This document shows positions 1 through 64,000 of a stretch of DNA of 64,000 nucleotides, piece by piece. Location of the stretch: NCBI GenBank assembly GCA_963281255.1, contig OY725498.1:3348001-3412000 (forward strand). Reading direction: 5' to 3'. The position numbers were made by a program, and so were the translations under genes. Within the stretch, counting starts at the first letter, position 1. Each line of letters begins with the position of its first letter. Below the pieces are notes generated by a model. The model was not told the origin of the DNA, made no database searches, and saw only the letters and a program-made list of their open reading frames with translations. Source of the DNA: Aphrocallistes beatrix. Its lineage: Eukaryota > Porifera > Hexactinellida > Sceptrulophora > Aphrocallistidae.

Positions 1-241
1 TTCAGTAGTCACTTGCTCTGTTATAAGGGACAGGGTGTAATTCGGTTGTCACTTGCTCTGTTATGAAGTGGTTGGGTGTAATTCGCTTGTCGCTTGCTCT
101 GTTACGAGGGACAGGGTGTAGTTTAGTTGTCACTTGCCCTGTTATGAGGGACAGGGTGTAGTTCAGTAGTCACTTGCTCAGTTATGAGGGACAGAGTGTA
201 ATTCATTTATCTCTTGCTCTGTTATGAGGGACAGAGTGTTG
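1..241. repeat. 40-bp minisatellite, six copies
   Basis: Six imperfect head-to-tail copies of a unit of about 40 bp are visible, each with a CACTTGCTCTGTTAT core followed by GAGGGACAGGGTGTA. The array runs off the left edge, so its true length is unknown. Copies differ by a few bases, so this is not a CRISPR array. It abuts a gypsy integrase fragment. Confidence 0.85.
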
Positions 242-390
242 TTAAAATATGTTCAATATATTAATAATACTGTCAAACATTCTGCACTTGGGCGTACTCT
301 CTTTGAGGTGCACTTTAGGCGGACCCCTGATCTATCTGTAGATTTTATACTACCTCAAGAGTTTATAAACTCACTCAACATGATGTAGAT
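242..390 (+). pseudogene. Ty3/gypsy integrase C-terminal fragment
   Basis: A plus-strand reading gives about 45 residues resembling the stretch after the integrase core of Ty3/gypsy elements (N-T-V near the start, then T-L-F-E-V-H-F-R-R-T-P and V-D-F-I-L-P). That pattern follows the catalytic Glu region in the other gypsy copies of this window (near 60,480 plus and 45,250 minus). The reading stops near position 388. The core, reverse transcriptase and LTRs are absent here. The downstream part belongs to a large inverted repeat, so it is a rearranged relic. The call rests on pattern similarity only. Confidence 0.45.
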
Positions 391-1432
391 GACGCCGTAT
401 TGATGAGTGACGAGATCATCGAATTCTCTACTCAAGCTACCGAGGCTACAGCAGTTCCTGTCCCACGATCGAGCACGCCTACCCTCCTCCTCCCACTCTC
501 TCGCATGATTCTATGTCAGCCGGATGTGGCAATTCCTTCAGCCGATGTTTCTAACCAAGTGGATAGAGACCAACAGCCTCAGCCATGTTCTTCATATGCC
601 CATAACCTGTCCACGAGTACACCGAAGTTGAAGTTCTCTCCTCGCCTCTCTCTTCTACTGACGAGCTGGATGAAGCTATCTTACACGACTTGGAGGTTAG
701 ACCGCTTATTAGGACTGATATTACATCATTTGTTAACCTAGACAATATACTCTGGTGCTCTAATCACTGTTTGTAAGGTTAAATGTTCTTCATTTCCCTT
801 CCCCACACTTCCCTCACTCACTCACTCCTTCCTCGAGTCAAGCCTGTCGTTCCTGATTACAAAACTAAACGACTTCCTATTGATTACTCCTGTAAGAGAT
901 CTTGATAGTGAATAGCTAGAATTCTGGGACTTTTAAAATCTCCTGGAGCTTTCTTGTTCGTAGACTGGAAACATTTACATAGTAGACATTAAATGAAGAA
1001 CATTTAACCTTACAAACAGTGATTAGAGCACTAGAGTATATCGTCTAGGTTAACAAATAATGTTACTTATATCATCCCTAATAAGCGGTCTAACCAAGTC
1101 GTGTAGAATTGCTTCAACTAGCTCGTCTGTAGAAGAGAGTAACTTCAACTTCGATGTACTCGTGGACAGGTTATGGCATATGAAGAACATGGCTGAGGCT
1201 GTTGGTCTCTATCCACTTGGTTAGAAACATCGGATGAAGGAATCGCCACATCCGGCTGACATAGAGTCATGCGAGAGAGTGGGAAGAGGAGGATAGGTGG
1301 GCTCGATTGCGGGACAGGAACTGCTGTAGTATCGGTAGTTTGAGTAGATAATTCGATGATCTCACCACCCATCTGTAGGGCGTCATCTACATCATATTGA
1401 GTGAGTCTATAAACTCTTGGGGTAGCATCAAA
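340..1432. repeat. Inverted repeat of gypsy-derived sequence, ~450-bp arms
   Basis: Sequence 340-795 reappears as its diverged reverse complement at 991-1432, leaving a loop at 796-990. The arms encode near-identical peptides in opposite orientation (both contain L-C-Q-P-D-V-A-I-P-S and D-R-D-Q-Q-P-Q-P-C-S-S-Y-A). The left arm continues directly from the integrase fragment, so the arms are probably the tail of a gypsy pol or its untranslated region. The loop is CT-rich and shows no gene. Confidence 0.8.
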
Positions 1433-1677
1433 TTTTGTAAACCTATTTTTACATACTAATCGATTATGGCGTCATCAAAGAATTCTAATAATGAACAGAT
1501 ATATACATACGTTAATTAAGATTCGTACTCTGCTCGGGAAATCTGAGCACGATATACATGTTGACTTGGTGCAAGTCACCCTCCCCTTCTTCTCCAGGTA
1601 TATAGGGCAGAGTCGTAAAAATAATCCCAAGCGAGCGAGTAATGTGCAGTTTAAGCTTCTCCAAATAGGCCCACATT

Positions 1678-2067
1678 CTAAACCTCCCTGCATGACAGAT
1701 CTTGTCGTGTGCTTTGCAGAGAGTCTCGTAAACATCTTCCTTGGCAACTACTAATGCGCTCTCTCTCTCTCTCTTCCTCGAAACTCCCCACCCTTCGTAT
1801 GCAGCTCGACAATATCACCAAACCGGCAGACGCTGTACTTCTCAGCTGCACGGAGGTGGATGCTTTGCCAAAATCCTCAGAAGTATCTAACAAACTTATC
1901 ATTTCTTCAATATCCCCCTGGGTTAAAGGCTGCTTAGATTTGGGGAGCTGATCTAACTCCCCATAAAATCTTCTGGTGTTGGAAATGTGATGTTGGTGAT
2001 GGCAAATACACTCGGGCAGCTCTTCAACATATATACTGCAAAAAACTACTTCATATACAATAGGCAT
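1678..2067 (-). other. Unrecognised open reading frame
   Basis: A 129-codon minus-strand frame is open here. Its middle part looks protein-like: an acidic, hydrophilic stretch with L-T-Q-G-D-I-E-E-M-I-S-L-L-D-T-S-E-D. A CT/GA microsatellite near 1,758-1,785 encodes an R-E run. No family was recognised. It lies between a gypsy-derived inverted repeat and plain AT-rich DNA, so it could be a gag-like relic, a host exon, or chance. No splice context was established. Confidence 0.2.
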
Positions 2068-2460
2068 AGTTAAATGAAACTAAAATTACTACATTCCTAC
2101 AATTACTTTATCCGTTGCCAAGTACTTACAGTTCTAAATATTTAGAATGTAGTTATGGGCATTCCAACTAACTTGACTGATAGTAATTGTTTGATTGTCA
2201 ATTCTACACTAAGTAGACTGTAGTTACGGACCAGACAAATTCATTAGCTGATTACTTATTCAGAATCACCGTAGCCTTCTGTGAATGTGAAACTACTATT
2301 TCTATCTAATAATAGATTTAAAGAGCTTATATTTGTTATATTTATTGTCATAAATTAGTAATGAGTGTAATAAATTGATTAATAACATCTAGAATTAAAT
2401 TTACAATTTCTTGTCAACCCATAATGTATTATGCTCCCATCAAATTTAGGTTAACTCAAC
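2068..2460. other. AT-rich stretch, nothing recognised
   Basis: About 390 bases of AT-rich sequence without a coding frame, terminal repeats or a recognisable family. Confidence 0.5.
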
Positions 2461-2496
2461 ACTTTGGCTCAGCCAAATGTTTGGCTGAGCCAAAGT
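2461..2496. repeat. Perfect 17-bp hairpin
   Basis: ACTTTGGCTCAGCCAAA is followed after two bases by its exact reverse complement. Shorter related words (TTTAGCCAAGA and ATCTTGGCCAA) follow to about 2,545, so this may be the core of a small foldback element. No target duplication was found. Confidence 0.7.
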
Positions 2497-2628
2497 TGCT
2501 TTTAGCCAAGATTTAGCCAAGATTCACAAATCTTGGCCAATTTACACTTTGGTCCATGACATATACTATATATAAATACAAGTATTAATCGAGTTTTAAT
2601 GGTAAGGATTGATTTATTTATTTATATA

Positions 2629-2816
2629 CAGTCGACTCCGCTTAATAGGGTCACATCGGTCAGAGGACATTTTGATCCGATAAAGCGGAGAACCCTATTA
2701 ACCGAAAATATTTTGTATTAGCTTCTATGCGTGAGAGTTATTCCGGTCCTGCCAAAAGTGGCCCTATTAAGCGGTTGATCCGATTAAACAGTGGCCCTAT
2801 TAAGCGGAGTCGACTG
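2629..2816. mobile_element. pogo-like MITE, 188 bp
   Basis: The ends are inverted repeats starting CAGTCGACTCCGCTTAATAG and the element is flanked by TA on both sides, as for Tc1/mariner/pogo elements. It has no coding capacity. Two more copies stand at 25,086-25,273 and 25,280-25,466. The superfamily is inferred from the end sequence and the TA target. Confidence 0.8.
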
Positions 2817-2831
2817 TATATATATATATAT

Positions 2832-3326
2832 CTGTAACGAATTGATTGAAGAAACTGCTAATCACAGAAAGCTGATTTTTGGCATGTGGGAGTCTATTGG
2901 CTATGGCTCCACTAAGTTCTGAGCTCAGAGCAAAATGTCGATTCATCATGGAATTATGACGTCATTGTCACATTTTTAAAAATTAAGCAATACAGTTATT
3001 CGAGCATAATTCAGCCATTATAGGAGATAGAAGGCTGAAATTTTAATTGAATCTGTATACTAACATGCCTCACATATGATGCAACTATCATCAAAAATGA
3101 TGACTCAGCACTTTGTTATGACGTCATCATTACTCATCAAAAATTTTACAAATTGATAATTTTGGTGATTTTTCGTGCGATGTCGATTATACCAGTAGGA
3201 CAGAGGTATTTATAGATGTTATCTCCTTTATAATCAACCAATGTGGCCCCAGGCGACCGAAGGGAGCCTCCGGCGGACACTTTGTGTCCGCCAGCCCCGC
3301 AGCGCAAGCAAGCGAAGCGCGCTTGT
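2832..3326 (+). repeat. ~490-bp dispersed repeat, full copy 1
   Basis: It starts CTGTAACGAATTGATTGAAG and ends in a GC-rich module ending AAGCGCGCTTGTA. The body is AT-rich and carries two TGACGTCA octamers. The final ~85 bases form three potential stem-loops: GGCGC-type arms, a GCGGACAC/GTGTCCGC arm pair, and a GCGCAGCGC to GCGAAGCGCGC arm. No poly(A) tail, coding region or flanking duplication is apparent. A second degenerate tail follows at about 3,350-3,410. Its type (SINE, Helitron-derived or other) is unresolved. Confidence 0.85.
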
Positions 3327-3699
3327 ATACATTATTCGAGTTTTAATAGTAAGGATTAGCGTGATCCCGGGGGCCAAAAGGACGCCCCTGGTACAAAGTG
3401 TCGGCCAGCTAACTTTTAATTAAAGATTTAATGAAAATGGTATGTCATGGAAAAGATCTGCAACTGCAGAATTTTTTTTCACTCAAAGCGTCAACAATTG
3501 ATAGGGTTGCATTTAGGGATTCCGAATTCACACCCTGTTTGACTATTCAAGTGTCTAATTATGTCCTTTGGTGTTGGATCGAAAATCGTACACTTTGTTG
3601 CACATCTCATAGTCTCAAAGGACCTAATCCCAGAATTTCAAACCTTAATCTCTATGGTTTTATCATATTAAAAATCACCTATTTAAAATGCAAAAAAGA

Positions 3700-3880
3700 A
3701 AACCCAGTTTGCCTCTACGTTTACCATGCAGTCGCCATCCAGACATCCAACAAATGTGCCGCGATCCAAAGTGAGTATTGTCTAGCACAGTGGGATTTAT
3801 TTGAGCAACAACTGTACGAGACTAGCGGCGCATGTGTGGAATGGATGGATGGCGACTGCGAAACATTTCCTAGCTAGAAC
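3700..3880. repeat. Foldback repeat, copy 1
   Basis: The words GCAGTCGCCATCCAGACATCC near 3,729 and GGATGGATGGCGACTGC near 3,845 form an inverted repeat around a loop of about 90 bases. The same family is at 7,234-7,412. A 148-codon frame at 3,431-3,877 runs across it, but the peptide looks like a by-product of the repeat and was not called a gene. Confidence 0.65.
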
Positions 3881-3940
3881 TAACGTATGGGACAGTAATA
3901 AATATAAATAGAAGTAAATAATCACAATGCACAAAGTTAT

Positions 3941-6030
3941 TCAGTCATCATTTCCACCATCATCATCATCACGAATAAGGGTGTTCACAAAAATATCTTG
4001 GTTACTTTTAAGCTCTTGGCTAGAAGGAGGCTTTCGAATAGCAAACTTGCGATTTGTTAATAGTATGGGATCACTGTGAGAAATCATTCGAACGAATATA
4101 TCCTTTAAATTTTCTTCAAATGAAAACTTGCGAGCAAGACGATCTCTATATCTCCGAACATATTTGTTAGAAGCCTCGAGTCCTTCTTCAGATAGGTGTT
4201 CCAATCCATGGCCTTCGTTTAATTTTGAGATGATTTCCGGTGCATGTGGTAACAACTTGTGTAATGTAGGGGAAATATTAGCCCAAGGAAATTCACGAAG
4301 TATTGACAAGTAGGTATTACTGCAAACATTTGCTAGTTCTTCTGTATTCACTCTTTTGCTGCTATTATAGATGCGTAGGATTGCTCCTAGGCATGTGTGA
4401 ATTTCAATTATGTTGGGCTTGAACTTAGATGGAATTACTGTCAAAATCAAGTAGAGGAAATCTTGCTCTTTGTCATCCTTTCTTATCAAGCATCGTCTTA
4501 CCACATTACCAGTAGTCGTAGTTCCAACTTGTGTCGAAGGGATGTCAATGATAATATTTAGATTGTCTTTAAATAAACTTGTAATGAATGTCTTAGCATC
4601 TGAGACTTTCTTAGAAGTTGGTGACCACTTAAATATTCCTGAGTGCAAATGACTAATAAGGTTTAGAAACCATCCAAAACATCGGAGATATGCATGCAAA
4701 GGCGAACTGGGAATTGTGTCTAAGTCAGATATTGGTCTGTGTGGAATGTTGAATCTTTTGTCAGAAGATAATGAGAGGAATTCCGTTAACCTCTTCAAAT
4801 AATACTTTAGCATCTGTGATTGATCGATTGATTGGGAATCAGTCTTTAACCATTTCCGGATCATGGATGTGTTTGAATGTTGCTGTACAGAACTGGCAAC
4901 ATGCTCCTCCCGAATTTTAGCCATTTTTCCATCCAATTGTGAACGCTGAATTTCAACTTCACAAAAGCCGTTAGTTAGTTCTAATCCATTTTCTGTAATC
5001 TGTGTAGACTCCTTATTGATTAGTGTATCCATGAGATATCGAATATTGTTTTCGTTCTCCTGTAGAGCTAGTATCGCAACGGGTCTGATTGAGAAAGGAG
5101 AATTAGGCAGTAGGTTTTTCCAAATCAGTTTGTTCTCGATGTCGGATATAGAAATGACCTTAAACGCAAATAAAATAAAACTTTTCGTTGAAATATCGGG
5201 GTGAGTGGCTTGCTGATAAACTTGGTGTCAGCCAGAACTTCAGATTGCTGGCAATTTCATTGCCAGAAGCAGTCAATATTCTGTTTACTGTGTGAGTCAA
5301 AAGCTTGCTGTAAGATACAGCAATGCCTACTTGATGTTCTCGATCGACTGAAAATATGTCATTTGTCAAGCAAATTTGAGATAGATGTGTAGCTAATCGA
5401 TTAAATCCTGGAATATGGACATTTGCATCTGAAAGTAATAAACGTCTTAAATCGATGTATTTCTTCTTTCCAATTTCTAACAAATCCATCAAGAACGCAG
5501 CTTTATCACAGGTTAATTCATTGCAGACTGGACCGAAGCTTCCCTTAGCAATGATTTCTTTGCAAAACTTGGCACTATCGAAGTCGTATTCACCCTGTGA
5601 ACATAGCATCATCAGGTAACAGGATACTTCTTTACTGGAAACATTTTTTCGTTCAGCAACAATCTCAAGATGTGTTAGTAGAGAGGACAATCGGTTACGT
5701 AAACCTTTAGTTGATAATTCATTCAGAGGCTTACGGGTGGGTCTACTAAAATCTTCTTCGAAAACAGCAGTAGATTGGCTAGAGGAAACACTACCAATTA
5801 CCATGTCTTCATCTGAGTATTGAGAACCCGTACTCAATCTCGGATATTTAGAAGGTGGGGTGTAAAAGGGTATTACATTCCAAGTTGATACGTCGGCTCG
5901 CTTCAGGTATTCTCTCCTTTCTTCTCTAAGGCTTGAAAATTTTCTCCGAACTGAATCATGCGCAGTTTCTTCCAAACTATTGAGGACAATAAACTCAGAT
6001 GCGATCGAAGATATCGTTTTGTTCTTCTGT
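3941..6030 (-). pseudogene. Transib/RAG1-like transposase, decayed
   Basis: Two minus-strand frames (5,975-5,160 and 5,160-3,941) join by one frameshift near 5,200; the second is open upstream into the first. The C-terminal ~200 residues follow the layout I know from RAG1 and Transib: a G-N-x-x-R-R motif, then H-K-L-L-P-H-A-P-E-I-I, then S-E-E-G-L-E-A-S-N-K followed by R-R-Y-R. The Glu in that last block aligns with the third catalytic acid (RAG1 Glu962). An L-D-G-K-M block may hold the second catalytic Asp (RAG1 Asp708). A candidate for the first Asp and the CxxC zinc pair were not found. The N-terminal frame has A-A-F-L-M-D-L-L and an arginine-rich start. Total length of about 640-660 residues is short for the family, fitting an internal loss. 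The reading begins in-frame upstream of 5,975, near an acceptor-like AG at about 6,030. Family assignment is from recalled similarity. Confidence 0.6.
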
Positions 6031-6690
6031 GCAGTGAAAAAATATGTATGCTTCTTCGTTATTCATGATGAAAAATAGAGCGAGCTAATAATCAACCACA
6101 ATAATTATTTATGATTGCCATGGAATAAAATTAGGTAATTATAAACGAACTGACATTTTAAAATCGCAAAAAAAATATCGTTGACACTTCCTGACACCGT
6201 AGTTTAAAATTTATTTTGTAGAGGATAAAAAATGCTATTAGAAGAATGTAATGGAACGTTTCGCAAGTGAAGGAAAAAAAAGTCCTATAACTTTTAATGA
6301 AGCGGTGTATCTTTTTATAGCAGTTGACAAACATACTGGTTTAAAATTAGAATAATAAATTCCATTTGATCAAAGGAGTAACGATTGATACTTTTTATTA
6401 TTCACCAACAAAAGAACTTTCGATTGATATACTATAAATAGCGGATATTTGATATATTAGAAAACTAAAATATTAGAAATTACATCATGGCTGAAAATTG
6501 AAAACAAAATTCTATTTTTGGAATGTCTATTACAATCTCTTTTGAATAGACGTAGGAACAAAATAAAATCATTATTGTGGGAATGCTAATTACTTTCCGA
6601 GGTTTGTGAGGGTGCTGAATTCAAATATCAACATTATTAAGCAATCCAAGGTTATGATTTTGATCCTATTTCCACATAATGTGCCACTGT
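6031..6690. other. AT-rich stretch upstream of the Transib-like relic
   Basis: No coding frame, terminal repeats or promoter could be supported. It may hold the missing terminus of the Transib-like element, but no inverted repeat pairing with the other side was found. Confidence 0.4.
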
Positions 6691-6691
6691 G

Positions 6692-6765
6692 CCATGGGCT
6701 CTTAAATACACGGTCATGTATGTCACCGAGAAGGCAAGAAAAATAGAAGACCAGTTTTAACACAG
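6692..6765. repeat. Stray terminus of the P-type element family at 47.3-50.7 kb
   Basis: CATGGGCTCTTAAATACACG followed by GTCATGTATGTCACCGAGAA matches, with changes, the ends of the P-type element at 47,313-50,717, including the block TATGTCACCGAGAAGGC. No partner end was seen, so it is a solo or truncated end. Confidence 0.65.
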
Positions 6766-7233
6766 ATACAAGTTTAATTAGTCGATAAATCAAAAACTCT
6801 ATAAGATAGACCTTTGAAATGCATTATACCATATACAAACATCAGATCAGGGTACGCAATTCAGCTGCCAAAAGTTTGATATGTCATCATGTGATTGTGC
6901 AAAACTCTTTTAGAGTGAAGAATGAGGTTATTCAAGCTTATTTTAAACATTGTTATCTGCATTTCTAATGCTTCATTTTATGAGTGGACAACAACGGGAA
7001 GGTCTTAATCCAAAAAGAACGGGAAATCTTAATTGGAATGTCTATGCATTTTTCTTTTGAAGTTTTAAGCCATAACTCAAAAGGTATAGATCATTAACAC
7101 TAAGAACCAATACCATTCAATCAAAGAGAAAACCTGCAACTGTGTTTTAGGTGTTTAAATAATTCACTCAGTATTCTCAGAATTTCAGACTTTAATCTCT
7201 TTTGGTTTGCCAATGAGGAAAACTCAGAGAGAA

Positions 7234-7412
7234 AAAAACATACAGATATCCAGTTTGCTTCCACCTTTAACAAGCAGTCGCCAGCCAGAGATCCCACAAA
7301 AGCACAGTAAGACTTATAACTGAGCCAGACTATATTCACTTGGTATCCGGGGCTTTTGTGGGATCTCTGGCTGGCGACCGCTTGATAAATGTGGAGGCAA
7401 ACAGGGGTATAT
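7234..7412. repeat. Foldback repeat, copy 2
   Basis: Arms at about 7,251-7,312 and 7,349-7,411 are reverse complements (GCCAGCCAGAGATCCCACAA against TTGTGGGATCTCTGGCTGGC) around a loop of about 36 bases. The left arm shares words with copy 1 at 3.7 kb. No transposase or target duplication was identified. Confidence 0.75.
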
Positions 7413-7505
7413 TTATGATATTTTTTGTACAAAATAGAATAATTGATGAGTCATTATCTCATGAATATGATCATATTTATATAGGAAGGTGTTAAAATGC
7501 TTATA

Positions 7506-7582
7506 TAACTAACATTTCGTCCCAAGTAAAGATAATATCTTTTTCTTTTCGTTTTAAAGTTAAGCTAATTTTAACAGCAGCT
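7506..7582 (-). other. Possible FN3 half-exon
   Basis: After an acceptor-like AG, a minus-strand frame reads V-A-A-V-K-I-S then D-I-I-F-T-W-D-E, the spacing of the A-B-C strand start of an FN3 domain. A stop follows 5 codons after the Trp-Asp-Glu, and the candidate donor is weak. It lies downstream of the FN3 exon at 8.6 kb on the same strand. This is a suggestion only. Confidence 0.25.
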
Positions 7583-7699
7583 ACTCGAGGTGTGAGAACT
7601 ATGAAATTTTTGAAGAAACCTAATTGGGCAATATAGAAAGCATAATTATGCAAATTCAGCATTAAATTATTTTGACAAGTCATCGTCACCTGACCATAT

Positions 7700-8110
7700 C
7701 AGGGTTGGCAGGTTTTGTCCACTTGGACAAAACCTAGTGGTTTTAACCAGGTTAAAACCGTCCTGTCCAAAACATCTTGGGTGGACAAAACTGGACAAAA
7801 CCTCAAAATTTAATTTAATTCATAAATTCACAGTTATATCGAAGTTTTGTCCAAGTTTTGTCCAAGTGTTGTTCGTGGCTTCCATGATAAATCGAATACA
7901 AAATATAGTTATAGTAATAAACAGGAGTTAGCAAGAAAATCCATTCATTGTCCTCACTCTATTTCCATCTTAAACTGTTTCGTACCCACTGCAATGATTT
8001 ACAGTTTCCATTAGGTTTTGTCCAGTTTTATCCGGTTTTAACCGGTTAAAACCAGGTTTTGTCCACTGCCCTGTCCAAAACCTGTTTTGGACGGACAAAA
8101 CCCAACCCTG
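7700..8110. mobile_element. hAT-like MITE, 411 bp
   Basis: The ends are inverted: CAGGGTTGGCAGGTTTTGTC at the left, matched by GGACAAAACCCAACCCTG at the right. Internal copies of GGTTTTAACC and TTTTGTCCA also pair. There is no coding capacity. The flanks (GACCATAT and GTCACCAT) do not give a clean 8-bp duplication, so the hAT call rests on the CAGGGTTG end. Confidence 0.75.
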
Positions 8111-8569
8111 GTCACCATATACATATAATCATCAAAAGGTGTCAAGATTAATAATGAATACTTATTTGTTGAAATTGTTCTTCCATCACTTTTCATTGTG
8201 AAGCAGTTTAGTTTTTAAAATCTGTATCGCTTTATCTTTGAATAATCCTATAATTTTGATCAGTAATATTTTCTACAATATAATTATTCCTCTCTGAGTT
8301 AATATATAGTCGAAACTCGTTGTTATTGGTTGTGAACTCGTATAAATGGAATAAATATCTCAATGATAAGCCTTTAATTAGATGTTGGCCATTATACGTA
8401 GTTTAGTTGTCAAACTAAAACGAATCCTAGCGTATTAATATATAAGATGTGTATGTTTAACCTAAAAATATCAAAATAAGTAGTAATTCCGTATTCATAA
8501 GTTAATAGTGTGTTTAAGGAAAATATACATAAAAGGAATAGAAAGAAGTGCTTCAAAACAATTACTTAC
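8111..8569. other. Probable intron sequence beside FN3 exon
   Basis: AT-rich. On the minus strand a short frame at about 8,125-8,215 reads L-L-I-L-T-P-F-D-D-Y-M-Y-M-V, like strands E-F of an FN3 domain, and could be the second half of the exon at 8,570-8,679. No acceptor in the right phase was found, so it is not called. Confidence 0.3.
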
Positions 8570-8679
8570 AATATAATTTTCAATGATACCACCCAAAACC
8601 ATGGGCGGGCTCCAAGTCAAGATCAAACTGTCATAATTTTCTAAAAATCCAAATTTAACACTCTCAGGAATATTAGGAA
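8570..8679 (-). CDS. FN3-domain exon, N-terminal half
   Basis: A 110-bp minus-strand exon bounded by an acceptor (CCCTAATGTAG) and a strong donor (GTAAGT). It enters in phase 1 and leaves in phase 0. It encodes about 36 residues with P-N-I-P-E-S-V, then L-I-L-T-W-S-P-P and I-I-E-N-Y-I, the A, B and C strands of a fibronectin type III domain. FN3 domains are extracellular adhesion or receptor modules in animals. The domain must be completed by a further exon at lower coordinates, not firmly found. Strand and entry phase agree with exons at 18,700 and 43,663, so all may belong to one gene; this is an inference. Confidence 0.6.
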
Positions 8680-8848
8680 CTACATTAGGGAATAAGATTA
8701 AGTAATAAGAAAAAGAAGACACAAACGCTACAGAAGTCAAAAACTTTTCAAAATAATATAAATAATGTCAAGAAATAAAAACATGTTAAGGCTACCGCCC
8801 ACGAAAAACTTTGCCTGACGTAAAAACAGCAAATTTTTTAAATGTTAA
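8680..8848. other. Intron-like sequence
   Basis: AT-rich sequence between the FN3 exon and the P-type element; no separate feature seen. Confidence 0.4.
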
Positions 8849-9092
8849 TACCATTCATAGCCTACTACATACAGGCCATTTCACTACTTTAGACCAGGGA
8901 TAAGATAAAGTCGAGTTTTTAATACAATGAAATTTATCACGATATCATTTTGATATATTTAATATCGTGTAATTATACATCCTCTACCCCACAATAATGA
9001 TATTACTGACTGCTGGCATAATTTAGTTGACGGACAAGGAATACTACATAAATATATAGGTGTATATATATATATACATACGTACTTGTATA

Positions 9093-9311
9093 TTAATTAG
9101 AGGTAAGTTTAAGTATCTTCCTTTGAGTATCTTTGGGACAAGAGGTAGTAGAAGTAATATTCTTGGCCTTGTTGTTGAGTAAACAGTTACTTGAAGTCAT
9201 TAAAATACAACGTAGCATTTCTTTTCCGTCAATACAGCAATCAGTACACTCAAAAGCCCAATCCTCACATTCTTCATCCTCAATTTTTAGAATAACCAAC
9301 TGAGGCTCATC
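9093..9311 (-). pseudogene. P-type transposase C-terminus
   Basis: The last 72 codons of a minus-strand frame match in layout the C-terminus of the P transposase at 55,000-55,288: a C-x2-C pair, then an S-x-N-C-L-L-x-N-K motif and a Lys/Arg-rich tail. In the P family this tail follows the nuclease core. Here everything upstream is replaced, in frame, by gypsy reverse transcriptase, giving a chimeric reading of 235 codons. The gypsy insertion or a later deletion removed the rest of the gene. Confidence 0.55.
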
Positions 9312-10687
9312 CAAATGCTCCAGGTGCGTATCGAAACTGGGATAGTGGACACATGCGTCATCAACAAATGCCTGTACATTCGGACACCCTCGTAGAGCCT
9401 TGTCTACCGCTCGCTGATAGGTAGCCTGTGAGTTTGACAATCTAAAAGGCATGCGGTTGAATTCAAACTGGCCGCGCGTTGAAACAAACGCAGTGAACTC
9501 CCTATGCTTTTCCTTCACAGGCACGCTCCAGTAAGCGGATGCCCCATCCAGTGTAGAGAATACAGTTGCCCCTCCCATACGATCGAAAACATCTCGGGGA
9601 TCCGACATCGGATAAGCATCTCGCTTCGTCACATCGTTGAGATCCCGGAAATCTACGGCAAATCGATGGGTTCCGTCCTTTTTCTTCACTAAGATCACTC
9701 GACTCGCCCAAGAGGAAGAAGAGGGACGTATGATCCCATTCTCGAGCATTTCATCTATCTGCTTGGATACCTCCGCCTCAATTTCAGGAGAAACACGCAA
9801 CGGCCGGCTTCTGATAGGCCGCTCATCCAGAAGAGTGATAACGTGTTCCGCGGTTCCAATTTCGCGCGGGCTCTTCGGGTTCTCCGCGAAAACGTCTTTC
9901 TATCTCGACAGCACCTTGCGTATGGCTGTCTCTTCTCGCAGTGATAGTTTCGGGTTTATATCGAACCTGGCCTCCAAGCTATCTCCCTCCTTTCCCATTT
10001 TCCCATCTCTGCATAATTTCTGCTCTAGTCGCCGCGTATCCCCCGCGTGCCGCAGCTAGAGGTTTTCCAACAACCACCTAGCCTAACTCTCATGCTTTCC
10101 CAATCGAAAGTAGTATTCTTGAAGCGCGCGAGGAACCTTCGCCCCAATATAACCACCCTATTGTTAGTATCGAGTACTTCGATTTCGTGTTCTAGTGGTC
10201 GACCATCCCCCACATCTATCGCCACGCAGGCCGTACCACAGACCGCAAGCGCTGTCCGCCCTAGCCCATACACTTGACTGTACTTTGTGCTGTAAGGGAT
10301 ATTCATCTTTTGTACGGTGCCTCTGTCCACCACCGAAGGATCCGCCCCCATGTCCATCATTACATTGATGGGTTTGCCGTTCCATTTAACTGGTACCACA
10401 AACGCCGTCTCATGTACAACACTATGCTGCGTTGTGGCTAGAAATACCCCTCTTCGACTTCGTGTATGTGGGCAATAGCGGACCTCGTGTCCTCTTTCGC
10501 CACATTTCGCACAGTGCCGTTCCGGGCATTGGGCCATAAAGTGCCTGTCCGAGGCGCAAATAAAGCACCGACCCTTCTTAGGGAATTGGCTTGCCGGATA
10601 CTTCCTTGTAGGTCCATCCCGCCTCCCCATTGCCACTTTGCTGCGTGGCGCATCCTTATATGTATAGAAACAGTTGAGAGCTAACAT
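9312..10687 (-). pseudogene. Ty3/gypsy gag-pol relic
   Basis: Minus-strand readings cover, in order: zinc knuckles (C-F-I-C, then a C-x2-C-x4-H-x4-C box), a retropepsin-like site reading M-M-D-M-G-A (the usual D-T/S-G triad has Met in the middle), and reverse transcriptase through F-V-D-D. RNase H and integrase are missing, cut off at the P transposase tail. A stop near 9,901 separates protease from reverse transcriptase, where the frame also shifts. The RT reads R-V-S-P-E-I-E-A-E-V, nearly identical to the copy at 59.1 kb, so both belong to one subfamily. No LTRs were found. Confidence 0.75.
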
Positions 10688-10943
10688 TCAAGAACAAATA
10701 CAACGTAAAAGTTAAAAGGAACCATATAGCAGAGAAAGAAAATAGCCATAGGATTGATATATAATTTATTGGAACGTAGACTAGTTTCACATAGTTATGC
10801 ATCAAACAAATGATGAATTAGATTTGGAACAAAAATTATTTATTCATATTATGGGTGCGTAAGAAAATCCACTTTATCTTATCCCTGGTACCATGGAAAA
10901 TTGTCCAGTGTAAAGGCCTTATTGTAGTAGGCTATGTACCATT

Positions 10944-12232
10944 GTATTACTGAGTGGTCTACCATCTAATCGTACTACTAGTTGGACGGTATTTATTTTG
11001 ATTTTTATGTGTTAACCCTTTAAAGGTATTAAAATGGAAAAAATATTTGGAGGTTTTTCGACGCAATCATCAATTAGTGTCTTACTTATTTGATATTTTT
11101 AATGATATGGACCTCAAAAGTGTTTTGGCCCCATTAGAGATTATATAACACAAAGATATAGAAGAAAGGTTAATAAAATCCAATCAAAATAGCTCTATAA
11201 AGGAGTTCATTTCGATAATGCTCGGGAAATGGTCAGATTTACATATATCAGCTATTTAGCGATAATTGAATTAGAGATACAATTCTGATTATTTCTTAAA
11301 AAGATTTGTTCGGATCAGACCATTTGTTCGTGAGATATCGCTTATTGTAGGTAAAGTTCGGGCATACTACCTCTCTATGGTCCCGAAAGAAGCCGATGTC
11401 ATATCTTAACCCATCAATGACCTGGGGTCCATTCTATTTATAGCTTGAACTTAACATTTCTATGGCTTCCACGCCCAAGATGACTTAACCGGAAATGAGC
11501 AAGCAAAAGTCATTGAAAATGAGGGGTTAAAAACTATTGAAGATATATCTTCTATTATAATTTTGAATGAAAGGATATATGCAAAAAATATATAGGTTCC
11601 ACAAATATCCCTTTGTCAAAAATAAATCTTTATTGCAACACAAATTTTATGGAAAATTTTGAATATATTAGAAAATGGCGTATCTAACATGAAATATGTG
11701 TCCAAATATGACTATTAAAATAAATGATGAAAACATTTGTCGTTAACAACGTGTCCACAAATCGGAGAACTTTTCATAATTATTTTGGAGGTTATGGCCT
11801 TGGGTCTCCCAGATTCGGGTCAAAATCCAAAAAAAAAGTGAAATGTCTCTATCTCTGTAAATATAAGCCAAAATTATTAGTTCTCACCTCTAATAGAGTG
11901 TTAATAGAGTGTTGAAAATTTCAAGAGTTGTTTCATATCATTAGGCAATGAACGTAGGTAGGACCACTCAATTTTCGATATCTTATAACTTGATATTATT
12001 GCAGATTGGTTTTTCGGGGTTTTTGCTACTTTATTTTCAGATCCATACAAAATTTACAATTTTGTCATTTTAACATTATTTTGGCCAATGTGATAGACTA
12101 TTTATATTTCGATTTTGGAATATTTGTTTCCTTGGCATGTTTTAAAAAATATTTTTAGTAGCCGGGTGTCTACCATTAGGATGTGCTAGCGATAAAGGAA
12201 AAAATAGACTTTGAGACGCTATATCTCAAAAA
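10944..12232. other. AT-rich stretch, no gene recognised
   Basis: GAGTGGTCTACC near 10,953 and GGTAGGACCACTC near 11,956 are near-complementary and could be the ends of an old foldback element. A block near 11,440-11,500 (CTATGGCTTCCACGCCCAAG) resembles one inside the hAT-like element at 46.1-46.6 kb. Short open frames here show no family features. Confidence 0.35.
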
Positions 12233-12580
12233 CTAGAAATGAGAATTAAAAGCGGTTTGGATTGCGAAAGTATTTCTGGATGCCGATACGTGCCCACGCT
12301 TAACATCTCTTATAGCTCTACTTTCATCATATGCTGTAAGACAAATCATATGGTTTTTCGCAGGCGATATCCTTAATAAAAGAAGCCTAAGTTCTGGAAA
12401 CAATTTAGGAAAATAAAACAATATGATGATTAAATAATTTTCAAGTAAGAAGAATCGAACCTTCTTAACCTCTACAATATATACAATCAGATTGTTCGGC
12501 GAATTGAGGATATGTTGAAATTGCCAACGAATGGTGAATGAAAGCAAATGTTTCATAATATAAGACGCTAGGCCCTCCAA
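12233..12580 (-). CDS. Possible FN3-domain exon(s)
   Basis: A 115-codon minus-strand frame reads S-F-T-I-R-W-Q-F and N-L-I-V-Y-I-V-E-V, fitting FN3 strands B and C. Further on come R-L-L-L-L-R-I-S-P-A-K-N-H-M-I-C-L-T-A-Y, fitting strands E and F. The part between is hydrophobic and too long, and could be a ~95-base intron (GAG|GTTAAG to TTTCCAG|AAC). However, removing it puts the second half out of frame, so the exon structure is unresolved. It has the strand expected for the FN3 gene and lies between the exons at 18.7 and 8.6 kb. Confidence 0.35.
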   Translation of the reverse strand: MEGLASYIMKHLLSFTIRWQFQHILNSPNNLIVYIVEVKKVRFFLLENYLIIILFYFPKLFPELRLLLLRISPAKNHMICLTAYDESRAIRDVKRGHVSASRNTFAIQTAFNSHF

Positions 12581-13261
12581 TCATGAAAGGATTATATGCC
12601 GATAAAGAACAGATGGAATATGTCTAATAAATTACGCTAACTCTTTATAAATACTCTCGTGACACTGTGATACACTAAGATCAGGAAGTCTTGTATCATG
12701 GCTAGGCATCACAAAAGAAATTTAGTAAAGAAATAATAAATGAGATTATTTTCACAATGCACTATCGGCAGTATTGTAAATATCATTTTTTAAATAAATG
12801 GGCATTCACTATTAAGCGATCTCCTATCTATCACACCGATTCAAAAAGTTTAAATAAACAATTATAAAATGAAACAATGTACAAGAAATAAAATACGGAA
12901 CATTATTTTCTGTGGATCTACAGATATCTATATCACCATTTTAAAATAAGTCATTAATTCAAAATAAGTCAAGACTCATTTAGAGGCGAGATTCAAAAAT
13001 TTGAATTAATTGTTATTTCAAGGATATGTAACTCCTTTGCAGAGGCGTATCCAGAGTGCAACACATGCGGTCTAGGCCACACCCTCACAAGGCTGTGTCC
13101 ACTAAAGTTTCACAAATTAGCACTGGGTACTGCAACCAAGGGAATGGAACGGAACAAATTACCTCACCCTAAAAATTGGATTGGCTACGCCTCTGCTCCT
13201 GTGCCAATGAAAGTACAAGATAGTCATCAAAATTCAAGAAAGAAAATAGTGAGCTCATATA
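12581..13261. other. AT-rich stretch, no gene recognised
   Basis: No coding frame or terminal repeats seen. A block at about 13,040-13,190 with GCAGAGGCGTATCCAG and GGCTACGCCTCTGC looks like the two ends of a small unclassified foldback element. Confidence 0.35.
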
Positions 13262-13740
13262 CACTGCCTGGACAAAAGTATTCGTACACCCCATAATTCC
13301 CCATGCTAATAGTTATAATACTGATTTATTTAGCGAGTCAAGGTATTTAATTGGTAAGAGATACACTTAATTTGACTTCAAATTCGAATTCTCCACATTC
13401 AAATTACCCACTTTATAAGTTTTTAACTTAGTTACTCTTCTTCAAGATTAAGTATTTTCAGCATTTGCTTTCCTATGCCACATGTCGCGAGTGATCACCA
13501 TTGTATATGATGGCATTGGTGGTATGAGGTGGCACACAGTTTGAAAAATTTTAACCTTGTGGGAGTGTAAACAAGTTGAAAGATTAAAAAGTGAGTAAAT
13601 CGAATATGGAGAATTCGAATTTGAAGTCAAATTAAGCGTATCTCTTACAGATTAAATACCTTGACTCGCTAATTAAATCAGTATTATAACTATTTGTATG
13701 GGGAATTATGGGGTGTACGAATACTTTTGCTCAGGCAGTG
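13262..13740. mobile_element. Tc1-like MITE with long inverted repeats, copy 1
   Basis: The ends start CACTGCCTGGACAAAAGTAT and are inverted over more than 100 bp, with TA at both flanks. The ACAAAAGTATTCG word is typical of Tc1-type ends. No transposase is encoded. Other copies are at 42,018-42,481 and, truncated, at 52,781-53,095. Confidence 0.85.
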
Positions 13741-13742
13741 TA

Positions 13743-14200
13743 GATCTAATATCATTAGACCTCTTAAAGGACTATCGTGTTTAACTATACCTGGAGCAAC
13801 CTGGCTTAGAATAACACAATTATTAAACTCCTTTAAGATGCATCAGCAGTGGCATAGCTAGGCCTCGGGTAAAAAATTGTATATGCCTGCATTGCCTGGG
13901 CAATCGAATTTGTTAACATTGTTAAGGATAAGAATGATAATTAATGACCAACCACTAGTGCAGCGAAAAAAATATTAGTTCTTTATTAAACTAAGCAAAT
14001 GTTAGAAGTATTGAGGGATTCTTTCCAATCTTTCCATAATTTAATACAACATAATTTATTCCATTTTATAATAGTGTTTGCCTTATTGACATCGAACCTT
14101 TAATTCAAATATAGATCCCAAATCGAAGTATTAGGTAGTCGCTGGTGGTGGATAGTACACCGAAAACTTAAATTAAAAACACAAACATGTTTATAGAAAT
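13743..14200. other. AT-rich stretch, no gene recognised
   Basis: Contains CAGTGGCATAGCTAGGCCTC near 13,848 and GCCTGCATTGCCTGGG near 13,890, which resemble hAT-type MITE ends seen in other animals, but no matched pair or target duplication was established. Confidence 0.3.
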
Positions 14201-14510
14201 ACAAGCTCGCTTCGCTTGCTTGTGCAGCGCGGCAAGCGGACATATTATGTCCGCCCGGAGCGCCTAGGCACACATTGATTAATGATAAGGTAAATAGCAT
14301 ATCTCTAAATAAGTCTGTTTACTGTTATAATCGATATCACTAGAAAAATCACAAAATCTATAAATTTTTGATGCGTAATGATGGTGTCATTATATAGTGA
14401 TTAGTCATCATTTTTGATTAGAGTTTTATTACATTTGAGTTATATTAATATACATTTTCTATAATTTCAGCTTTTTATTAACTAAAATGGCTGAGCTATA
14501 GTCGAAAACT
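14201..14510 (-). repeat. ~490-bp repeat, partial copy
   Basis: Minus-strand copy of the dispersed repeat. It begins at the GC-rich tail (CTCGCTTCGCTTGCTTGTGC, then GCGGACATATTATGTCCGC) and extends through the AT-rich body, losing similarity near 14,510 before the head sequence. Confidence 0.75.
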
Positions 14511-14599
14511 GAATTTTCTAATTATTATATAAAATGTATTCTATAGAATCGATTGATTATTTGCCGATATACATATCATTAAGGTCAAAGCAAGTGTAA

Positions 14600-15185
14600 A
14601 TACGACTTGCTATCTCATCTACTAAATTTTCAAAAATCGAAGGGCTGAACCCAGGCCATGCTTTTTCTAAATATTTCCTAAGCTGTGTTAATTTCGTAGC
14701 GGGATTTTACTTTTCCAGCCCCAATTGAACGATGGGCCAAAGGTCTCATTGGGATTCAAATCTGGCGAGTTAGTTAGCCAGATACTTCTCACCCAAAACC
14801 CTGGGAAATGCTCTGAGAGCCATTTTTAGATTAAACCTTTACTTTAACCTTTACTTCATATTAAGTACTGAATTTAACCTTCTCCCAATCATATTTAGTC
14901 CATGACCTTCTAGACAGAATTCTAGTCCTTTTTTATTATGCTTGTATGTCATTTTCGGAAATGATGACCTATTGTATGCCCTAGCTACAGATGCGATTCG
15001 TAAAGGTCGGTGAATGTATCCTTACTGACATGTATACACCTATATTGGATATATTTAGCATGTTTTCGTGTTGAATGATGGCGTTTTGAAATGGTTTTGA
15101 GTATGATCTTTTTAAACACATATGACAAGTTCGGCAGACGTCCAGAACGAGGCATATCGCCAAGATTAGTTCCAGCTTTTGACAA
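14600..15185 (-). pseudogene. Tc1/mariner transposase relic
   Basis: Minus-strand fragments in different frames show, from the N-terminal side, D-M-P-R-S-G-R-L near 15,150, and further down N-S-P-D-L-N-P near 14,765, the third catalytic Asp block of Tc1-type enzymes, followed by a decayed C-terminus ending in a K-x-W-P-G-F-like segment. Stops and frameshifts are frequent. Terminal repeats were not identified, and the first two catalytic acids were not located. Confidence 0.5.
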
Positions 15186-15187
15186 AC

Positions 15188-15231
15188 AGAATGATGAGTA
15201 ACAATACTTAAGTATTGTTACTCATCATTCT
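15188..15231. repeat. Perfect 44-bp palindrome without loop
   Basis: The sequence equals its own reverse complement over 44 bases, centred on the CTT|AAG junction at 15,209/15,210. It lies just upstream of the Tc1-type relic's N-terminus and may be two fused element ends. Confidence 0.9.
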
Positions 15232-16367
15232 TAGCTACTATCCTAGAGAATAAGGATCTAAATAGGCTGTAAATAGGAGCCAAAGGGCATACGCAATACT
15301 AGTATACAAATAACCAGTAAAAGGCTGAAACAATTTCAAAATTCCCTAGAGAAACATAATATTATATTTTGAAGTCAAACGTCAATAAAATTCAAATTAT
15401 TCCCAAATATAGACTAATACATAATGAGGATTTCCAAACTATGAATGGTGACATACAGTATAACCTCGTTAATACGAGGGTGTATAATACGAAACTCCGG
15501 ATAATAAGAACTTATTTAGACAATCCCTTGGTGTTAGTATCAACGAGATCCTACTTCACATAAATATTGAATTTATTAATTGGAGTGTTGAAGATTGGAA
15601 GGGACAATTTTTAATAGAACAATTATCCAAAATACGTTTAAATCCACTCTAGGGATATCTGGTTTGGGATTTTTAGCGTTCGATTATATTAACTTGCTGT
15701 TGCTTGTCAATTCTAGGTCAAATCACACCTAATTATTTACATTCTATTTTCATCAATATGAAAAGTCTCAAATTGATTTGGGCAACTTTTGAGAAATGTA
15801 GTCATTTTCCGAAGTTAGAATATCGTTGCTATGCATCTAAAATAGGCGGGATTGTTCATTTTCTGGCAATTCTTTTTCTAATTTCTTTAAAATTTTCCAC
15901 AATGATCTAGAAGAGGAATACGGACAAAAACACAAGATCTTGCGGATTATTGCCACTAATTATATTATTATTAAAACCAGTAGATTATATTCTAAACTCC
16001 TATAGAGCCATGTGGGATTTTTTCAGGAAGTTATAACATCCCATTCTCAAAAGTTGTCCAAATCAATTCATGTGACATATCAAATTGATGGAATTGATCG
16101 GGAATCGGAGTTCAGATTTGGGACAATATAGCGCATTTGAACATGATATTGTGAAAAAGGGATATTGCTGGATACTACGAGCCATAAGTTAAAACCCGCA
16201 AAGGCTTTTCCCTAATGCTGATTTGACTATTTTGGACATTTTATTATTCAAAAAATTGCGTTTCCTATCATTCAAAATTCAGGTTTAAACCATTTAATCG
16301 AGGGTTGAGCCTCGAAAGACCCAAATATATACACTAGCGGCTTCTTTGATAATCGAGCTTAAAGCTC
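15232..16367. other. AT-rich stretch with weak inverted repeats
   Basis: CAGTATAACCTCGTTAATAC at 15,455 resembles the pogo-like MITE ends but has no partner. TTGATTTGGGCAACTTTTGAG near 15,772 and CTCAAAAGTTGTCCAAATCAA near 16,046 are inverted, suggesting an old foldback element. A 68-codon frame at 15,704-15,910 shows no family features. Confidence 0.4.
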
Positions 16368-16497
16368 TCAATAAGACAAGATTGAAAGGTAATGCGGGAA
16401 ACTATCCATGGTTTGATGGCCCCTTATAGATGGACAAGCAATTTGACACTCAGAAAGATTGGTTCGAAAGGCTTTTTGGGAAGATACAAGTACGTAC

Positions 16498-16802
16498 CTA
16501 ATTCCCTCTTTTTCTGAGAGCAGTCGTGTAGCTAAAGGAAGATTGCGAATCGCCTCTGCCGCAATCCACCTCATGAGAAAAATAGCCAGAGAGATCAAAG
16601 TTCCGAAAACGACGGCACAGGTCATTGATGAAGGGATTTGAGGAAAAAAGAAAAGAAACAAGCCCTTGTAAGCCCTGGATGATAAAATATGCATTCCCAA
16701 ACTGAAAAGAAACAATCGAAAAAATATGTATCGAGAGAACCAATTGTGTAGATGTTGGTATAGAATAAGACCTAATAGTAGAGCAAAGAAGAACTCGACC
16801 AT
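16498..16802 (-). CDS. Possible first exon of a membrane protein
   Basis: A minus-strand frame starts M-V-E-F-F-F-A-L-L-L-G-L-I-L and runs about 101 codons to a near-consensus donor (AG|GTACGT). Three hydrophobic stretches are visible: residues 4-17, about 25-40, and about 60-80. A charged C-terminal part reads R-W-I-A-A-E-A-I-R-N-L-P then L-L-S-E-K-E-G. This looks like a genuine multi-pass membrane protein start rather than a transposon product, but I do not recognise the family. A MITE begins only 25 bases upstream of the ATG, so any promoter lies in or beyond it. The next exon was not found. Confidence 0.35.
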
Positions 16803-16826
16803 TTTTATATATTTCACACTATTATA

Positions 16827-17307
16827 CACTAAGCGGACAAAAGTATTTGCACACCCCAATATTTTTTATCATTATAGTCGTCATAAAATGGTAGATTTGT
16901 GAAAGGGAATTTCGGACAAAATATTTCATCGATTGCATTTCTGATATGATATTCGTGTTCTACCCATTCGAATTACCCAGTATAGCTTATTTCAAAAGAA
17001 TCATTCCTCCTGAAAGTACAATTTCATCACCAGGAAATGCTGTTTGCCACATATCACCATCATGTATTGTGGTCATTACTTGTGACTAGTGGCTCAATGG
17101 GCACATGATGATGATAATTTTCTTTAGAGAATACTTTATTTATAGAAAGCTTATAAACTGGGTAATTCGAATGTGTAGAACAAAAATATAAAATCAGAAA
17201 TGCATTAGATGGCATATTTTGTGTGAATTCTCTTCCACAAATATACCTATTTTATTACTATTATGATGGAAATATTAGGGTGTGCAAATACTTTTGTCCG
17301 CTTAGTG
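16827..17307. mobile_element. Tc1-like MITE, second family
   Basis: The ends start CACTAAGCGGACAAAAGTAT, inverted at the right (ATACTTTTGTCCGCTTAGTG), with TA flanks. The interior is also largely self-complementary (GTTCTACCCATTCGAATTACC against GGTAATTCGAATGTGTAGAAC). No transposase is encoded. Confidence 0.85.
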
Positions 17308-17437
17308 TATATGCCACTTGTTTCCTACATCTAGAAATAAATTCTGCAGTATTAAATACATTGAGGGGATTTAATCTCCAAACACTCTTGGACCCGTTAA
17401 GCAGTAGCTGAATCAGCTTCAAGGGCACTGTGATATA

Positions 17438-17536
17438 CACTCGAACCTCTCTTATCCGGACCTCCGATATCTGGGAAAATTCTGTTATCCGGGCACCCTC
17501 CGGTCCGGCACTGCCCGGATAAGAGAGGTTCGAGTG
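17438..17536. mobile_element. Tiny pogo-like MITE, 99 bp
   Basis: CACTCGAACCTCTCTTATCC is matched at the right by GGATAAGAGAGGTTCGAGTG, with TA flanks on both sides. The interior is little more than the joined ends. Confidence 0.85.
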
Positions 17537-17539
17537 TAC

Positions 17540-18420
17540 GTTTAATTAAAAATGAGAAACTTTGGAAATAATTATATAAGTATATCTTTATACTAAAATA
17601 TATCCTATAATTGGAAGATTGATGGTCCTTTTAAATGAATGGCAAAATTACTTACAGTATGATTGAAATTTACGTTATCAATTCGAAAACCCCCCCAACA
17701 TACGGGATGGAAGTGTGCTTCCATTTTGCATTTTGATGACGTCATCGTCACCTTAGGGTAATGGTTTAAAGTTGAACATTTCATCCGTCATATGTTTACT
17801 TCCACCTATTTTCTAACTCAAGGTATCGAACTTTGAATATTTAATGAGATAATGACGAGATAAACATTTTTGATCCGTCATTGTCACCTTGGATATCGGC
17901 CCGATCAATTGGATACTTTGATAGTATCTAGTGGACTCCATTGCCTACCTTCCATATCAATATCAAGTTTCTACTATTTATACTTTGGCTAATATAGGAG
18001 AAATGGTAAAAGTGACAAAATGCTGTGTCATCATGCTGATTCAGCATAAATCAAAAATCGTATACCGAGGTGCACATTTCTATATCACTTTGCACCTCCT
18101 GTATAAATTTCAAGACGATATCTCTTAAACTCCGGTCAGGACACGAATTTCGGACGGCAGGCAAGCCGGCCGGAACATCCTCATTTTAGTACTGTGCATC
18201 CTATACGAATACTATAGGAAGCACACTAAAAATAATTCTGATTGCTTTCGTTTTGCTTAAAATCAAGTAAATTTGAAGTATGTGAACATTTACTATAATA
18301 ATACTGGTCAAAAAAATAGTATGAGACTTAATTTTATGGTAGACTAAGTAAAACTAAGTATTTTCAAATGTTTGATAAAATATTTTATGAATGCCTTCGA
18401 ATTACATCATTATGCGGCGT
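17540..18420. other. Intron-like sequence with low-grade repeats
   Basis: Holds a TGACGTCATCGTCACCTT block at about 17,737 and a related TCATTGTCACCTTGG at 17,876, suggesting an old duplicated or foldback repeat. CGTATACCGAG near 18,059 recurs near 46,939. No coding exon could be supported. Confidence 0.35.
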
Positions 18421-18699
18421 TTAATCTCTAATGATGAGTACATTCAACTTAAAATTGCAAATTTCCCGTTCAGGCGGTTTTATACAATGAAAGTCAAAAT
18501 AATCACAAAATAACCTGTATTCCTGAAATTGCAAAAATATTCGTAGCTGGAACCACATTGACATAACACTAATGGCATGGAATATAGACAATGAATAAAA
18601 ACTCACTTAATTGGGGCAAGTGTCAAGAACGGATTAGATTCCATACATAAAAGCTAATTAAAATATCGTATTTTAAAACTTTCGAAATGAAATAATTAC

Positions 18700-18993
18700 C
18701 TGTTCCCTTTGTCATCACCGTTAATGGAGGTGAGAGTGGACCAAAACCATATCCATTCAGTGCTCCAATTCTCACTTCATAATATGTATACGGAATAAGA
18801 GGGGTCAAAAAATAACGACAACATCTGATTCGACTAATATTAGAATATATTATTGCAGACAAAACTTTAAAATGTATGATGTATTCTAATGAAAAAGAAT
18901 TTATATGATCTTTAAGAACCTTGTCCCAAGAGAGGAGGATAAAATCAGATTCAATAGCTTCAGAGTGCAAATTTGTTGGGGAAGAAGTTGGTG
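18700..18993 (-). CDS. FN3-domain exon, complete domain
   Basis: A 294-bp minus-strand exon with a good acceptor (TTTTTATTTTAG) and donor (ACAG|GTAATT), phase 1 at both ends, the classic arrangement for one whole FN3 module. About 98 residues show P-T-N-L at the start, F-I-L-L-S-W-D (strand B), L-E-Y-I-I-H-F (strand C), L-T-P-L-I-P-Y-T-Y-Y-E-V-R-I-G-A-L-N-G-Y-G-F-G-P-L-S (strands E to G, with the conserved Tyr and N-G-x-G). FN3 arrays occur in receptor phosphatases, contactins and related surface proteins; which one cannot be told from one module. The central part is slightly longer than usual. Confidence 0.75.
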
Positions 18994-19590
18994 CTAAAAT
19001 AAAAAGATCATTTTAAAAGGTCTGTCTGGTAAAAATATATAAATTATTCAGAACTTTTTAATCAGTGAATTATTAATGCATTACTAGTTAAGCTAGTAAA
19101 TCAAACAGCTGTTCTGGTTTACTATATCATCCATTTTACATGTATTAGTAGTAGATAAGTAGAACACATTTATTAGCAGGGATGGATCTAGCGGGGTTGC
19201 AGGGTGATGCGCACCTTCCGAAATTTAATTTTATTAGATAATTTTAAAAGGTGGAGCACCCCACTAATTTTAAAACTTCCCTTGAAGGAGTATCACACTA
19301 TCTTTCCCAGGACTATGTAGCAGTGGCGATCATGAAACCTTTTGAAACAACCTATATAGCTATTTTCATGTTCTGCTAACATTTTTAGCGTAAATACTAT
19401 TTTACAGGCACTCCCCCACTTTAATTTTGAGGACTACACCACTGTCGGTGATATCATATGTGATGTTATCAATTAGTTTCTCTGGCTATCAGTTTATGGG
19501 TATAGTATGGCTTAAGTATTAATAAGTTAAATTAATACATGCGTTCACCTCATTATTGTAGTCTGTCAGATTAACTTTTGGTACAGTGAC
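18994..19590. other. Intron-like sequence with hAT-like MITE traces
   Basis: GCAGGGATGGATCTAGCGGG near 19,178 is a CAGGG-type end, and AGGACTACACCACTG near 19,430 a possible partner. No coding frame was found. Confidence 0.35.
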
Positions 19591-19593
19591 ACT

Positions 19594-19838
19594 TTGAGGT
19601 CGGAATGTGCTAAAATGAGAGCGAAGCTAGGCCTTTTCTGTAAGAAACGTTATAAGAGCAAAGTGAAAGTAAGCCTTTTAAGTAAGGAACAAATTGAAAT
19701 TGAAAGTGATCTGAGGCATTTTCAGTTCGCTGTGGGGGGGTACAGTGACATTTTGAGGTCGGAATGTGCTAAAATGAGAGCGAAGCTAGGCCTTTTCTGT
19801 AAGAAACGTTATAAGAGCAAAGTGAAAGTAATTGTGTA
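19594..19838 (+). repeat. 97-bp direct repeat spaced by ~60 bp
   Basis: About 97 bp beginning TACAGTGACA is present at 19,580 and again at 19,740, almost unchanged. Both copies encode the same basic peptide (A-K-M-R-A-K-L-G-L-F-C-K-K-R-Y-K-S-K-V-K) within an 81-codon frame. High identity suggests a recent tandem duplication. No protein family is evident. Confidence 0.8.
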
Positions 19839-20057
19839 GTATGGTGTTAAAAAAATTGTATTTCTAGATGTACATCCTTCAAATAGTTTATATTTAGCAC
19901 CAAATATTCGCAATAAAAAATTCAACCAATTTAGAGATTAATTAGTGGTTGCGTTAGGTAGGCTCCTCCTCGTGCAAATTGATAACGATATCAGTCTGGT
20001 TTTGGGCCTAAAATTCCAAAAAGCCGTACTTCTGACATTGGAGTAAACTAGTAACTT

Positions 20058-20283
20058 TATTATTGAGATATTTGGGGGTAGTTTTATATCAGCTAATAAT
20101 ACATTTTAATTACCTAAAATCTAAAGGTTCAGAGATATTGGTGAAAAGAGTTGGGACCATTAATATAAGTATGAAGAATGGCCCAAACTGTTTTCATCAA
20201 TATCTCCGAAATGGTAGATTAAAGGTCATTAAAATTATTAGCTGATATAAAACCACCCCCAAATATCTCAAAAATAAAGTTGT
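20058..20283. repeat. Long inverted repeat, ~110-bp arms
   Basis: AGATATTTGGGGGTAGTTTT at 20,067 pairs with AAAACCACCCCCAAATATCT at 20,249, and the arms stay complementary to the centre near 20,165. Weaker complementarity may extend outward to about 19,950 and 20,370. No target duplication was found. Confidence 0.75.
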
Positions 20284-20507
20284 TAGCTTTTTTGCATATC
20301 AAAAGTACGCCATTTACAACTATAGACCCCAAACAGGACATATCCTATTATTAATCAGCAAGAGGGGGAACCTCACATTCGCGAACTCTAAACCATCCCC
20401 AAATGATTGAAACTTTTATGCTGAATATTTGGTAATCAAAACAAGTTATTTGAATAGTGTGCACCTCAAGAATAAATCTTTCGAATAATTAAGAGCACTA
20501 AGACTCA

Positions 20508-20703
20508 TCACTTTGTTATGACGTCATCAATACGCATCAAAATTTAAAAAATTGACAAATTTCGTTTCGTGCGATATCGATTATAGCAGTAGGGCAGACG
20601 TGTTTAGAGATGTTATATCCCTTATAATTAATCAATGTGACCCCAGGTGCTCACAAAGTGTCCGCCAGCCGAGCAGCGCAAGCAAGCGAAGCGCGCTTGT
20701 AAT
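20508..20703 (+). repeat. ~490-bp repeat, 3' part
   Basis: Starts in the body (CATCACTTTGTTATGACGTC) and ends with the GC-rich tail at AAGCGCGCTTGTAATTATAT. A short (TA)-rich linker with a MITE follows, then the head of another copy in the same orientation. Confidence 0.8.
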
Positions 20704-20713
20704 TATATATGTA

Positions 20714-20947
20714 CAGGGTGTAACATTAGTGTTGCCACCTTTGAATACTAGCTCAAATTAATAGGTGAACAAAAATTTGATAATGGGGAAAGGAAAAGTG
20801 TATTTCGCAATTGGTGTGATGTCACAAAATAAAGTAATGCGTGATAGCTAATGACAGGCTAAGAGTTTTGTATTTGATTACTATGGTTTGATATCAATCA
20901 AGCATAATGATGAATAACTAGGGTGAAAACACTGTTGTTACACTCTG
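20714..20947. mobile_element. MITE with TA flanks, 234 bp
   Basis: CAGGGTGTAACATTAGTGTTG at the left pairs with AACACTGTTGTTACACTCTG at the right; TA on both sides. It sits in the linker between two head-to-tail ~490-bp repeats. Confidence 0.75.
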
Positions 20948-21259
20948 TATATGTAAATATCTGTAACGAATTGATTAAAGAAACTGCCAGGAACAGAAAG
21001 CTGAATTTTGCCATAATAAATTCTGACCTCAGACAAAAATGTCTACCCATCATGGAATTACTATGTAACTGACGAACTTTTTTATAATTAGAAATTCTGT
21101 TTTTCCACCAGCCATTTAGATGGCAGAAATTTTAATAGAATGTATCATAGCCTACTGTATATAAGGCCTCACAGTAACTTGCGGATTTGGAACTAGGGAT
21201 GCGGTTGAAGATGGTTGAGCTAATACATGAGCTGCCTTAATCATTAACAAAGCACAATA

Positions 21260-22556
21260 CGTAGGGCACTCGAAAAGTTTTGACGTTTGCTATGAAACCA
21301 TTAATCTAGAAGAAAGATTTATGGTTAATTCGTTTCATTTTGCGGTTATTAGTATACACTGAAAATTTCATTCATTTATCTTTCATACTTCCAGAAATAT
21401 TTTACTTGTTAGTCTGCATGGCTTCTAACTTGCTTACATCATCCTCATATTTCACAAGACGTGATTTTCGTGCAATGATTTTGATTTTATTCAAAATGAT
21501 AAAGACGAGGCAGGAGATCCATGAAACTTCACAGGAACATTTCCCAGATGTTGCTCCTTCTTTGAGTACAGTTGAGTGATGGTACAGAGAATTTACTCAT
21601 GGGAACTTCGTTCTAGAGGATGCTCCTCGTGCAGGGAGACCGAGTGTTTTCCACAATGAACAAAATGTGGATCAAGTACTGGAACTAGTAATCCAGGATT
21701 CTCATGTTACATATGCTCAGATAGAGCATGAAACTGGCCTCTCATCGGGTACTATTAATGTCATTATACAGAAAGAACTTTGTCTACGAAAGTTGTGTGC
21801 CCGCTGGATCCCCCATTCTTTGACTTTAGAGCAAAAATCGGTCCGAGTTGACTTTTGCAAAATTATGCTCAAAAGATTTGATAATGGAACTTCAAGGGCT
21901 GTTTCGGATATTCTTACAGGGGATGAAACATGGATATACAATTATGATCCGGAAACAAAACAACAATCGAAGGAGTGGGTGGAAGAAGATGCACCACCTC
22001 CAACAAAAGTAGGAAGGGTGAAATCTGTAGGGAAGCAAATGTGGCCAATTTTTTTTAGATCCAGTGGGTTTGTAGCAGCTGTGGCGCTTGAGGATAGAAA
22101 AACAGTTACTGCCGATTGGTACACCACAGTATGCCTCCCCAAAGTCATCACAGAAATAAATTCACAGCGTGAAAAGACGGGTGTCAGGGGAATTTTGCTC
22201 CATTATGATAACGCATCATCGTACACCGCACTCAGAAAGTTTTTGGAAGATTCTGGACTTAGAACACTGCACCATCCTCCCTACAGTCCAGACCTAGCCA
22301 CTTGCGACTTCTGGCTGTTCCCTACGATAAAGAATGAGTTGCGTGGAAAGAGATTTTCATCGAATGAGGAGCTGGCGGGGGCACTTTTCGAGGTGATCGA
22401 AACCATACCCAAAGATGAGTGGAAAATGTGTTTTCAGAAGTGGTTTAGTAGAATGAAAAATGTATAGAGTCTCATGGAGAGTATTTTGAAAAAATGTAAT
22501 ATAAATCTTCATACTAACTCTTTGATATGTAGGTGAACGTCAAAACTTTTCGAGTG
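21260..22556 (+). mobile_element. mariner element 1
   Basis: Inserted at TA in an arm of F1 (the intact arm in other copies reads CACAATAGAGCTTAGG). The ends share CACTCGAAAAGTTTTGACGT in inverted orientation; the left end has seven extra bases (CGTAGGG) lacking at the right, so the right end is probably trimmed. It contains one transposase gene. Confidence 0.85.
21418..22467 (+). pseudogene. mariner transposase with one premature stop
   Basis: The reading starts M-A-S-N-L-L, shows the helix-turn-helix region (E-I-H-E-T, A-P-S-L-S-T-V-E), meets a TGA at 21,577 where the family has a W-x-R-E-F block, then stays open for 266 codons. Catalytic blocks: G-D-E-T-W-I-Y-N-Y-D-P, H-Y-D-N-A-S-S, and Y-S-P-D-L-A-T-C-D-F-W-L-F-P. 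The spacing between the second and third Asp counts to 32 residues, two fewer than the 34 of classic mariner. The family cuts and pastes DNA at TA sites. The stop makes this copy inactive unless read through. Confidence 0.85.
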
Positions 22557-23550
22557 TAGAGCTTAGGAATGTATTAACAGCATATATAAATATGGTGTCT
22601 AAGTACCCATATCCGTTGTTAAAATTTAGATTAGTCATCATATTGTTGCGCAATAGGCAACATTTGTGACAAATTTGGTGATTTTCAGAGGCCGTTTAGG
22701 GGCACTTCTAAGTGTTTTACTAAAATATTTTTCGCATAGAACTGAGATGTGAATGGGTTAATACGAATTTCATGGAATGTTGCTACATTCCAGTGTTGCT
22801 ATGGAAACGTGTTTTGGTCAGTTGGGATCATATCTTGAAAGCCGCAAAAGCTAGACATTCAATTGTAATTCCATTTGATAGCCAATATACTATTTCCTAT
22901 TAAGTGATAATATAATCTATTTGTCTAAATTCAATGGTTTACGAGTTAACAGACAATTTATCACATTGGTCACATTTGGTAATTTGCCGACTATCTCGTA
23001 AACCATTGAATTTAGACAAATAGATTATATTATCACTTAATAGGAAATAGTATATTGGCCATCAAATGGAATTACATTTGAATGTCTAGCTTTTGCGGTT
23101 TTCAAGATATGATCCCAACTGAACAAAACACGTTTCCATAGCAACACTGGAATGTAGCAACATTTCATGAAAAAATTTCAAATTTTTCGTATTAACTCAT
23201 TCACATCTCAGTTCTATGCGAAAAATATTATAATAAAAACACTTAGAAGTGCCCCTAAACGGCCTCTGAAAATCACCAAATTTGTCACAAATGTTGCCTA
23301 TTGCGCAACAATATGATGACTAATCTAAATTTTAAAACGGATATGGGTACTTAGACACCATATTTATATATGCTGGTAATACATTCCTAAGCTCTATTGT
23401 GCTTTGTTAATGATTTAAGGCAGCTCATGTATTAGCTCAACCATCTTCTACCGCATCCCTAGTCCCAAATTCGCAAGTTACTGTGAGGCCTTATATACAG
23501 TAGGCTATGAATGTGTATATTACAATTCTTCACATGAGACACAACTATCT

Positions 23551-23805
23551 TATATATTAAAACGCTAGGATTTTTTTGTGTTTGTCCGAATAGATTGAAA
23601 AATTGGCAAGTCGTAGAGATATGAAAATTTGCATATAGGCGTCAAATGATATTACTACGATTAAGTTTTAAGATCTAAGTGTAATCTTCACAACTCTGCA
23701 AAAAAAATGGAAAACAATTTTTAACACCTTTCCAAAATACTTCACGACTTCACTCTCACAATAGAAATCATTGTAATACACTACAATAAATTGCCATTGT
23801 TATTA
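23551..23805. other. AT-rich stretch with Helitron-like start word
   Basis: TCTTATATATTAAAACGCTAGG at about 23,548 resembles the start of small non-autonomous Helitrons, but no matching hairpin-CTRR end was fixed. Confidence 0.25.
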
Positions 23806-24115
23806 CAGTACACCCTCGCTAATCCGAACAGCTCTGTGCCAATGAGCTAAAAAATCGTTCGGATCAGTGAAACACTAATTCAATGGGGTATTAACTATAA
23901 AAAATTTGAATTGTTAGAATATTAGGATCATATTTTGTTATAATTACTTCTTTAATGAGGTTTATCAATCTTATTGAAGTGTATAATATTATAAACGTTG
24001 ATTTATAGCATAGAGGCGAAAAATATTATATTTCGGGTGTTCGGATTGTAAGAATGAAGTGTTCGGATTGGCGAGGGTTCGGACTAGCGAGGTTCGGATA
24101 CGCGAGGGTGTACTG
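23806..24115. mobile_element. pogo-like MITE, 310 bp
   Basis: CAGTACACCCTCGCTAATCC pairs with GGATACGCGAGGGTGTACTG at the right end, with TA on both sides. Extra GTTCGGATT words lie near the right end. Confidence 0.85.
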
Positions 24116-24244
24116 TAATACTTTAAAGCCACAACTTATGTTTGATTTTATAAATCTATTATAGTGTATAGCAATAAAAAAGATTATTTGCATATTTTCA
24201 CACCTTTATTATACATATTTTCACACCATTTGATGAATTTTGAA

Positions 24245-24563
24245 AAATATGCAAGAGACTAGATTCCCACGGGTGACATGTGGTTTGCAGGAGTGTAGAT
24301 TTCTAATATCATATTTTCAGATCTATGATAAATTATTTGTTTACTTTTGTTTACATTAGATACATAAAGTAAAGAAATCTCAAAAATATACTAGAAACTT
24401 GCTTTCAACGGTTGACATGGGGTTTTCAGGGGTATAGATTTCGAATATCATATTTTAAAATCAATATGATATATTTTAAGATCTATATGATAAATTTTTT
24501 GTTTACTTTTGCTAACATTAGGTACATAAGTAAACAAATCTCGAATATATGCTAGAAACTAGC
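24245..24563. repeat. ~160-bp tandem duplication
   Basis: Two consecutive diverged copies of a block running from CTAGATTCCCACGGGTGACATG through TTGTTTACTTTTG and AAATCTCAAAAATAT. The second copy starts near 24,398 with CTAGAAACTTGC. No gene is present. Confidence 0.7.
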
Positions 24564-24564
24564 T

Positions 24565-24870
24565 TAGGGCGACTCTGCGGACACGCGTGTCTGCAAGCCG
24601 CGCAGCATAGGCATGCGAAGCGCGCTTGTGATCAATAAATGACGACACATCACTCTGTTATGAAGTCATCATCATGCATCAAGAATTGAAAAATGAACCA
24701 ATTTTGTGACATTTCGAGCAATATCGATTTTAACAGTAAGACAGACACATTTTTAGTTGTTAACTCCCTTATAATTAATCAATGTAATCCCAGGCCCCCG
24801 AAGGGCATCTCCAGCGGAGACAAAGTGTCCTCCCGCCGCGTAGCTCAAGTAAGCGAAGCGCGTTTGTATT
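24565..24870 (+). repeat. ~490-bp repeat, two tail copies
   Basis: A stray GC tail (GCGGACACGCGTGTCTGC, then GCGAAGCGCGCTTGTG) ends at about 24,630. It is followed by the 3' half of another copy ending at AGCGCGTTTGTATTCG near 24,870, in the same orientation. Confidence 0.75.
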
Positions 24871-25085
24871 CGAGCAAATTTGAATGTTTAACTGCTGTAC
24901 TGTAGATATAGACTCAATTGCTGAAAATACAATTTCTCCAGCAATCCTGTAATGTAATAACAATCGATGGAAAATTTTAGTTTTAGTTTTTGTATTAACT
25001 GGTCCAGAACTTGGTTCTGTACAAATACGTTAATCCTTAGTAGTAAAACTCGATTAATGTATATTCATTTATTTAATCATATATA

Positions 25086-25466
25086 CAGTCGATTCCGCTT
25101 AATAGGGCCACATCGGCGAGAGGACATTTTGGCCCGATTAAGCGGAGAACCCTATTAACCGAAAATATTTTGTATTAGCTTCTATGTGTGAGAGCTATTC
25201 TGGTCCTACCAAAAGTGGCCCGATTAAGCGGCTGACACGATTAAACAGTGGCCCTATTAAGCGGAGTCAACTGTATATACAGTCGACTCCGCTTAATAGG
25301 GCCACATCGGTCAGAGGACATTTTGACCCGATTAAGCGGAGAATCCTATTAACCGAAAATATTTTGTATTAGCTTCTATGTGTGAGAGCTATTCCGGTCC
25401 TGCCAAAAGTGGCCCGATTAAGCGGTTGACCCGATTAAACAGTGGCCTTATTAAGCGGAGTCGACT
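25086..25466. mobile_element. Two pogo-like MITEs in tandem
   Basis: Copies at 25,086-25,273 and 25,280-25,466 each have complete inverted ends (CAGTCGACTCCGCTTAATAG type) and lie in the same orientation, separated only by TATATA. They are the family of 2,629-2,816. The arrangement suggests insertion into a TA right beside an earlier copy. Confidence 0.85.
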
Positions 25467-25472
25467 GTATAT

Positions 25473-25950
25473 AACAAGCGTGCTTCGCTTGCTTGGGCTG
25501 CGCGGCAGGTGGACAAATTATGTCCGCCGGAGGCGCCCTTGGGCGCCTGTGGTAACCTTATAACATCTCTAAATACGTCTGCCCTACTGTTATAATCGAT
25601 ATCGCACGTAAAATCACCAAATTTATCAAATTTTAAAATTTTGATGAGTTTTGATGACGTCATAACAAAGTGATGAGTGATCATTTTTTGATTATAGTTG
25701 CATCATATGTGAGGTATGTTAGTATACAGATTCTAATAAAATTTCAATCTTCTATCTCCTATAATGGCTGAGTTATGCTCGAATAACTGTATTGCTTAAC
25801 TTTTAAAAATGTGACAATGACGTCATTATTCCATGATGAGTCGATATTTTGCTCTGAGCTCAGAACTTAGTGGAGCCATAGCTAAAAGACTCCTACATGG
25901 CAAAAATCAGCTTTTTGTGTCTGGCAGTTTCTTCAATCAATTCGTTACAG
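25473..25950 (-). repeat. ~490-bp repeat, full copy
   Basis: Complete minus-strand copy of 478 bp, from the GC tail at 25,473 to the head at 25,950 (AATTCGTTACAG). Both TGACGTCA octamers are present. After a short (TA)-rich linker the tail of a further copy in the same orientation follows at about 25,965-26,010, again head to tail. Confidence 0.85.
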
Positions 25951-26258
25951 AAATACATATATACAACCGCGCTTCGCTTGCTTGCGCTGCGCGGCTGGCG
26001 GACATTTTGTAAGCCTTGAAAGAGGCTATTGCTCCCCTTCCACCCATCTCAGACACGGAAGATGACCCTTAGATTAGTATCCTTCGGATTCATAGCATTT
26101 ATATCATAAGCCACTCATTTATTTATTATTATGTTCCCATATTTTTGATTCTGCGGACGGCAATATAGCCAGAAAGCCTCTAAATGTATGTGCTCATAAC
26201 TATCACTACTATATCTGATCTATCAACTTCTTATATATATATAAATAAATAAATATAT

Positions 26259-26700
26259 ATCGTATTGCTTCGAATAAGCGCCCGGGCGCTTATTTATTTC
26301 GTTCACCCTTTAGACCAGGCGCTTATTCAAACCAGCGCTTATTCAAGCCCCGGCGCTTATTTTTTTCATTCGCTATTTTGACCTGGCGCTCTTTTTTTTG
26401 TTTACTACATTGACTGGCACTTTTATTTTTGCCACAACTGAGAATGTTAGTTCTATTAAAAAAGGATAATGTAATGTTTCAAAAAGCACTTGTATCTATG
26501 CCACTACTGAGAATACTAGTTTGATATGATGTTCAGAGAACTAAAATGCCACGGCGCTTATTCGATCCAAGGCGCTTATTCGAGCCCCGGCGCCAATTCG
26601 AGCCCCGGCGCTTATTTATATCGCTCACCCTTTAGACCCGGTGCTTATTCAAACCGGCGCTCATTCAAGCCCCGGCGCTTATTCAGGGAAATACGGTATA
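26259..26700. mobile_element. MITE of GGCGCTTATTC repeats
   Basis: The ends pair (TATCGTATTGCTTCGAATAA at left, TTATTCAGGGAAATACGGTA at right). The inner ~100 bases on each side are several copies of a GGCGCTTATTCAA-type word. No coding region is present. The superfamily is not assigned. Confidence 0.65.
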
Positions 26701-26702
26701 TA

Positions 26703-27292
26703 CAGGGTGATCCAAAAGTTCTGCAACAAATTTTGCTGAAGTATTATACTTACACATGAGGATATAACATCCGATATTTCGTTTACTTGAAAATTATAAG
26801 GATTATTTCAAATATTTTGCAATCCAATTGCCTCTCTTTCATAATATATTTGCTAAGGTGGATCATAAATGTTTGTGTGTTTAGAAAAAAGAGAAAAATC
26901 AAAAGAAAAAATCTCGAATGCTTGGTACATTCTATGATTATACTTTAACAATTGTTGTTCTTATTGGTGATTCCCGCTCAATAAACCAAAAGAAATAGTC
27001 ATATACTAGTATTTTGAATTAATAACTGACTATAGGAAGATATAAATATATTTAAACAGGAGAAAAAAAGTTTTTTTCGAACTTGCCATTTTTGAGATCA
27101 GATTATTGGAGTCCGGGTATATAATATTTCAAAAATTTGTATAAAAAATATTTTGCGCAATGAATAGTGTTCATTTGTAAACTAGAAGGGTGGTAGATTC
27201 CATAGATGCAAACCGATTTAAAGTTAGACTAAATTATCTTAGTCAAATCAATGAAGTAGAATTTATAGTTGCAGAACTTTTGGATCACCCTG
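26703..27292. mobile_element. mariner-like MITE, 590 bp
   Basis: CAGGGTGATCCAAAAGTTCT at the left pairs with AGAACTTTTGGATCACCCTG at the right, with TA flanks. The interior is AT-rich and non-coding. Confidence 0.85.
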
Positions 27293-27318
<26 letters not shown>

Positions 27319-27323
<5 letters not shown>

Positions 27324-27466
27324 TCGACTCTCGTTAACACGTACACCAAGGGACCACACATTTGTCCAAAATACTTAATATACATAGTGATAACTACGTG
27401 AGAGTATGAAATTGTACTTGTCAAATAGAGAACTCATTATCCATGTTGTATTAACGAGATTCGACT
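27319..27466. mobile_element. pogo-like MITE, 148 bp
   Basis: CAGTCGACTCTCGTTAACAC pairs imperfectly with GTATTAACGAGATTCGACTG; TA follows on the right and a (TA)n run precedes on the left. A related broken element spans the next foldback: pieces near 27,540-27,660 and an end GTATTAACGAGAGTTGACTG at about 28,475. Confidence 0.75.
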
Positions 27467-27667
27467 GTATTTTCATTGAGAAATATCTGTCTAGTATCTA
27501 TCTACGTACATACTATGTACCATATTCAAAGTGCTCGTAGGCACACACCTGTTCGTATTAACCGATGTATTTAGTATTGAAAACGCACTGAAGGGGACCC
27601 ACAAATCGTACTTATTATCCGATATTTCGTCTTATCCGTGTTCGTGTTAACCGGAGTTCGTTTGTAT

Positions 27668-28394
27668 CATAGACTCCTTTAAGTAAGGACTGTAGGCGTT
27701 CAATCTCGGGTCCTGGAACTTGGGTCCATTGTGTATTATTGATATCCCGTAATCCGCTCAAGTTAGACATGGGAGATGTATCATTGTTGAATAGGAAGTC
27801 GTATTTTTAGAGTCCATTGGTCATGATGGCCTACCTCAACTATGTGTGGAATGTGAGTTATGTGGTTTTCACACCTGTTTTTCAGAGATTTAAGATACAT
27901 TTTGGCAATTTTCTGACCTGTTTTAAGCACATTTTAAAGCGTTATTAATGTATGATTTTCGAAGATAATCAAGGTAGGAACGGGTTAATTCGAAATATTT
28001 GGACATTTCAAATGGAATGTTGCTACATTCCAGCGTTGCTATGGAAACGTATGTATACCATTTGAGCCGATATCTTGAAAACCGTTACAGTTAGACATTC
28101 AACTTTGACTATATTTGATAGATAATAGGTTACTTTCTATTGGTTCCGAATACGTTTTATAGCATTAAATCTTAAGGTTTTCGAGATATGGTGCAATATA
28201 TTTTATGAATCATATTTGTAAAATTGCACCATATCTCGAAAACCTTAAGATTTAATGTTATAAAATGTATTAGGAGCTAAAAAAAAAAAGAGAAAAAAAA
28301 AAGAGCGGATTACGGGATATCAATAATACACAATGGACCCAAGTTCCAGGACCCGAGATTGAACGCCTACAGTCCTTACTTAAAGGAGTCTATG
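27668..28394. mobile_element. Foldback element, CATAGACTCC ends
   Basis: The ends CATAGACTCCTTTAAGTAAG and complement enclose long paired arms around a centre near 28,200. GTTTGTAT is duplicated exactly on both flanks (27,660-27,667 and 28,395-28,402), an 8-bp target duplication. It is inserted in a pogo-like MITE. Half copies of this family flank the gypsy element at 57.5-61.3 kb. Confidence 0.85.
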
Positions 28395-28513
28395 GTTTGT
28401 ATATATTTTGCCATAGATTAGGTTGGGGAATCAAAACTTGTACTTCTTATCCGATTGTACTCCTTATCCGTGTTCGTATTAACGAGAGTTGACTGTATAT
28501 GTATGTATATATA

Positions 28514-28990
28514 TCTGTAAAGAATTGATTGAAGAAACTGCCAGGCGCAGAAAGCTAATTTTTGGCATGCGGAAGTCTTTTGGCTATGGCTCCACTAAGT
28601 TCTGAGCTCAGACCAAAATGTCGACTCATCATGGAATTATGACGTCATTGTCACATTTTTAAAAGTTAAGCAATACAGTTATTCGAGCATATCTCAGCTA
28701 TTATAGGAGATAGAAGGCTGAAATTTTAAAAGAATATATATATTAATATACCTAACATATGACCCAACTATTATCAAAAAATGATGACTCATCACTCTGT
28801 TATGACGTCATCATTACGCATCAAAATTTTAAAATTGACAAATTTGATGATTTTTTCGTAATATCGATTATAACAGTAGGACAGAGGTATTTAGAGATGT
28901 TTTCTCCCTTATAATTAATCAATGTGACCCCAGGCGCCCAAAAGGCGCCTCCGGCGGACACTGTCTGCCAACCATCCAGTGCAAGCAAAA
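28514..28990 (+). repeat. ~490-bp repeat, nearly full copy
   Basis: Head CTGTAAAGAATTGATTGAAG, two TGACGTCA octamers, then a degenerate GC tail (GGCGCCCAAAAGGCGCC, then GGCGGACACTGTCTGCC). It ends just upstream of the Helitron coding region. Confidence 0.8.
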
Positions 28991-29167
28991 TGTTTACTAA
29001 TGACCCAATTTAGTTAAGAATTTTAGTACATAAATATTGCCCGCAAGCAATATGTAGTAGTCATAGCGTGACTATTGCTATTCCTATGAGGCCTATTCTA
29101 TTTCAATAATATAAGGGAATAATTTTGAGTGTGTTTTGTCCCAATATTTCTGAATCAAAAATAGAAT

Positions 29168-30615
29168 ATGCCTAAATTGAACAAGCGTGGGCGCCAAACC
29201 CGTAAAAGTGGCACTAAAGCTGAGAGAGCGAGGAAAGTTCGAGACAAAGAAACTCCTCAAGAGCGACTCCTTCGCCAACAACATGACCGTGAACAGAATA
29301 TGCTGCGTTTGAGAGTCCTAACCCCTAAGTCTAAAAGGAGGCGTTTTCAAGAAAAGCGAGATCGCACTCGACTTCACTTGAAAAAAGAGACGCCTACCGG
29401 GAGAAGAGCCAGCCTGAGAGATTTGGTTGAACGGCAGGGTCCACGGTTGAGAGCTGAGACTCCGACGAGGAGAGTCACACGCTGCCTTGATCTGAGTCAG
29501 CTACAGGCTTCCCGCTTCGACAGTGAGACGGAGGACGCTCGCGAAGTTCGTCTCCTAGATCTGCGGGATCGACAGACATCCCGGTATGACAGTGAGATGG
29601 ACGAGGCCCGCCAAGTTCGCCTCCTAGAAATGCGGGATCGTAAGACATCCCGGTATGACAGTGAGACGGACGAGGCTCGCCAAGATCGCCTCCTAGACCT
29701 GCGGGATCACAAGCCTGGAAGATAGCATGTGAAACGGAAGAGCAAGTCAGCTCACGTCAGAAGTACCAGGCTAAGTTGTATGCTAAGAGAGTTAAATCTC
29801 GCATTGTCCATAATTTTGCTAGGTCAATTATTGCCACCGAAGTTCCTGATAGTATTGTCGACGAGCATTCAAGTGGCAGTATGACATACAGCTGCTCCGT
29901 GTGTCAGGCAAAATTCTGGGCGGGTGAGAAGCTCTCAGGTAATACTAAATCCTGTTATAAGTTCTCCTTATGTTGTGGGGAGGGCAAAGTTGTTCTACTT
30001 CCTGTGGCTCCACACCCTGAACTGTTGATGCACCTGCAAACGGCTTCAGACCCGCGGGGAAGAGCGTTTAGAGAACAGATCAGAGCATACAACAACGCTC
30101 TTGCATTCGCTTCTCTTGGAGCGAACCTCGATAAGGGTCTGGCTAATGCTAAGCGGGGAGTGTACACATTTCGTAGACACGGAGTGATGTACCATCGTAT
30201 CGGAAGGTTGATGCCTAATGAAGGCGAGGCACCCACATTCGCTGCATGAGGTTAATCTTTATGTGGCATTTCTTAGACAAGAGGTCGCCAGCAGGGATAT
30301 AGTGCTGTACGCGCGGAAGGGCGGTCTTCAGCACATTAATGATACTCACCGTGCGTACGATACACTGCACTATGTCCTACTATTCCCACTTGGTGAAGAC
30401 GGCTGGCATCTCAACATTCCTTACTCGAAAGGGAGAGGAAATGTCATCGCTATGGAGTATTATGCATACCGACTGATGGTACGGAGCCGCTTGAGTCCTC
30501 TACACCTGAGTGGTAGACTTTTCCATCAGTATGCTGTGGATGTATACGCCAAGATAGAACAGCAGCGCCTGAACTACAACAGGACCAATCAGAAGAAGAT
30601 TCGTGTGGATCTTTA
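29168..30615 (+). pseudogene. Helitron Rep-helicase, N-terminal part
   Basis: Frames at 29,168-29,725, 29,776-30,249 and 30,218-30,615 join by frameshifts. The first carries three tandem copies of a 24-residue unit of the L-R-D-R-x-T-S-R-Y-D-S-E type, usual at Helitron N-termini. The second has a C-x2-C pair and a long conserved block (H-P-E-L-L, R-E-Q-I-R-A-Y-N-N-A-L-A-F-A-S). The third ends in Y-A-K-I-E-Q-Q-R-L-N-Y and K-K-I-R-V-D-L, the entry to the Helitron Rep domain. There the reading is cut by the gypsy insertion. The HUH nuclease motif that should follow is not found on the far side. Confidence 0.8.
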
Positions 30616-30728
30616 ATTCCGAACTTGATCAAGTACAGGAAAGTGATCAGATAGAAACCTCAATGTTAAGGAGGTCTTCACGTATGAGAAGATTACCACA
30701 ATACCTGAGAGATTACGATTTATCCTAA
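30616..30728 (+). other. Displaced C-terminal tail of gypsy pol
   Basis: In the frame following the Helitron break the sequence reads N-S-E-L-D-Q then R-R-S-S-R-M-R-R-L-P-Q-Y-L-R-D-Y, the Arg-rich ending common in Ty3/gypsy integrases, and stops at TAA 30,726-30,728. A purine tract and LTR follow directly, as expected for the 3' end of pol. It lies upstream of its own gene. Confidence 0.8.
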
Positions 30729-30734
30729 TACATT

Positions 30735-30939
30735 AAGGGGGAGATGTGTAATGAATGTTAATTATAGTACTGTAAATGCGAACATGAAGATTGGAAATTC
30801 TGATTAGTTAATTAGTAGAGTGAGCATCTGGAAATCATTTAAGAGTAATATATATATTGTATCAGTATCGAGATTGGAAGTATGTCTGTATAGAGATTAT
30901 GAAAGATTGATTATTCGTATCTTACAATTGGTAGCAGAG
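30735..30939 (+). promoter_or_regulatory. Gypsy polypurine tract, LTR and tRNA-primer site
   Basis: A purine run AAGGGGGAGA (30,735-30,744) precedes a ~182-bp LTR (30,745-30,926) that starts TGTGTAATG and ends CTTACA, the usual TG...CA limits. Two bases later TGGTAGCAGAG (30,929-30,939) is complementary to the 3' end of initiator-methionine tRNA, a common gypsy primer. The LTR would hold promoter and poly(A) signals. Only one LTR is present in the element. Confidence 0.75.
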
Positions 30940-30952
30940 AGTGGTTGTTCAA

Positions 30953-31806
30953 TGGCGGATCGTTTTGTTAGTATTCCTCGTGTATTTGACAGTGGTAATT
31001 TTGAGGAATGGTTGGAACGCTATGAGATTTGTGCAGCAGCTAATGGGTGGAAGGAAAAGGAAAAGGCTCTTCGATTACCAACGCTCTTGGAGAAAGAAGC
31101 TCTCGCAGTATACTTGGAGTTGGACGAAGAAACGAGGAAAGAATATCAAGCACTGAAAGGAGCACTAATGAATTATTTTCAACCTCCAGAAACTCGTTTT
31201 ATTGCACTGGATGAATTTGAGTCGAGGAAAATTCTTCCTGGTGAATCGCCTCAAGAATTTTTGCACGTGCTAAAGCAACGCCTAGCCAAGGCAATTCCTG
31301 ATATGGACAGAAATGCTCGCGAACAATTGCTTTTGCATCGTTTTCTCAGTGGTCTACCACAACAAATTGCCAAGAGTGTTCGTGTCTCTCCAGAGGTTAA
31401 CAATACTACAGAGGCATTGAAGAGAGTAAAGTTACTGATGCTCTGTCAGCCAGAATATTCGGTTGCACCGATTGCAGATAAAACAAGTGAGGAAATGGCT
31501 AAAGATACTAAATTAGACGAACTGGAAGCGAAATTAGATCGTGTGTTGGCTGGTTTAGCAGAAGAAAAATCACCGATAATGGTTGTTGGGAGAAGGAACT
31601 TCGGGGGAGGCGATAGGATTAAATGTTACAATTGCCAAGCTCTAGGACACATCGCCGTGAATTGCCCACAAAGGAATCGTCGGACGGTTTGCTATCTATG
31701 TGGAAAGACCGGCCATATTCGCAGAACGTGTCCTTTAAACTCCAGCAGACCGACAGGCAGGGTCACCGGTCGGTCTTATTATCAAAACGGCCCCAAAAGC
31801 GATTAA
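30953..31806 (+). CDS. gag: Gypsy Gag, intact
   Basis: An open frame of about 284 codons from the ATG after the primer site (the frame is open further upstream, into the LTR). It shows a helical capsid-like part (N-F-E-E-W-L-E-R-Y-E-I, F-L-S-G-L-P-Q-Q-I-A) and two CCHC zinc knuckles near the C-terminus (C-Y-N-C-Q-A-L-G-H and C-Y-L-C-G-K-T-G-H). Gag forms the particle and packages the RNA; the knuckles bind nucleic acid. It has no stops or shifts. It overlaps pol by up to 184 bases in the -1 frame, so pol is probably made by -1 frameshifting; a slippery site was not pinned down. Confidence 0.85.
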
Positions 31807-34800
31807 ATCTACAACATTATGTAGTATCAGCTAGAGACCAATTCGACGCTTCACTCGCAACTATTGAAATCGATATCGGACAACTTAAGGTGAGGGCATT
31901 ATTAGATTCGGGTTCGTCAGTTTCCTTAATTGTAGCTGATCTGGTCAAAAAGGGATGTTATGAAATTGATAGGAATTACTTCAAACAATTAGTTTCAGCA
32001 ACTGGTAACAATTTAGAGGTTATGGGGAAAGTTTTATTACCAATACTAATAGGCGGAACTCAGACAAATCATGAATTCACTGTGGTTTCAAGTTTAGTGA
32101 CTCCTCTTATTTTGGGAAAAGATTTTCTTTCAGCTCACAAAATAAGGTTAGATTTTGGAAAAGAATTGATTGAATGTCCAACCCTTGGATTTAATTCACC
32201 TTTCGACCATAAGAAGGTGGTTGTGAGTCGTTCGAATTTGATGAGCAATCAAGTCGACTTCAAGGATAACTGGAAGGAAGGCGAAGATACATGTCAGGTA
32301 CATGATAAATTCCTCAGACCTTTTCCTGGATCAGTTTCACTAATCACATCAGAACCGGAATCTAGTGGTTGTGAAGAATGTTATATTCCATGTTTCAATC
32401 AAGAGAAGTTTGAGTTGCCGGATTATCCTTCACAGTTGGAACAGCTTATTCTGGAATACCAAGATCGGTTTTCTACCACTCCTGGAAGGACTAATGTCAC
32501 AACTCATCAAATCTGTACAGAAGGGAGTCGGCCCGTTCGTCTACCGCCAAGACGAATGCCAGCACATTATAAATCTGAAGTAGAAGTTCAAATACAGAAA
32601 ATGCTTGATCAAGGAATAATTAAAGAGAGTAATAGCCCGTGGATTGCGCCAGCAGTTTATGTGATGAAGAAGGATGGAAGTTTAAGAATCTGTGTAGATT
32701 ATCGTGAATTAAACAAACGAACAATCAAAGACGCTTACCCTTTACCTTTGATAGATGATATACAATCTCATCTATCTGGGGCTGTGGTATTTTCTACGTT
32801 GGACCTAAATAGTGGTTACTGGCAATTACCCATTCACCCTGACGATTGTCATAAGACAGCTTTTACACCTGGTCCAGGTATGGGATTGTATGAATTTGTG
32901 TGTATGCCGTTTGGGGTATGCAATGGACCTTCTTCTTTTCAAAGAATGATGGAAACTGTGCTGCGAGGGGTTAGAGCATCAAAAGTATTTATTGACGATA
33001 TTCTCATATTTTCATCGGATATGAAGTCGCACTCTAACCACTTGAGAGAGGTATTTCAAAGATTAAGAGAGTCTAATTTGACTTTACGAGGTCGCAAATG
33101 TTGCTTGGCTCGATCGAGCGTTCGTTACCTAGGAAACATTTTTTCTGCTCAAGGAATGAGACCAGATCCTTCTAAGGTGGAGACAATTCGGGATTGGCCT
33201 CATCCGAAGGACATAGGCGCCCTACGGCAATTTTTAGGTCTTGCTTCTTACTATAGGAAGTTCATTGCCAAATTTTCAGATATAGCATCACCACTCTATA
33301 ACTTGTTGGAAAAGGATGTTCAATTTAGTTGGACTGTTGACTGTCAAAAAGGATTCGAACGCCTCAAGAATGCTTTATCAACTAGTCCGGTTTTGGGATA
33401 TCCTTCTCTGGACAAAGAGTTTGCTCTGTATACTGATGCGAGTGGAGTTGGCGTTGGTGCAGTACTAGAACAAGCGGGTAGGGTTATATCTTATGCCAGT
33501 AGGACACTAACCAAGGCTGAGAAAAACTATAGTGTAATTGAGAAGGAGTGTTTGGCATTAGTTTACGGAACGAAACAATTTCGGCATTATCTTCTTGGAC
33601 GAAAATTCAGAATAATCACAGACCACAAACCTCTATGCTGGCTTTCTGCTCAGAAAATGGAAGGTAGACTTTGCAGATGGGCTCTGGCTTTGCAAGAGTT
33701 TGATTATATTGTAGAATATCGCAATGGCTCAGAGAACATTAATGCTGATGTATTATCGAGGAAGCCTCTCACAGATATTTCATTATTGTGTGAATTTAGT
33801 CCCAGCATTGACCTTGATCGGGTAAGAGATAGCCAGGAGAAAGATTGGATTCTTGGAACAATTATCAGGCTTCTTCCAAAACAAGTAGACCGTTCCCCTG
33901 AAAGGGGAATAATTCCATGGAGATTTTGTCAAATTTGGAAGCAACTGAAGATAGTGGATGGGATTTTGTGTCGAGAATATGAAGCTGATAGATTCGGGGT
34001 TGCTCGCAGAGTGATAGTGGGACCTGATGAAATGAAGGAATCATTTTTACACCAAAATCATGATTCACCCAGTGCAGGCCATCAAGGATGGAGGAAGACC
34101 TTGGAAAGACTAAAGAAGGTAGTTTATTGGATTGGAATGGCAGATGATACCAGAGATTACTGTAGATCTTGTGATAACTGCATGAAGGCTAAACAAACTT
34201 TGCCTCCTAGGGCACCCTTGATTAGTACTCCTATTGGAAAAGCATGGGAAAGGATTGCAATGGATGTAATGGAGGTTCCAATTAATTCCAAAGGAAATAA
34301 GTATCTTTTAGTCATACAAGACTATTTTACCAAGTGGTTGGAAGCATTTCCTATACCAGATCAGAAGGCGTATCGTATTGTTGAGATTTTAAAATCTCTG
34401 TTCTGTCATTTAGGAGTTCCGAAATTTTTGCACAGTGACCAGGGTAGGAATTTTGAGAGCTTAGTAGTGTCAAATTTATGTGATTTTTTCGGAATTAAAA
34501 AGACTCATACAACGCCTTATCACCCTCAAGGAGATGCATTGGTCGAAAGGTCTAATAGAATATTGTTGGACATGTTGCGTTCTTATGTTGCGAGAGAAGA
34601 ACAATGGGAAGATTTTCTTCCTTTAATGCTCTATTCGTATAACACTTCACATCATTCTTCAATACAAACAACTCCTTACATGTTGATGTATGGAAGAGAA
34701 CCAGGACCCTCATTCGGAATTGAAAAAGAGATAGGTTATGATCCAATAGGATATGAGAAGCAATTAAAGGAAAAACTTGAGAAATGTGAACAGATTGTTC

Positions 34801-35065
34801 GTACACATCTTACAACGGCTGCAGAGGAACAGAAAAGGTGGTATGATGCTAAGGCATCGAGAAGGATAGGATTTGGGGTAGGAGATGAAGTATGGCTCAG
34901 TATTGCTCACAGAGGTAAATTAGACCCTCGTTGGGAAGGGAAATGGAAGGTGGTGGAAATATTAAACGATGTCAACCTCAAACTACTCAATGAGGACGGA
35001 AGAAGTCGGATAGTTCACGTTAACAGAGTAAGGCCTAGATATGTGCGAGATCTGAAAAATTATAG
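31623..35065 (+). CDS. pol: Gypsy Pol, intact but for displaced tail
   Basis: One open frame of about 1,145 gypsy codons. Order: retropepsin (A-L-L-D-S-G-S-S), reverse transcriptase (F-S-T-L-D-L-N-S-G-Y-W, catalytic F-I-D-D), RNase H (L-Y-T-D-A-S-G), integrase with HHCC zinc site (H-x-G-H, C-x2-C near 34,165-34,185), catalytic D (A-M-D-V), D (H-S-D-Q-G-R-N) and E (H-P-Q-G-D-A-L-V-E-R), then the C-terminal W-E-G-K-W and V-N-R-V-R-P module. The gypsy part ends near 35,057; the frame then runs on by chance into Helitron sequence to 35,465. Retention of every motif without a stop points to a young copy. No env-like gene is present. Confidence 0.9.
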
Positions 35066-37541
35066 TTATCAGGGGATTCGGGTGTCTATGAGCAATGGCT
35101 TAAATACAGAGTTTAATGATGTGTTGAGCCGACAAAGGCATACCACTTTGACTGGATGGTTTGTTGCAAACCAGGAATTCCATTGCGCTAGGGAGGTTAC
35201 ATATACTAATTTCCCCGATGAGTTTGTATGGGATAAATCGAAGCGCGAATGGAAGTTGAAGGTGAAGGGGCATGGCACCATGATAGGTCGCATTTATGCA
35301 ACTCATCCCGTTGAAGGGGAGCGTTTTTATCTAAGAATGCTCCTCAACCATGTCACAGGATGTACGAGTTTTCAGGACATCCGTACTCTCGCTGATGGTA
35401 CTGTCTGTGAAAGCTTTAACGAGGCCGCGGCAGACTTGGGTTGTTGGAAGATGACACGGAGTTAGATCAGTGTTTGGCAGAAGCGGCTGTTTCTGTGATG
35501 CCCACACAGATGCGCCAGCTCTTTATCACGATCCTCCTATTTAGTGTCCCAACTGATCCCTTAGCCCTTTGGGAACACCATCAGGCCTCTTTATCTGAGG
35601 ACTTTCTGTGTCGTGCTAAGCGAGTAGTTCTTGACGTCCAATTGGATGAGCACATTATAAACTGTGTATTATTGGATATTGAGAATCGCTTACAGAGACA
35701 TGGGAAGTCTTTAGAGGATTACCCAGGTATGCCTGTCCCTAAGTATATGCGTAATCCGTACGAAGAACCCAGAATCATACAGAATGAACTTGATTATTGT
35801 GTTAGTGATCTGTTGGAAATGGTGCGTGTCAATCTGCCAATGATCAATGCAGACCAACTGATTGTCTTCAACACTGTGATGAAGGCTATTGATGATTCCG
35901 CGGTATATACTAAGGTGTTCTTCGTGGATGGAACAGGCGGTACAGGTAAAACGTTCATTTACAATACACTGTTAGCCAAGGTCCGTTCTAGGAGAGAGAT
36001 TGCCCTCGCAATGGCTTCTTCGGGGATTGTGGCACTCCTCCTATATGGTGGCAGGACTGTACATTCGAGAATGAAAGTTCCTCTCTCGACCAATGCACAT
36101 TCTGCGTGTAGCATTACTAAGCAGAGTGTGCTTGCCCGTCTCATCCAGCGTGCAAGTTTATTGGTCTGAGATGAGGCTCCAATGTCTCATAAGCATGTTG
36201 CTGAATGCATGGATCGAACTCTGAGAGAACTGTGCTCTTGCGATCTACCATTTGGCGGCAAGGTTATGGTATTTAGAAGTGATTTCCGTCAGATTCTGCC
36301 TGTAATTAGACGAGGAACCAGAGGTGATGTTGTTTCTGCATGTCTCAACAGATCATCTCTCTGGCAATATGTTAAGGTTTTAAATTTAACTATTAATATG
36401 TGCCTACGGAAATTATCTTCTCAGGACTCACTTGAAGTGAGTGAATTCTCCAACTTCTTATTGAGGGTTGGAGAGGGCAGTAAACTCGAAGATGAGGATC
36501 ACATGATTCACATCGACGACAAGTTTATTGTCCAGGGAAATGATATTTCTGATTTGGTTTCTTTTGTCTATGGTGACATTGTGAACAATTACCTTGATCA
36601 GGATTTCATGAATCGCCGCATCTTAATGTCTCCAAAGAATGAGACAGTAGAAGAATGAGACAGTAGAAGTTATGCGACAGATACCTGGAGATGATCAAAC
36701 ATTTTAAAGTGCAGATTCAGTTGATGATATGCAGGCTGCCATATACTCCACGGAGTTCTTGAACTCTCTAAATCCTAATGGTATGCCTCATCATCGTCTG
36801 AAGCTTAAAGAGTTTGCATCTATCATTCTCCTGAGGAATCTTGATTCTGCCCAGGGTTTGTGTAATTGCACTCGCTTGACTGTAAGATCGTTTAGTAAAC
36901 GTCTTATAGATGCGGAGATTGCCACAGGTATCCATGCGGGGACTCGAGTATTCATTCCTCGCATTCCACTACTTACTCCCACATATTCTGGCCTTCCCTT
37001 TATCTTAAAGCGAAGACAGTTTCCAGTACGGCCTGCTTTCTGTATCACAATAAATAATGGTCAAGGCCAGAGTTTAGAGACTGTTGGTATTTTACTCCCT
37101 TCCCCTGAAGCCATATTCAGCCATGGTCAACTCTATGTGGCTCTTAGTCGCGTTCAGAATCCTAGCGGTTTGAAGATCATGGTTTGTGGAGGACAACAGT
37201 CTACTGGAGGAGGAGTATTGGTTAAGAATGTCGTATATCGGGAGGTTTTTCTAACTCACGTTGGAGAGCTTTCGTCATCTAGCCAGGATTTGATTGATTC
37301 CTTTTCGCTGGATGATATATCGTTCGATTCTTCCCAGCTGTCACCAGTTCTTTCTCACGTCAAAAAGAGGGTAATCATGGCTGATTCTGAGAGGAAGAGT
37401 AAAGTATCAAAAATCTTCGAGTTCAGTCAGAGTAGCGTTGTTACATTGGAGGATCCTGAAAACTATGCTTTTCAGAGTAATCGCGTTACATTTGAATCGT
37501 CTGATGTTGTTTTCAATGCAATTATTGGCATCCAAGTATGA
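35066..37541 (+). pseudogene. Helitron PIF1-type helicase part
   Basis: After the gypsy insert the Helitron reading resumes with Y-Q-G-I but jumps at once to the pre-helicase region (H-T-T-L-T-G-W-F, P-D-E-F-V-W-D-K, G-E-R-F-Y-L-R). Several hundred residues holding the Rep nuclease are therefore missing. Helicase motifs follow: Walker A G-T-G-G-T-G-K-T near 35,930, and Walker B where a TGA at 36,167-36,169 interrupts L-L-V-x-D-E-A-P. Later come F-R-Q-I-L-P, I-N-N-G-Q-G-Q-S and L-Y-V-A-L-S-R. Further breaks lie at about 35,450, 36,656 and 36,720. The enzyme family unwinds DNA during rolling-circle transposition. This copy is dead. Confidence 0.85.
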
Positions 37542-37613
37542 CTGGACATTCAGATATCGCTCTCATTAATTACAACTCTCGCAATACGATATAATCTGAC
37601 ACAATCAATTGGG

Positions 37614-38182
37614 TTGGAGAATGAAGCGATTTTACCGAATAGAGAAGATATAATGTCGCGTGGCCCTATTTTGCACTACTATCAGTCACTTAAAGCTAGA
37701 CTGCGCAATAAATTTGGTCCTCAAATTTATTTGTGTCCAGTGTATGGCGACGGTAACTGTCTCTATCGGACTCTATATCATGTCATTTTTGGTAGTGAGA
37801 GCTCTTATCGTATTCTAAAACACAGTCTGATCTACAAATTTAAGAGCACTCCAGCGCATTTCTATAACGTTATGCGTAGATCAGGCATTTTCAGTGATCA
37901 GGAACTGATTGAGCATATGGATCGCGTATCTGTTCTCAATGAGTGGGGTACTAACACTGAATTGAATATGATAGGGGCTTTGGCTCGGATAGATGTAGTA
38001 TCAATTAATGCTACCGACATAGATCCTTACTATTGGAATATCCAGCCAGTTTATATTCATGAATAGCTGGAAGTTCCTTTAGAGTGTGACCCTATTTATG
38101 ATGGTCGTAAATTATGTGTTTTATTTCACCGGAATCACCATCAGATAGGCATGGAACACTTTGATCCATTCTATAATAGTTA
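37614..38182 (+). pseudogene. OTU-type cysteine protease domain of the Helitron
   Basis: A frame of 150 codons shows Y-G-D-G-N-C-L-Y-R-T, the Asp/Cys site of OTU deubiquitinase-type proteases, then a typical W-G-T-N-T-E-L block. A TAG at 38,064 ends it, but the same frame continues to an H-H-Q-I-G-M-E-H-F-D-P-F block that would supply the catalytic His. OTU domains are a known accessory of some animal and plant Helitrons and Helentrons; their role is not settled. It lies directly after the helicase, where such domains usually sit. Confidence 0.75.
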
Positions 38183-39061
38183 GCTCGATAATTCTACTGA
38201 CTTTAGTATCCTGAACTGATTATTCCTTTGGTTTAATTGTGTTGTGTACCATTCGTTAGTATGGTGAGTCTATGGCAATCATTCCCGAGACTAGATGCTT
38301 CTATTGCAGGAGAGAGTGCCCATCTTAGTCGTTCTACAGATTATTACGCATGTTTTATGTGAATCAACTGTATTTGTACTCAGTGTGCTGTTTAATAACA
38401 TGCGCTCTGATGTACATTGAAGTAGTATTCACTTAGGTGAACCGATCACTCTGCCTTGAAGATTTGCTACTTCGGTAGTAATTCGATAGGTGGAGTAGTA
38501 TGGCTTCCTGAGGTGAAACCGATCACTCTGCATTGAAGATTTGCTACTTTGGTAGTAATTCAGATAAGTGGAGTGGTAGGGTTCCCACAATGGGATTAAT
38601 TACATTATCTTGATACTATTCTACTGAGGTAGTATTTGTTGAAAGTGTTGTACTAATCCCTTCTATGATAGTTGCAATTAGTTTGTTCGATGTTATGTAT
38701 CTACTTTAGTAGTGCATATTATTAGCTTGCTTTTTGTGGCCACTATAGTGCACATGTAATAGTAACTATAGAATTGATATTTCTTTTAGCAAATGTCTGA
38801 AGGTTTGATTTGCTTGGCTCCCCTTTGCGTAAACAAGCGAATTATTGAGTTAACTAAAGTGTAGAAATCATTTCAATATGATTTCTACACCCCGTGAATG
38901 GATCGATAAATTCGGGAAAAGGTACAGAGTGTGTCCCAAGTGCACTCCTCTTAATATAATTAAGAGAACCCTGAGGGACTGAATTTATAGGGAAACCTTA
39001 CATTGTTTGTGGACAATTGCTTAAATCATACAATATACAGCCTGCATACAAATAAAAAATG
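38183..39061 (+). other. Helitron 3' non-coding region
   Basis: No gene. It holds a tandem duplication of about 80 bp at 38,435-38,590 (both copies include GATCACTCTGC and GATTTGCTACTT), a perfect 13-bp hairpin at 38,859-38,890 (GTGTAGAAATCAT and complement) and an 8-bp hairpin at 38,948-38,966 (CTCTTAAT/ATTAAGAG). Such hairpins mark Helitron 3' ends, but the terminal bases are not certain. Confidence 0.6.
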
Positions 39062-39236
39062 ACACATAGGCGCCCAAAGGGCGCCTCATGCGGACACGAA
39101 GTGTTCGCCGCCCGTGGAGCGCAAACAAGCGAATCTCACAAATAATTAATCAATGAGGCCTCAGGCGCCAAAGGGTACCTCCGGCGGACAAAAAGTGTCC
39201 GCCAGCCGCGCAGCGCAAGCAAGCGAAGCGCGCATG
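39062..39236 (+). repeat. Two tails of the ~490-bp repeat
   Basis: Two GC-rich tails follow each other in the same orientation (39,068-39,140 and about 39,150-39,236). Each has GGCGC arms, GCGGACA/TGTCCGC or GCGGACAC/GTGTTCGC arms, and GCGCAAGCAAGCGAAGCGCGC or a diverged form. Confidence 0.75.
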
Positions 39237-39585
39237 TAATGCTTAAAAGTGTGTTTAAAACAGGTTAGAAAATCAGTGGAATTTGTCTATATATAGCAAT
39301 TGCACAATAATATGATGACTAATCTTAATTTGACAATGGATATTGACACTTTGATATCGTGTTTATACCCGTATGCAGTTAATATATCCTTTAGGAAGAT
39401 CATATATATTTTCCGATATCAAACATTTATAGTAGTATTAGATTTGTTCCATATAGATGCGCTAATATATAGTATAAAATGACCATTCTTTTAGTCTCTC
39501 GAATACCTTTGGGCTTTTGAATTTAAGTGACTGCTACTCATTTCATTAGTATTGAGCCGTTATCTGTAGGTAGATGTTAGTAGAA
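39237..39585. other. AT-rich stretch, nothing firm
   Basis: A piece at about 39,250-39,350 (GTGTTTAAAACAGG, then TTGCACAATAATATGATGACTAATCTTAATTT in pieces) resembles the arm of the CATAG foldback elements at 22.6 and 62.2 kb and is probably a decayed fragment. Confidence 0.4.
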
Positions 39586-40224
39586 TTATCCTATTTTCGA
39601 TTTGTCGATTGTATAGCTCAGGGGATCAGCTTTCGATTTGCATATAGAATTACTATGATAGGACAATTATTGTGGTTCCTACATCCGATTCAAGTACATC
39701 AGTTTAGGATGCCTTCAAACGTGATTTTTGAGTTTCCTAAGGCTCTATTTCATTTCTAAGCAAATTTAGATTAAACTGATCCTTCCATTAATTTTTATAT
39801 ATCAAAAAAACAACATAAATATTGATTTATTTGTAGCATTATGGTTTTAGGCTGGGGAATAAATTGTTTATGAAATTGTATACTACCACTTTTGTCCCGT
39901 TTTAGGGGGAGAAAATTGGGCAAATCCACGTAAAGTTGCATAATTACTTTTTATCACAGGTTATTGTACTGAACACCTCCTGTTTGCTTCATCACACATA
40001 TGTTCTTAATTATTTGACCTTGTAATGATCTTATTCCAGGAATTCAAATAAATATCACCAAATTCATTTTCAAGCCATTTTCAATTTTCCAACGTCACCG
40101 AAACCATGTATATAAATCGAATGTACCAATCACCATAATTGTTCTATCACAACAATTCTATATGCAAATCGAAAGCTGATCCCTGAGCTATACAATGGAC
40201 AAATCGAAAATATTATATTTTCAC
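39586..40224. repeat. Foldback repeat with ~100-bp arms
   Basis: The left arm (TCGATTTGTCGATTGTATAG, then GGGATCAGCTTTCGATTTGC) pairs with the right arm (GCAAATCGAAAGCTGATCCC, then CAATGGACAAATCGAAAATA). A fragment of the same family, split by an hAT-like MITE, lies at 53,098-53,430. Confidence 0.75.
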
Positions 40225-40497
40225 TAACTTCTGAATACAGATCACGGCTCAGTACTTATGAAATGACCTAAGTAATCACTACTGCATTCAACCCAAAATT
40301 GTACCACCTAAGATTTTACCTCTGGTTAGTAGGTGCATTCAGTTAATACTCAATTTCTCTAGCTTTTTATTCGGCCAAATTATATCTTACCAAATAAACT
40401 ATAATATTCAATATTTTAGAAATAATTTGGCATGCGTATTTTGGTTAATAAACATTTTTAATATATAGGTACATCGCATCAGAATCATGATGTACTA

Positions 40498-41825
40498 GGG
40501 CATTCAAAAAGTCTTGCGGGTCATACCATAAAATAATAAATAAATGTCATAGAATATGTTTCAATGTATTATTTATTCGAAATACCCCCCTCCTACTTCT
40601 ACACAGCGTTTCAATCATTCCACCCACTTTATGAATGCATTTCTGTACTCTTCTTCGGGGATGGATTTGAGGAAGTGGTACAGGGCCGCCCCGAGGGTTT
40701 GTTTCGACTCAAATTCCCTGCCTTGAAGGTATATTTTGAGCTTGGGGAATAGCCAAAAATCACAGGGAGCTAGGTCTGGTGAGTAGGGTGGATGGGGAAG
40801 TAAATCTAACCCCTCTGATTCCAAGAAATTTTTAGTGAGCTTGGCTGTATGGAGCTAGCATTATCTATCAATAATTTTATTCCCCTCATTTTAGCCTTGG
40901 GACGGAGCTCTTCCACGTTTTTTATTAGGTTTGGAAGTACTTTCTCTGTAAAAAACGTTGGGTTTACTCTTTTACCACTTTCAGAAGGTATTTGCAAGAC
41001 TATTCCACTACTATTGAAGAAGATCGTGTACATGACCTTCGGTTTTCTGAAGTCGGGCCTAGGAATTTGGGCCGGTCTTTCGTCCCCTCTCACTCATGAT
41101 CGCATTTTATACTTGCTGTAAGGGGTTGAATAATAGACCCAAGTCTCATCCCCTGTTATAACTTCAGCTAGGCGTCTAGGATCACAACCGTCAAAGGTTT
41201 CCAGGAGTTTCTTGGCAGTCTTTACACTTGCGAGCTTTCGTTGATCGCCGAGGTTATGTTGGACCCACTTACCGCAAATGGATCGGAAACCAAGCTGAGT
41301 AGTCAGAATGGAATGAATGGCCCCCGATGAAATCTCCATACTCTGCTCTAACTGCTCGATTGTTATACACTTATCTTCCCTGACTTTGCTCTCGATTAGA
41401 GCGACATTCTCTGGGGTGCTGACGGACACCGGTCTCCCAGATCGAGGTAGATCTGACACGTCTGTATTTCCAGACTGAAATCGTGCAGCCCATCGCTCTA
41501 CCGTTGATCTGGAAGGGCAATCCATGCAAAATACCTCCTGCAACTCATTGTAGATGAGTACCGGCTGGATGCGGAGTTTTGTGCGAAACTCAATGTAAGC
41601 TCTCCATTTCAGATTAAAATTGTCATCCTTGGAAGCCATAATTTTACCAGTATGTTGAAATGATGTGTGAATAAATTGATCAGAAATTTGTAATTTTTAT
41701 TCAATCAAGCTAAGATTTTCAGTAAATCAAGCTAAGATATAAGGTTGTGTTATAGATGAAAACTGATGTATTTACTATTATAGTCTGCGAAATATACCAT
41801 GACCCGCAAGACTTATTGAACGCCC
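40498..41825 (-). mobile_element. mariner element 2
   Basis: The inverted ends begin GGGCATTCAAAAAGTCTTGC and pair with GCAAGACTTATTGAACGCCC; TA stands on both flanks. Length 1,328 bp, normal for mariner. It holds one broken transposase gene on the minus strand. Confidence 0.85.
40615..41639 (-). pseudogene. mariner transposase, stop and frameshift
   Basis: The N-terminus M-A-S-K-D-D and helix-turn-helix region (R-S-T-V-E-R-W, D-L-P-R-S-G-R-P) are followed by G-D-E-T-W-V-Y-Y (first Asp). A TGA at 41,094 interrupts the frame; it continues to L-L-I-D-N-A-S-S (second Asp, with Ile where His is usual). A frameshift near 40,810-40,830 leads to Y-S-P-D-L-A-P-C-D-F-W-L-F-P (third Asp). It is a different subfamily from mariner 1. 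The gene is inactive. Confidence 0.85.
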
Positions 41826-42017
41826 TAGTATTAGGCTACATCAGTTCATACCGGTATTTTATTAACCTACATAAGCTTTATAGAGAAAGCATCAGTCTGT
41901 CACTATTTGCAATTGTATTATATAAAGAATGAAAAAATTCCATTCTAAAATTGAAAATGGGTGTTTCTGATAGGCAAAGATTCTAGCAACTATATATTTG
42001 AGACAATTGGGGTTATA

Positions 42018-42481
42018 CACTGCCTGTCAAAAGTATTCGTACACCCCATAATTCCCCATACAAATAGTTATAATACTGATTTATTTAGCGAGTCAGGGTA
42101 TTTAATTAGTAAGAGATACGCATAATTTAACTTCAAATTCGAATTACTTGCTTTTCCATCTTTCAACTTGTTTACACTCCCACAAGGTTAAAATTTTTCA
42201 AACTGTGCCACCTCATACCACCAATGCCATAATATACTACAATGGTGATCACTCGCGACATGTGGCATAGGAAAGCAAATGCTGAAAATACTTAATCTTG
42301 AAGAAGAGTAATTAAGTTAAAAACTTATAAAGTGGGTAATTTGAATGTGGAGAATTCGAATTTGAAGTCAAATTAAGTGTATCTCTTACCAATTAAATAC
42401 CTTGACTCGCTAAATAAATCAGTATTATAACTATTTGCATGGAGAATTATGGGGTGTACGAATACTTTTGTCCAGGCAGTG
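42018..42481. mobile_element. Tc1-like MITE, copy 2
   Basis: Same family as 13,262-13,740, with both inverted ends (CACTGCCTG... and complement) and TA flanks; 464 bp, non-coding. Confidence 0.85.
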
Positions 42482-42538
42482 TATATCTTACTCACGGCTA
42501 AAAGAATTTAGAACATTATAAGCCCCATTGACCAAATA

Positions 42539-42722
42539 CAGTCAGGATCGCTTATTATGAACCCGCTTAATATGAACGTTCGTTTTTATTAACGAACCTC
42601 CTGGTCCAAATTTCATTTATGAAATAGGATTTGTATTGAATCAAGTTCGCTTAATATGAAGTATCTCTATTATGAACAGAATTTTTGGTACCCTGGTGGT
42701 TCTCAATAAGCGACCCTAACTG
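42539..42722. mobile_element. pogo-like MITE, 184 bp
   Basis: CAGTCAGGATCGCTTATTAT at the left pairs imperfectly with AATAAGCGACCCTAACTG at the right, with TA flanks. The same family carries a nested insertion at 46,042-46,733. Confidence 0.8.
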
Positions 42723-42724
42723 TA

Positions 42725-43660
42725 CATGAATAGAATAGACAATCAAATATAGATCTTGAGATTAAGATTCGGTGAAGTGATTTTTTGGGGAAAGGAATTG
42801 TTAAAGTTCTGATACTCCACATAAAGTCATCCCAAACACCAAAGGGGCGTTTAAAGTGACAAAATCACCACATGAAGCAACAAGCTGCAAATGATTTTTT
42901 GTAAATTTACAATCATCCATCTCCTCGAGCATCATTTTGATTCTTTGACTGAATCGACGCAAAATTGCATCGACTTTTACCTCTGCTGCTCAGAATCGTG
43001 ATGTGAGGTCGTTTTGGGGAGTCATGGTTTTTAAAGTAACAAATTCAGGCATTTTGCGTATTTTACAATTAACAGTCTAACTCGCAAGAACGGCCTCGTA
43101 TTATTAATCTAACTGAGCTAATTTTGTATCGAATCTGGCCAAAAGAATCAAAAGATTGCTTGAAACCTCGCTGAGTTATGCCAAGAAATGAAACCTCAAA
43201 TTTGAATGTCTAACGACTGGTGCTTTCAAGATACTTGTAGTTTATCTCCTCAAATTGAAAAAAAGACATTTCCATAGCAATGCAGCGCGTAGCAACTTTC
43301 CATCGGAAATTTTAAAATTTTTCGAATCAACCGTTCTAAATTTGATTCTTTCTGAAGAGTATTATTAATAAGATAAGCTTAAAGCAGGTCAGAAAGAAAA
43401 ATAACCCTTTACGCAATGATATGATAACAATCTTTATATATACGAAGAATATTTGAATTTCAAAACTATTTTTACACTTCCTTGTATAAAATTCTTAAGG
43501 GCAATTTTTATTGGTTGACGATATGTGGCTAATTGGCATACATTAATAAAAGATATGCACTAATTAACACTGATCCTAGACTTAATAAGAATTGGGAAAC
43601 CCAATAATTATTGTTGATGAAAGAAAAAAATCACCATAAATCAAAAGTATCAGAATTCTC
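42725..43660. other. Intron-like AT-rich sequence
   Basis: No gene. GTAGCAACTTTCCATCGG and CATTTCCATAGCAATGCAG near 43,265-43,310 recall the inner arm of the foldback elements (GTTTCCATAGCAACACTGG), so a decayed foldback half is likely. Confidence 0.4.
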
Positions 43661-43662
43661 AC

Positions 43663-43914
43663 CAGCACCAGCTGTACTTTCTTGAATACATCTTTCTTTT
43701 CGGGTACCATACTGTGTGATAGATACAATACAAATAGTGTACAGTGAAAATGTCCTTAGAGAGGTAAATATATAGCTATTGGTGTCACTATCTAAAATTT
43801 CCTCTCTATAAGTCGCGTTAAAATCGATCAATTTCAAAGAAATGTTAAACTTCATTTGACAAGGATTATTACTAGTTATCCATCGGATAAAAATGCTAGT
43901 AGAATTATGAGATA
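43663..43914 (-). CDS. FN3-domain exon
   Basis: A 252-bp minus-strand exon between an acceptor (TTTATTTTTCTCAAG) and a good donor (GTGAGA), phase 1 at both ends, as for the exon at 18,700. About 84 residues: S-T-S-I-F-I-R-W-I (strand B), F-N-I-S-L-K-L (strand C), S-Y-I-F-T-S-L-R-T-F-S-L-Y-T-I-C-I-V-S-I (strands E-F with the conserved Tyr). An extra Cys pair may form a disulphide. If it belongs with the exons at 18.7 and 8.6 kb, the ~24.7-kb intron between contains the Helitron, two mariners and many MITEs. Confidence 0.65.
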
Positions 43915-44819
43915 CTTGAGAAAAATAAAGAAACATCGGCACTAAAAGGATAAAATATTAAAAAATAATTTGATATTATTTCAACATACTCATGAGCGGA
44001 TGGAGTCTTTAAGACATACGAGTATAACAAATTGCTGAACATCCAGTGAAGCAACATAGTCCCCTTGATTTTGTATACTGAACGTGCTCCCTTCTGAAAT
44101 ATCAGATATACTAGTATGTCTAAGAAAGAAAGTAACAGTTCCCATGAATCTGTGCTCCAATTAATGTTCCTGTAAACTTTGCAAAAGTTGCCATCCCTAA
44201 TGAGGTTAGATCCGGTGTTTTGAAGTGACAAAGTGCAAAATTACAAGAATTTCTCCAACTGTTATAGACAATTTGTATTCATAATTCCATGAAGCGAAAA
44301 TCAGTATAACTCCCAGAGTATTTCGTAAAAGAATATCAGATTTTGTCAAAAATGTTTAGGAGAACCAACAGGTCAATTGATAATTCTAACTTTAATCAGC
44401 AATGGCACAAATCATTCCACAAGGTAATAAATTCAATTCTCCAAAATATTCGACTAAAGTGGGGTTGGAGTCATGGTTTTATCTAGGATTTCCAGTCCGG
44501 GACTTTTTTGAAGGTGATAAAAGTTATATGGCACCCAAACAGTGGTTTATCTTGTAATTCCAGGGGGATGGCACCAAATCGAATCATACTGCAAGCACCT
44601 TGGCTCCTCGGACGATACCAGGCTGGCACCTATAAGTGCCGGCCGAGCACATAGATAAAGCTCTGGTTGGAGTGGAGTCTTAAGTATCATTAGAGGTATT
44701 TTGTTTGATAGGGATAGTTATCTCAAGAATTTAATCTATCAAAATTAAACTTTTTATGAGTGATAAAGATAACAGGACATATAATCTGTCTATTATTTTC
44801 ATAATATTGAGGCATTTTA
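43915..44819. other. Intron-like sequence upstream of the FN3 exon
   Basis: On the minus strand a reading at about 43,995-44,090 after a fair acceptor (TATCTGATATTTCAG) gives S-T-F-S-I-Q-N-Q-G-D-Y-V-A-S-L-D, which could be an exon of an extracellular domain, but a stop at its end and an uncertain frame prevent a call. The rest shows no feature. Confidence 0.3.
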
Positions 44820-46041
44820 GTACGAATACACAGTCTACGTAACTCTAGCCTTTTCACGGTATTTAACCATGGATTACTTCAAGTCTTAAGTACAAAATAC
44901 AAACTGTATTGCATATCTATATTTTGCTGAAATTTAATGGAGTGTAATGAATATTAATACAAAAGAAGTGGAAAATTGTGATAGTTCTCTCTCTCTTACT
45001 ACAAACAAACACATCTATACGAATAGTCCTTCATATTAATTATGACCCAATCTCCCGTGGTTATGTTGGATGTTTTCTTGCTTTATCATTCTTCTTAGCC
45101 CTCAATTGGGTGCACACTTGGTTTTCTCGTGCAATTTCACTCAATTCTTGCCTTTTCTTTACCGTTGTTTCGAGATACTGACTGGATGACCCTGTAACTT
45201 TTGTTAGAATATCACCAGTGCTAATGAGCATATCGATTGGTGATCTCGGCTGACGGCCAAACGGCATTATGTGTGGAGATAGTATTTTACTCGACGTGTT
45301 GTCCAGATTATTGCAGTAGAAAGTAATTTCTTGCAACAACGATGGCCAGGAGCCCTTTTCTAGGTGGAGTTCGAGCATCAAGCAACGTATCACTTGTTTG
45401 ACGAAGTCGACATGTCTTTCAGTCATCTCACCGGACTCCGGGTGTTACGGTATGGTGTGACGTTTAGCAGTCGTGGCACAGTTCGTGCACCGCTAATCCA
45501 TCCACATTCTCCCCCGGATCTGTGAGCATAATATTTGGTAAGCTATCTCCACGATAGATCCGTTCCTTCCATAAATGCGTTAACGATGGACGTGGCGGTC
45601 TAGTCTTTCAACGGGATTGCTTCGAAGTAATGTGAAAAGAGATCAACTATGAGTAAGAATAGGGTTGCAAAATTCCCGGGAATTTTTAAATGTGGAAACT
45701 TTCCAGGAAACTTTCCGGGAATTTATAAGAACTGGAAATTTCTTGCTATAGTGTTTAAATAAATCTGATTGTTTCTGAGGCATTTCTCTGAGGGAAATAC
45801 ATTGAATTCAATAAAAACCTTTCTTTATTTGCCTCTAAATACTCAAAAAAATAAAGGAAAATGAAAAAAAATGAAAATTATACAACCAGTGCCGAACTGA
45901 TTCAAGATGGATCAATAATAAATGTAATACAAAATCGCATATTACTTGTAAGTATAAGTTAGCCGATTCTTCTATATACGTACTTATAACAATCGGGAAA
46001 CCAATCAAATAGTCTAACAGTACGTTTCTGACTAGTCATTA

Positions 46042-46733
46042 CAGTCAGGATCGCATATTATGAACCACCAGGGGACCAAAAAATATGTTCATAATAGAGA
46101 TATTTCATACAGGGCTGGGGCTGGTTAACCGATATTCGGGGTCGGTTATTTTGGTTTCCTCCAGGGCGGTTAACCGGTTAATCGATGTCAATATTAATTA
46201 GTATAAATATGGATTTGTCGACTAATATTTAACCTGCGGTTGGCTAAGTGTTTTTTTTCTATTTATAGTCAGACCACAAACTTGTATGGCTTCCCCGCCC
46301 AAAATGGCTTAAACAGGAAATGACGCTACAAAACACCTCGCCAAGCCCGGGTTAACCTGATATTGAAAAATTTACAATATTCAGTGGTCTCGAAATATAC
46401 TATTTGGTTAGAAAAATTGTAATAATATTGTAATATCAAAATTTTAGAAGTAATATTCATGAATCTTCATCGAAAAACAATGAAATTAGTCTAAATATTT
46501 AGAAAATAAAGCAGATCGGCTAACCGATCCAAAATTTTCTTAACCGTTAACCGTGATTGACGGTGGTTAGCCGGTTAGCCGGTTAACCGGTTAACCGAAT
46601 CCAGCCTTGTTTCATATTAAGCGAACTTGATTCAATACAAATCCTATCTAGAAAATGAAATTGGGAGCAGGAAGTTAGTTCATAATAAACGAATGTTCAT
46701 ATTAAGCTGGTTCATAATAAGCGACCCTGACTG
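46042..46733. mobile_element. pogo-like MITE split by an hAT-like MITE
   Basis: Ends CAGTCAGGATCGCATATTAT and AATAAGCGACCCTGACTG with TA flanks; family of 42,539-42,722. The second element at 46,110-46,609 interrupts it. Confidence 0.85.
46110..46609. mobile_element. hAT-like MITE, innermost
   Basis: CAGGGCTGGGGCTGGTTAAC pairs with GGTTAACCGAATCCAGCCTTG at the right. Several GGTTAACCGG words lie near both ends. TTTCATA stands on both flanks (46,103-46,109 and 46,610-46,616): 7 bp, or 8 with one change. No gene. Confidence 0.8.
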
Positions 46734-47312
46734 TATTAAGTTAAAACTGATATGAGATAAACAGAAGCTTATAGCTCATAATAATATATTGGCTACAGCT
46801 ACAAATTTTAACAGAGTTTTATTTAACCTTATTGAAATGAAAAGTATATTGGCTATAATTGTTTTAAATCTTGTGATTCTCGTGAATGACATTACAATTC
46901 AAAATATTGAATACAAAAATTGTGGCTGGTTGGAAAATCGTATACCGAGATGCAAATTAGATGGACTTTTCATAATTACTTGCCAAATTTAATGTATAAT
47001 GGTGTAGCCAGGACAGGTCTATTCACAAATACAAACAAACAAACAAAATAATGCATTTTAGAACTGGGCCATTATACAATATTATAGTCGGCACAGTAAA
47101 ATCTTTGAATATTACTCAATATAAAAATTCCCAAATTCCCGAAAATTTCAAGGTCTTATAAATTCCCGGAAAGTTTCCAAAATTCCTGGAAAGTTTCCCA
47201 CCCTTTACAACCCTAAGTAAGAAGTATCTGTAGCTACCATTGCGCAGTGTCGTAGTCAGCAGGTTAATAGTAAATTCACCCATGTTATCTGTCTGGAAGA
47301 TGTGAGGTGCTC

Positions 47313-50300
47313 CATGGCCTACTTAATATACGGGTATATATGTCACCGAGAAGGCCATAAAACGAAGAGGCCAGTTTCTAATTCCCGCTCTAGTCCAAAA
47401 TATGCTTCATACAACAACAAATTTGACTTTGTATAATCTATTAAGTTATGGAGAATCCAGTGGAACCATTTTTAGGTTTCCCACGTTTGTGGTTAAGTAG
47501 TTTAGAGAATTATCCTGCTTAGAAATAATAAACTAACTATCAGCACCCATAATTGTACTTTTCACTTATTACATTATGCCCAAACACAGTTAGTAATGTG
47601 TAACAAAAGGTAAATTCAAATTGTTCAACTCTAACTGTAAGTATTATTTGTTATTGCTCATATTAATCCTTTTAAATTCTTGCACTTGATGCCTTCTCTT
47701 AGTCTCGCTAACATCTTTAGCTAAATTCTTCAAAAAGCAATTAGAAATGATGGAATTTACCTTCTGGCGGCCAATTATTGAGTGATTCATACAAACAAAT
47801 GAATCATCCCATTCTGATGATAGATGATATAAAACAAATTGGGCCAAAGGTTTAGAAGGCAGATCTGACCCAAGAATCATTTGTTCCAAGGGTCGAGTAT
47901 TGAGAAAGTACGTTGTGTGTAGTTATTCAGGGATGATATTGGCAACTTAAGACCACCTTTATTTTGTTCATCAATATATGCACTCGTTACAGGATCATTG
48001 CTGGGGGCTATTTTACAAGCTTCACAATCGATATTCTTCAATAACGACCTTGATATATACCCTGATACAAACGTTATTACTTCTACTGCGTCTTCGGAGA
48101 GAATTAGGTGGTCAAAGTCTTCATGAGTAATTGAATGAACAAGATCTTGTATTGTGGTTGATTGTTCATCTGTCAAGGAAGAGGTGATTGTGGTGAGTTC
48201 AATATTTTTTGATAAACATGTTTTTAGCTTCAAGATACATTCAGAGCGATATACTTCATTAAGACTAACTAAAAATCTACCACCTGACATTTGCCGATAT
48301 TGCGAAAATCTTCGTTCAAGCGGATCAGTTTGTAACCGCCCATTGAGAATATATTTATAGCCCTCGTTAAGTAAATCAGAACTCAAATCCGCTATTCCTC
48401 GATTTGAATTTATGAGAGCGTTAAATGTTTGTATAGAAAGGCCAAGTTTTCCTGCCTCTCTCCATTCACTCAACCAATTGGAAAACTGTCTTAAAAACTC
48501 GATTTTCCCATCACCCGCGATTAATGAGTTTCCGACTATATTTGGGTGAAACCTTTCTTTTGCGTTTACCAACAACCACCAGTTGTAAACTAAAGATATA
48601 AAGGAGGATGCTGTTATATCTTCGGGAAAGTATTGACGAATCGCTGCGATTGTTGTTAGATCAAAAATTGCCAAAGCAAGCGGGACAGACTGCTTATTAT
48701 TGCCAGGATGTAGAACATTCTATGTAATTTTTGGTGCCTTTCTCATATGACATTCGATCGCTGTATCTTTTTCATGAATGCGGTGGAATATTGACCATTG
48801 AATAGTTCCTGGAGTGGTTTTAATGGTTACATCCATCAGGGACATTTCTAAGGCAGTTACTTGGAAAAATCTATTTGCTAGGAGGTTGTTTCGAATGTTT
48901 TTGATACGATGTACCGTATCAAATATGAGGTATGTATATTTTTCCGGATTAGATGGATTCGTCATTGCGTTATCGCGTATTAAACAAGGATATAGACTCT
49001 TTAAATGTTTGTATGCGCTAACATTGGTGGAATGGTTGTCACAAACTACAGCTCTGATATTAAAATGTTGATTGAGCATGGATATGCAGTTGAGTATACC
49101 ATCTTGAACAATATGGTGATTAATTTTTGTCAATGGGATCGCTTTGAGTATGTAAGGTGTAGATTGTTTTAATGAGACGACCATGAAGCATAGGATGCTT
49201 TTATACATCTTAAGTTCAGAATCACATCCAATTAACTTAAAGCCATCATATTGCACTTCTTGTTGCAAGTACATCTCATCAAGCAAGAATATTACATCTT
49301 CACTGAATAATGAATTTTCTTTCAATGTAAGCAAAGCTTTACTTGTATCAATAGATAAGGACTTTAGTTTACTCAATAGACTATAGCTAGGCAGAGGGAG
49401 AAATTTTTTAAGTATCGATATGCTGAATTGGAAGTATATCGCATAAGAAGGGCAAATATTAATACTGTACTTGAATATGGGGTTCTTCCTTTTGGATTGT
49501 AAAACTGTAGTTGTATAAGCTCTCCTAGTATAACCTTTGTTTCGTATATTGAATCAGAATTTCTGCAATACACAGGGAGATTTCTAAGCATATCAAGGGA
49601 GGTCAATGTACAACCTTCTGCACAGCTAATGTAACCAGGAAGGGGAATGGGACAACCTTCATAGCTGAGTTTGATGTGAAAACTACTATCAATGTGTATG
49701 CACTCTTTGACAGTTGCAATTCCAGAATATATCACGACTCTGTATGATGTAACACTGTTGCCAGAAACATCTATTTGGAATTCACTATATTCCATAGCGG
49801 TCTTAAGGTATTTTATTACATCTGCAAATGAGCTTAGTTGAAATTTGGATTTGAAGGATTCTAACTCATCTGACTGATAGATTCGAAGTGTCGGGGGTTT
49901 TTGAGACTTATTCGTGACAGTTGCAAGACTAGAAGGAATGAAACTGGGATGAATGGTCGGGATCGGATGCATTGAATGATTAAGTGTAGATCTTGAGGAG
50001 TATTGAATGATAAATCTTTCTTCAAAATGATCTATACAGATTACTGAATTGGTCGTGATCTGAAAATCTCGCCGATTCAAGAACTCAGCCCATTTTCTTA
50101 ACAATATTGGATCAGCTGGAAATTTGAAAACAGGCTTTTTGGGCCATCCTGATAGTTAGTATAACAGCCTGTAACTGAGCACTTGTTGGGCATGATGATT
50201 TATCAACAAGATATAATTCTTTAACGATAATAATAATAATGAAGATGATAAACTGACGTGAGAAAAAGATCATGGATTTGAGAGAATCATATATTTATAG

Positions 50301-50717
50301 ACACTCCATATCATTCAATGGTGGCAACACAACCAATGGAATTTATAATTATTGCATGATGCATTGCTATGCTGACTTCTATATATTTAGACATTTGATA
50401 TTACACTCGCTTTCAAATAGTTTATGGTTAATACTGGTATTATTGATTGATTGATTGAAACAGTTCTAATATCATAATAGTTCAATATCATAATACAAAT
50501 GTTACCGTCATCATTAAATGGCGCCTAAAATACTTAATCACAAACGTGGGAAACCTAAAAATGGTTCCACTGGATTCTCCATAACTTAATACCTTATACA
50601 AAGTCAAATTTGTTGTTGTATGAAGAATATTTTGGCCTAGAGCGGTATTTAGAAACTGGCCTCTTCGTTTTATGGTCTTCTCGGTGACATATATAGCCAT
50701 ATATTAAGTAGGCCATG
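47313..50717 (-). mobile_element. P-type element, CATGG ends
   Basis: The ends CATGGCCTACTTAATATA and complement extend into ~180 bp of diverged inverted sequence (47,313-47,500 against 50,520-50,717), including the GTCACCGAGAAG block. GGTGCTC is duplicated exactly on both flanks (47,306-47,312 and 50,718-50,724), a 7-bp target duplication. It carries one decayed THAP-type transposase gene on the minus strand. The CATG start recalls Drosophila P-element ends. Confidence 0.85.
47644..50193 (-). pseudogene. P-type (THAP9-like) transposase, decayed
   Basis: Starts M-P-N-K-C-S-V-T-G-C (first two Cys of the THAP zinc finger) at 50,193; a one-base shift near 50,137 puts the rest of the domain (C-I-D-H-F) in the next frame (50,104-49,373). 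Then come 49,376-48,720, with L-L-D-E-M-Y-L-Q-Q-E typical of the P nuclease start, and V-C-D-N-H-S-T-N. After a gap, 48,674-47,877 has D-P-L-E-R-R-F-S-Q-Y-R-Q-M-S-G-G, and 47,889-47,644 is the C-terminus with S-N-C-F-L-K-N. THAP binds the element ends; the RNase H-like core cuts. At least three frame breaks make it inactive. Confidence 0.85.
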
Positions 50718-50724
50718 GGTGCTC

Positions 50725-51232
50725 GCATACCTTCAGCTTTCTTTTAAGCGCACTCACCACAATAAACTTGCTAAAGCAGTCCTGATCATCTGCAGTTCTA
50801 GGTTCATCTAACCCATCTTCTCGAAACTCCTCCATATCACCAGTTCCATGCTCTCCCATGGCCTCGTCTTCCTCGCAGACTTGTTCGGTGCTTCTTCAGG
50901 ATGTATGAACATTGGGAGTCCCAATTCACACTTAAATATGAAGGACAATTAAGAAGATTGATAGGCTTGGCATTTTCCGAAGACCAGGTTTTTCTTCAAT
51001 GTACCGTCACCCTGGGAAATATCGAAGTGAAGTAGTATATCCTCGTCACAGAAATGTCTCGCACAGATGAAGACTCTCGCCAATTTCCATGCATCATCTC
51101 TATGGAGAAACCTTTGCCATTCATCTTGCATTTCCTTGGCTCAATGATTCAACATTTCAAACCCTGGTACATAATCAGTGCCGTCGTAATTGGAGCAGCA
51201 GTTGGCTACACTAAACCTATTTGGCATACTGC
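50725..51232 (-). pseudogene. THAP-domain start of the outer P-type transposase
   Basis: Reads M-P-N-R-F-S-V-A-N-C-C-S-N-Y-D-G-T from 51,232, then a stop (TGA where the related copy at 51,956 has N-H-W-P-K), then W-Q-R-F-L-H-R-D-D-A-W and C-A-R-H-F. It is close to the THAP of the plus-strand copy, but the first zinc Cys is Phe here. An acidic stretch follows (E-E-D-E-A-M-G-E-H-G, D-D-Q-D-C-F). The gene then ends at the gypsy and P insertions. It belongs to the element with ends at 44,829 and 55,799, as orientation and family match. Confidence 0.7.
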
Positions 51233-51625
51233 TAAGAAAAATGTACGTGTGGATGAATAAATTGGGAAGAAAATGTATGAAATATTGTAAACAATATAAA
51301 CAAACAACGATACATATCCTATAATATACACTGCATTTTATCGTAGTTAAATTGATTACAAACATTATGGTTTATTTACAAAATAGACTTGAAGTAATCC
51401 ATGGTGAGGTAAAATTCGTACCGTGAAAAGCATAGTCGTCGGAAATGGGCCTGCTACATTTACGGCATAAATAAATATCACACTCATAATTCACTAACAT
51501 AACTAAAACTCTATAGAAATCGACTATTATCAAAATCTACTCGACTCACAGACTACGTTACTATAGACTATTCACTGAGTAATTTCTCCATTACCATGGA
51601 TTACTTAAAAGTCTATTTTCTAAAC

Positions 51626-51804
51626 CAGTGGTCTTCAAACTTTTTTCCCAGCGTACCCCCTGGCTATTTTTTGAACTTTACGCGTACCCCCAAGTAAGGA
51701 GAAATTATGGTTGAATGAGATATAACATACTTAACAGACTAGTCTCAAAGAGAGCTCGCGTACCCCCATGAGAAGCCTCGCGTACCCCAGTTTGAAGACC
51801 ACTG
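51626..51804. mobile_element. hAT-like MITE A, 179 bp
   Basis: The ends CAGTGGTCTTCAAACT and complement are of the well-known hAT type, and TTCTAAAC is duplicated exactly (51,618-51,625; 51,805-51,812). It lies in the 5' flank of the transposase gene. A close copy in the opposite orientation is at 53,190-53,346. Confidence 0.9.
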
Positions 51805-52780
51805 TTCTAAACCACCCATAAAGTATGAATACAAATTTACTACTATACAGTCTAGGTCAATTTTTTACCACATTCTAATTATCACACCATTCACCCCTCC
51901 TTTTTTGCTTATACTCTCTATTTACCATTTTCTTCTTTTTTTATTTGCTAGAAACATGCCCAATAGGTGTAATGTTGCTAATTGCACTTCAAATTATGAT
52001 GGTACTGAATATACTCCTGTATTTGAGATGTTGAATCACTGGCCAAAGGAAGTACAAGATGAATGGAGAAAGTTTTTACACCGAGATGATGCCTGGCAAT
52101 TGACCAGAGTTTTTATCTGTGCTAAGCATTTTAGTGAGAAGGACCTGTTACTTACTGTTGAAATACCTCAGAGCGATGGTTCTATCAATAAGTTTCCCCG
52201 CAAACCTGGTCTTCACAAAGGTGCAAAGCCTACCCTTCTACCAAATTGTCCATCTTACTTACAAAGTCAAAATGAACCTGCGGAACGTCTTGACCGTGAT
52301 GAAATAGATATCCGACACTTCCATCATGCGCTTGAGTTGAGTATTGCTGAGCACCAAACAGAGAATGAAAAGTACTCAGTAATTACCATTGATGAAGTCC
52401 AACAGAAATATTCAATATTAAACTTGCATGAAGAATGGTTTTATATTCGCTCTAGTCAATCTAGCCTGCACATCTTCAAAAAAATCTTATCTGGACACTT
52501 ACTCATCATGTCTCACCAAATAATATTTAATGAAGAATTGAATGTCGAATGTTTTCATAATGAGGTACCAATACGAACTCGGATTTCTAAGATTACTGAT
52601 ATACGTCAAATTTCTGAATTACTGCAAGATATCGACACGTATCAAAAACCAGATGAAATTGAGATAGAAATCACCAAAGCTATCAAGAGTGTTGAGTACA
52701 TAATAGGAAAGTTAACAGATAACGAAGATACCACGATGCATAATTCTCAAACTTTACTTAGCCGTTTACAATTTATTCTA

Positions 52781-53095
52781 CACTGCCTGGACAAAAGTAT
52801 TCGTACACCTCATAATTCCCCATACAAATAGTTATAATACTGAATTATTTAACGAGTCAGGGTATTTAATTGGTAAGAGATAAGCTTAATTTGACTTCAA
52901 ATTCGAATTCCCCACATTTAAATTACCCACTTTATAAGTTTTCAACTTAATTACTCTTCTTCAAGATTAAGTATTTTCAGCATTTGTTTTCCTATGCTGC
53001 TGTTGCGAGTGATCACCATTGTTATGATGGCATTGGTGGTATGAGGTGGCACAGTTTGAAAATCTTTAACCATGTGGGAGTGTAAACTAGTTGAA
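52781..53095. mobile_element. Tc1-like MITE, copy 3, truncated
   Basis: Starts CACTGCCTGGACAAAAGTAT after a TA inside the P transposase and matches the first ~310 bp of copies 1 and 2; it ends abruptly at the next insertion near 53,096. Confidence 0.8.
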
Positions 53096-53097
53096 AT

Positions 53098-53430
53098 ACA
53101 CAGGGCATTCCAAAAGTTCTCGTCCCAAATCTGTATCTCAAATGAGAGTGAAAATAGGATTTTCGATTTGTCCATTGTATTCCTTAAGGCAGTGGTCTTC
53201 AAACTGGGGTACGCGAGCTCTCTTTGAGACGAGTCTGTTAAGTATGTTATATCTCATTCAACCATAATTTCTCCTTACTTGGGGGTACGCGTAAAGTTCA
53301 AAAAATAGCCAGGGGGTACGCTGGGAAAAAAGTTTGAAGACCACTGCCTTAAGGGATCAGCTTCCAATTTGTATATTGATTTATTTTAAGAGGACAATTA
53401 TTGTAGTTCCTATATTATACTTTTATTCAT
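53098..53430. mobile_element. Foldback fragment with an hAT-like MITE inside
   Basis: ACAGGGCATTCCAAAAGTTC begins a fragment that contains the TTTTCGATTTGTCCATTGTA and GATCAGCTTCCAATTTG words of the foldback at 39.6-40.2 kb. It is split by an hAT-like MITE at 53,190-53,346, with CAGTGGTCTTCAAACT ends and exact 8-bp duplications CCTTAAGG (53,182-53,189; 53,347-53,354). Confidence 0.75.
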
Positions 53431-54016
53431 CGGTTCTCCCTTTATCAGTCCCGATTCCATCACACCCGTTAACCAATCTTCAGACTTGGATCCAGCTAAA
53501 ACTGTTTTGGCTTTTCAAATTTCAAGTCTCTTCACCAAATGGTCCGAAATTGTAAGGCTCCTTCCATGTTGCAATGCGAAATCTTCTGAATTACTTCCAA
53601 TAGTTAACCAAGTGATTATAGACATTGAAAGTTGTGGCCTAAAAGTGATAGCAATCTGCACTGACGATTATCAATTGAACGTGAGCTTATTCAAATCCAG
53701 TTGATCCCACTCGAGTTATATTCTTAATGTACGATCTAGTTCATATTATTAAGTGTATTTGGAATAACTGGATAAATCAGAAAGATCCCCTTACCACGCT
53801 TATTTTCCCATCTATCACTGACTATTTCAACGATACCTTACCTTATCAACTAGCAACGGCTTCAGTCCAGGATATCAGGAATTTATACAAGGTGGAGCAA
53901 TTTTCAAATGCAAAAACAGCCCACAAATTAACTTCACAAGCAGTCTGGCCATCAACATTTGAGAGACAAAGTGTACCTTTAGCTCTAGCAGTTTGGGATC
54001 AATCAACACACAATGC

Positions 54017-54169
54017 CAGGGCCGGCGCCATCGGGGGTGTCCTGGGTGTCCAGACACCCACTGCGTCCTGTTTTATCATATTGTACAATATATATCCCTC
54101 TATAAATGAACACCCACTTTCAGGGAAATCCTTCTAGGACACCCACTGATGATAAAACATGGCGCCGGT
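54017..54169. mobile_element. Small CAGGGCCGGCGCCAT-ended MITE
   Basis: CAGGGCCGGCGCCAT at the left pairs with ATGGCGCCGG at the right. The interior has inverted ACACCCA/TGGGTGT words. It cuts the P transposase after D-Q-S-T-H-N. A clean target duplication was not recovered, so the right end may be trimmed. Confidence 0.65.
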
Positions 54170-55690
54170 CATGAATACTATCTTCGTATTCAACCAGAGA
54201 AACAAAATTTTCAATCAGACTCATCAATTTATTGCTCTTATATCCAGATTTTGGAAGATTTGCAACATTCATAGTCCTGGTAAAGATATTCGTCTACTCG
54301 ATGCTGATTCTAAGGTATTTAAAAACCAAGATGACCGTTTTGAATTCCTTGCAAAATTTTGTTCTTGGCTTGAGGACTGGAAAATACTCACAGACCTTTG
54401 CAAGCTTAATTCACACTACTAGAGTTATTCCTAAAAATTATCAATCACTTGACCAGCGATGAATGTGGATTTTCCTATGTGCTAACCGATTCTTACAAAA
54501 CGACTCACTCGAGAAGCATTTTGGTGTTTACCGATTAATGTCTGGTTGCCAATACAAAATTTCTTTTTGTCAAATTCTTGAGAGTGGGCGACGAATCAAG
54601 ATTGGTAACATTCTGAAGTTGTACCAAGCCCAAGATGGCAAGTATGAGTCTTCACTGAAGGAATTTGTTATAAGCTTTTCAGTTCAGCCGAATACCCCAG
54701 TTCACCAATCAGACTTGAGCATTTATCTCCTCTTCTACATGAAAATTTTGATTTCTCACCTACTGTGGAAATTCGCCAAGCATTGGCTTTTATTGGTGGA
54801 TATGCTGTTCACAACATTTATAAGAATATGCACTATTCCAAAAAAATCTAAGCCCACTTCTTATTGTAAACATTGTGTATCTCTACTCACTGAAGTTGAA
54901 TGTTTTTCTCTGAAGTGTGAAGAGTCTGATCTTACTCTCATCCACTTAGCTGACCGGGGTGGTCTTAAATATCCATTCAGCGATGTAATAAGTGCAGTTA
55001 CTAAAATGGCAAATACTTGTCATTCTTGAGCAGAACCCAGCTTTGTTCAGTTCTTTTATTTCTGAATCAGATAAAAGTATTCTAATTCAAATAGCGATGT
55101 CAAGAATTGAATTCTGGAGAGATAAATGCCCTAATTGTCAAAGACCTTTCGTAAGCTGCCTGGCTCAAATCCTCTCTGCTACAACTAACTGTTTACTGAA
55201 GAATAAGATAAGGAATTTGAACTCTAAACGAAAACTGGATAATCCGAAAGGATCGAAGAAAAAACTACAAAAGTGGCAGTCAAAGTGATTTCTAACAGTG
55301 TGTATTATTACTTGTAATATTAGTTAATTGGTGTAAGCAGGGATGCGTAGTGTGATAAAATACTATAAATCTATTTGTTTTTCAATTTATCGAACGATTC
55401 AAAGCATGTTATTCAATATTAGAGAGTATATTATAGATTTGATTTTTCTAAGCACTAGACTTGAAGTAATCCATGGTAAATTCAGGGAATAGTCTATAGT
55501 AACGTAGTCTGTGTACTCGACTGTATTGCAATAGTGGTTTCCCAAAACGGGAAACTCCCTACTGAGCTACCTGCTCGCTTGTTGCGCAGTTAAATTACAT
55601 GATACACGGTTCTAGGACTTTGGGAATATATCGGGTAAGCTTGTACCCAGCCAAGTAGGCCCGCTGGGCCTATCCGGCCCATAACCGACT

Positions 55691-55750
55691 ATGCCGGGTA
55701 GAACCGGACATAGTCCGGGTAGAGTCGGGCATAGTCCGGGTAGAGGCGGG
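55691..55750. repeat. ~20-bp tandem repeat, three copies
   Basis: Three copies of a CCGGGTAGAGTCGGGCATAGT-like unit lie near the right end of element D; GC-rich in an AT-rich setting. Confidence 0.75.
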
Positions 55751-55808
55751 TGGGTCGTCCGACGCCTATGGTGAAAAGGCTATAGTCACGTAGGCTGTGG
55801 TACGAATA

Positions 55809-56447
55809 GTATGATTTTAGGCGGTCATCGTCTTATTGAATCAAAGAGTAAAATAGGATTGACCATGGAAAGGATATCTATTCTAAGTGAAATGTTCTTT
55901 AAAAATAATGTCAATTTATTAAGGCCAGACAAATCGATATTGTATAATGCTGAAACAAATGTAGGGACGTTTTCCGATTCAGCAAATTAATTTCAAAATT
56001 GACTGAGATATTGGCGAATGACTGGCTGATTCCTAATACTTTGTCTAAGGACCGCCATACACACACATTAATCGAGTTTTAATAGTAAGGATATATAAAA
56101 CCCTTGGGTATGTTTGTTCATGGTTTAGGTATAGCCCAAAAGGTTCCTGATAATTTCCATAGTTTTTCATTTTTCATACAAAGAAACTATTTGAACAATA
56201 TCTAGGGTTAACATTCTCGAAAGTTGAAGGATTAAACCTAAAGTAAAGTTACAAATAATTACATATACCATTGGCTTCAAAATTTGGAGCTCAAAGGTGC
56301 TAAGTTCGAAGATCACAATTATTCCGAAAAATATTACATTAACTACTATTTCTGTAATTGATTAATAATACTAATATAAAATTATTTTATTTATCAAATT
56401 GTAATCTTTGATTCGAACATGAATCCGGTTAGACTATATATATATAC
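55809..56447. other. AT-rich stretch, no gene recognised
   Basis: ATTAATCGAGTTTTAATAGTAAGGAT near 56,067 repeats a phrase found beside other repeats (2,584 and 3,334), so it is a small dispersed sequence. Nothing coding was seen. Confidence 0.35.
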
Positions 56448-56880
56448 TTATATAACAAAATTGATTGAAGAAACTGTCACGGAAAGAAAGTTGATTTTGG
56501 CATGTGGGAGTCTTTTGGCTATAGCTCCAACAAGTTTTGACCTCAGACGAAAATTTCGACTCATCATGGAGTTATGATGCAATTATAATATTTTTTGCTA
56601 ATAAAAATTCAGGTTTTCACTATAACTCAGTCATTATAGGTGATATAATGCTGAAATTATGATAGAATGTGTATATTAATAGAGATCAAATATGATACAA
56701 CTATCATCAAAAATGGTGACTCATCATTCTGTCATGACATCATCATTACGCACAAAAATTGACAAATTGACAAATTTGGTGATTTTTCGTGCGATATTGA
56801 TTTTAACAGTAAGACAGACGCATTTGGAAATGTTTCTACCTTATAATTAATGAGTATGAACTTAGGCGCCCAACTATAAA
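56448..56880 (+). repeat. ~490-bp repeat, diverged copy
   Basis: Runs from AACAAAATTGATTGAAGAAAC to TTAGGCGCCCAA, where the GC tail is cut off. One TGACGTCA octamer is degraded (ATGACATCATC). It is among the most diverged copies in the window. Confidence 0.75.
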
Positions 56881-57159
56881 TTTCGAACTAATGCAGCGAT
56901 CTCAATTCAAAGCAAAATTCAGGTTTGGGCATCTCCAGCATCCTCTACAATTATCTAAAAATTCATGAAAACTTTTCAGAATATTTATGGTTCTGAAACT
57001 GCGCATGGTTTGATGATTCCAAACAAAAATTATAGATATTAAACTTTATATAATTGTACTAGTTATGATAATTTGCACAGACCCTGAAACATAATTAATT
57101 CAAGAGGAAAGTATGGATTTGAGCATTTCATCATATTACATTTTGTTTGTCTAAATCAT

Positions 57160-57502
57160 AGACTCTTTCAAATAAGGAGTGGAGGCGCTCAATCTAGGGT
57201 CCGGGAACTTAGTTCATTGTGTATTATTGATATCTCAAAATCTGCTCAAATTAGACATGGGAAATGTATCAGTGTAAATAGGAATTAAAACTCTTGGATA
57301 CTCTTGGTCAAGTTGTCTTACTTCAACTATGTAGGGAATGTGAGTTTTGCGGTTTTCACACCTGATTTTCATTTTATAAAAATTAATCTTGGCGATATTC
57401 TGACCTGTTGTAAACATCATTTAAAGCGCAATTAGTGCATGATTTTCAGGGAAAATCATGATAGTGACGGGTTGATTCGAAAAAATTGAAAATTTATAAT
57501 TG
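57160..57502. repeat. Half foldback element (CATAGACTC family), left of the gypsy LTR
   Basis: CATAGACTCTTTCAAATAAG begins a half copy of the family at 27,668-28,394. It continues to GCATGATTTTCAGGGAAAATCATG and stops at the LTR. Related sequence resumes beyond the right LTR at about 61,300. Confidence 0.7.
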
Positions 57503-57659
57503 AGTCACGGATTGTACTAGAGAACTAGACTATCTCGTACAACCATAATTATCGTAGTAACTCCCTTTGTAGAATGAGATTTAGGACTTAGCAAATTCAT
57601 AGTCTTTGTTTTATCTCACACTAAAGTCTAACTTTCTTTGATTTGTACCAATTCGTTCA

Positions 57660-59070
57660 TTCCATAAATATAATTGAGATTATTTGGATGGCCCAAGCAA
57701 ATACGGCGCATACGCTCAAAAGGATGAAATAGTTGAAGATTGAAAACCCCACTTTCAAGCGGAAACGGCGGGACTGAGAGCGACAGAAGGTGGGGTCTTA
57801 AAGGTGGGGTCTTTGAGAGACCAGTGGAAATAGCTTCATTTTTCATGTTACTATAGTATATAGTTAAAATTGCTATATTATGTTTCTAAGATAACTAAAT
57901 AGCAAATCGTTGTAATTACTTGACCAAATTTCCATTGACAGTTCAGATATTTCAATTTGAATACCAGTCATCTAATATGGTTTCCTAGCAGTTGGATGAG
58001 TTTTGGCATGATATCCAATTTCCGAGGCAAATTGAACAATGTAGAAGCAGCATTTATACTACACTTATGAACTTATTTGACTTTTTTTTTTGTGCATATT
58101 AATCTGAATAAGTTGGAATAACTCGACTAACCACAGTTTCACATAGTCATTCAATTTCATCAATTCTACTTCCAGTATGTTTTTAGTATATTTATTTGTC
58201 CTATTTACTCTTCGGACTTCTTGGCTTATTTTGGCGTGAAATGCGATTTACTCTATAATTAGCTAGAGAAAATTCTCAATAAAATGTATTTGGTTGTTAA
58301 GTGACTAAACATGACTAAAAAATTCTGTATTCTATTTAAAGTACCCGCCGCCGCAAATATATTTGATTTTAGAAAAAAATTGACTGTTTGAGATACATGT
58401 AGTTGACTAAAAAATGAGTTGTTCAATACTTCTATTTTCTTGAATCAGAATTTATTATAGTATTTATTTACTTCAATAGTACTTGTACGTTCAAGCATGA
58501 ATAATCTTCAAGCCTATAACAAATGCAAAAGCAATACCCGCACCGCATCTGAGCGCATTATCAGAGAATACTAAATTCCTGAAACAGATTTAGTTACCAT
58601 TCGCTCGAAATTACAGAACCTTAAGGACATCAGAAGAAATTACGTTAGAAATGATGACTTACAGACTTGAGAAGAACACTTTTCCGATGTTTCAGACCTC
58701 TACCATCGAAGAAACGTAAGTCATCAGACTCCTTCGAAAATTCAACTCAAAAGCTTGTTTTCGAAGTTGATACTAGTAAATAAATTCGAACTCCGCTTCT
58801 TAACTTACAATTAAAGTCAGAACAAGCCTCAAGTCAGTATTGACACATATGAAGTCCATAGCTGAGATCGAAGGAGTTACAAGTAAGACAATTGCTTCTT
58901 TGTGTCTTCAGTTGATTGCTAACGAAAGCAAAGATTCTGGTACCATCGAAGTGTGCAAGGAAAAAATAGAGAGTGGAACTTGCCGAAAACACAACACACA
59001 ATTGTTTGGAAAGAAAATAATCTTTCTTACTAGACTTAATTGCCCTCGTTGAAATCAGGACATCGGAACA
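57660..59070 (+). other. 5' internal region of the gypsy element
   Basis: Expected position of leader and gag, but no zinc knuckle, capsid or protease motif was found. A 70-codon frame at 58,840-59,052 has a K-E-K-I-E-S-G-T-C-R-K-H segment of unknown meaning. Confidence 0.4.
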
Positions 59071-59079
59071 CCTCATAAC

Positions 59080-60957
59080 GTTACTGGAGCACCTGTCCGG
59101 CACCGCCTTCTCCGTGTATCCCCTGAAATAGAAGCTGAGATATCCCGACAGATAGATAAAATGCTGCGCAATGGAATCATTCGTCCTTCGGTTTCACCAT
59201 GCGCCAGCCGTGTTATTTTAGTCAAGTAGAAGGACGGATCACATCGTTTTGACGTGGATTATCGCGATTTGAATGATCTTTCGAAAAAGGATGCTTACCC
59301 TATGCCGGATGAGCGGGATGTGTTTGACAAGATCCCGCGGCCTCAGTCGAAGAAGGAGGTGCGTCAGTTTATGGGGTTAATCAATTGGTACCGCGATTAT
59401 ATCCCTAGCCTGTCAGCTATAGCGGCCCCATTATATGTGCTTACGAATAAGGACGTTATGTGGCAGTGGACGGAAGAATGCGAACGAAGTTTCCAGAGTC
59501 TGAGAGCAACCTCAACATTTGGCTTTTCCAGATTGGAAGATTCCGTTTTGCGTGGAAACCGATGCGTCAGGTATTGCAGTTGGTGCGGTACTCACCCAAG
59601 AAGATGGAAGTGGAAAAAAGAGAGTTCTGGAGTTTTTCTCTAGTAAGTCGAATGATGCACAATGGAATTATTCAGCTCAATGATCAGAGCATCGCGAGAG
59701 CAGTCAAGCAGTTGCGAGAAAAGGAAGAGATAACGTTTGGGCCATTTAAGAAGCAAGAAGGAATGAGAGTAGATGGGGAAGGAAGGCTTTTTCGGAAGAG
59801 AGCATTGGTCGTGCCGCGGAGTCGCAGAACAGGAGTTACAGAAATAACACACCGGGTCACGCATTCAGGTTTGAAAAGACCTACATGTATTTGCAAGATC
59901 GTTTCTACTGGATAGGAATGAAGAAAGACGTGGAAGATTGTTGCAGAGCGTGTGTAGTGTGCCTCGAGAATAAAGGTCTACGAAGAAGAAAGAACCGTTA
60001 AAGCCAATCATTTTAGATCGCCCAGAACCAACAAGAGCGTTAGCAGCTGATATCACAGTGCTACCTTGGGGGCGCTGAAGGCTATTGTTATATGCTGATA
60101 ATCGTAGACTTATTCTCGAAGTTCGTCGAGATCGTAGCTATGCGAGACCAGACAGCGGAGTCCATGCGGAGTGGATTGGAAATGGGTGGTTGTATATGTA
60201 TGGGATACCAGATTCCCTTTTAACGGATCAGGGGAGGAACGTTGACGGAGAGTGTATCCGGGAAATGTGTGCGAAATTTGGGATAGACAAGAAGCATTCA
60301 TCGGCTTATCATCCCCAGGGTGACGGGCAGGCGGAACGTGCGATCGAGAATGTAAAGCAGGCTGTGCGCTCTTTCTTCGCTGAGCATAAGCTGGATAAGA
60401 CTAATTGGCCTGGTGTCCTACAAGAGTTGTTCTTTAACATAAATTCCTTAAAAAGCAGTGCCACAAAGTTCACCCCGCACGAACTGATGTTCGGAATAAA
60501 GCTTAGGATACCGATGGATCAAATCGTAAGAGATCTTAAAAACACGAGTATCGACGACCCAAAATCAAGTGAGATGGGGAGAGAAAGTAAGGGAAGCGAC
60601 AGGGAATACAGCTTACGCCAAGGCCCAATCCAAAGGTACTACGACAGAAATGCAATGGATAAGCCTAAATACTTTAGCACGGGGCAAAATATATTTCTTA
60701 GGAACTTTACACGGGGGGATGGACTTGCACCGACGTACATGGAACCTTACACAGTGCATGATATGAAGTATCCTAATGTAAAGATTAGAAGAGGAAGCAG
60801 GTATTCTTGGTTTCATCTCAATGATTGCAAAGTAGTTCCTAAGTTCACTACGGAAGCCTTACACAGTCTTGAGGGGATGATGAACAGAAATCTGAACAAG
60901 AGTACGCAGAACGGGAGAGGACAACACAGATTGGTGATACAAAGTCTCAGTCACAAT
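59080..60957 (+). pseudogene. Gypsy pol relic: RT without catalytic core, integrase
   Basis: Reverse transcriptase begins V-S-P-E-I-E-A-E-I, has a TAG at about 59,227, reaches D-A-Y-P-M-P-D-E-R-D-V-F-D-K-I, and then jumps directly to P-R-P-Q-S-K-K-E-V-R-Q-F-M-G-L, so the palm with the D-D site is deleted. RNase H is frame-broken. The integrase keeps catalytic blocks: A-D-I-T-V, L-T-D-Q-G-R-N-V-D-G and H-P-Q-G-D-G-Q-A-E-R, and runs open from 60,085 to 60,957. It is a sister of the relics at 9.3-10.7 and 45-47.3 kb. Confidence 0.85.
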
Positions 60958-61299
60958 TAACGAGCGAAGAGGAAGAATTTAACGCGTTGAGGGATGAGGG
61001 ACGCAAAGAGGCATCTCCTGAACAGACTACGTTTTTATGACGTTCATCTAGGATATGCAAGGAGCCGGGTATGTTTGGTACTCCGGTATATTGGTCATAA
61101 CAGTTTTGTTTAGAAGGAAGATGATGTCACGAATTGTACTAGAGAACTAGACTATCTCGTGTAACCATAATCATCGTCGTGACTCCCTTTGTAGAATGAG
61201 ATTTAGGACTTAGCAAATTCACAGTATTTGTTTTATCTCAATTATATTTCTATTGAACTAAAGTCTACCTTTCTTTGATTTTTACCAGTTCGTTCATCG

Positions 61300-61451
61300 T
61301 AATTTAAAGTGCTATTAGTGCATGATTTTCAGAGAAAATCATGATAGTGACGTTTTGATTCGATAAGATTGAAAATTTCTAATGGAATTATTTTACATTC
61401 CAGTGTTGCTACGTTATTGAATATCAAATTAGATCAAATTTAAAGGTCTAG
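61300..61451. repeat. Foldback fragment right of the gypsy LTR
   Basis: ATTAGTGCATGATTTTCAGA and the following words repeat, in the same orientation, sequence left of the LTR at 57,430-57,500, and then continue into the next part of the foldback family (TTACATTCCAGTGTTGCTA). Confidence 0.7.
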
Positions 61452-63218
61452 AATAGCCTACTATAATAAGGCTTAACTTGCGAATTTAGCACTAGGGATG
61501 CAGTAGAAGATGTTTGAAGAAATACATGGAGCTGCCTTAAATCATTAACAAAGAACAATAGAGCTTAGGAATGTATTACCAGCATATATAAATATGGTGT
61601 CAAAGCACCCATATCCGTTGTTAAAATTTAGATTAGTCAGCAAATGATTGCCCAACAGGCTATATTTGGGTCAAATTTAGTGATTTTCAGAGGTCGTTTA
61701 AGGGCACTTCTAAGTGTTTTTATCATAAAGTTTTTCCATAGCCTACTGTATATAAGGCCTCACAGTAACTTGCGGATTTGGGACTAGGGATGCGGAGGAA
61801 GACCGTTGAACTAATACATGAGCTGCCTTAAATCATTTACAAAGCACAATAGAGCTTAGGAATGTATTATCAGCATATATAAATATGGTGTCAAAGTACC
61901 CATATCCGTTGTTAAAAATTTGATGATTTTCTGAGGCCGTTTAGGGGCACTTCTACGTAAGTGTTTTTATTGTAAAATTTTCGCATAGAACTGAGATGTG
62001 AATAGGTTCATACGAAAAATTCTAAATTTTTCGTATGAACCTATTCACATCTCAGTTCTATGCGAAAATTTTACAATAAAAACACTTACGTAGAAGTGCA
62101 AATTTTTCGTATTAACCCATTCACATCTCAATTCTATGCGAAAAATTTTACAATAAAAACACTTAGAAATGCCCCTAAACGGCCTCTGAAAATGACCAAA
62201 TTTGTCACAAATATAACCTATTGCGAAACCATATGGTGACTAATCAAATTTTTAACAATGGATATGGTTACTTTGACACCATATTTATATATGCTGAAAA
62301 TAAATTCCTAAGCTCTATTGTGCTTTGTAAATGATTTAAGGCAGCTCATGTATTAGTTCAACGGTCTTCCTCCGCATCCCAAGTTCCAAATCCGCAAGTT
62401 ACTGTGAGGCCTTATATACAGAGGCTATGGTTTTTCGCATAGAACTGAGAAGTGAATGTGTTAATACGAAAAATTTGGAATTCTTTCATGGGATGTTTTT
62501 ACATTCCAGTGTTGCTATGGAAACGTGTTTTGGTCAGTTGGGGCTATATCTTGAAAACAGCGATAGCTAGACATTCAAATTTAATCCCATTTGATAGCAA
62601 AAGGCTACTTCCTATTAAGCAATAATACAATTTCTATGCCTTAATTCAATAATTTACGAGTTATTAGACAATTTATAATATTGGTCACATTTGATAATTT
62701 GTCGAATATCTCGTAAACCATTGAATTTAGACACATAAATTGTATTATAGCTAAATAGGAAGTAGACTATTTGCTATCAAATGGGATTATATTTGAATGT
62801 CTAGCTATCGCAGTTTTCAAGATATAGCCCCAACTGACCAAAACACGTTTCCATAGCAACACTGGAATGTAAGAACATTCCATGAAAGAATTCCAAATTT
62901 TTCGTATTAACACATTCACTTCTCAGTTCTATGCGAAAAATATTATAATAAAAACACTTAGAAGTGCCCTTAAACGGCCTCTGAAAATCACTGAATTTGA
63001 CTCAAATATAACCTGTTGCGAAATCATTTGATGGCTAATCTAAATTTTAACAACGGATATGGGTGCTTTGACACCATATTTATATATGCTGGTAATACAT
63101 TCCTAAGCTCTATTGTGCTTTGTTAATGATTTAAGGCAGCTCATGTATTTCTTCATCCATCTTCTACCGCATCCCTGGTCAAGTTACTCTTAGGCCTTAT
63201 ACTATATAGTAGGCTATG
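61452..63218. mobile_element. Foldback element F2, outer copy
   Basis: The same family as F1: arms pair over ~500 bp around a centre near 62,680. The left end reads AATAGCC (CATAGCC with one change), the right end GGCTATG. GGTCTAG (61,445-61,451) and GGTTTAG (63,219-63,225) are a 7-bp target duplication with one change. F3 is inserted in its left arm. Confidence 0.8.
61737..62429. mobile_element. Foldback element F3, inserted in F2
   Basis: A 693-bp palindromic copy with CATAGCCTACTGTATATAAG ends. GTTTTTC is duplicated exactly on both flanks (61,730-61,736; 62,430-62,436), and the outer copy reads through cleanly once it is removed. Its centre near 62,020-62,030 is a perfect or near-perfect inverted repeat of ~70-bp arms. 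Confidence 0.9.
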
Positions 63219-63225
63219 GGTTTAG

Positions 63226-64000
63226 TTATTTTTAAGATAGTATGACCTCAAATCAACAAAATTCCTTTCCAGTGGCAGAGCAAAATTTCATGATTAAAAT
63301 CAAGGCATTAATCCATTCACAGCTCGGGTATATGCGAAACACGTAATACGACTCAGAAGTGTCTTCGGCTTTGAAAATCAATATAATAATCATAAATAGA
63401 TCCTAATGCGCAATCATATGATGACTAATCAAATTTTTTAGGAACGGATATGGCTACTTTGGCGCCATATTTATAAATGCTAGTGATACATTCCTAAGCT
63501 ACGCTCTGTGTGATTAATGATTTTAGGCAGATCATGTATTAGTCCAAACATCTTCGACAGCATCCCTGGCCTATTTTTGAAATTTAGATGGCACAACTTA
63601 AATACAGAGGGCTATGACCTACTCTATGGGGATGGATAACAAACATCTTGGGATCAAATTAAGCCAAAATGCTATTCCAATGATATAGATTTGCATTTTG
63701 TAGATAAGGAATTTTAAAAATAATTACAATTCGTTAATTCATATTTAAAATTTAATGATTCGCGAAAATATTATTATTTGAATTCATATTTGCTGAATTC
63801 ACAGATGCACGAAGAAGTATGGGCAAATAAAATAGAAATAGTAGCTGCAAGCAGCATGATCGGTGCGGATATTTTGGTTCGCATATCCATTGGGACACCA
63901 ATAAAATATGGAGCAAAATAAGGAGATTTGGCTATACAATACTTGTATCACAGGAGGGTTACAGCACTCCTGCAATTTTTTGACAAACTTTGACTACAAC
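63226..64000. other. Decayed foldback half and AT-rich edge
   Basis: From about 63,240 to 63,620 the words of a foldback right arm recur in degraded form (GATTAATGATTTTAGGCAGA, CAGAGGGCTATG). The last ~380 bases show no feature. Confidence 0.45.

Follow-up and report, generated by a model that had tools for sequence, protein, structure and literature searches.

Within the 64,000-nucleotide stretch of Aphrocallistes beatrix contig OY725498.1 analysed here (the window), one whole unit of a Ty3/gypsy-like element lies inside a Helitron in rotated order, with one LTR and with breakpoints that coincide at the same spot of the element. This arrangement probably arose through microhomology-mediated end joining that trapped a one-LTR circle at a break in the Helitron, or through copying from such a circle. 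Read directly, the order of the insert is pol tail, polypurine tract, LTR, primer site, gag, and pol, which is the order that the initial annotation had described and which is borne out by both the sequence and the Pfam matches, with RVP, RVT_1, and RT_RNaseH following one another in one scanned piece and Integrase_H2C2 and rve in the next (Table 1). The borders of the LTR were set by comparison with 19 stretches of the genome, some of them from the same copy. The primer binding site of the insert presumably corresponds to an initiator-Met-like tRNA. A tRNA scan of the whole window found no tRNA genes. Judged by its sequence, the element is a Ty3/gypsy-like LTR retrotransposon, as indicated by the order of the pol domains, the zinc-knuckle gag, and the existence of two-LTR copies of the family with target duplications of 4 bp (4-6 bp being the range expected of this group).

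Table 1. Parts of the rotated element and of the Helitron that surrounds it, in window coordinates.
Feature	Position	Strand	Remarks
Helitron, left part, ending in GGATCTTTA; final 4 bases (TTTA) common with the retroelement	28496-30615	+	Outer edge approximate
Left junction, TTTAAT	30612-30617	+	Helitron and circle share TTTA as microhomology
Displaced pol tail (C-terminal 36 codons plus stop), lying upstream of the LTR	30618-30728	+	
Polypurine tract, AAGGGGGAGA	30735-30744 (approximate)	+	C2, C11, C8, and C13 copies have a similar context ahead of their 3' LTR
Single LTR, 180 bp, TGT...ACA	30747-30926	+	
Primer binding site, TGGTAGCAGAG...	30929-30946	+	2 nt past the LTR, likewise in other copies
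gag, 284 aa, two zinc knuckles	30952-31806	+	zf-CCHC, two stretches (Pfam)
pol frame: protease, reverse transcriptase, RNase H, integrase	31623-35117	+	Pfam and ORF
Open pol-Helitron fusion over the right junction, by chance	31623-35465	+	
Right junction, TTTAAT	35112-35117	+	Exact microhomology over AT; GAGTTTAAT is similar to Helitron GAG[C/T]TTGAT
Helitron, right part: PIF1 helicase, OTU-like segment	35118-39000	+	Outer edge provisional

The initial description of the element as coding-intact stands only in part: both gag and pol are open, but pol is separated from its final 36 codons plus stop, and continues into Helitron sequence to 35465. Frame 1 of the displaced tail differs by a single residue from the part of the C2 copy that lies beyond the break. 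The fusion of pol with the Helitron was not found among nine protein matches in other assemblies (45-74% identity, each covering at most 66% of the junction region), a point that weighs against the capture reading proposed below. Having no second LTR, the insert is expected to be incapable of further retrotransposition.

A standard copy, the search for which had been put forward as a check, is present in the genome: the canonical C2 copy, named after its contig, has two LTRs, a TAAG/TAAG target duplication, and a pol that is unbroken across the break position, and pol is also continuous over this position in the diverged C13 copy. Inspection by eye gave both LTR ends at eight loci, and there the family ends in TGT...ACA with 4-bp target duplications (TAAG in C2 and C11, TATG in C14), exact at seven loci and agreeing at 3 of 4 bases at one. 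The window insert has neither LTR-end termini nor a target duplication; it ends inside pol, and its flanks show a deletion. It differs from C2 by 1 substitution in 126 bases of the tail and by 12 in 2012 bases of pol, and because these substitutions of its own lie on both sides of the break, the window copy is not a duplicated image of C2, and the possibility that it is a mere copy of that element was rejected. The nearest copy is C14, with 2 substitutions in 1172 bp (30927-32098) and 2 in the 180 bp of the LTR; the insert was likewise rejected as a mere copy of C14, since the sequence differs and C14 is internally deleted.

The flanks on either side are parts of one Helitron family, in agreement with the earlier placement of the insertion within a Helitron. 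Relatives of this Helitron match the left flank, several of them beginning near 28496 and many reaching as far as 30615. On the right, the element had been taken to end at 35065, but the C2 copy shows that 35063-35117 is still retroelement, which therefore reaches approximately 35117, and the right-flank matches of the Helitron relatives start at 35107 or later (at 35109 in most rows); together, these place the right junction within the TTTAAT listed in Table 1. The AATT reported at both ends was an artifact of the wrong edge, the sequence actually common to both being this TTTAAT, and the TTA reported at both edges follows from the same error. Pfam matches in the window include a Helitron_like_N fragment and PIF1, and the Rep segment that is absent from the window copy scores as Helitron_like_N in the relative L048. 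Reading the Helitron edges for a 5' TC and a 3' CTRR terminus with its hairpin gave no assignable ends. Between the positions of the two junctions, Helitron relatives carry ~1 kb of Rep-domain DNA, measuring 963-1029 bp in 10 of 12 copies and 399 and 1410 bp in the other two. Since the relatives hold ~1 kb at this site, the insert replaced Helitron DNA, and the claim that its excision restores the Helitron fails: the Rep sequence is gone, and a 25-base pattern for the empty site with the deletion had 0 matches elsewhere in the assembly with up to 3 mismatches allowed. The relative L061 has TTTAAT at the position of the left junction and GAGTTTGAT at that of the right one, and the ancestral Helitron may have differed from the bases assumed at the joins.

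We propose that a low-copy Ty3/gypsy-like element would have given rise to a double-stranded one-LTR circle, made directly or released by LTR-LTR recombination, and that this circle would have been opened near the 3' end of pol, between TTTA and AT, and used as a patch for a chromosome break inside the Helitron, with loss of ~1 kb of the Rep domain. The joins would have been made through short matches, TTTA on the left and AT on the right (within the imperfect GAGTTTRAT), a pattern typical of microhomology-mediated (alternative) end joining. A circular donor, a preceding double-strand break, and the repair enzymes involved are inferred from these observations. The insert measures 4500 bp and carries TTTAAT at both ends; set against C2, the break therefore cost no bases, and no more than 6 ambiguous ones were doubled. 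A ~1 kb loss from the Helitron is more in keeping with break repair than with a clean insertion, and this loss and the two matches together form an end-joining signature, with the reservation that 2 bp on the right are unremarkable by themselves: when the element was joined at random to Helitron L048, 16% of the joins showed 2 bp or more of microhomology and 1.8% showed 4 bp or more. Agreement at 7 or more of 9 bases at the join occurred in 0.2% of such joins, or in 0.9% when any touching 9-base window was counted. The earlier proposal, in which a circle with a single LTR was opened within pol and entered the site without integration by its LTR ends, is the best-supported reading, although its details of edge, AATT, TTA, and frame were wrong.

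The same footprint would also result if the 3' end of the Helitron annealed to the circle, copied one full turn, and re-annealed, and at a single locus, end joining and templated synthesis are not separable. In its full form, as template switching by microhomology-mediated break-induced replication or strand-annealing synthesis, this would have copied one turn of the circle with no ligation, an account that overlaps with the one we prefer. The left microhomology, the imperfect 9-base match on the right, and the Helitron gap all fit priming and re-annealing, and filler-DNA capture, which we count in favor of template switching, is a proposed route of Helitron gene capture. However, copying would have had no obligatory end after a single turn, though re-annealing next to the starting point could have halted it, and no further switches or filler bases were observed. 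We give template switching without ligation the smaller share of the probability.

An assembly artifact, in which retroelement reads, perhaps from extrachromosomal circles, were misjoined into the Helitron, is a highly unlikely source of the insert. In its favor there is a precedent from a bdelloid rotifer, the circularly permuted Vesta4b scaffold of Adineta vaga: its LTR element is likewise rotated and was interpreted as a one-LTR circle, and the scaffold was attributed to assembly of that circle from extrachromosomal DNA (PMC5408684). That scaffold is possibly just such a circle, whereas the insert described here has chromosomal flanks on both sides and sits in a 4.8 Mb contig. Overlaps of 4 and 2 bp would be too short for an assembler, the Helitron lacks ~1 kb exactly at the insert, and the window copy differs from the C1, C2, C11, and C14 copies with which it was compared.

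Tandem LTR elements with a common LTR are known, and an LTR-int-LTR-int-LTR array in the Helitron, later trimmed on both sides by deletions, could yield the observed order; the flanking Helitron did undergo deletion. Both trims would, however, need to end within one and the same stretch of 6 bases in a 4.5-kb unit, for which two independent events give a chance of ~13/4500, or 0.3% by simple arithmetic. Such an array also predicts further full-length matches to a 344-base probe spanning the pol tail, LTR, and primer site, and when this probe was searched against the genome, it returned at least 25 rows, among which, in the matches listed, only that of the window itself was full length. We accordingly give the tandem array very little credence. 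Least credible is a Helitron that had already lost the 1 kb with the creation of TTTAAT (the empty site would read TTTAATGATG), into which a circle crossed over within these bases: both junctions do carry TTTAAT, but no deleted, insert-free copy was found (0 matches, at most 3 mismatches), a six-base match is too short for homologous recombination, and the Pfam matches of the three scanned pieces of the element include no recombinase domain.

LTR elements commonly give rise to one-LTR circles, which as a rule are regarded as dead ends. In pararetroviruses and hepadnaviruses, there is no integrase step, and circular DNA is inserted by host repair and is hence permuted; in contrast, the element described here codes for an integrase, and copies of the family bear the marks of its action. 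Extrachromosomal one-LTR circles are described for Drosophila nomad (PMC12132167) and carrot (PMC9324142) and match the predicted donor, the difference being that those circles are extrachromosomal while the one proposed here has apparently entered a chromosome. According to the Drosophila preprint, which puts this forward as a proposal, forming circles keeps the element from reintegrating and protects the genome from insertion (PMC12132167). In yeast, end joining captures Ty1 cDNA at breaks, and complete cDNA in linear or circular form is named as one possible source, which parallels the present proposal in both respects (PMC10802722). In mouse zygotes, LTR-retrotransposon sequence is captured at double-strand breaks in a manner not typical of retrotransposition, and like the insert here, these captures have no LTR-end signature and have short microhomologies; however, the mouse inserts are truncated pieces, whereas here a whole, circularly permuted unit accompanies a ~1 kb target deletion in a chromosome-scale assembly (PMC4516963). 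Among the matches listed from the open-licence literature, as far as the text of those sources was available, no description of an integrated rotated one-LTR element was found. The insert suggests that LTR-retrotransposon circles, usually seen as dead ends, can sometimes enter an animal genome permanently. The footprints of such events, namely the order polypurine tract-LTR-primer site, coincident breaks, and a target deletion, can be searched for, and circle re-entry thereby becomes countable in any long-read genome.

A second unusual copy of the family lies on C1. Its single LTR is preceded by polypurine-tract bases that are foreign to the target DNA, it has no 3' LTR, and ~30 bp of the target have been lost relative to aligned relatives; from these three features, the C1 insertion looks integrase-independent. 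It can also be read as a linear cDNA in which the polypurine primer was kept and the right end was lost. If the C1 copy is taken as integrase-independent, the five LTR-gag copies readable on both sides divide into three of integrase type (C2, C11, and C14) and two that are integrase-independent (window and C1), a count that omits C3:2824212, where only the left flank is available, and the truncated, rearranged, or diverged C8, C10, and C13 copies. We raise only tentatively the idea that, in this host, break repair may repeatedly return one-LTR circles of this family to the chromosome, giving the family a second route in addition to integrase. The window and C1 copies each have a single LTR with polypurine-tract sequence ahead of it.

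The retroelement in the window reads pol tail, polypurine tract, LTR, primer site, gag and pol, bearing out the rotated order proposed in the initial annotation, and its pol carries protease, RT, RNase H, H2C2 and rve domains. In the canonical two-LTR copy on contig C2, pol matches the window unbroken up to 35117 and then runs directly into window 30612 onward, the two matches overlapping by TTTAAT. Segment 35063-35117, which apart from its first bases had been read as restored Helitron, is therefore retroelement, as is also indicated by the right-flank matches of Helitron relatives, which begin no earlier than 35107 and mostly at 35109. A more diverged copy on C13 is likewise continuous across the break point, and a 27-base pattern spanning it, searched with up to three mismatches in the 100.5-Mb assembly of 28 contigs, has a single match, in C2 (all genome-search counts are lower bounds).

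Features of the window (G000:C12:3348001-3412000), in window positions
Feature	Position	Strand	Description
LTR	30747-30926		180 bp, TGT...ACA; borders from comparison with 19 fetched stretches, several sharing a copy
gag	30952-31806		two zinc-knuckle stretches
pol frame	31623-35117		1165 codons without a stop
Two overlapping ORFs	3941-6062	-	perhaps a RAG1-like transposase remnant
Transposase-like ORF	3941-5227	-	
Pieces of another retroelement	9093-10687	-	reverse transcriptase and aspartyl protease
Transposase ORF	21580-22467	+	Pfam Transposase_1; presumably mariner-like
OTU-like cysteine protease segment	37542-38066	+	within the Helitron; E 9e-4, under the Pfam cut-off
THAP-domain ORF	51743-52831	+	perhaps derived from a DNA transposon
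Dense inverted and direct repeats	61529-63576		related copies near 22500-23500

At the left insertion point, CTGTGG follows ATCTTTA in 11 of the 13 Helitron relatives shown (L061 has GATCTTTAATGTGG and L062 GATCTCTACTGTGG), and at the right junction GAGCTTGATGATG is found in 14 of the 17 copies shown, the exceptions being L055 and L061 with GAGTTTGATGATG and L065 with GAACTTGATGGTG. Between these points the relatives carry 963-1029 bp in 10 of 12 measured copies and 399 and 1410 bp in the remaining two; one piece of this lost segment matches Helitron_like_N (E 2e-19), and a second tested piece gave no Pfam match. About 1 kb of Rep sequence has thus given way to the insertion, and removing it does not restore the Helitron as had been claimed; the in-frame empty site is rejected as a coincidence produced by the wrong right edge. 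The initial observation holds in part, and the core of its reading, capture of a one-LTR circle, survives in this corrected form, subject to the caveat of assembly error.

With such a circle as donor, the permuted order, the presence of only one LTR and the coincidence of the two ends would share one explanation. The circle may have entered by end joining at a break in the Helitron or through one-turn copying from the circle, and the one locus fits both. It is highly improbable that the present piece was left by a trimmed tandem array, as two independent ends would have to coincide within a 4.5-kb unit (~0.3% by our own arithmetic). With the circle written ...GAGTTTA|ATTCC..., the insert amounts to the entire 4500-bp unit, present once. 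The left join has 4 bp, TTTA, common to circle and Helitron, which would become 6 bp given an L061-like local ancestor, and the right join has an exact overlap of AT inside GAGTTTAAT versus GAG[C/T]TTGAT (7 or 8 of 9 matching). Among random joins of the element with Helitron relative L048, overlaps of at least 4 bp occur in 1.8% and of at least 2 bp in 16%, so the right join is unremarkable by exact overlap; only its imperfect match, spotted post hoc, stands out (at least 7/9 at the join in 0.2%, or in 0.9% when every 9-base window that touches the join is counted). The insert differs from the C14 copy by 2 substitutions in 1172 bp (30927-32098), against a divergence of roughly 2-5% of the Helitron flanks from their closest relatives; by this comparison it is young relative to its host and probably entered an already older Helitron.

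Elsewhere in the genome, integrase-type insertions of the family, with target duplications determined by eye, are found on C2 and C11 (both TAAG/TAAG) and C14 (TATG/TATG), the latter two copies being internally deleted. Solo LTRs have exact 4-bp duplications, likewise determined by eye, on C8 (CAGT), C3 (TGTG), C17 (TTTA) and C16 (ACTT), and another on C8 matches at 3 of 4 positions (CCGT/CCAT). LTR loci at C3:2824212, C3:2950977 and C8:615390, on C13 and C19, and two on C10 were left uncounted because they were truncated, rearranged, diverged or read on a single side. A gag probe gave at least 12 rows; judged by this search, the family has a low copy number. Stretch L019 (G000:C8:613890-617046) holds a rearranged copy with an internal deletion and two oppositely oriented gag segments.

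A single-LTR copy on C1 (G000:C1:1773467-1777744; L011 ~1480-1530, L003 ~1960-2000) has no 3' LTR, opens ahead of its LTR with the last bases of the polypurine tract, GGGGAGATG, and ends at a base corresponding to window 35080. Its flanks are parts of a dispersed repeat, and in its two closest relatives (C9 and C13:2124019) the flanks are separated by 31 and 34 bp absent from C1, in the other three of five aligned relatives by roughly 26-34 bp (lengths counted by eye); about 30 bp of target are thus gone. GGGAGATG was not found between the flanks in any of the five, so those bases arrived with the insert. This copy is probably integrase-independent and looks like a one-LTR circle joined via ~1 bp of homology per side with ~157 circle bases lost; alternatively, it may be a linear cDNA with a retained polypurine primer and a missing right end. 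The C1 copy supports the same route as for the window insert without proving it.

In published work, truncated LTR-element sequence is captured at breaks with microhomology in mouse zygotes (PMC4516963) and Ty1 cDNA at breaks in yeast (PMC10802722), one-LTR circles are already known (PMC12132167, PMC9324142), and a permuted Vesta4b scaffold was interpreted as a possible extrachromosomal circle (PMC5408684). Among the open-licence papers listed, none was found to describe an integrated, complete, permuted one-LTR element.

For the transposase-like ORF near the left end of the window, the nearest named relatives, at 75% identity, come from Oopsacas minuta, a glass sponge (Hexactinellida), which makes a glass sponge the probable host; some of these proteins are annotated as V(D)J recombination-activating protein or as DNA-mediated transposase. 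The same ORF is 99% identical to an unnamed ENA protein.
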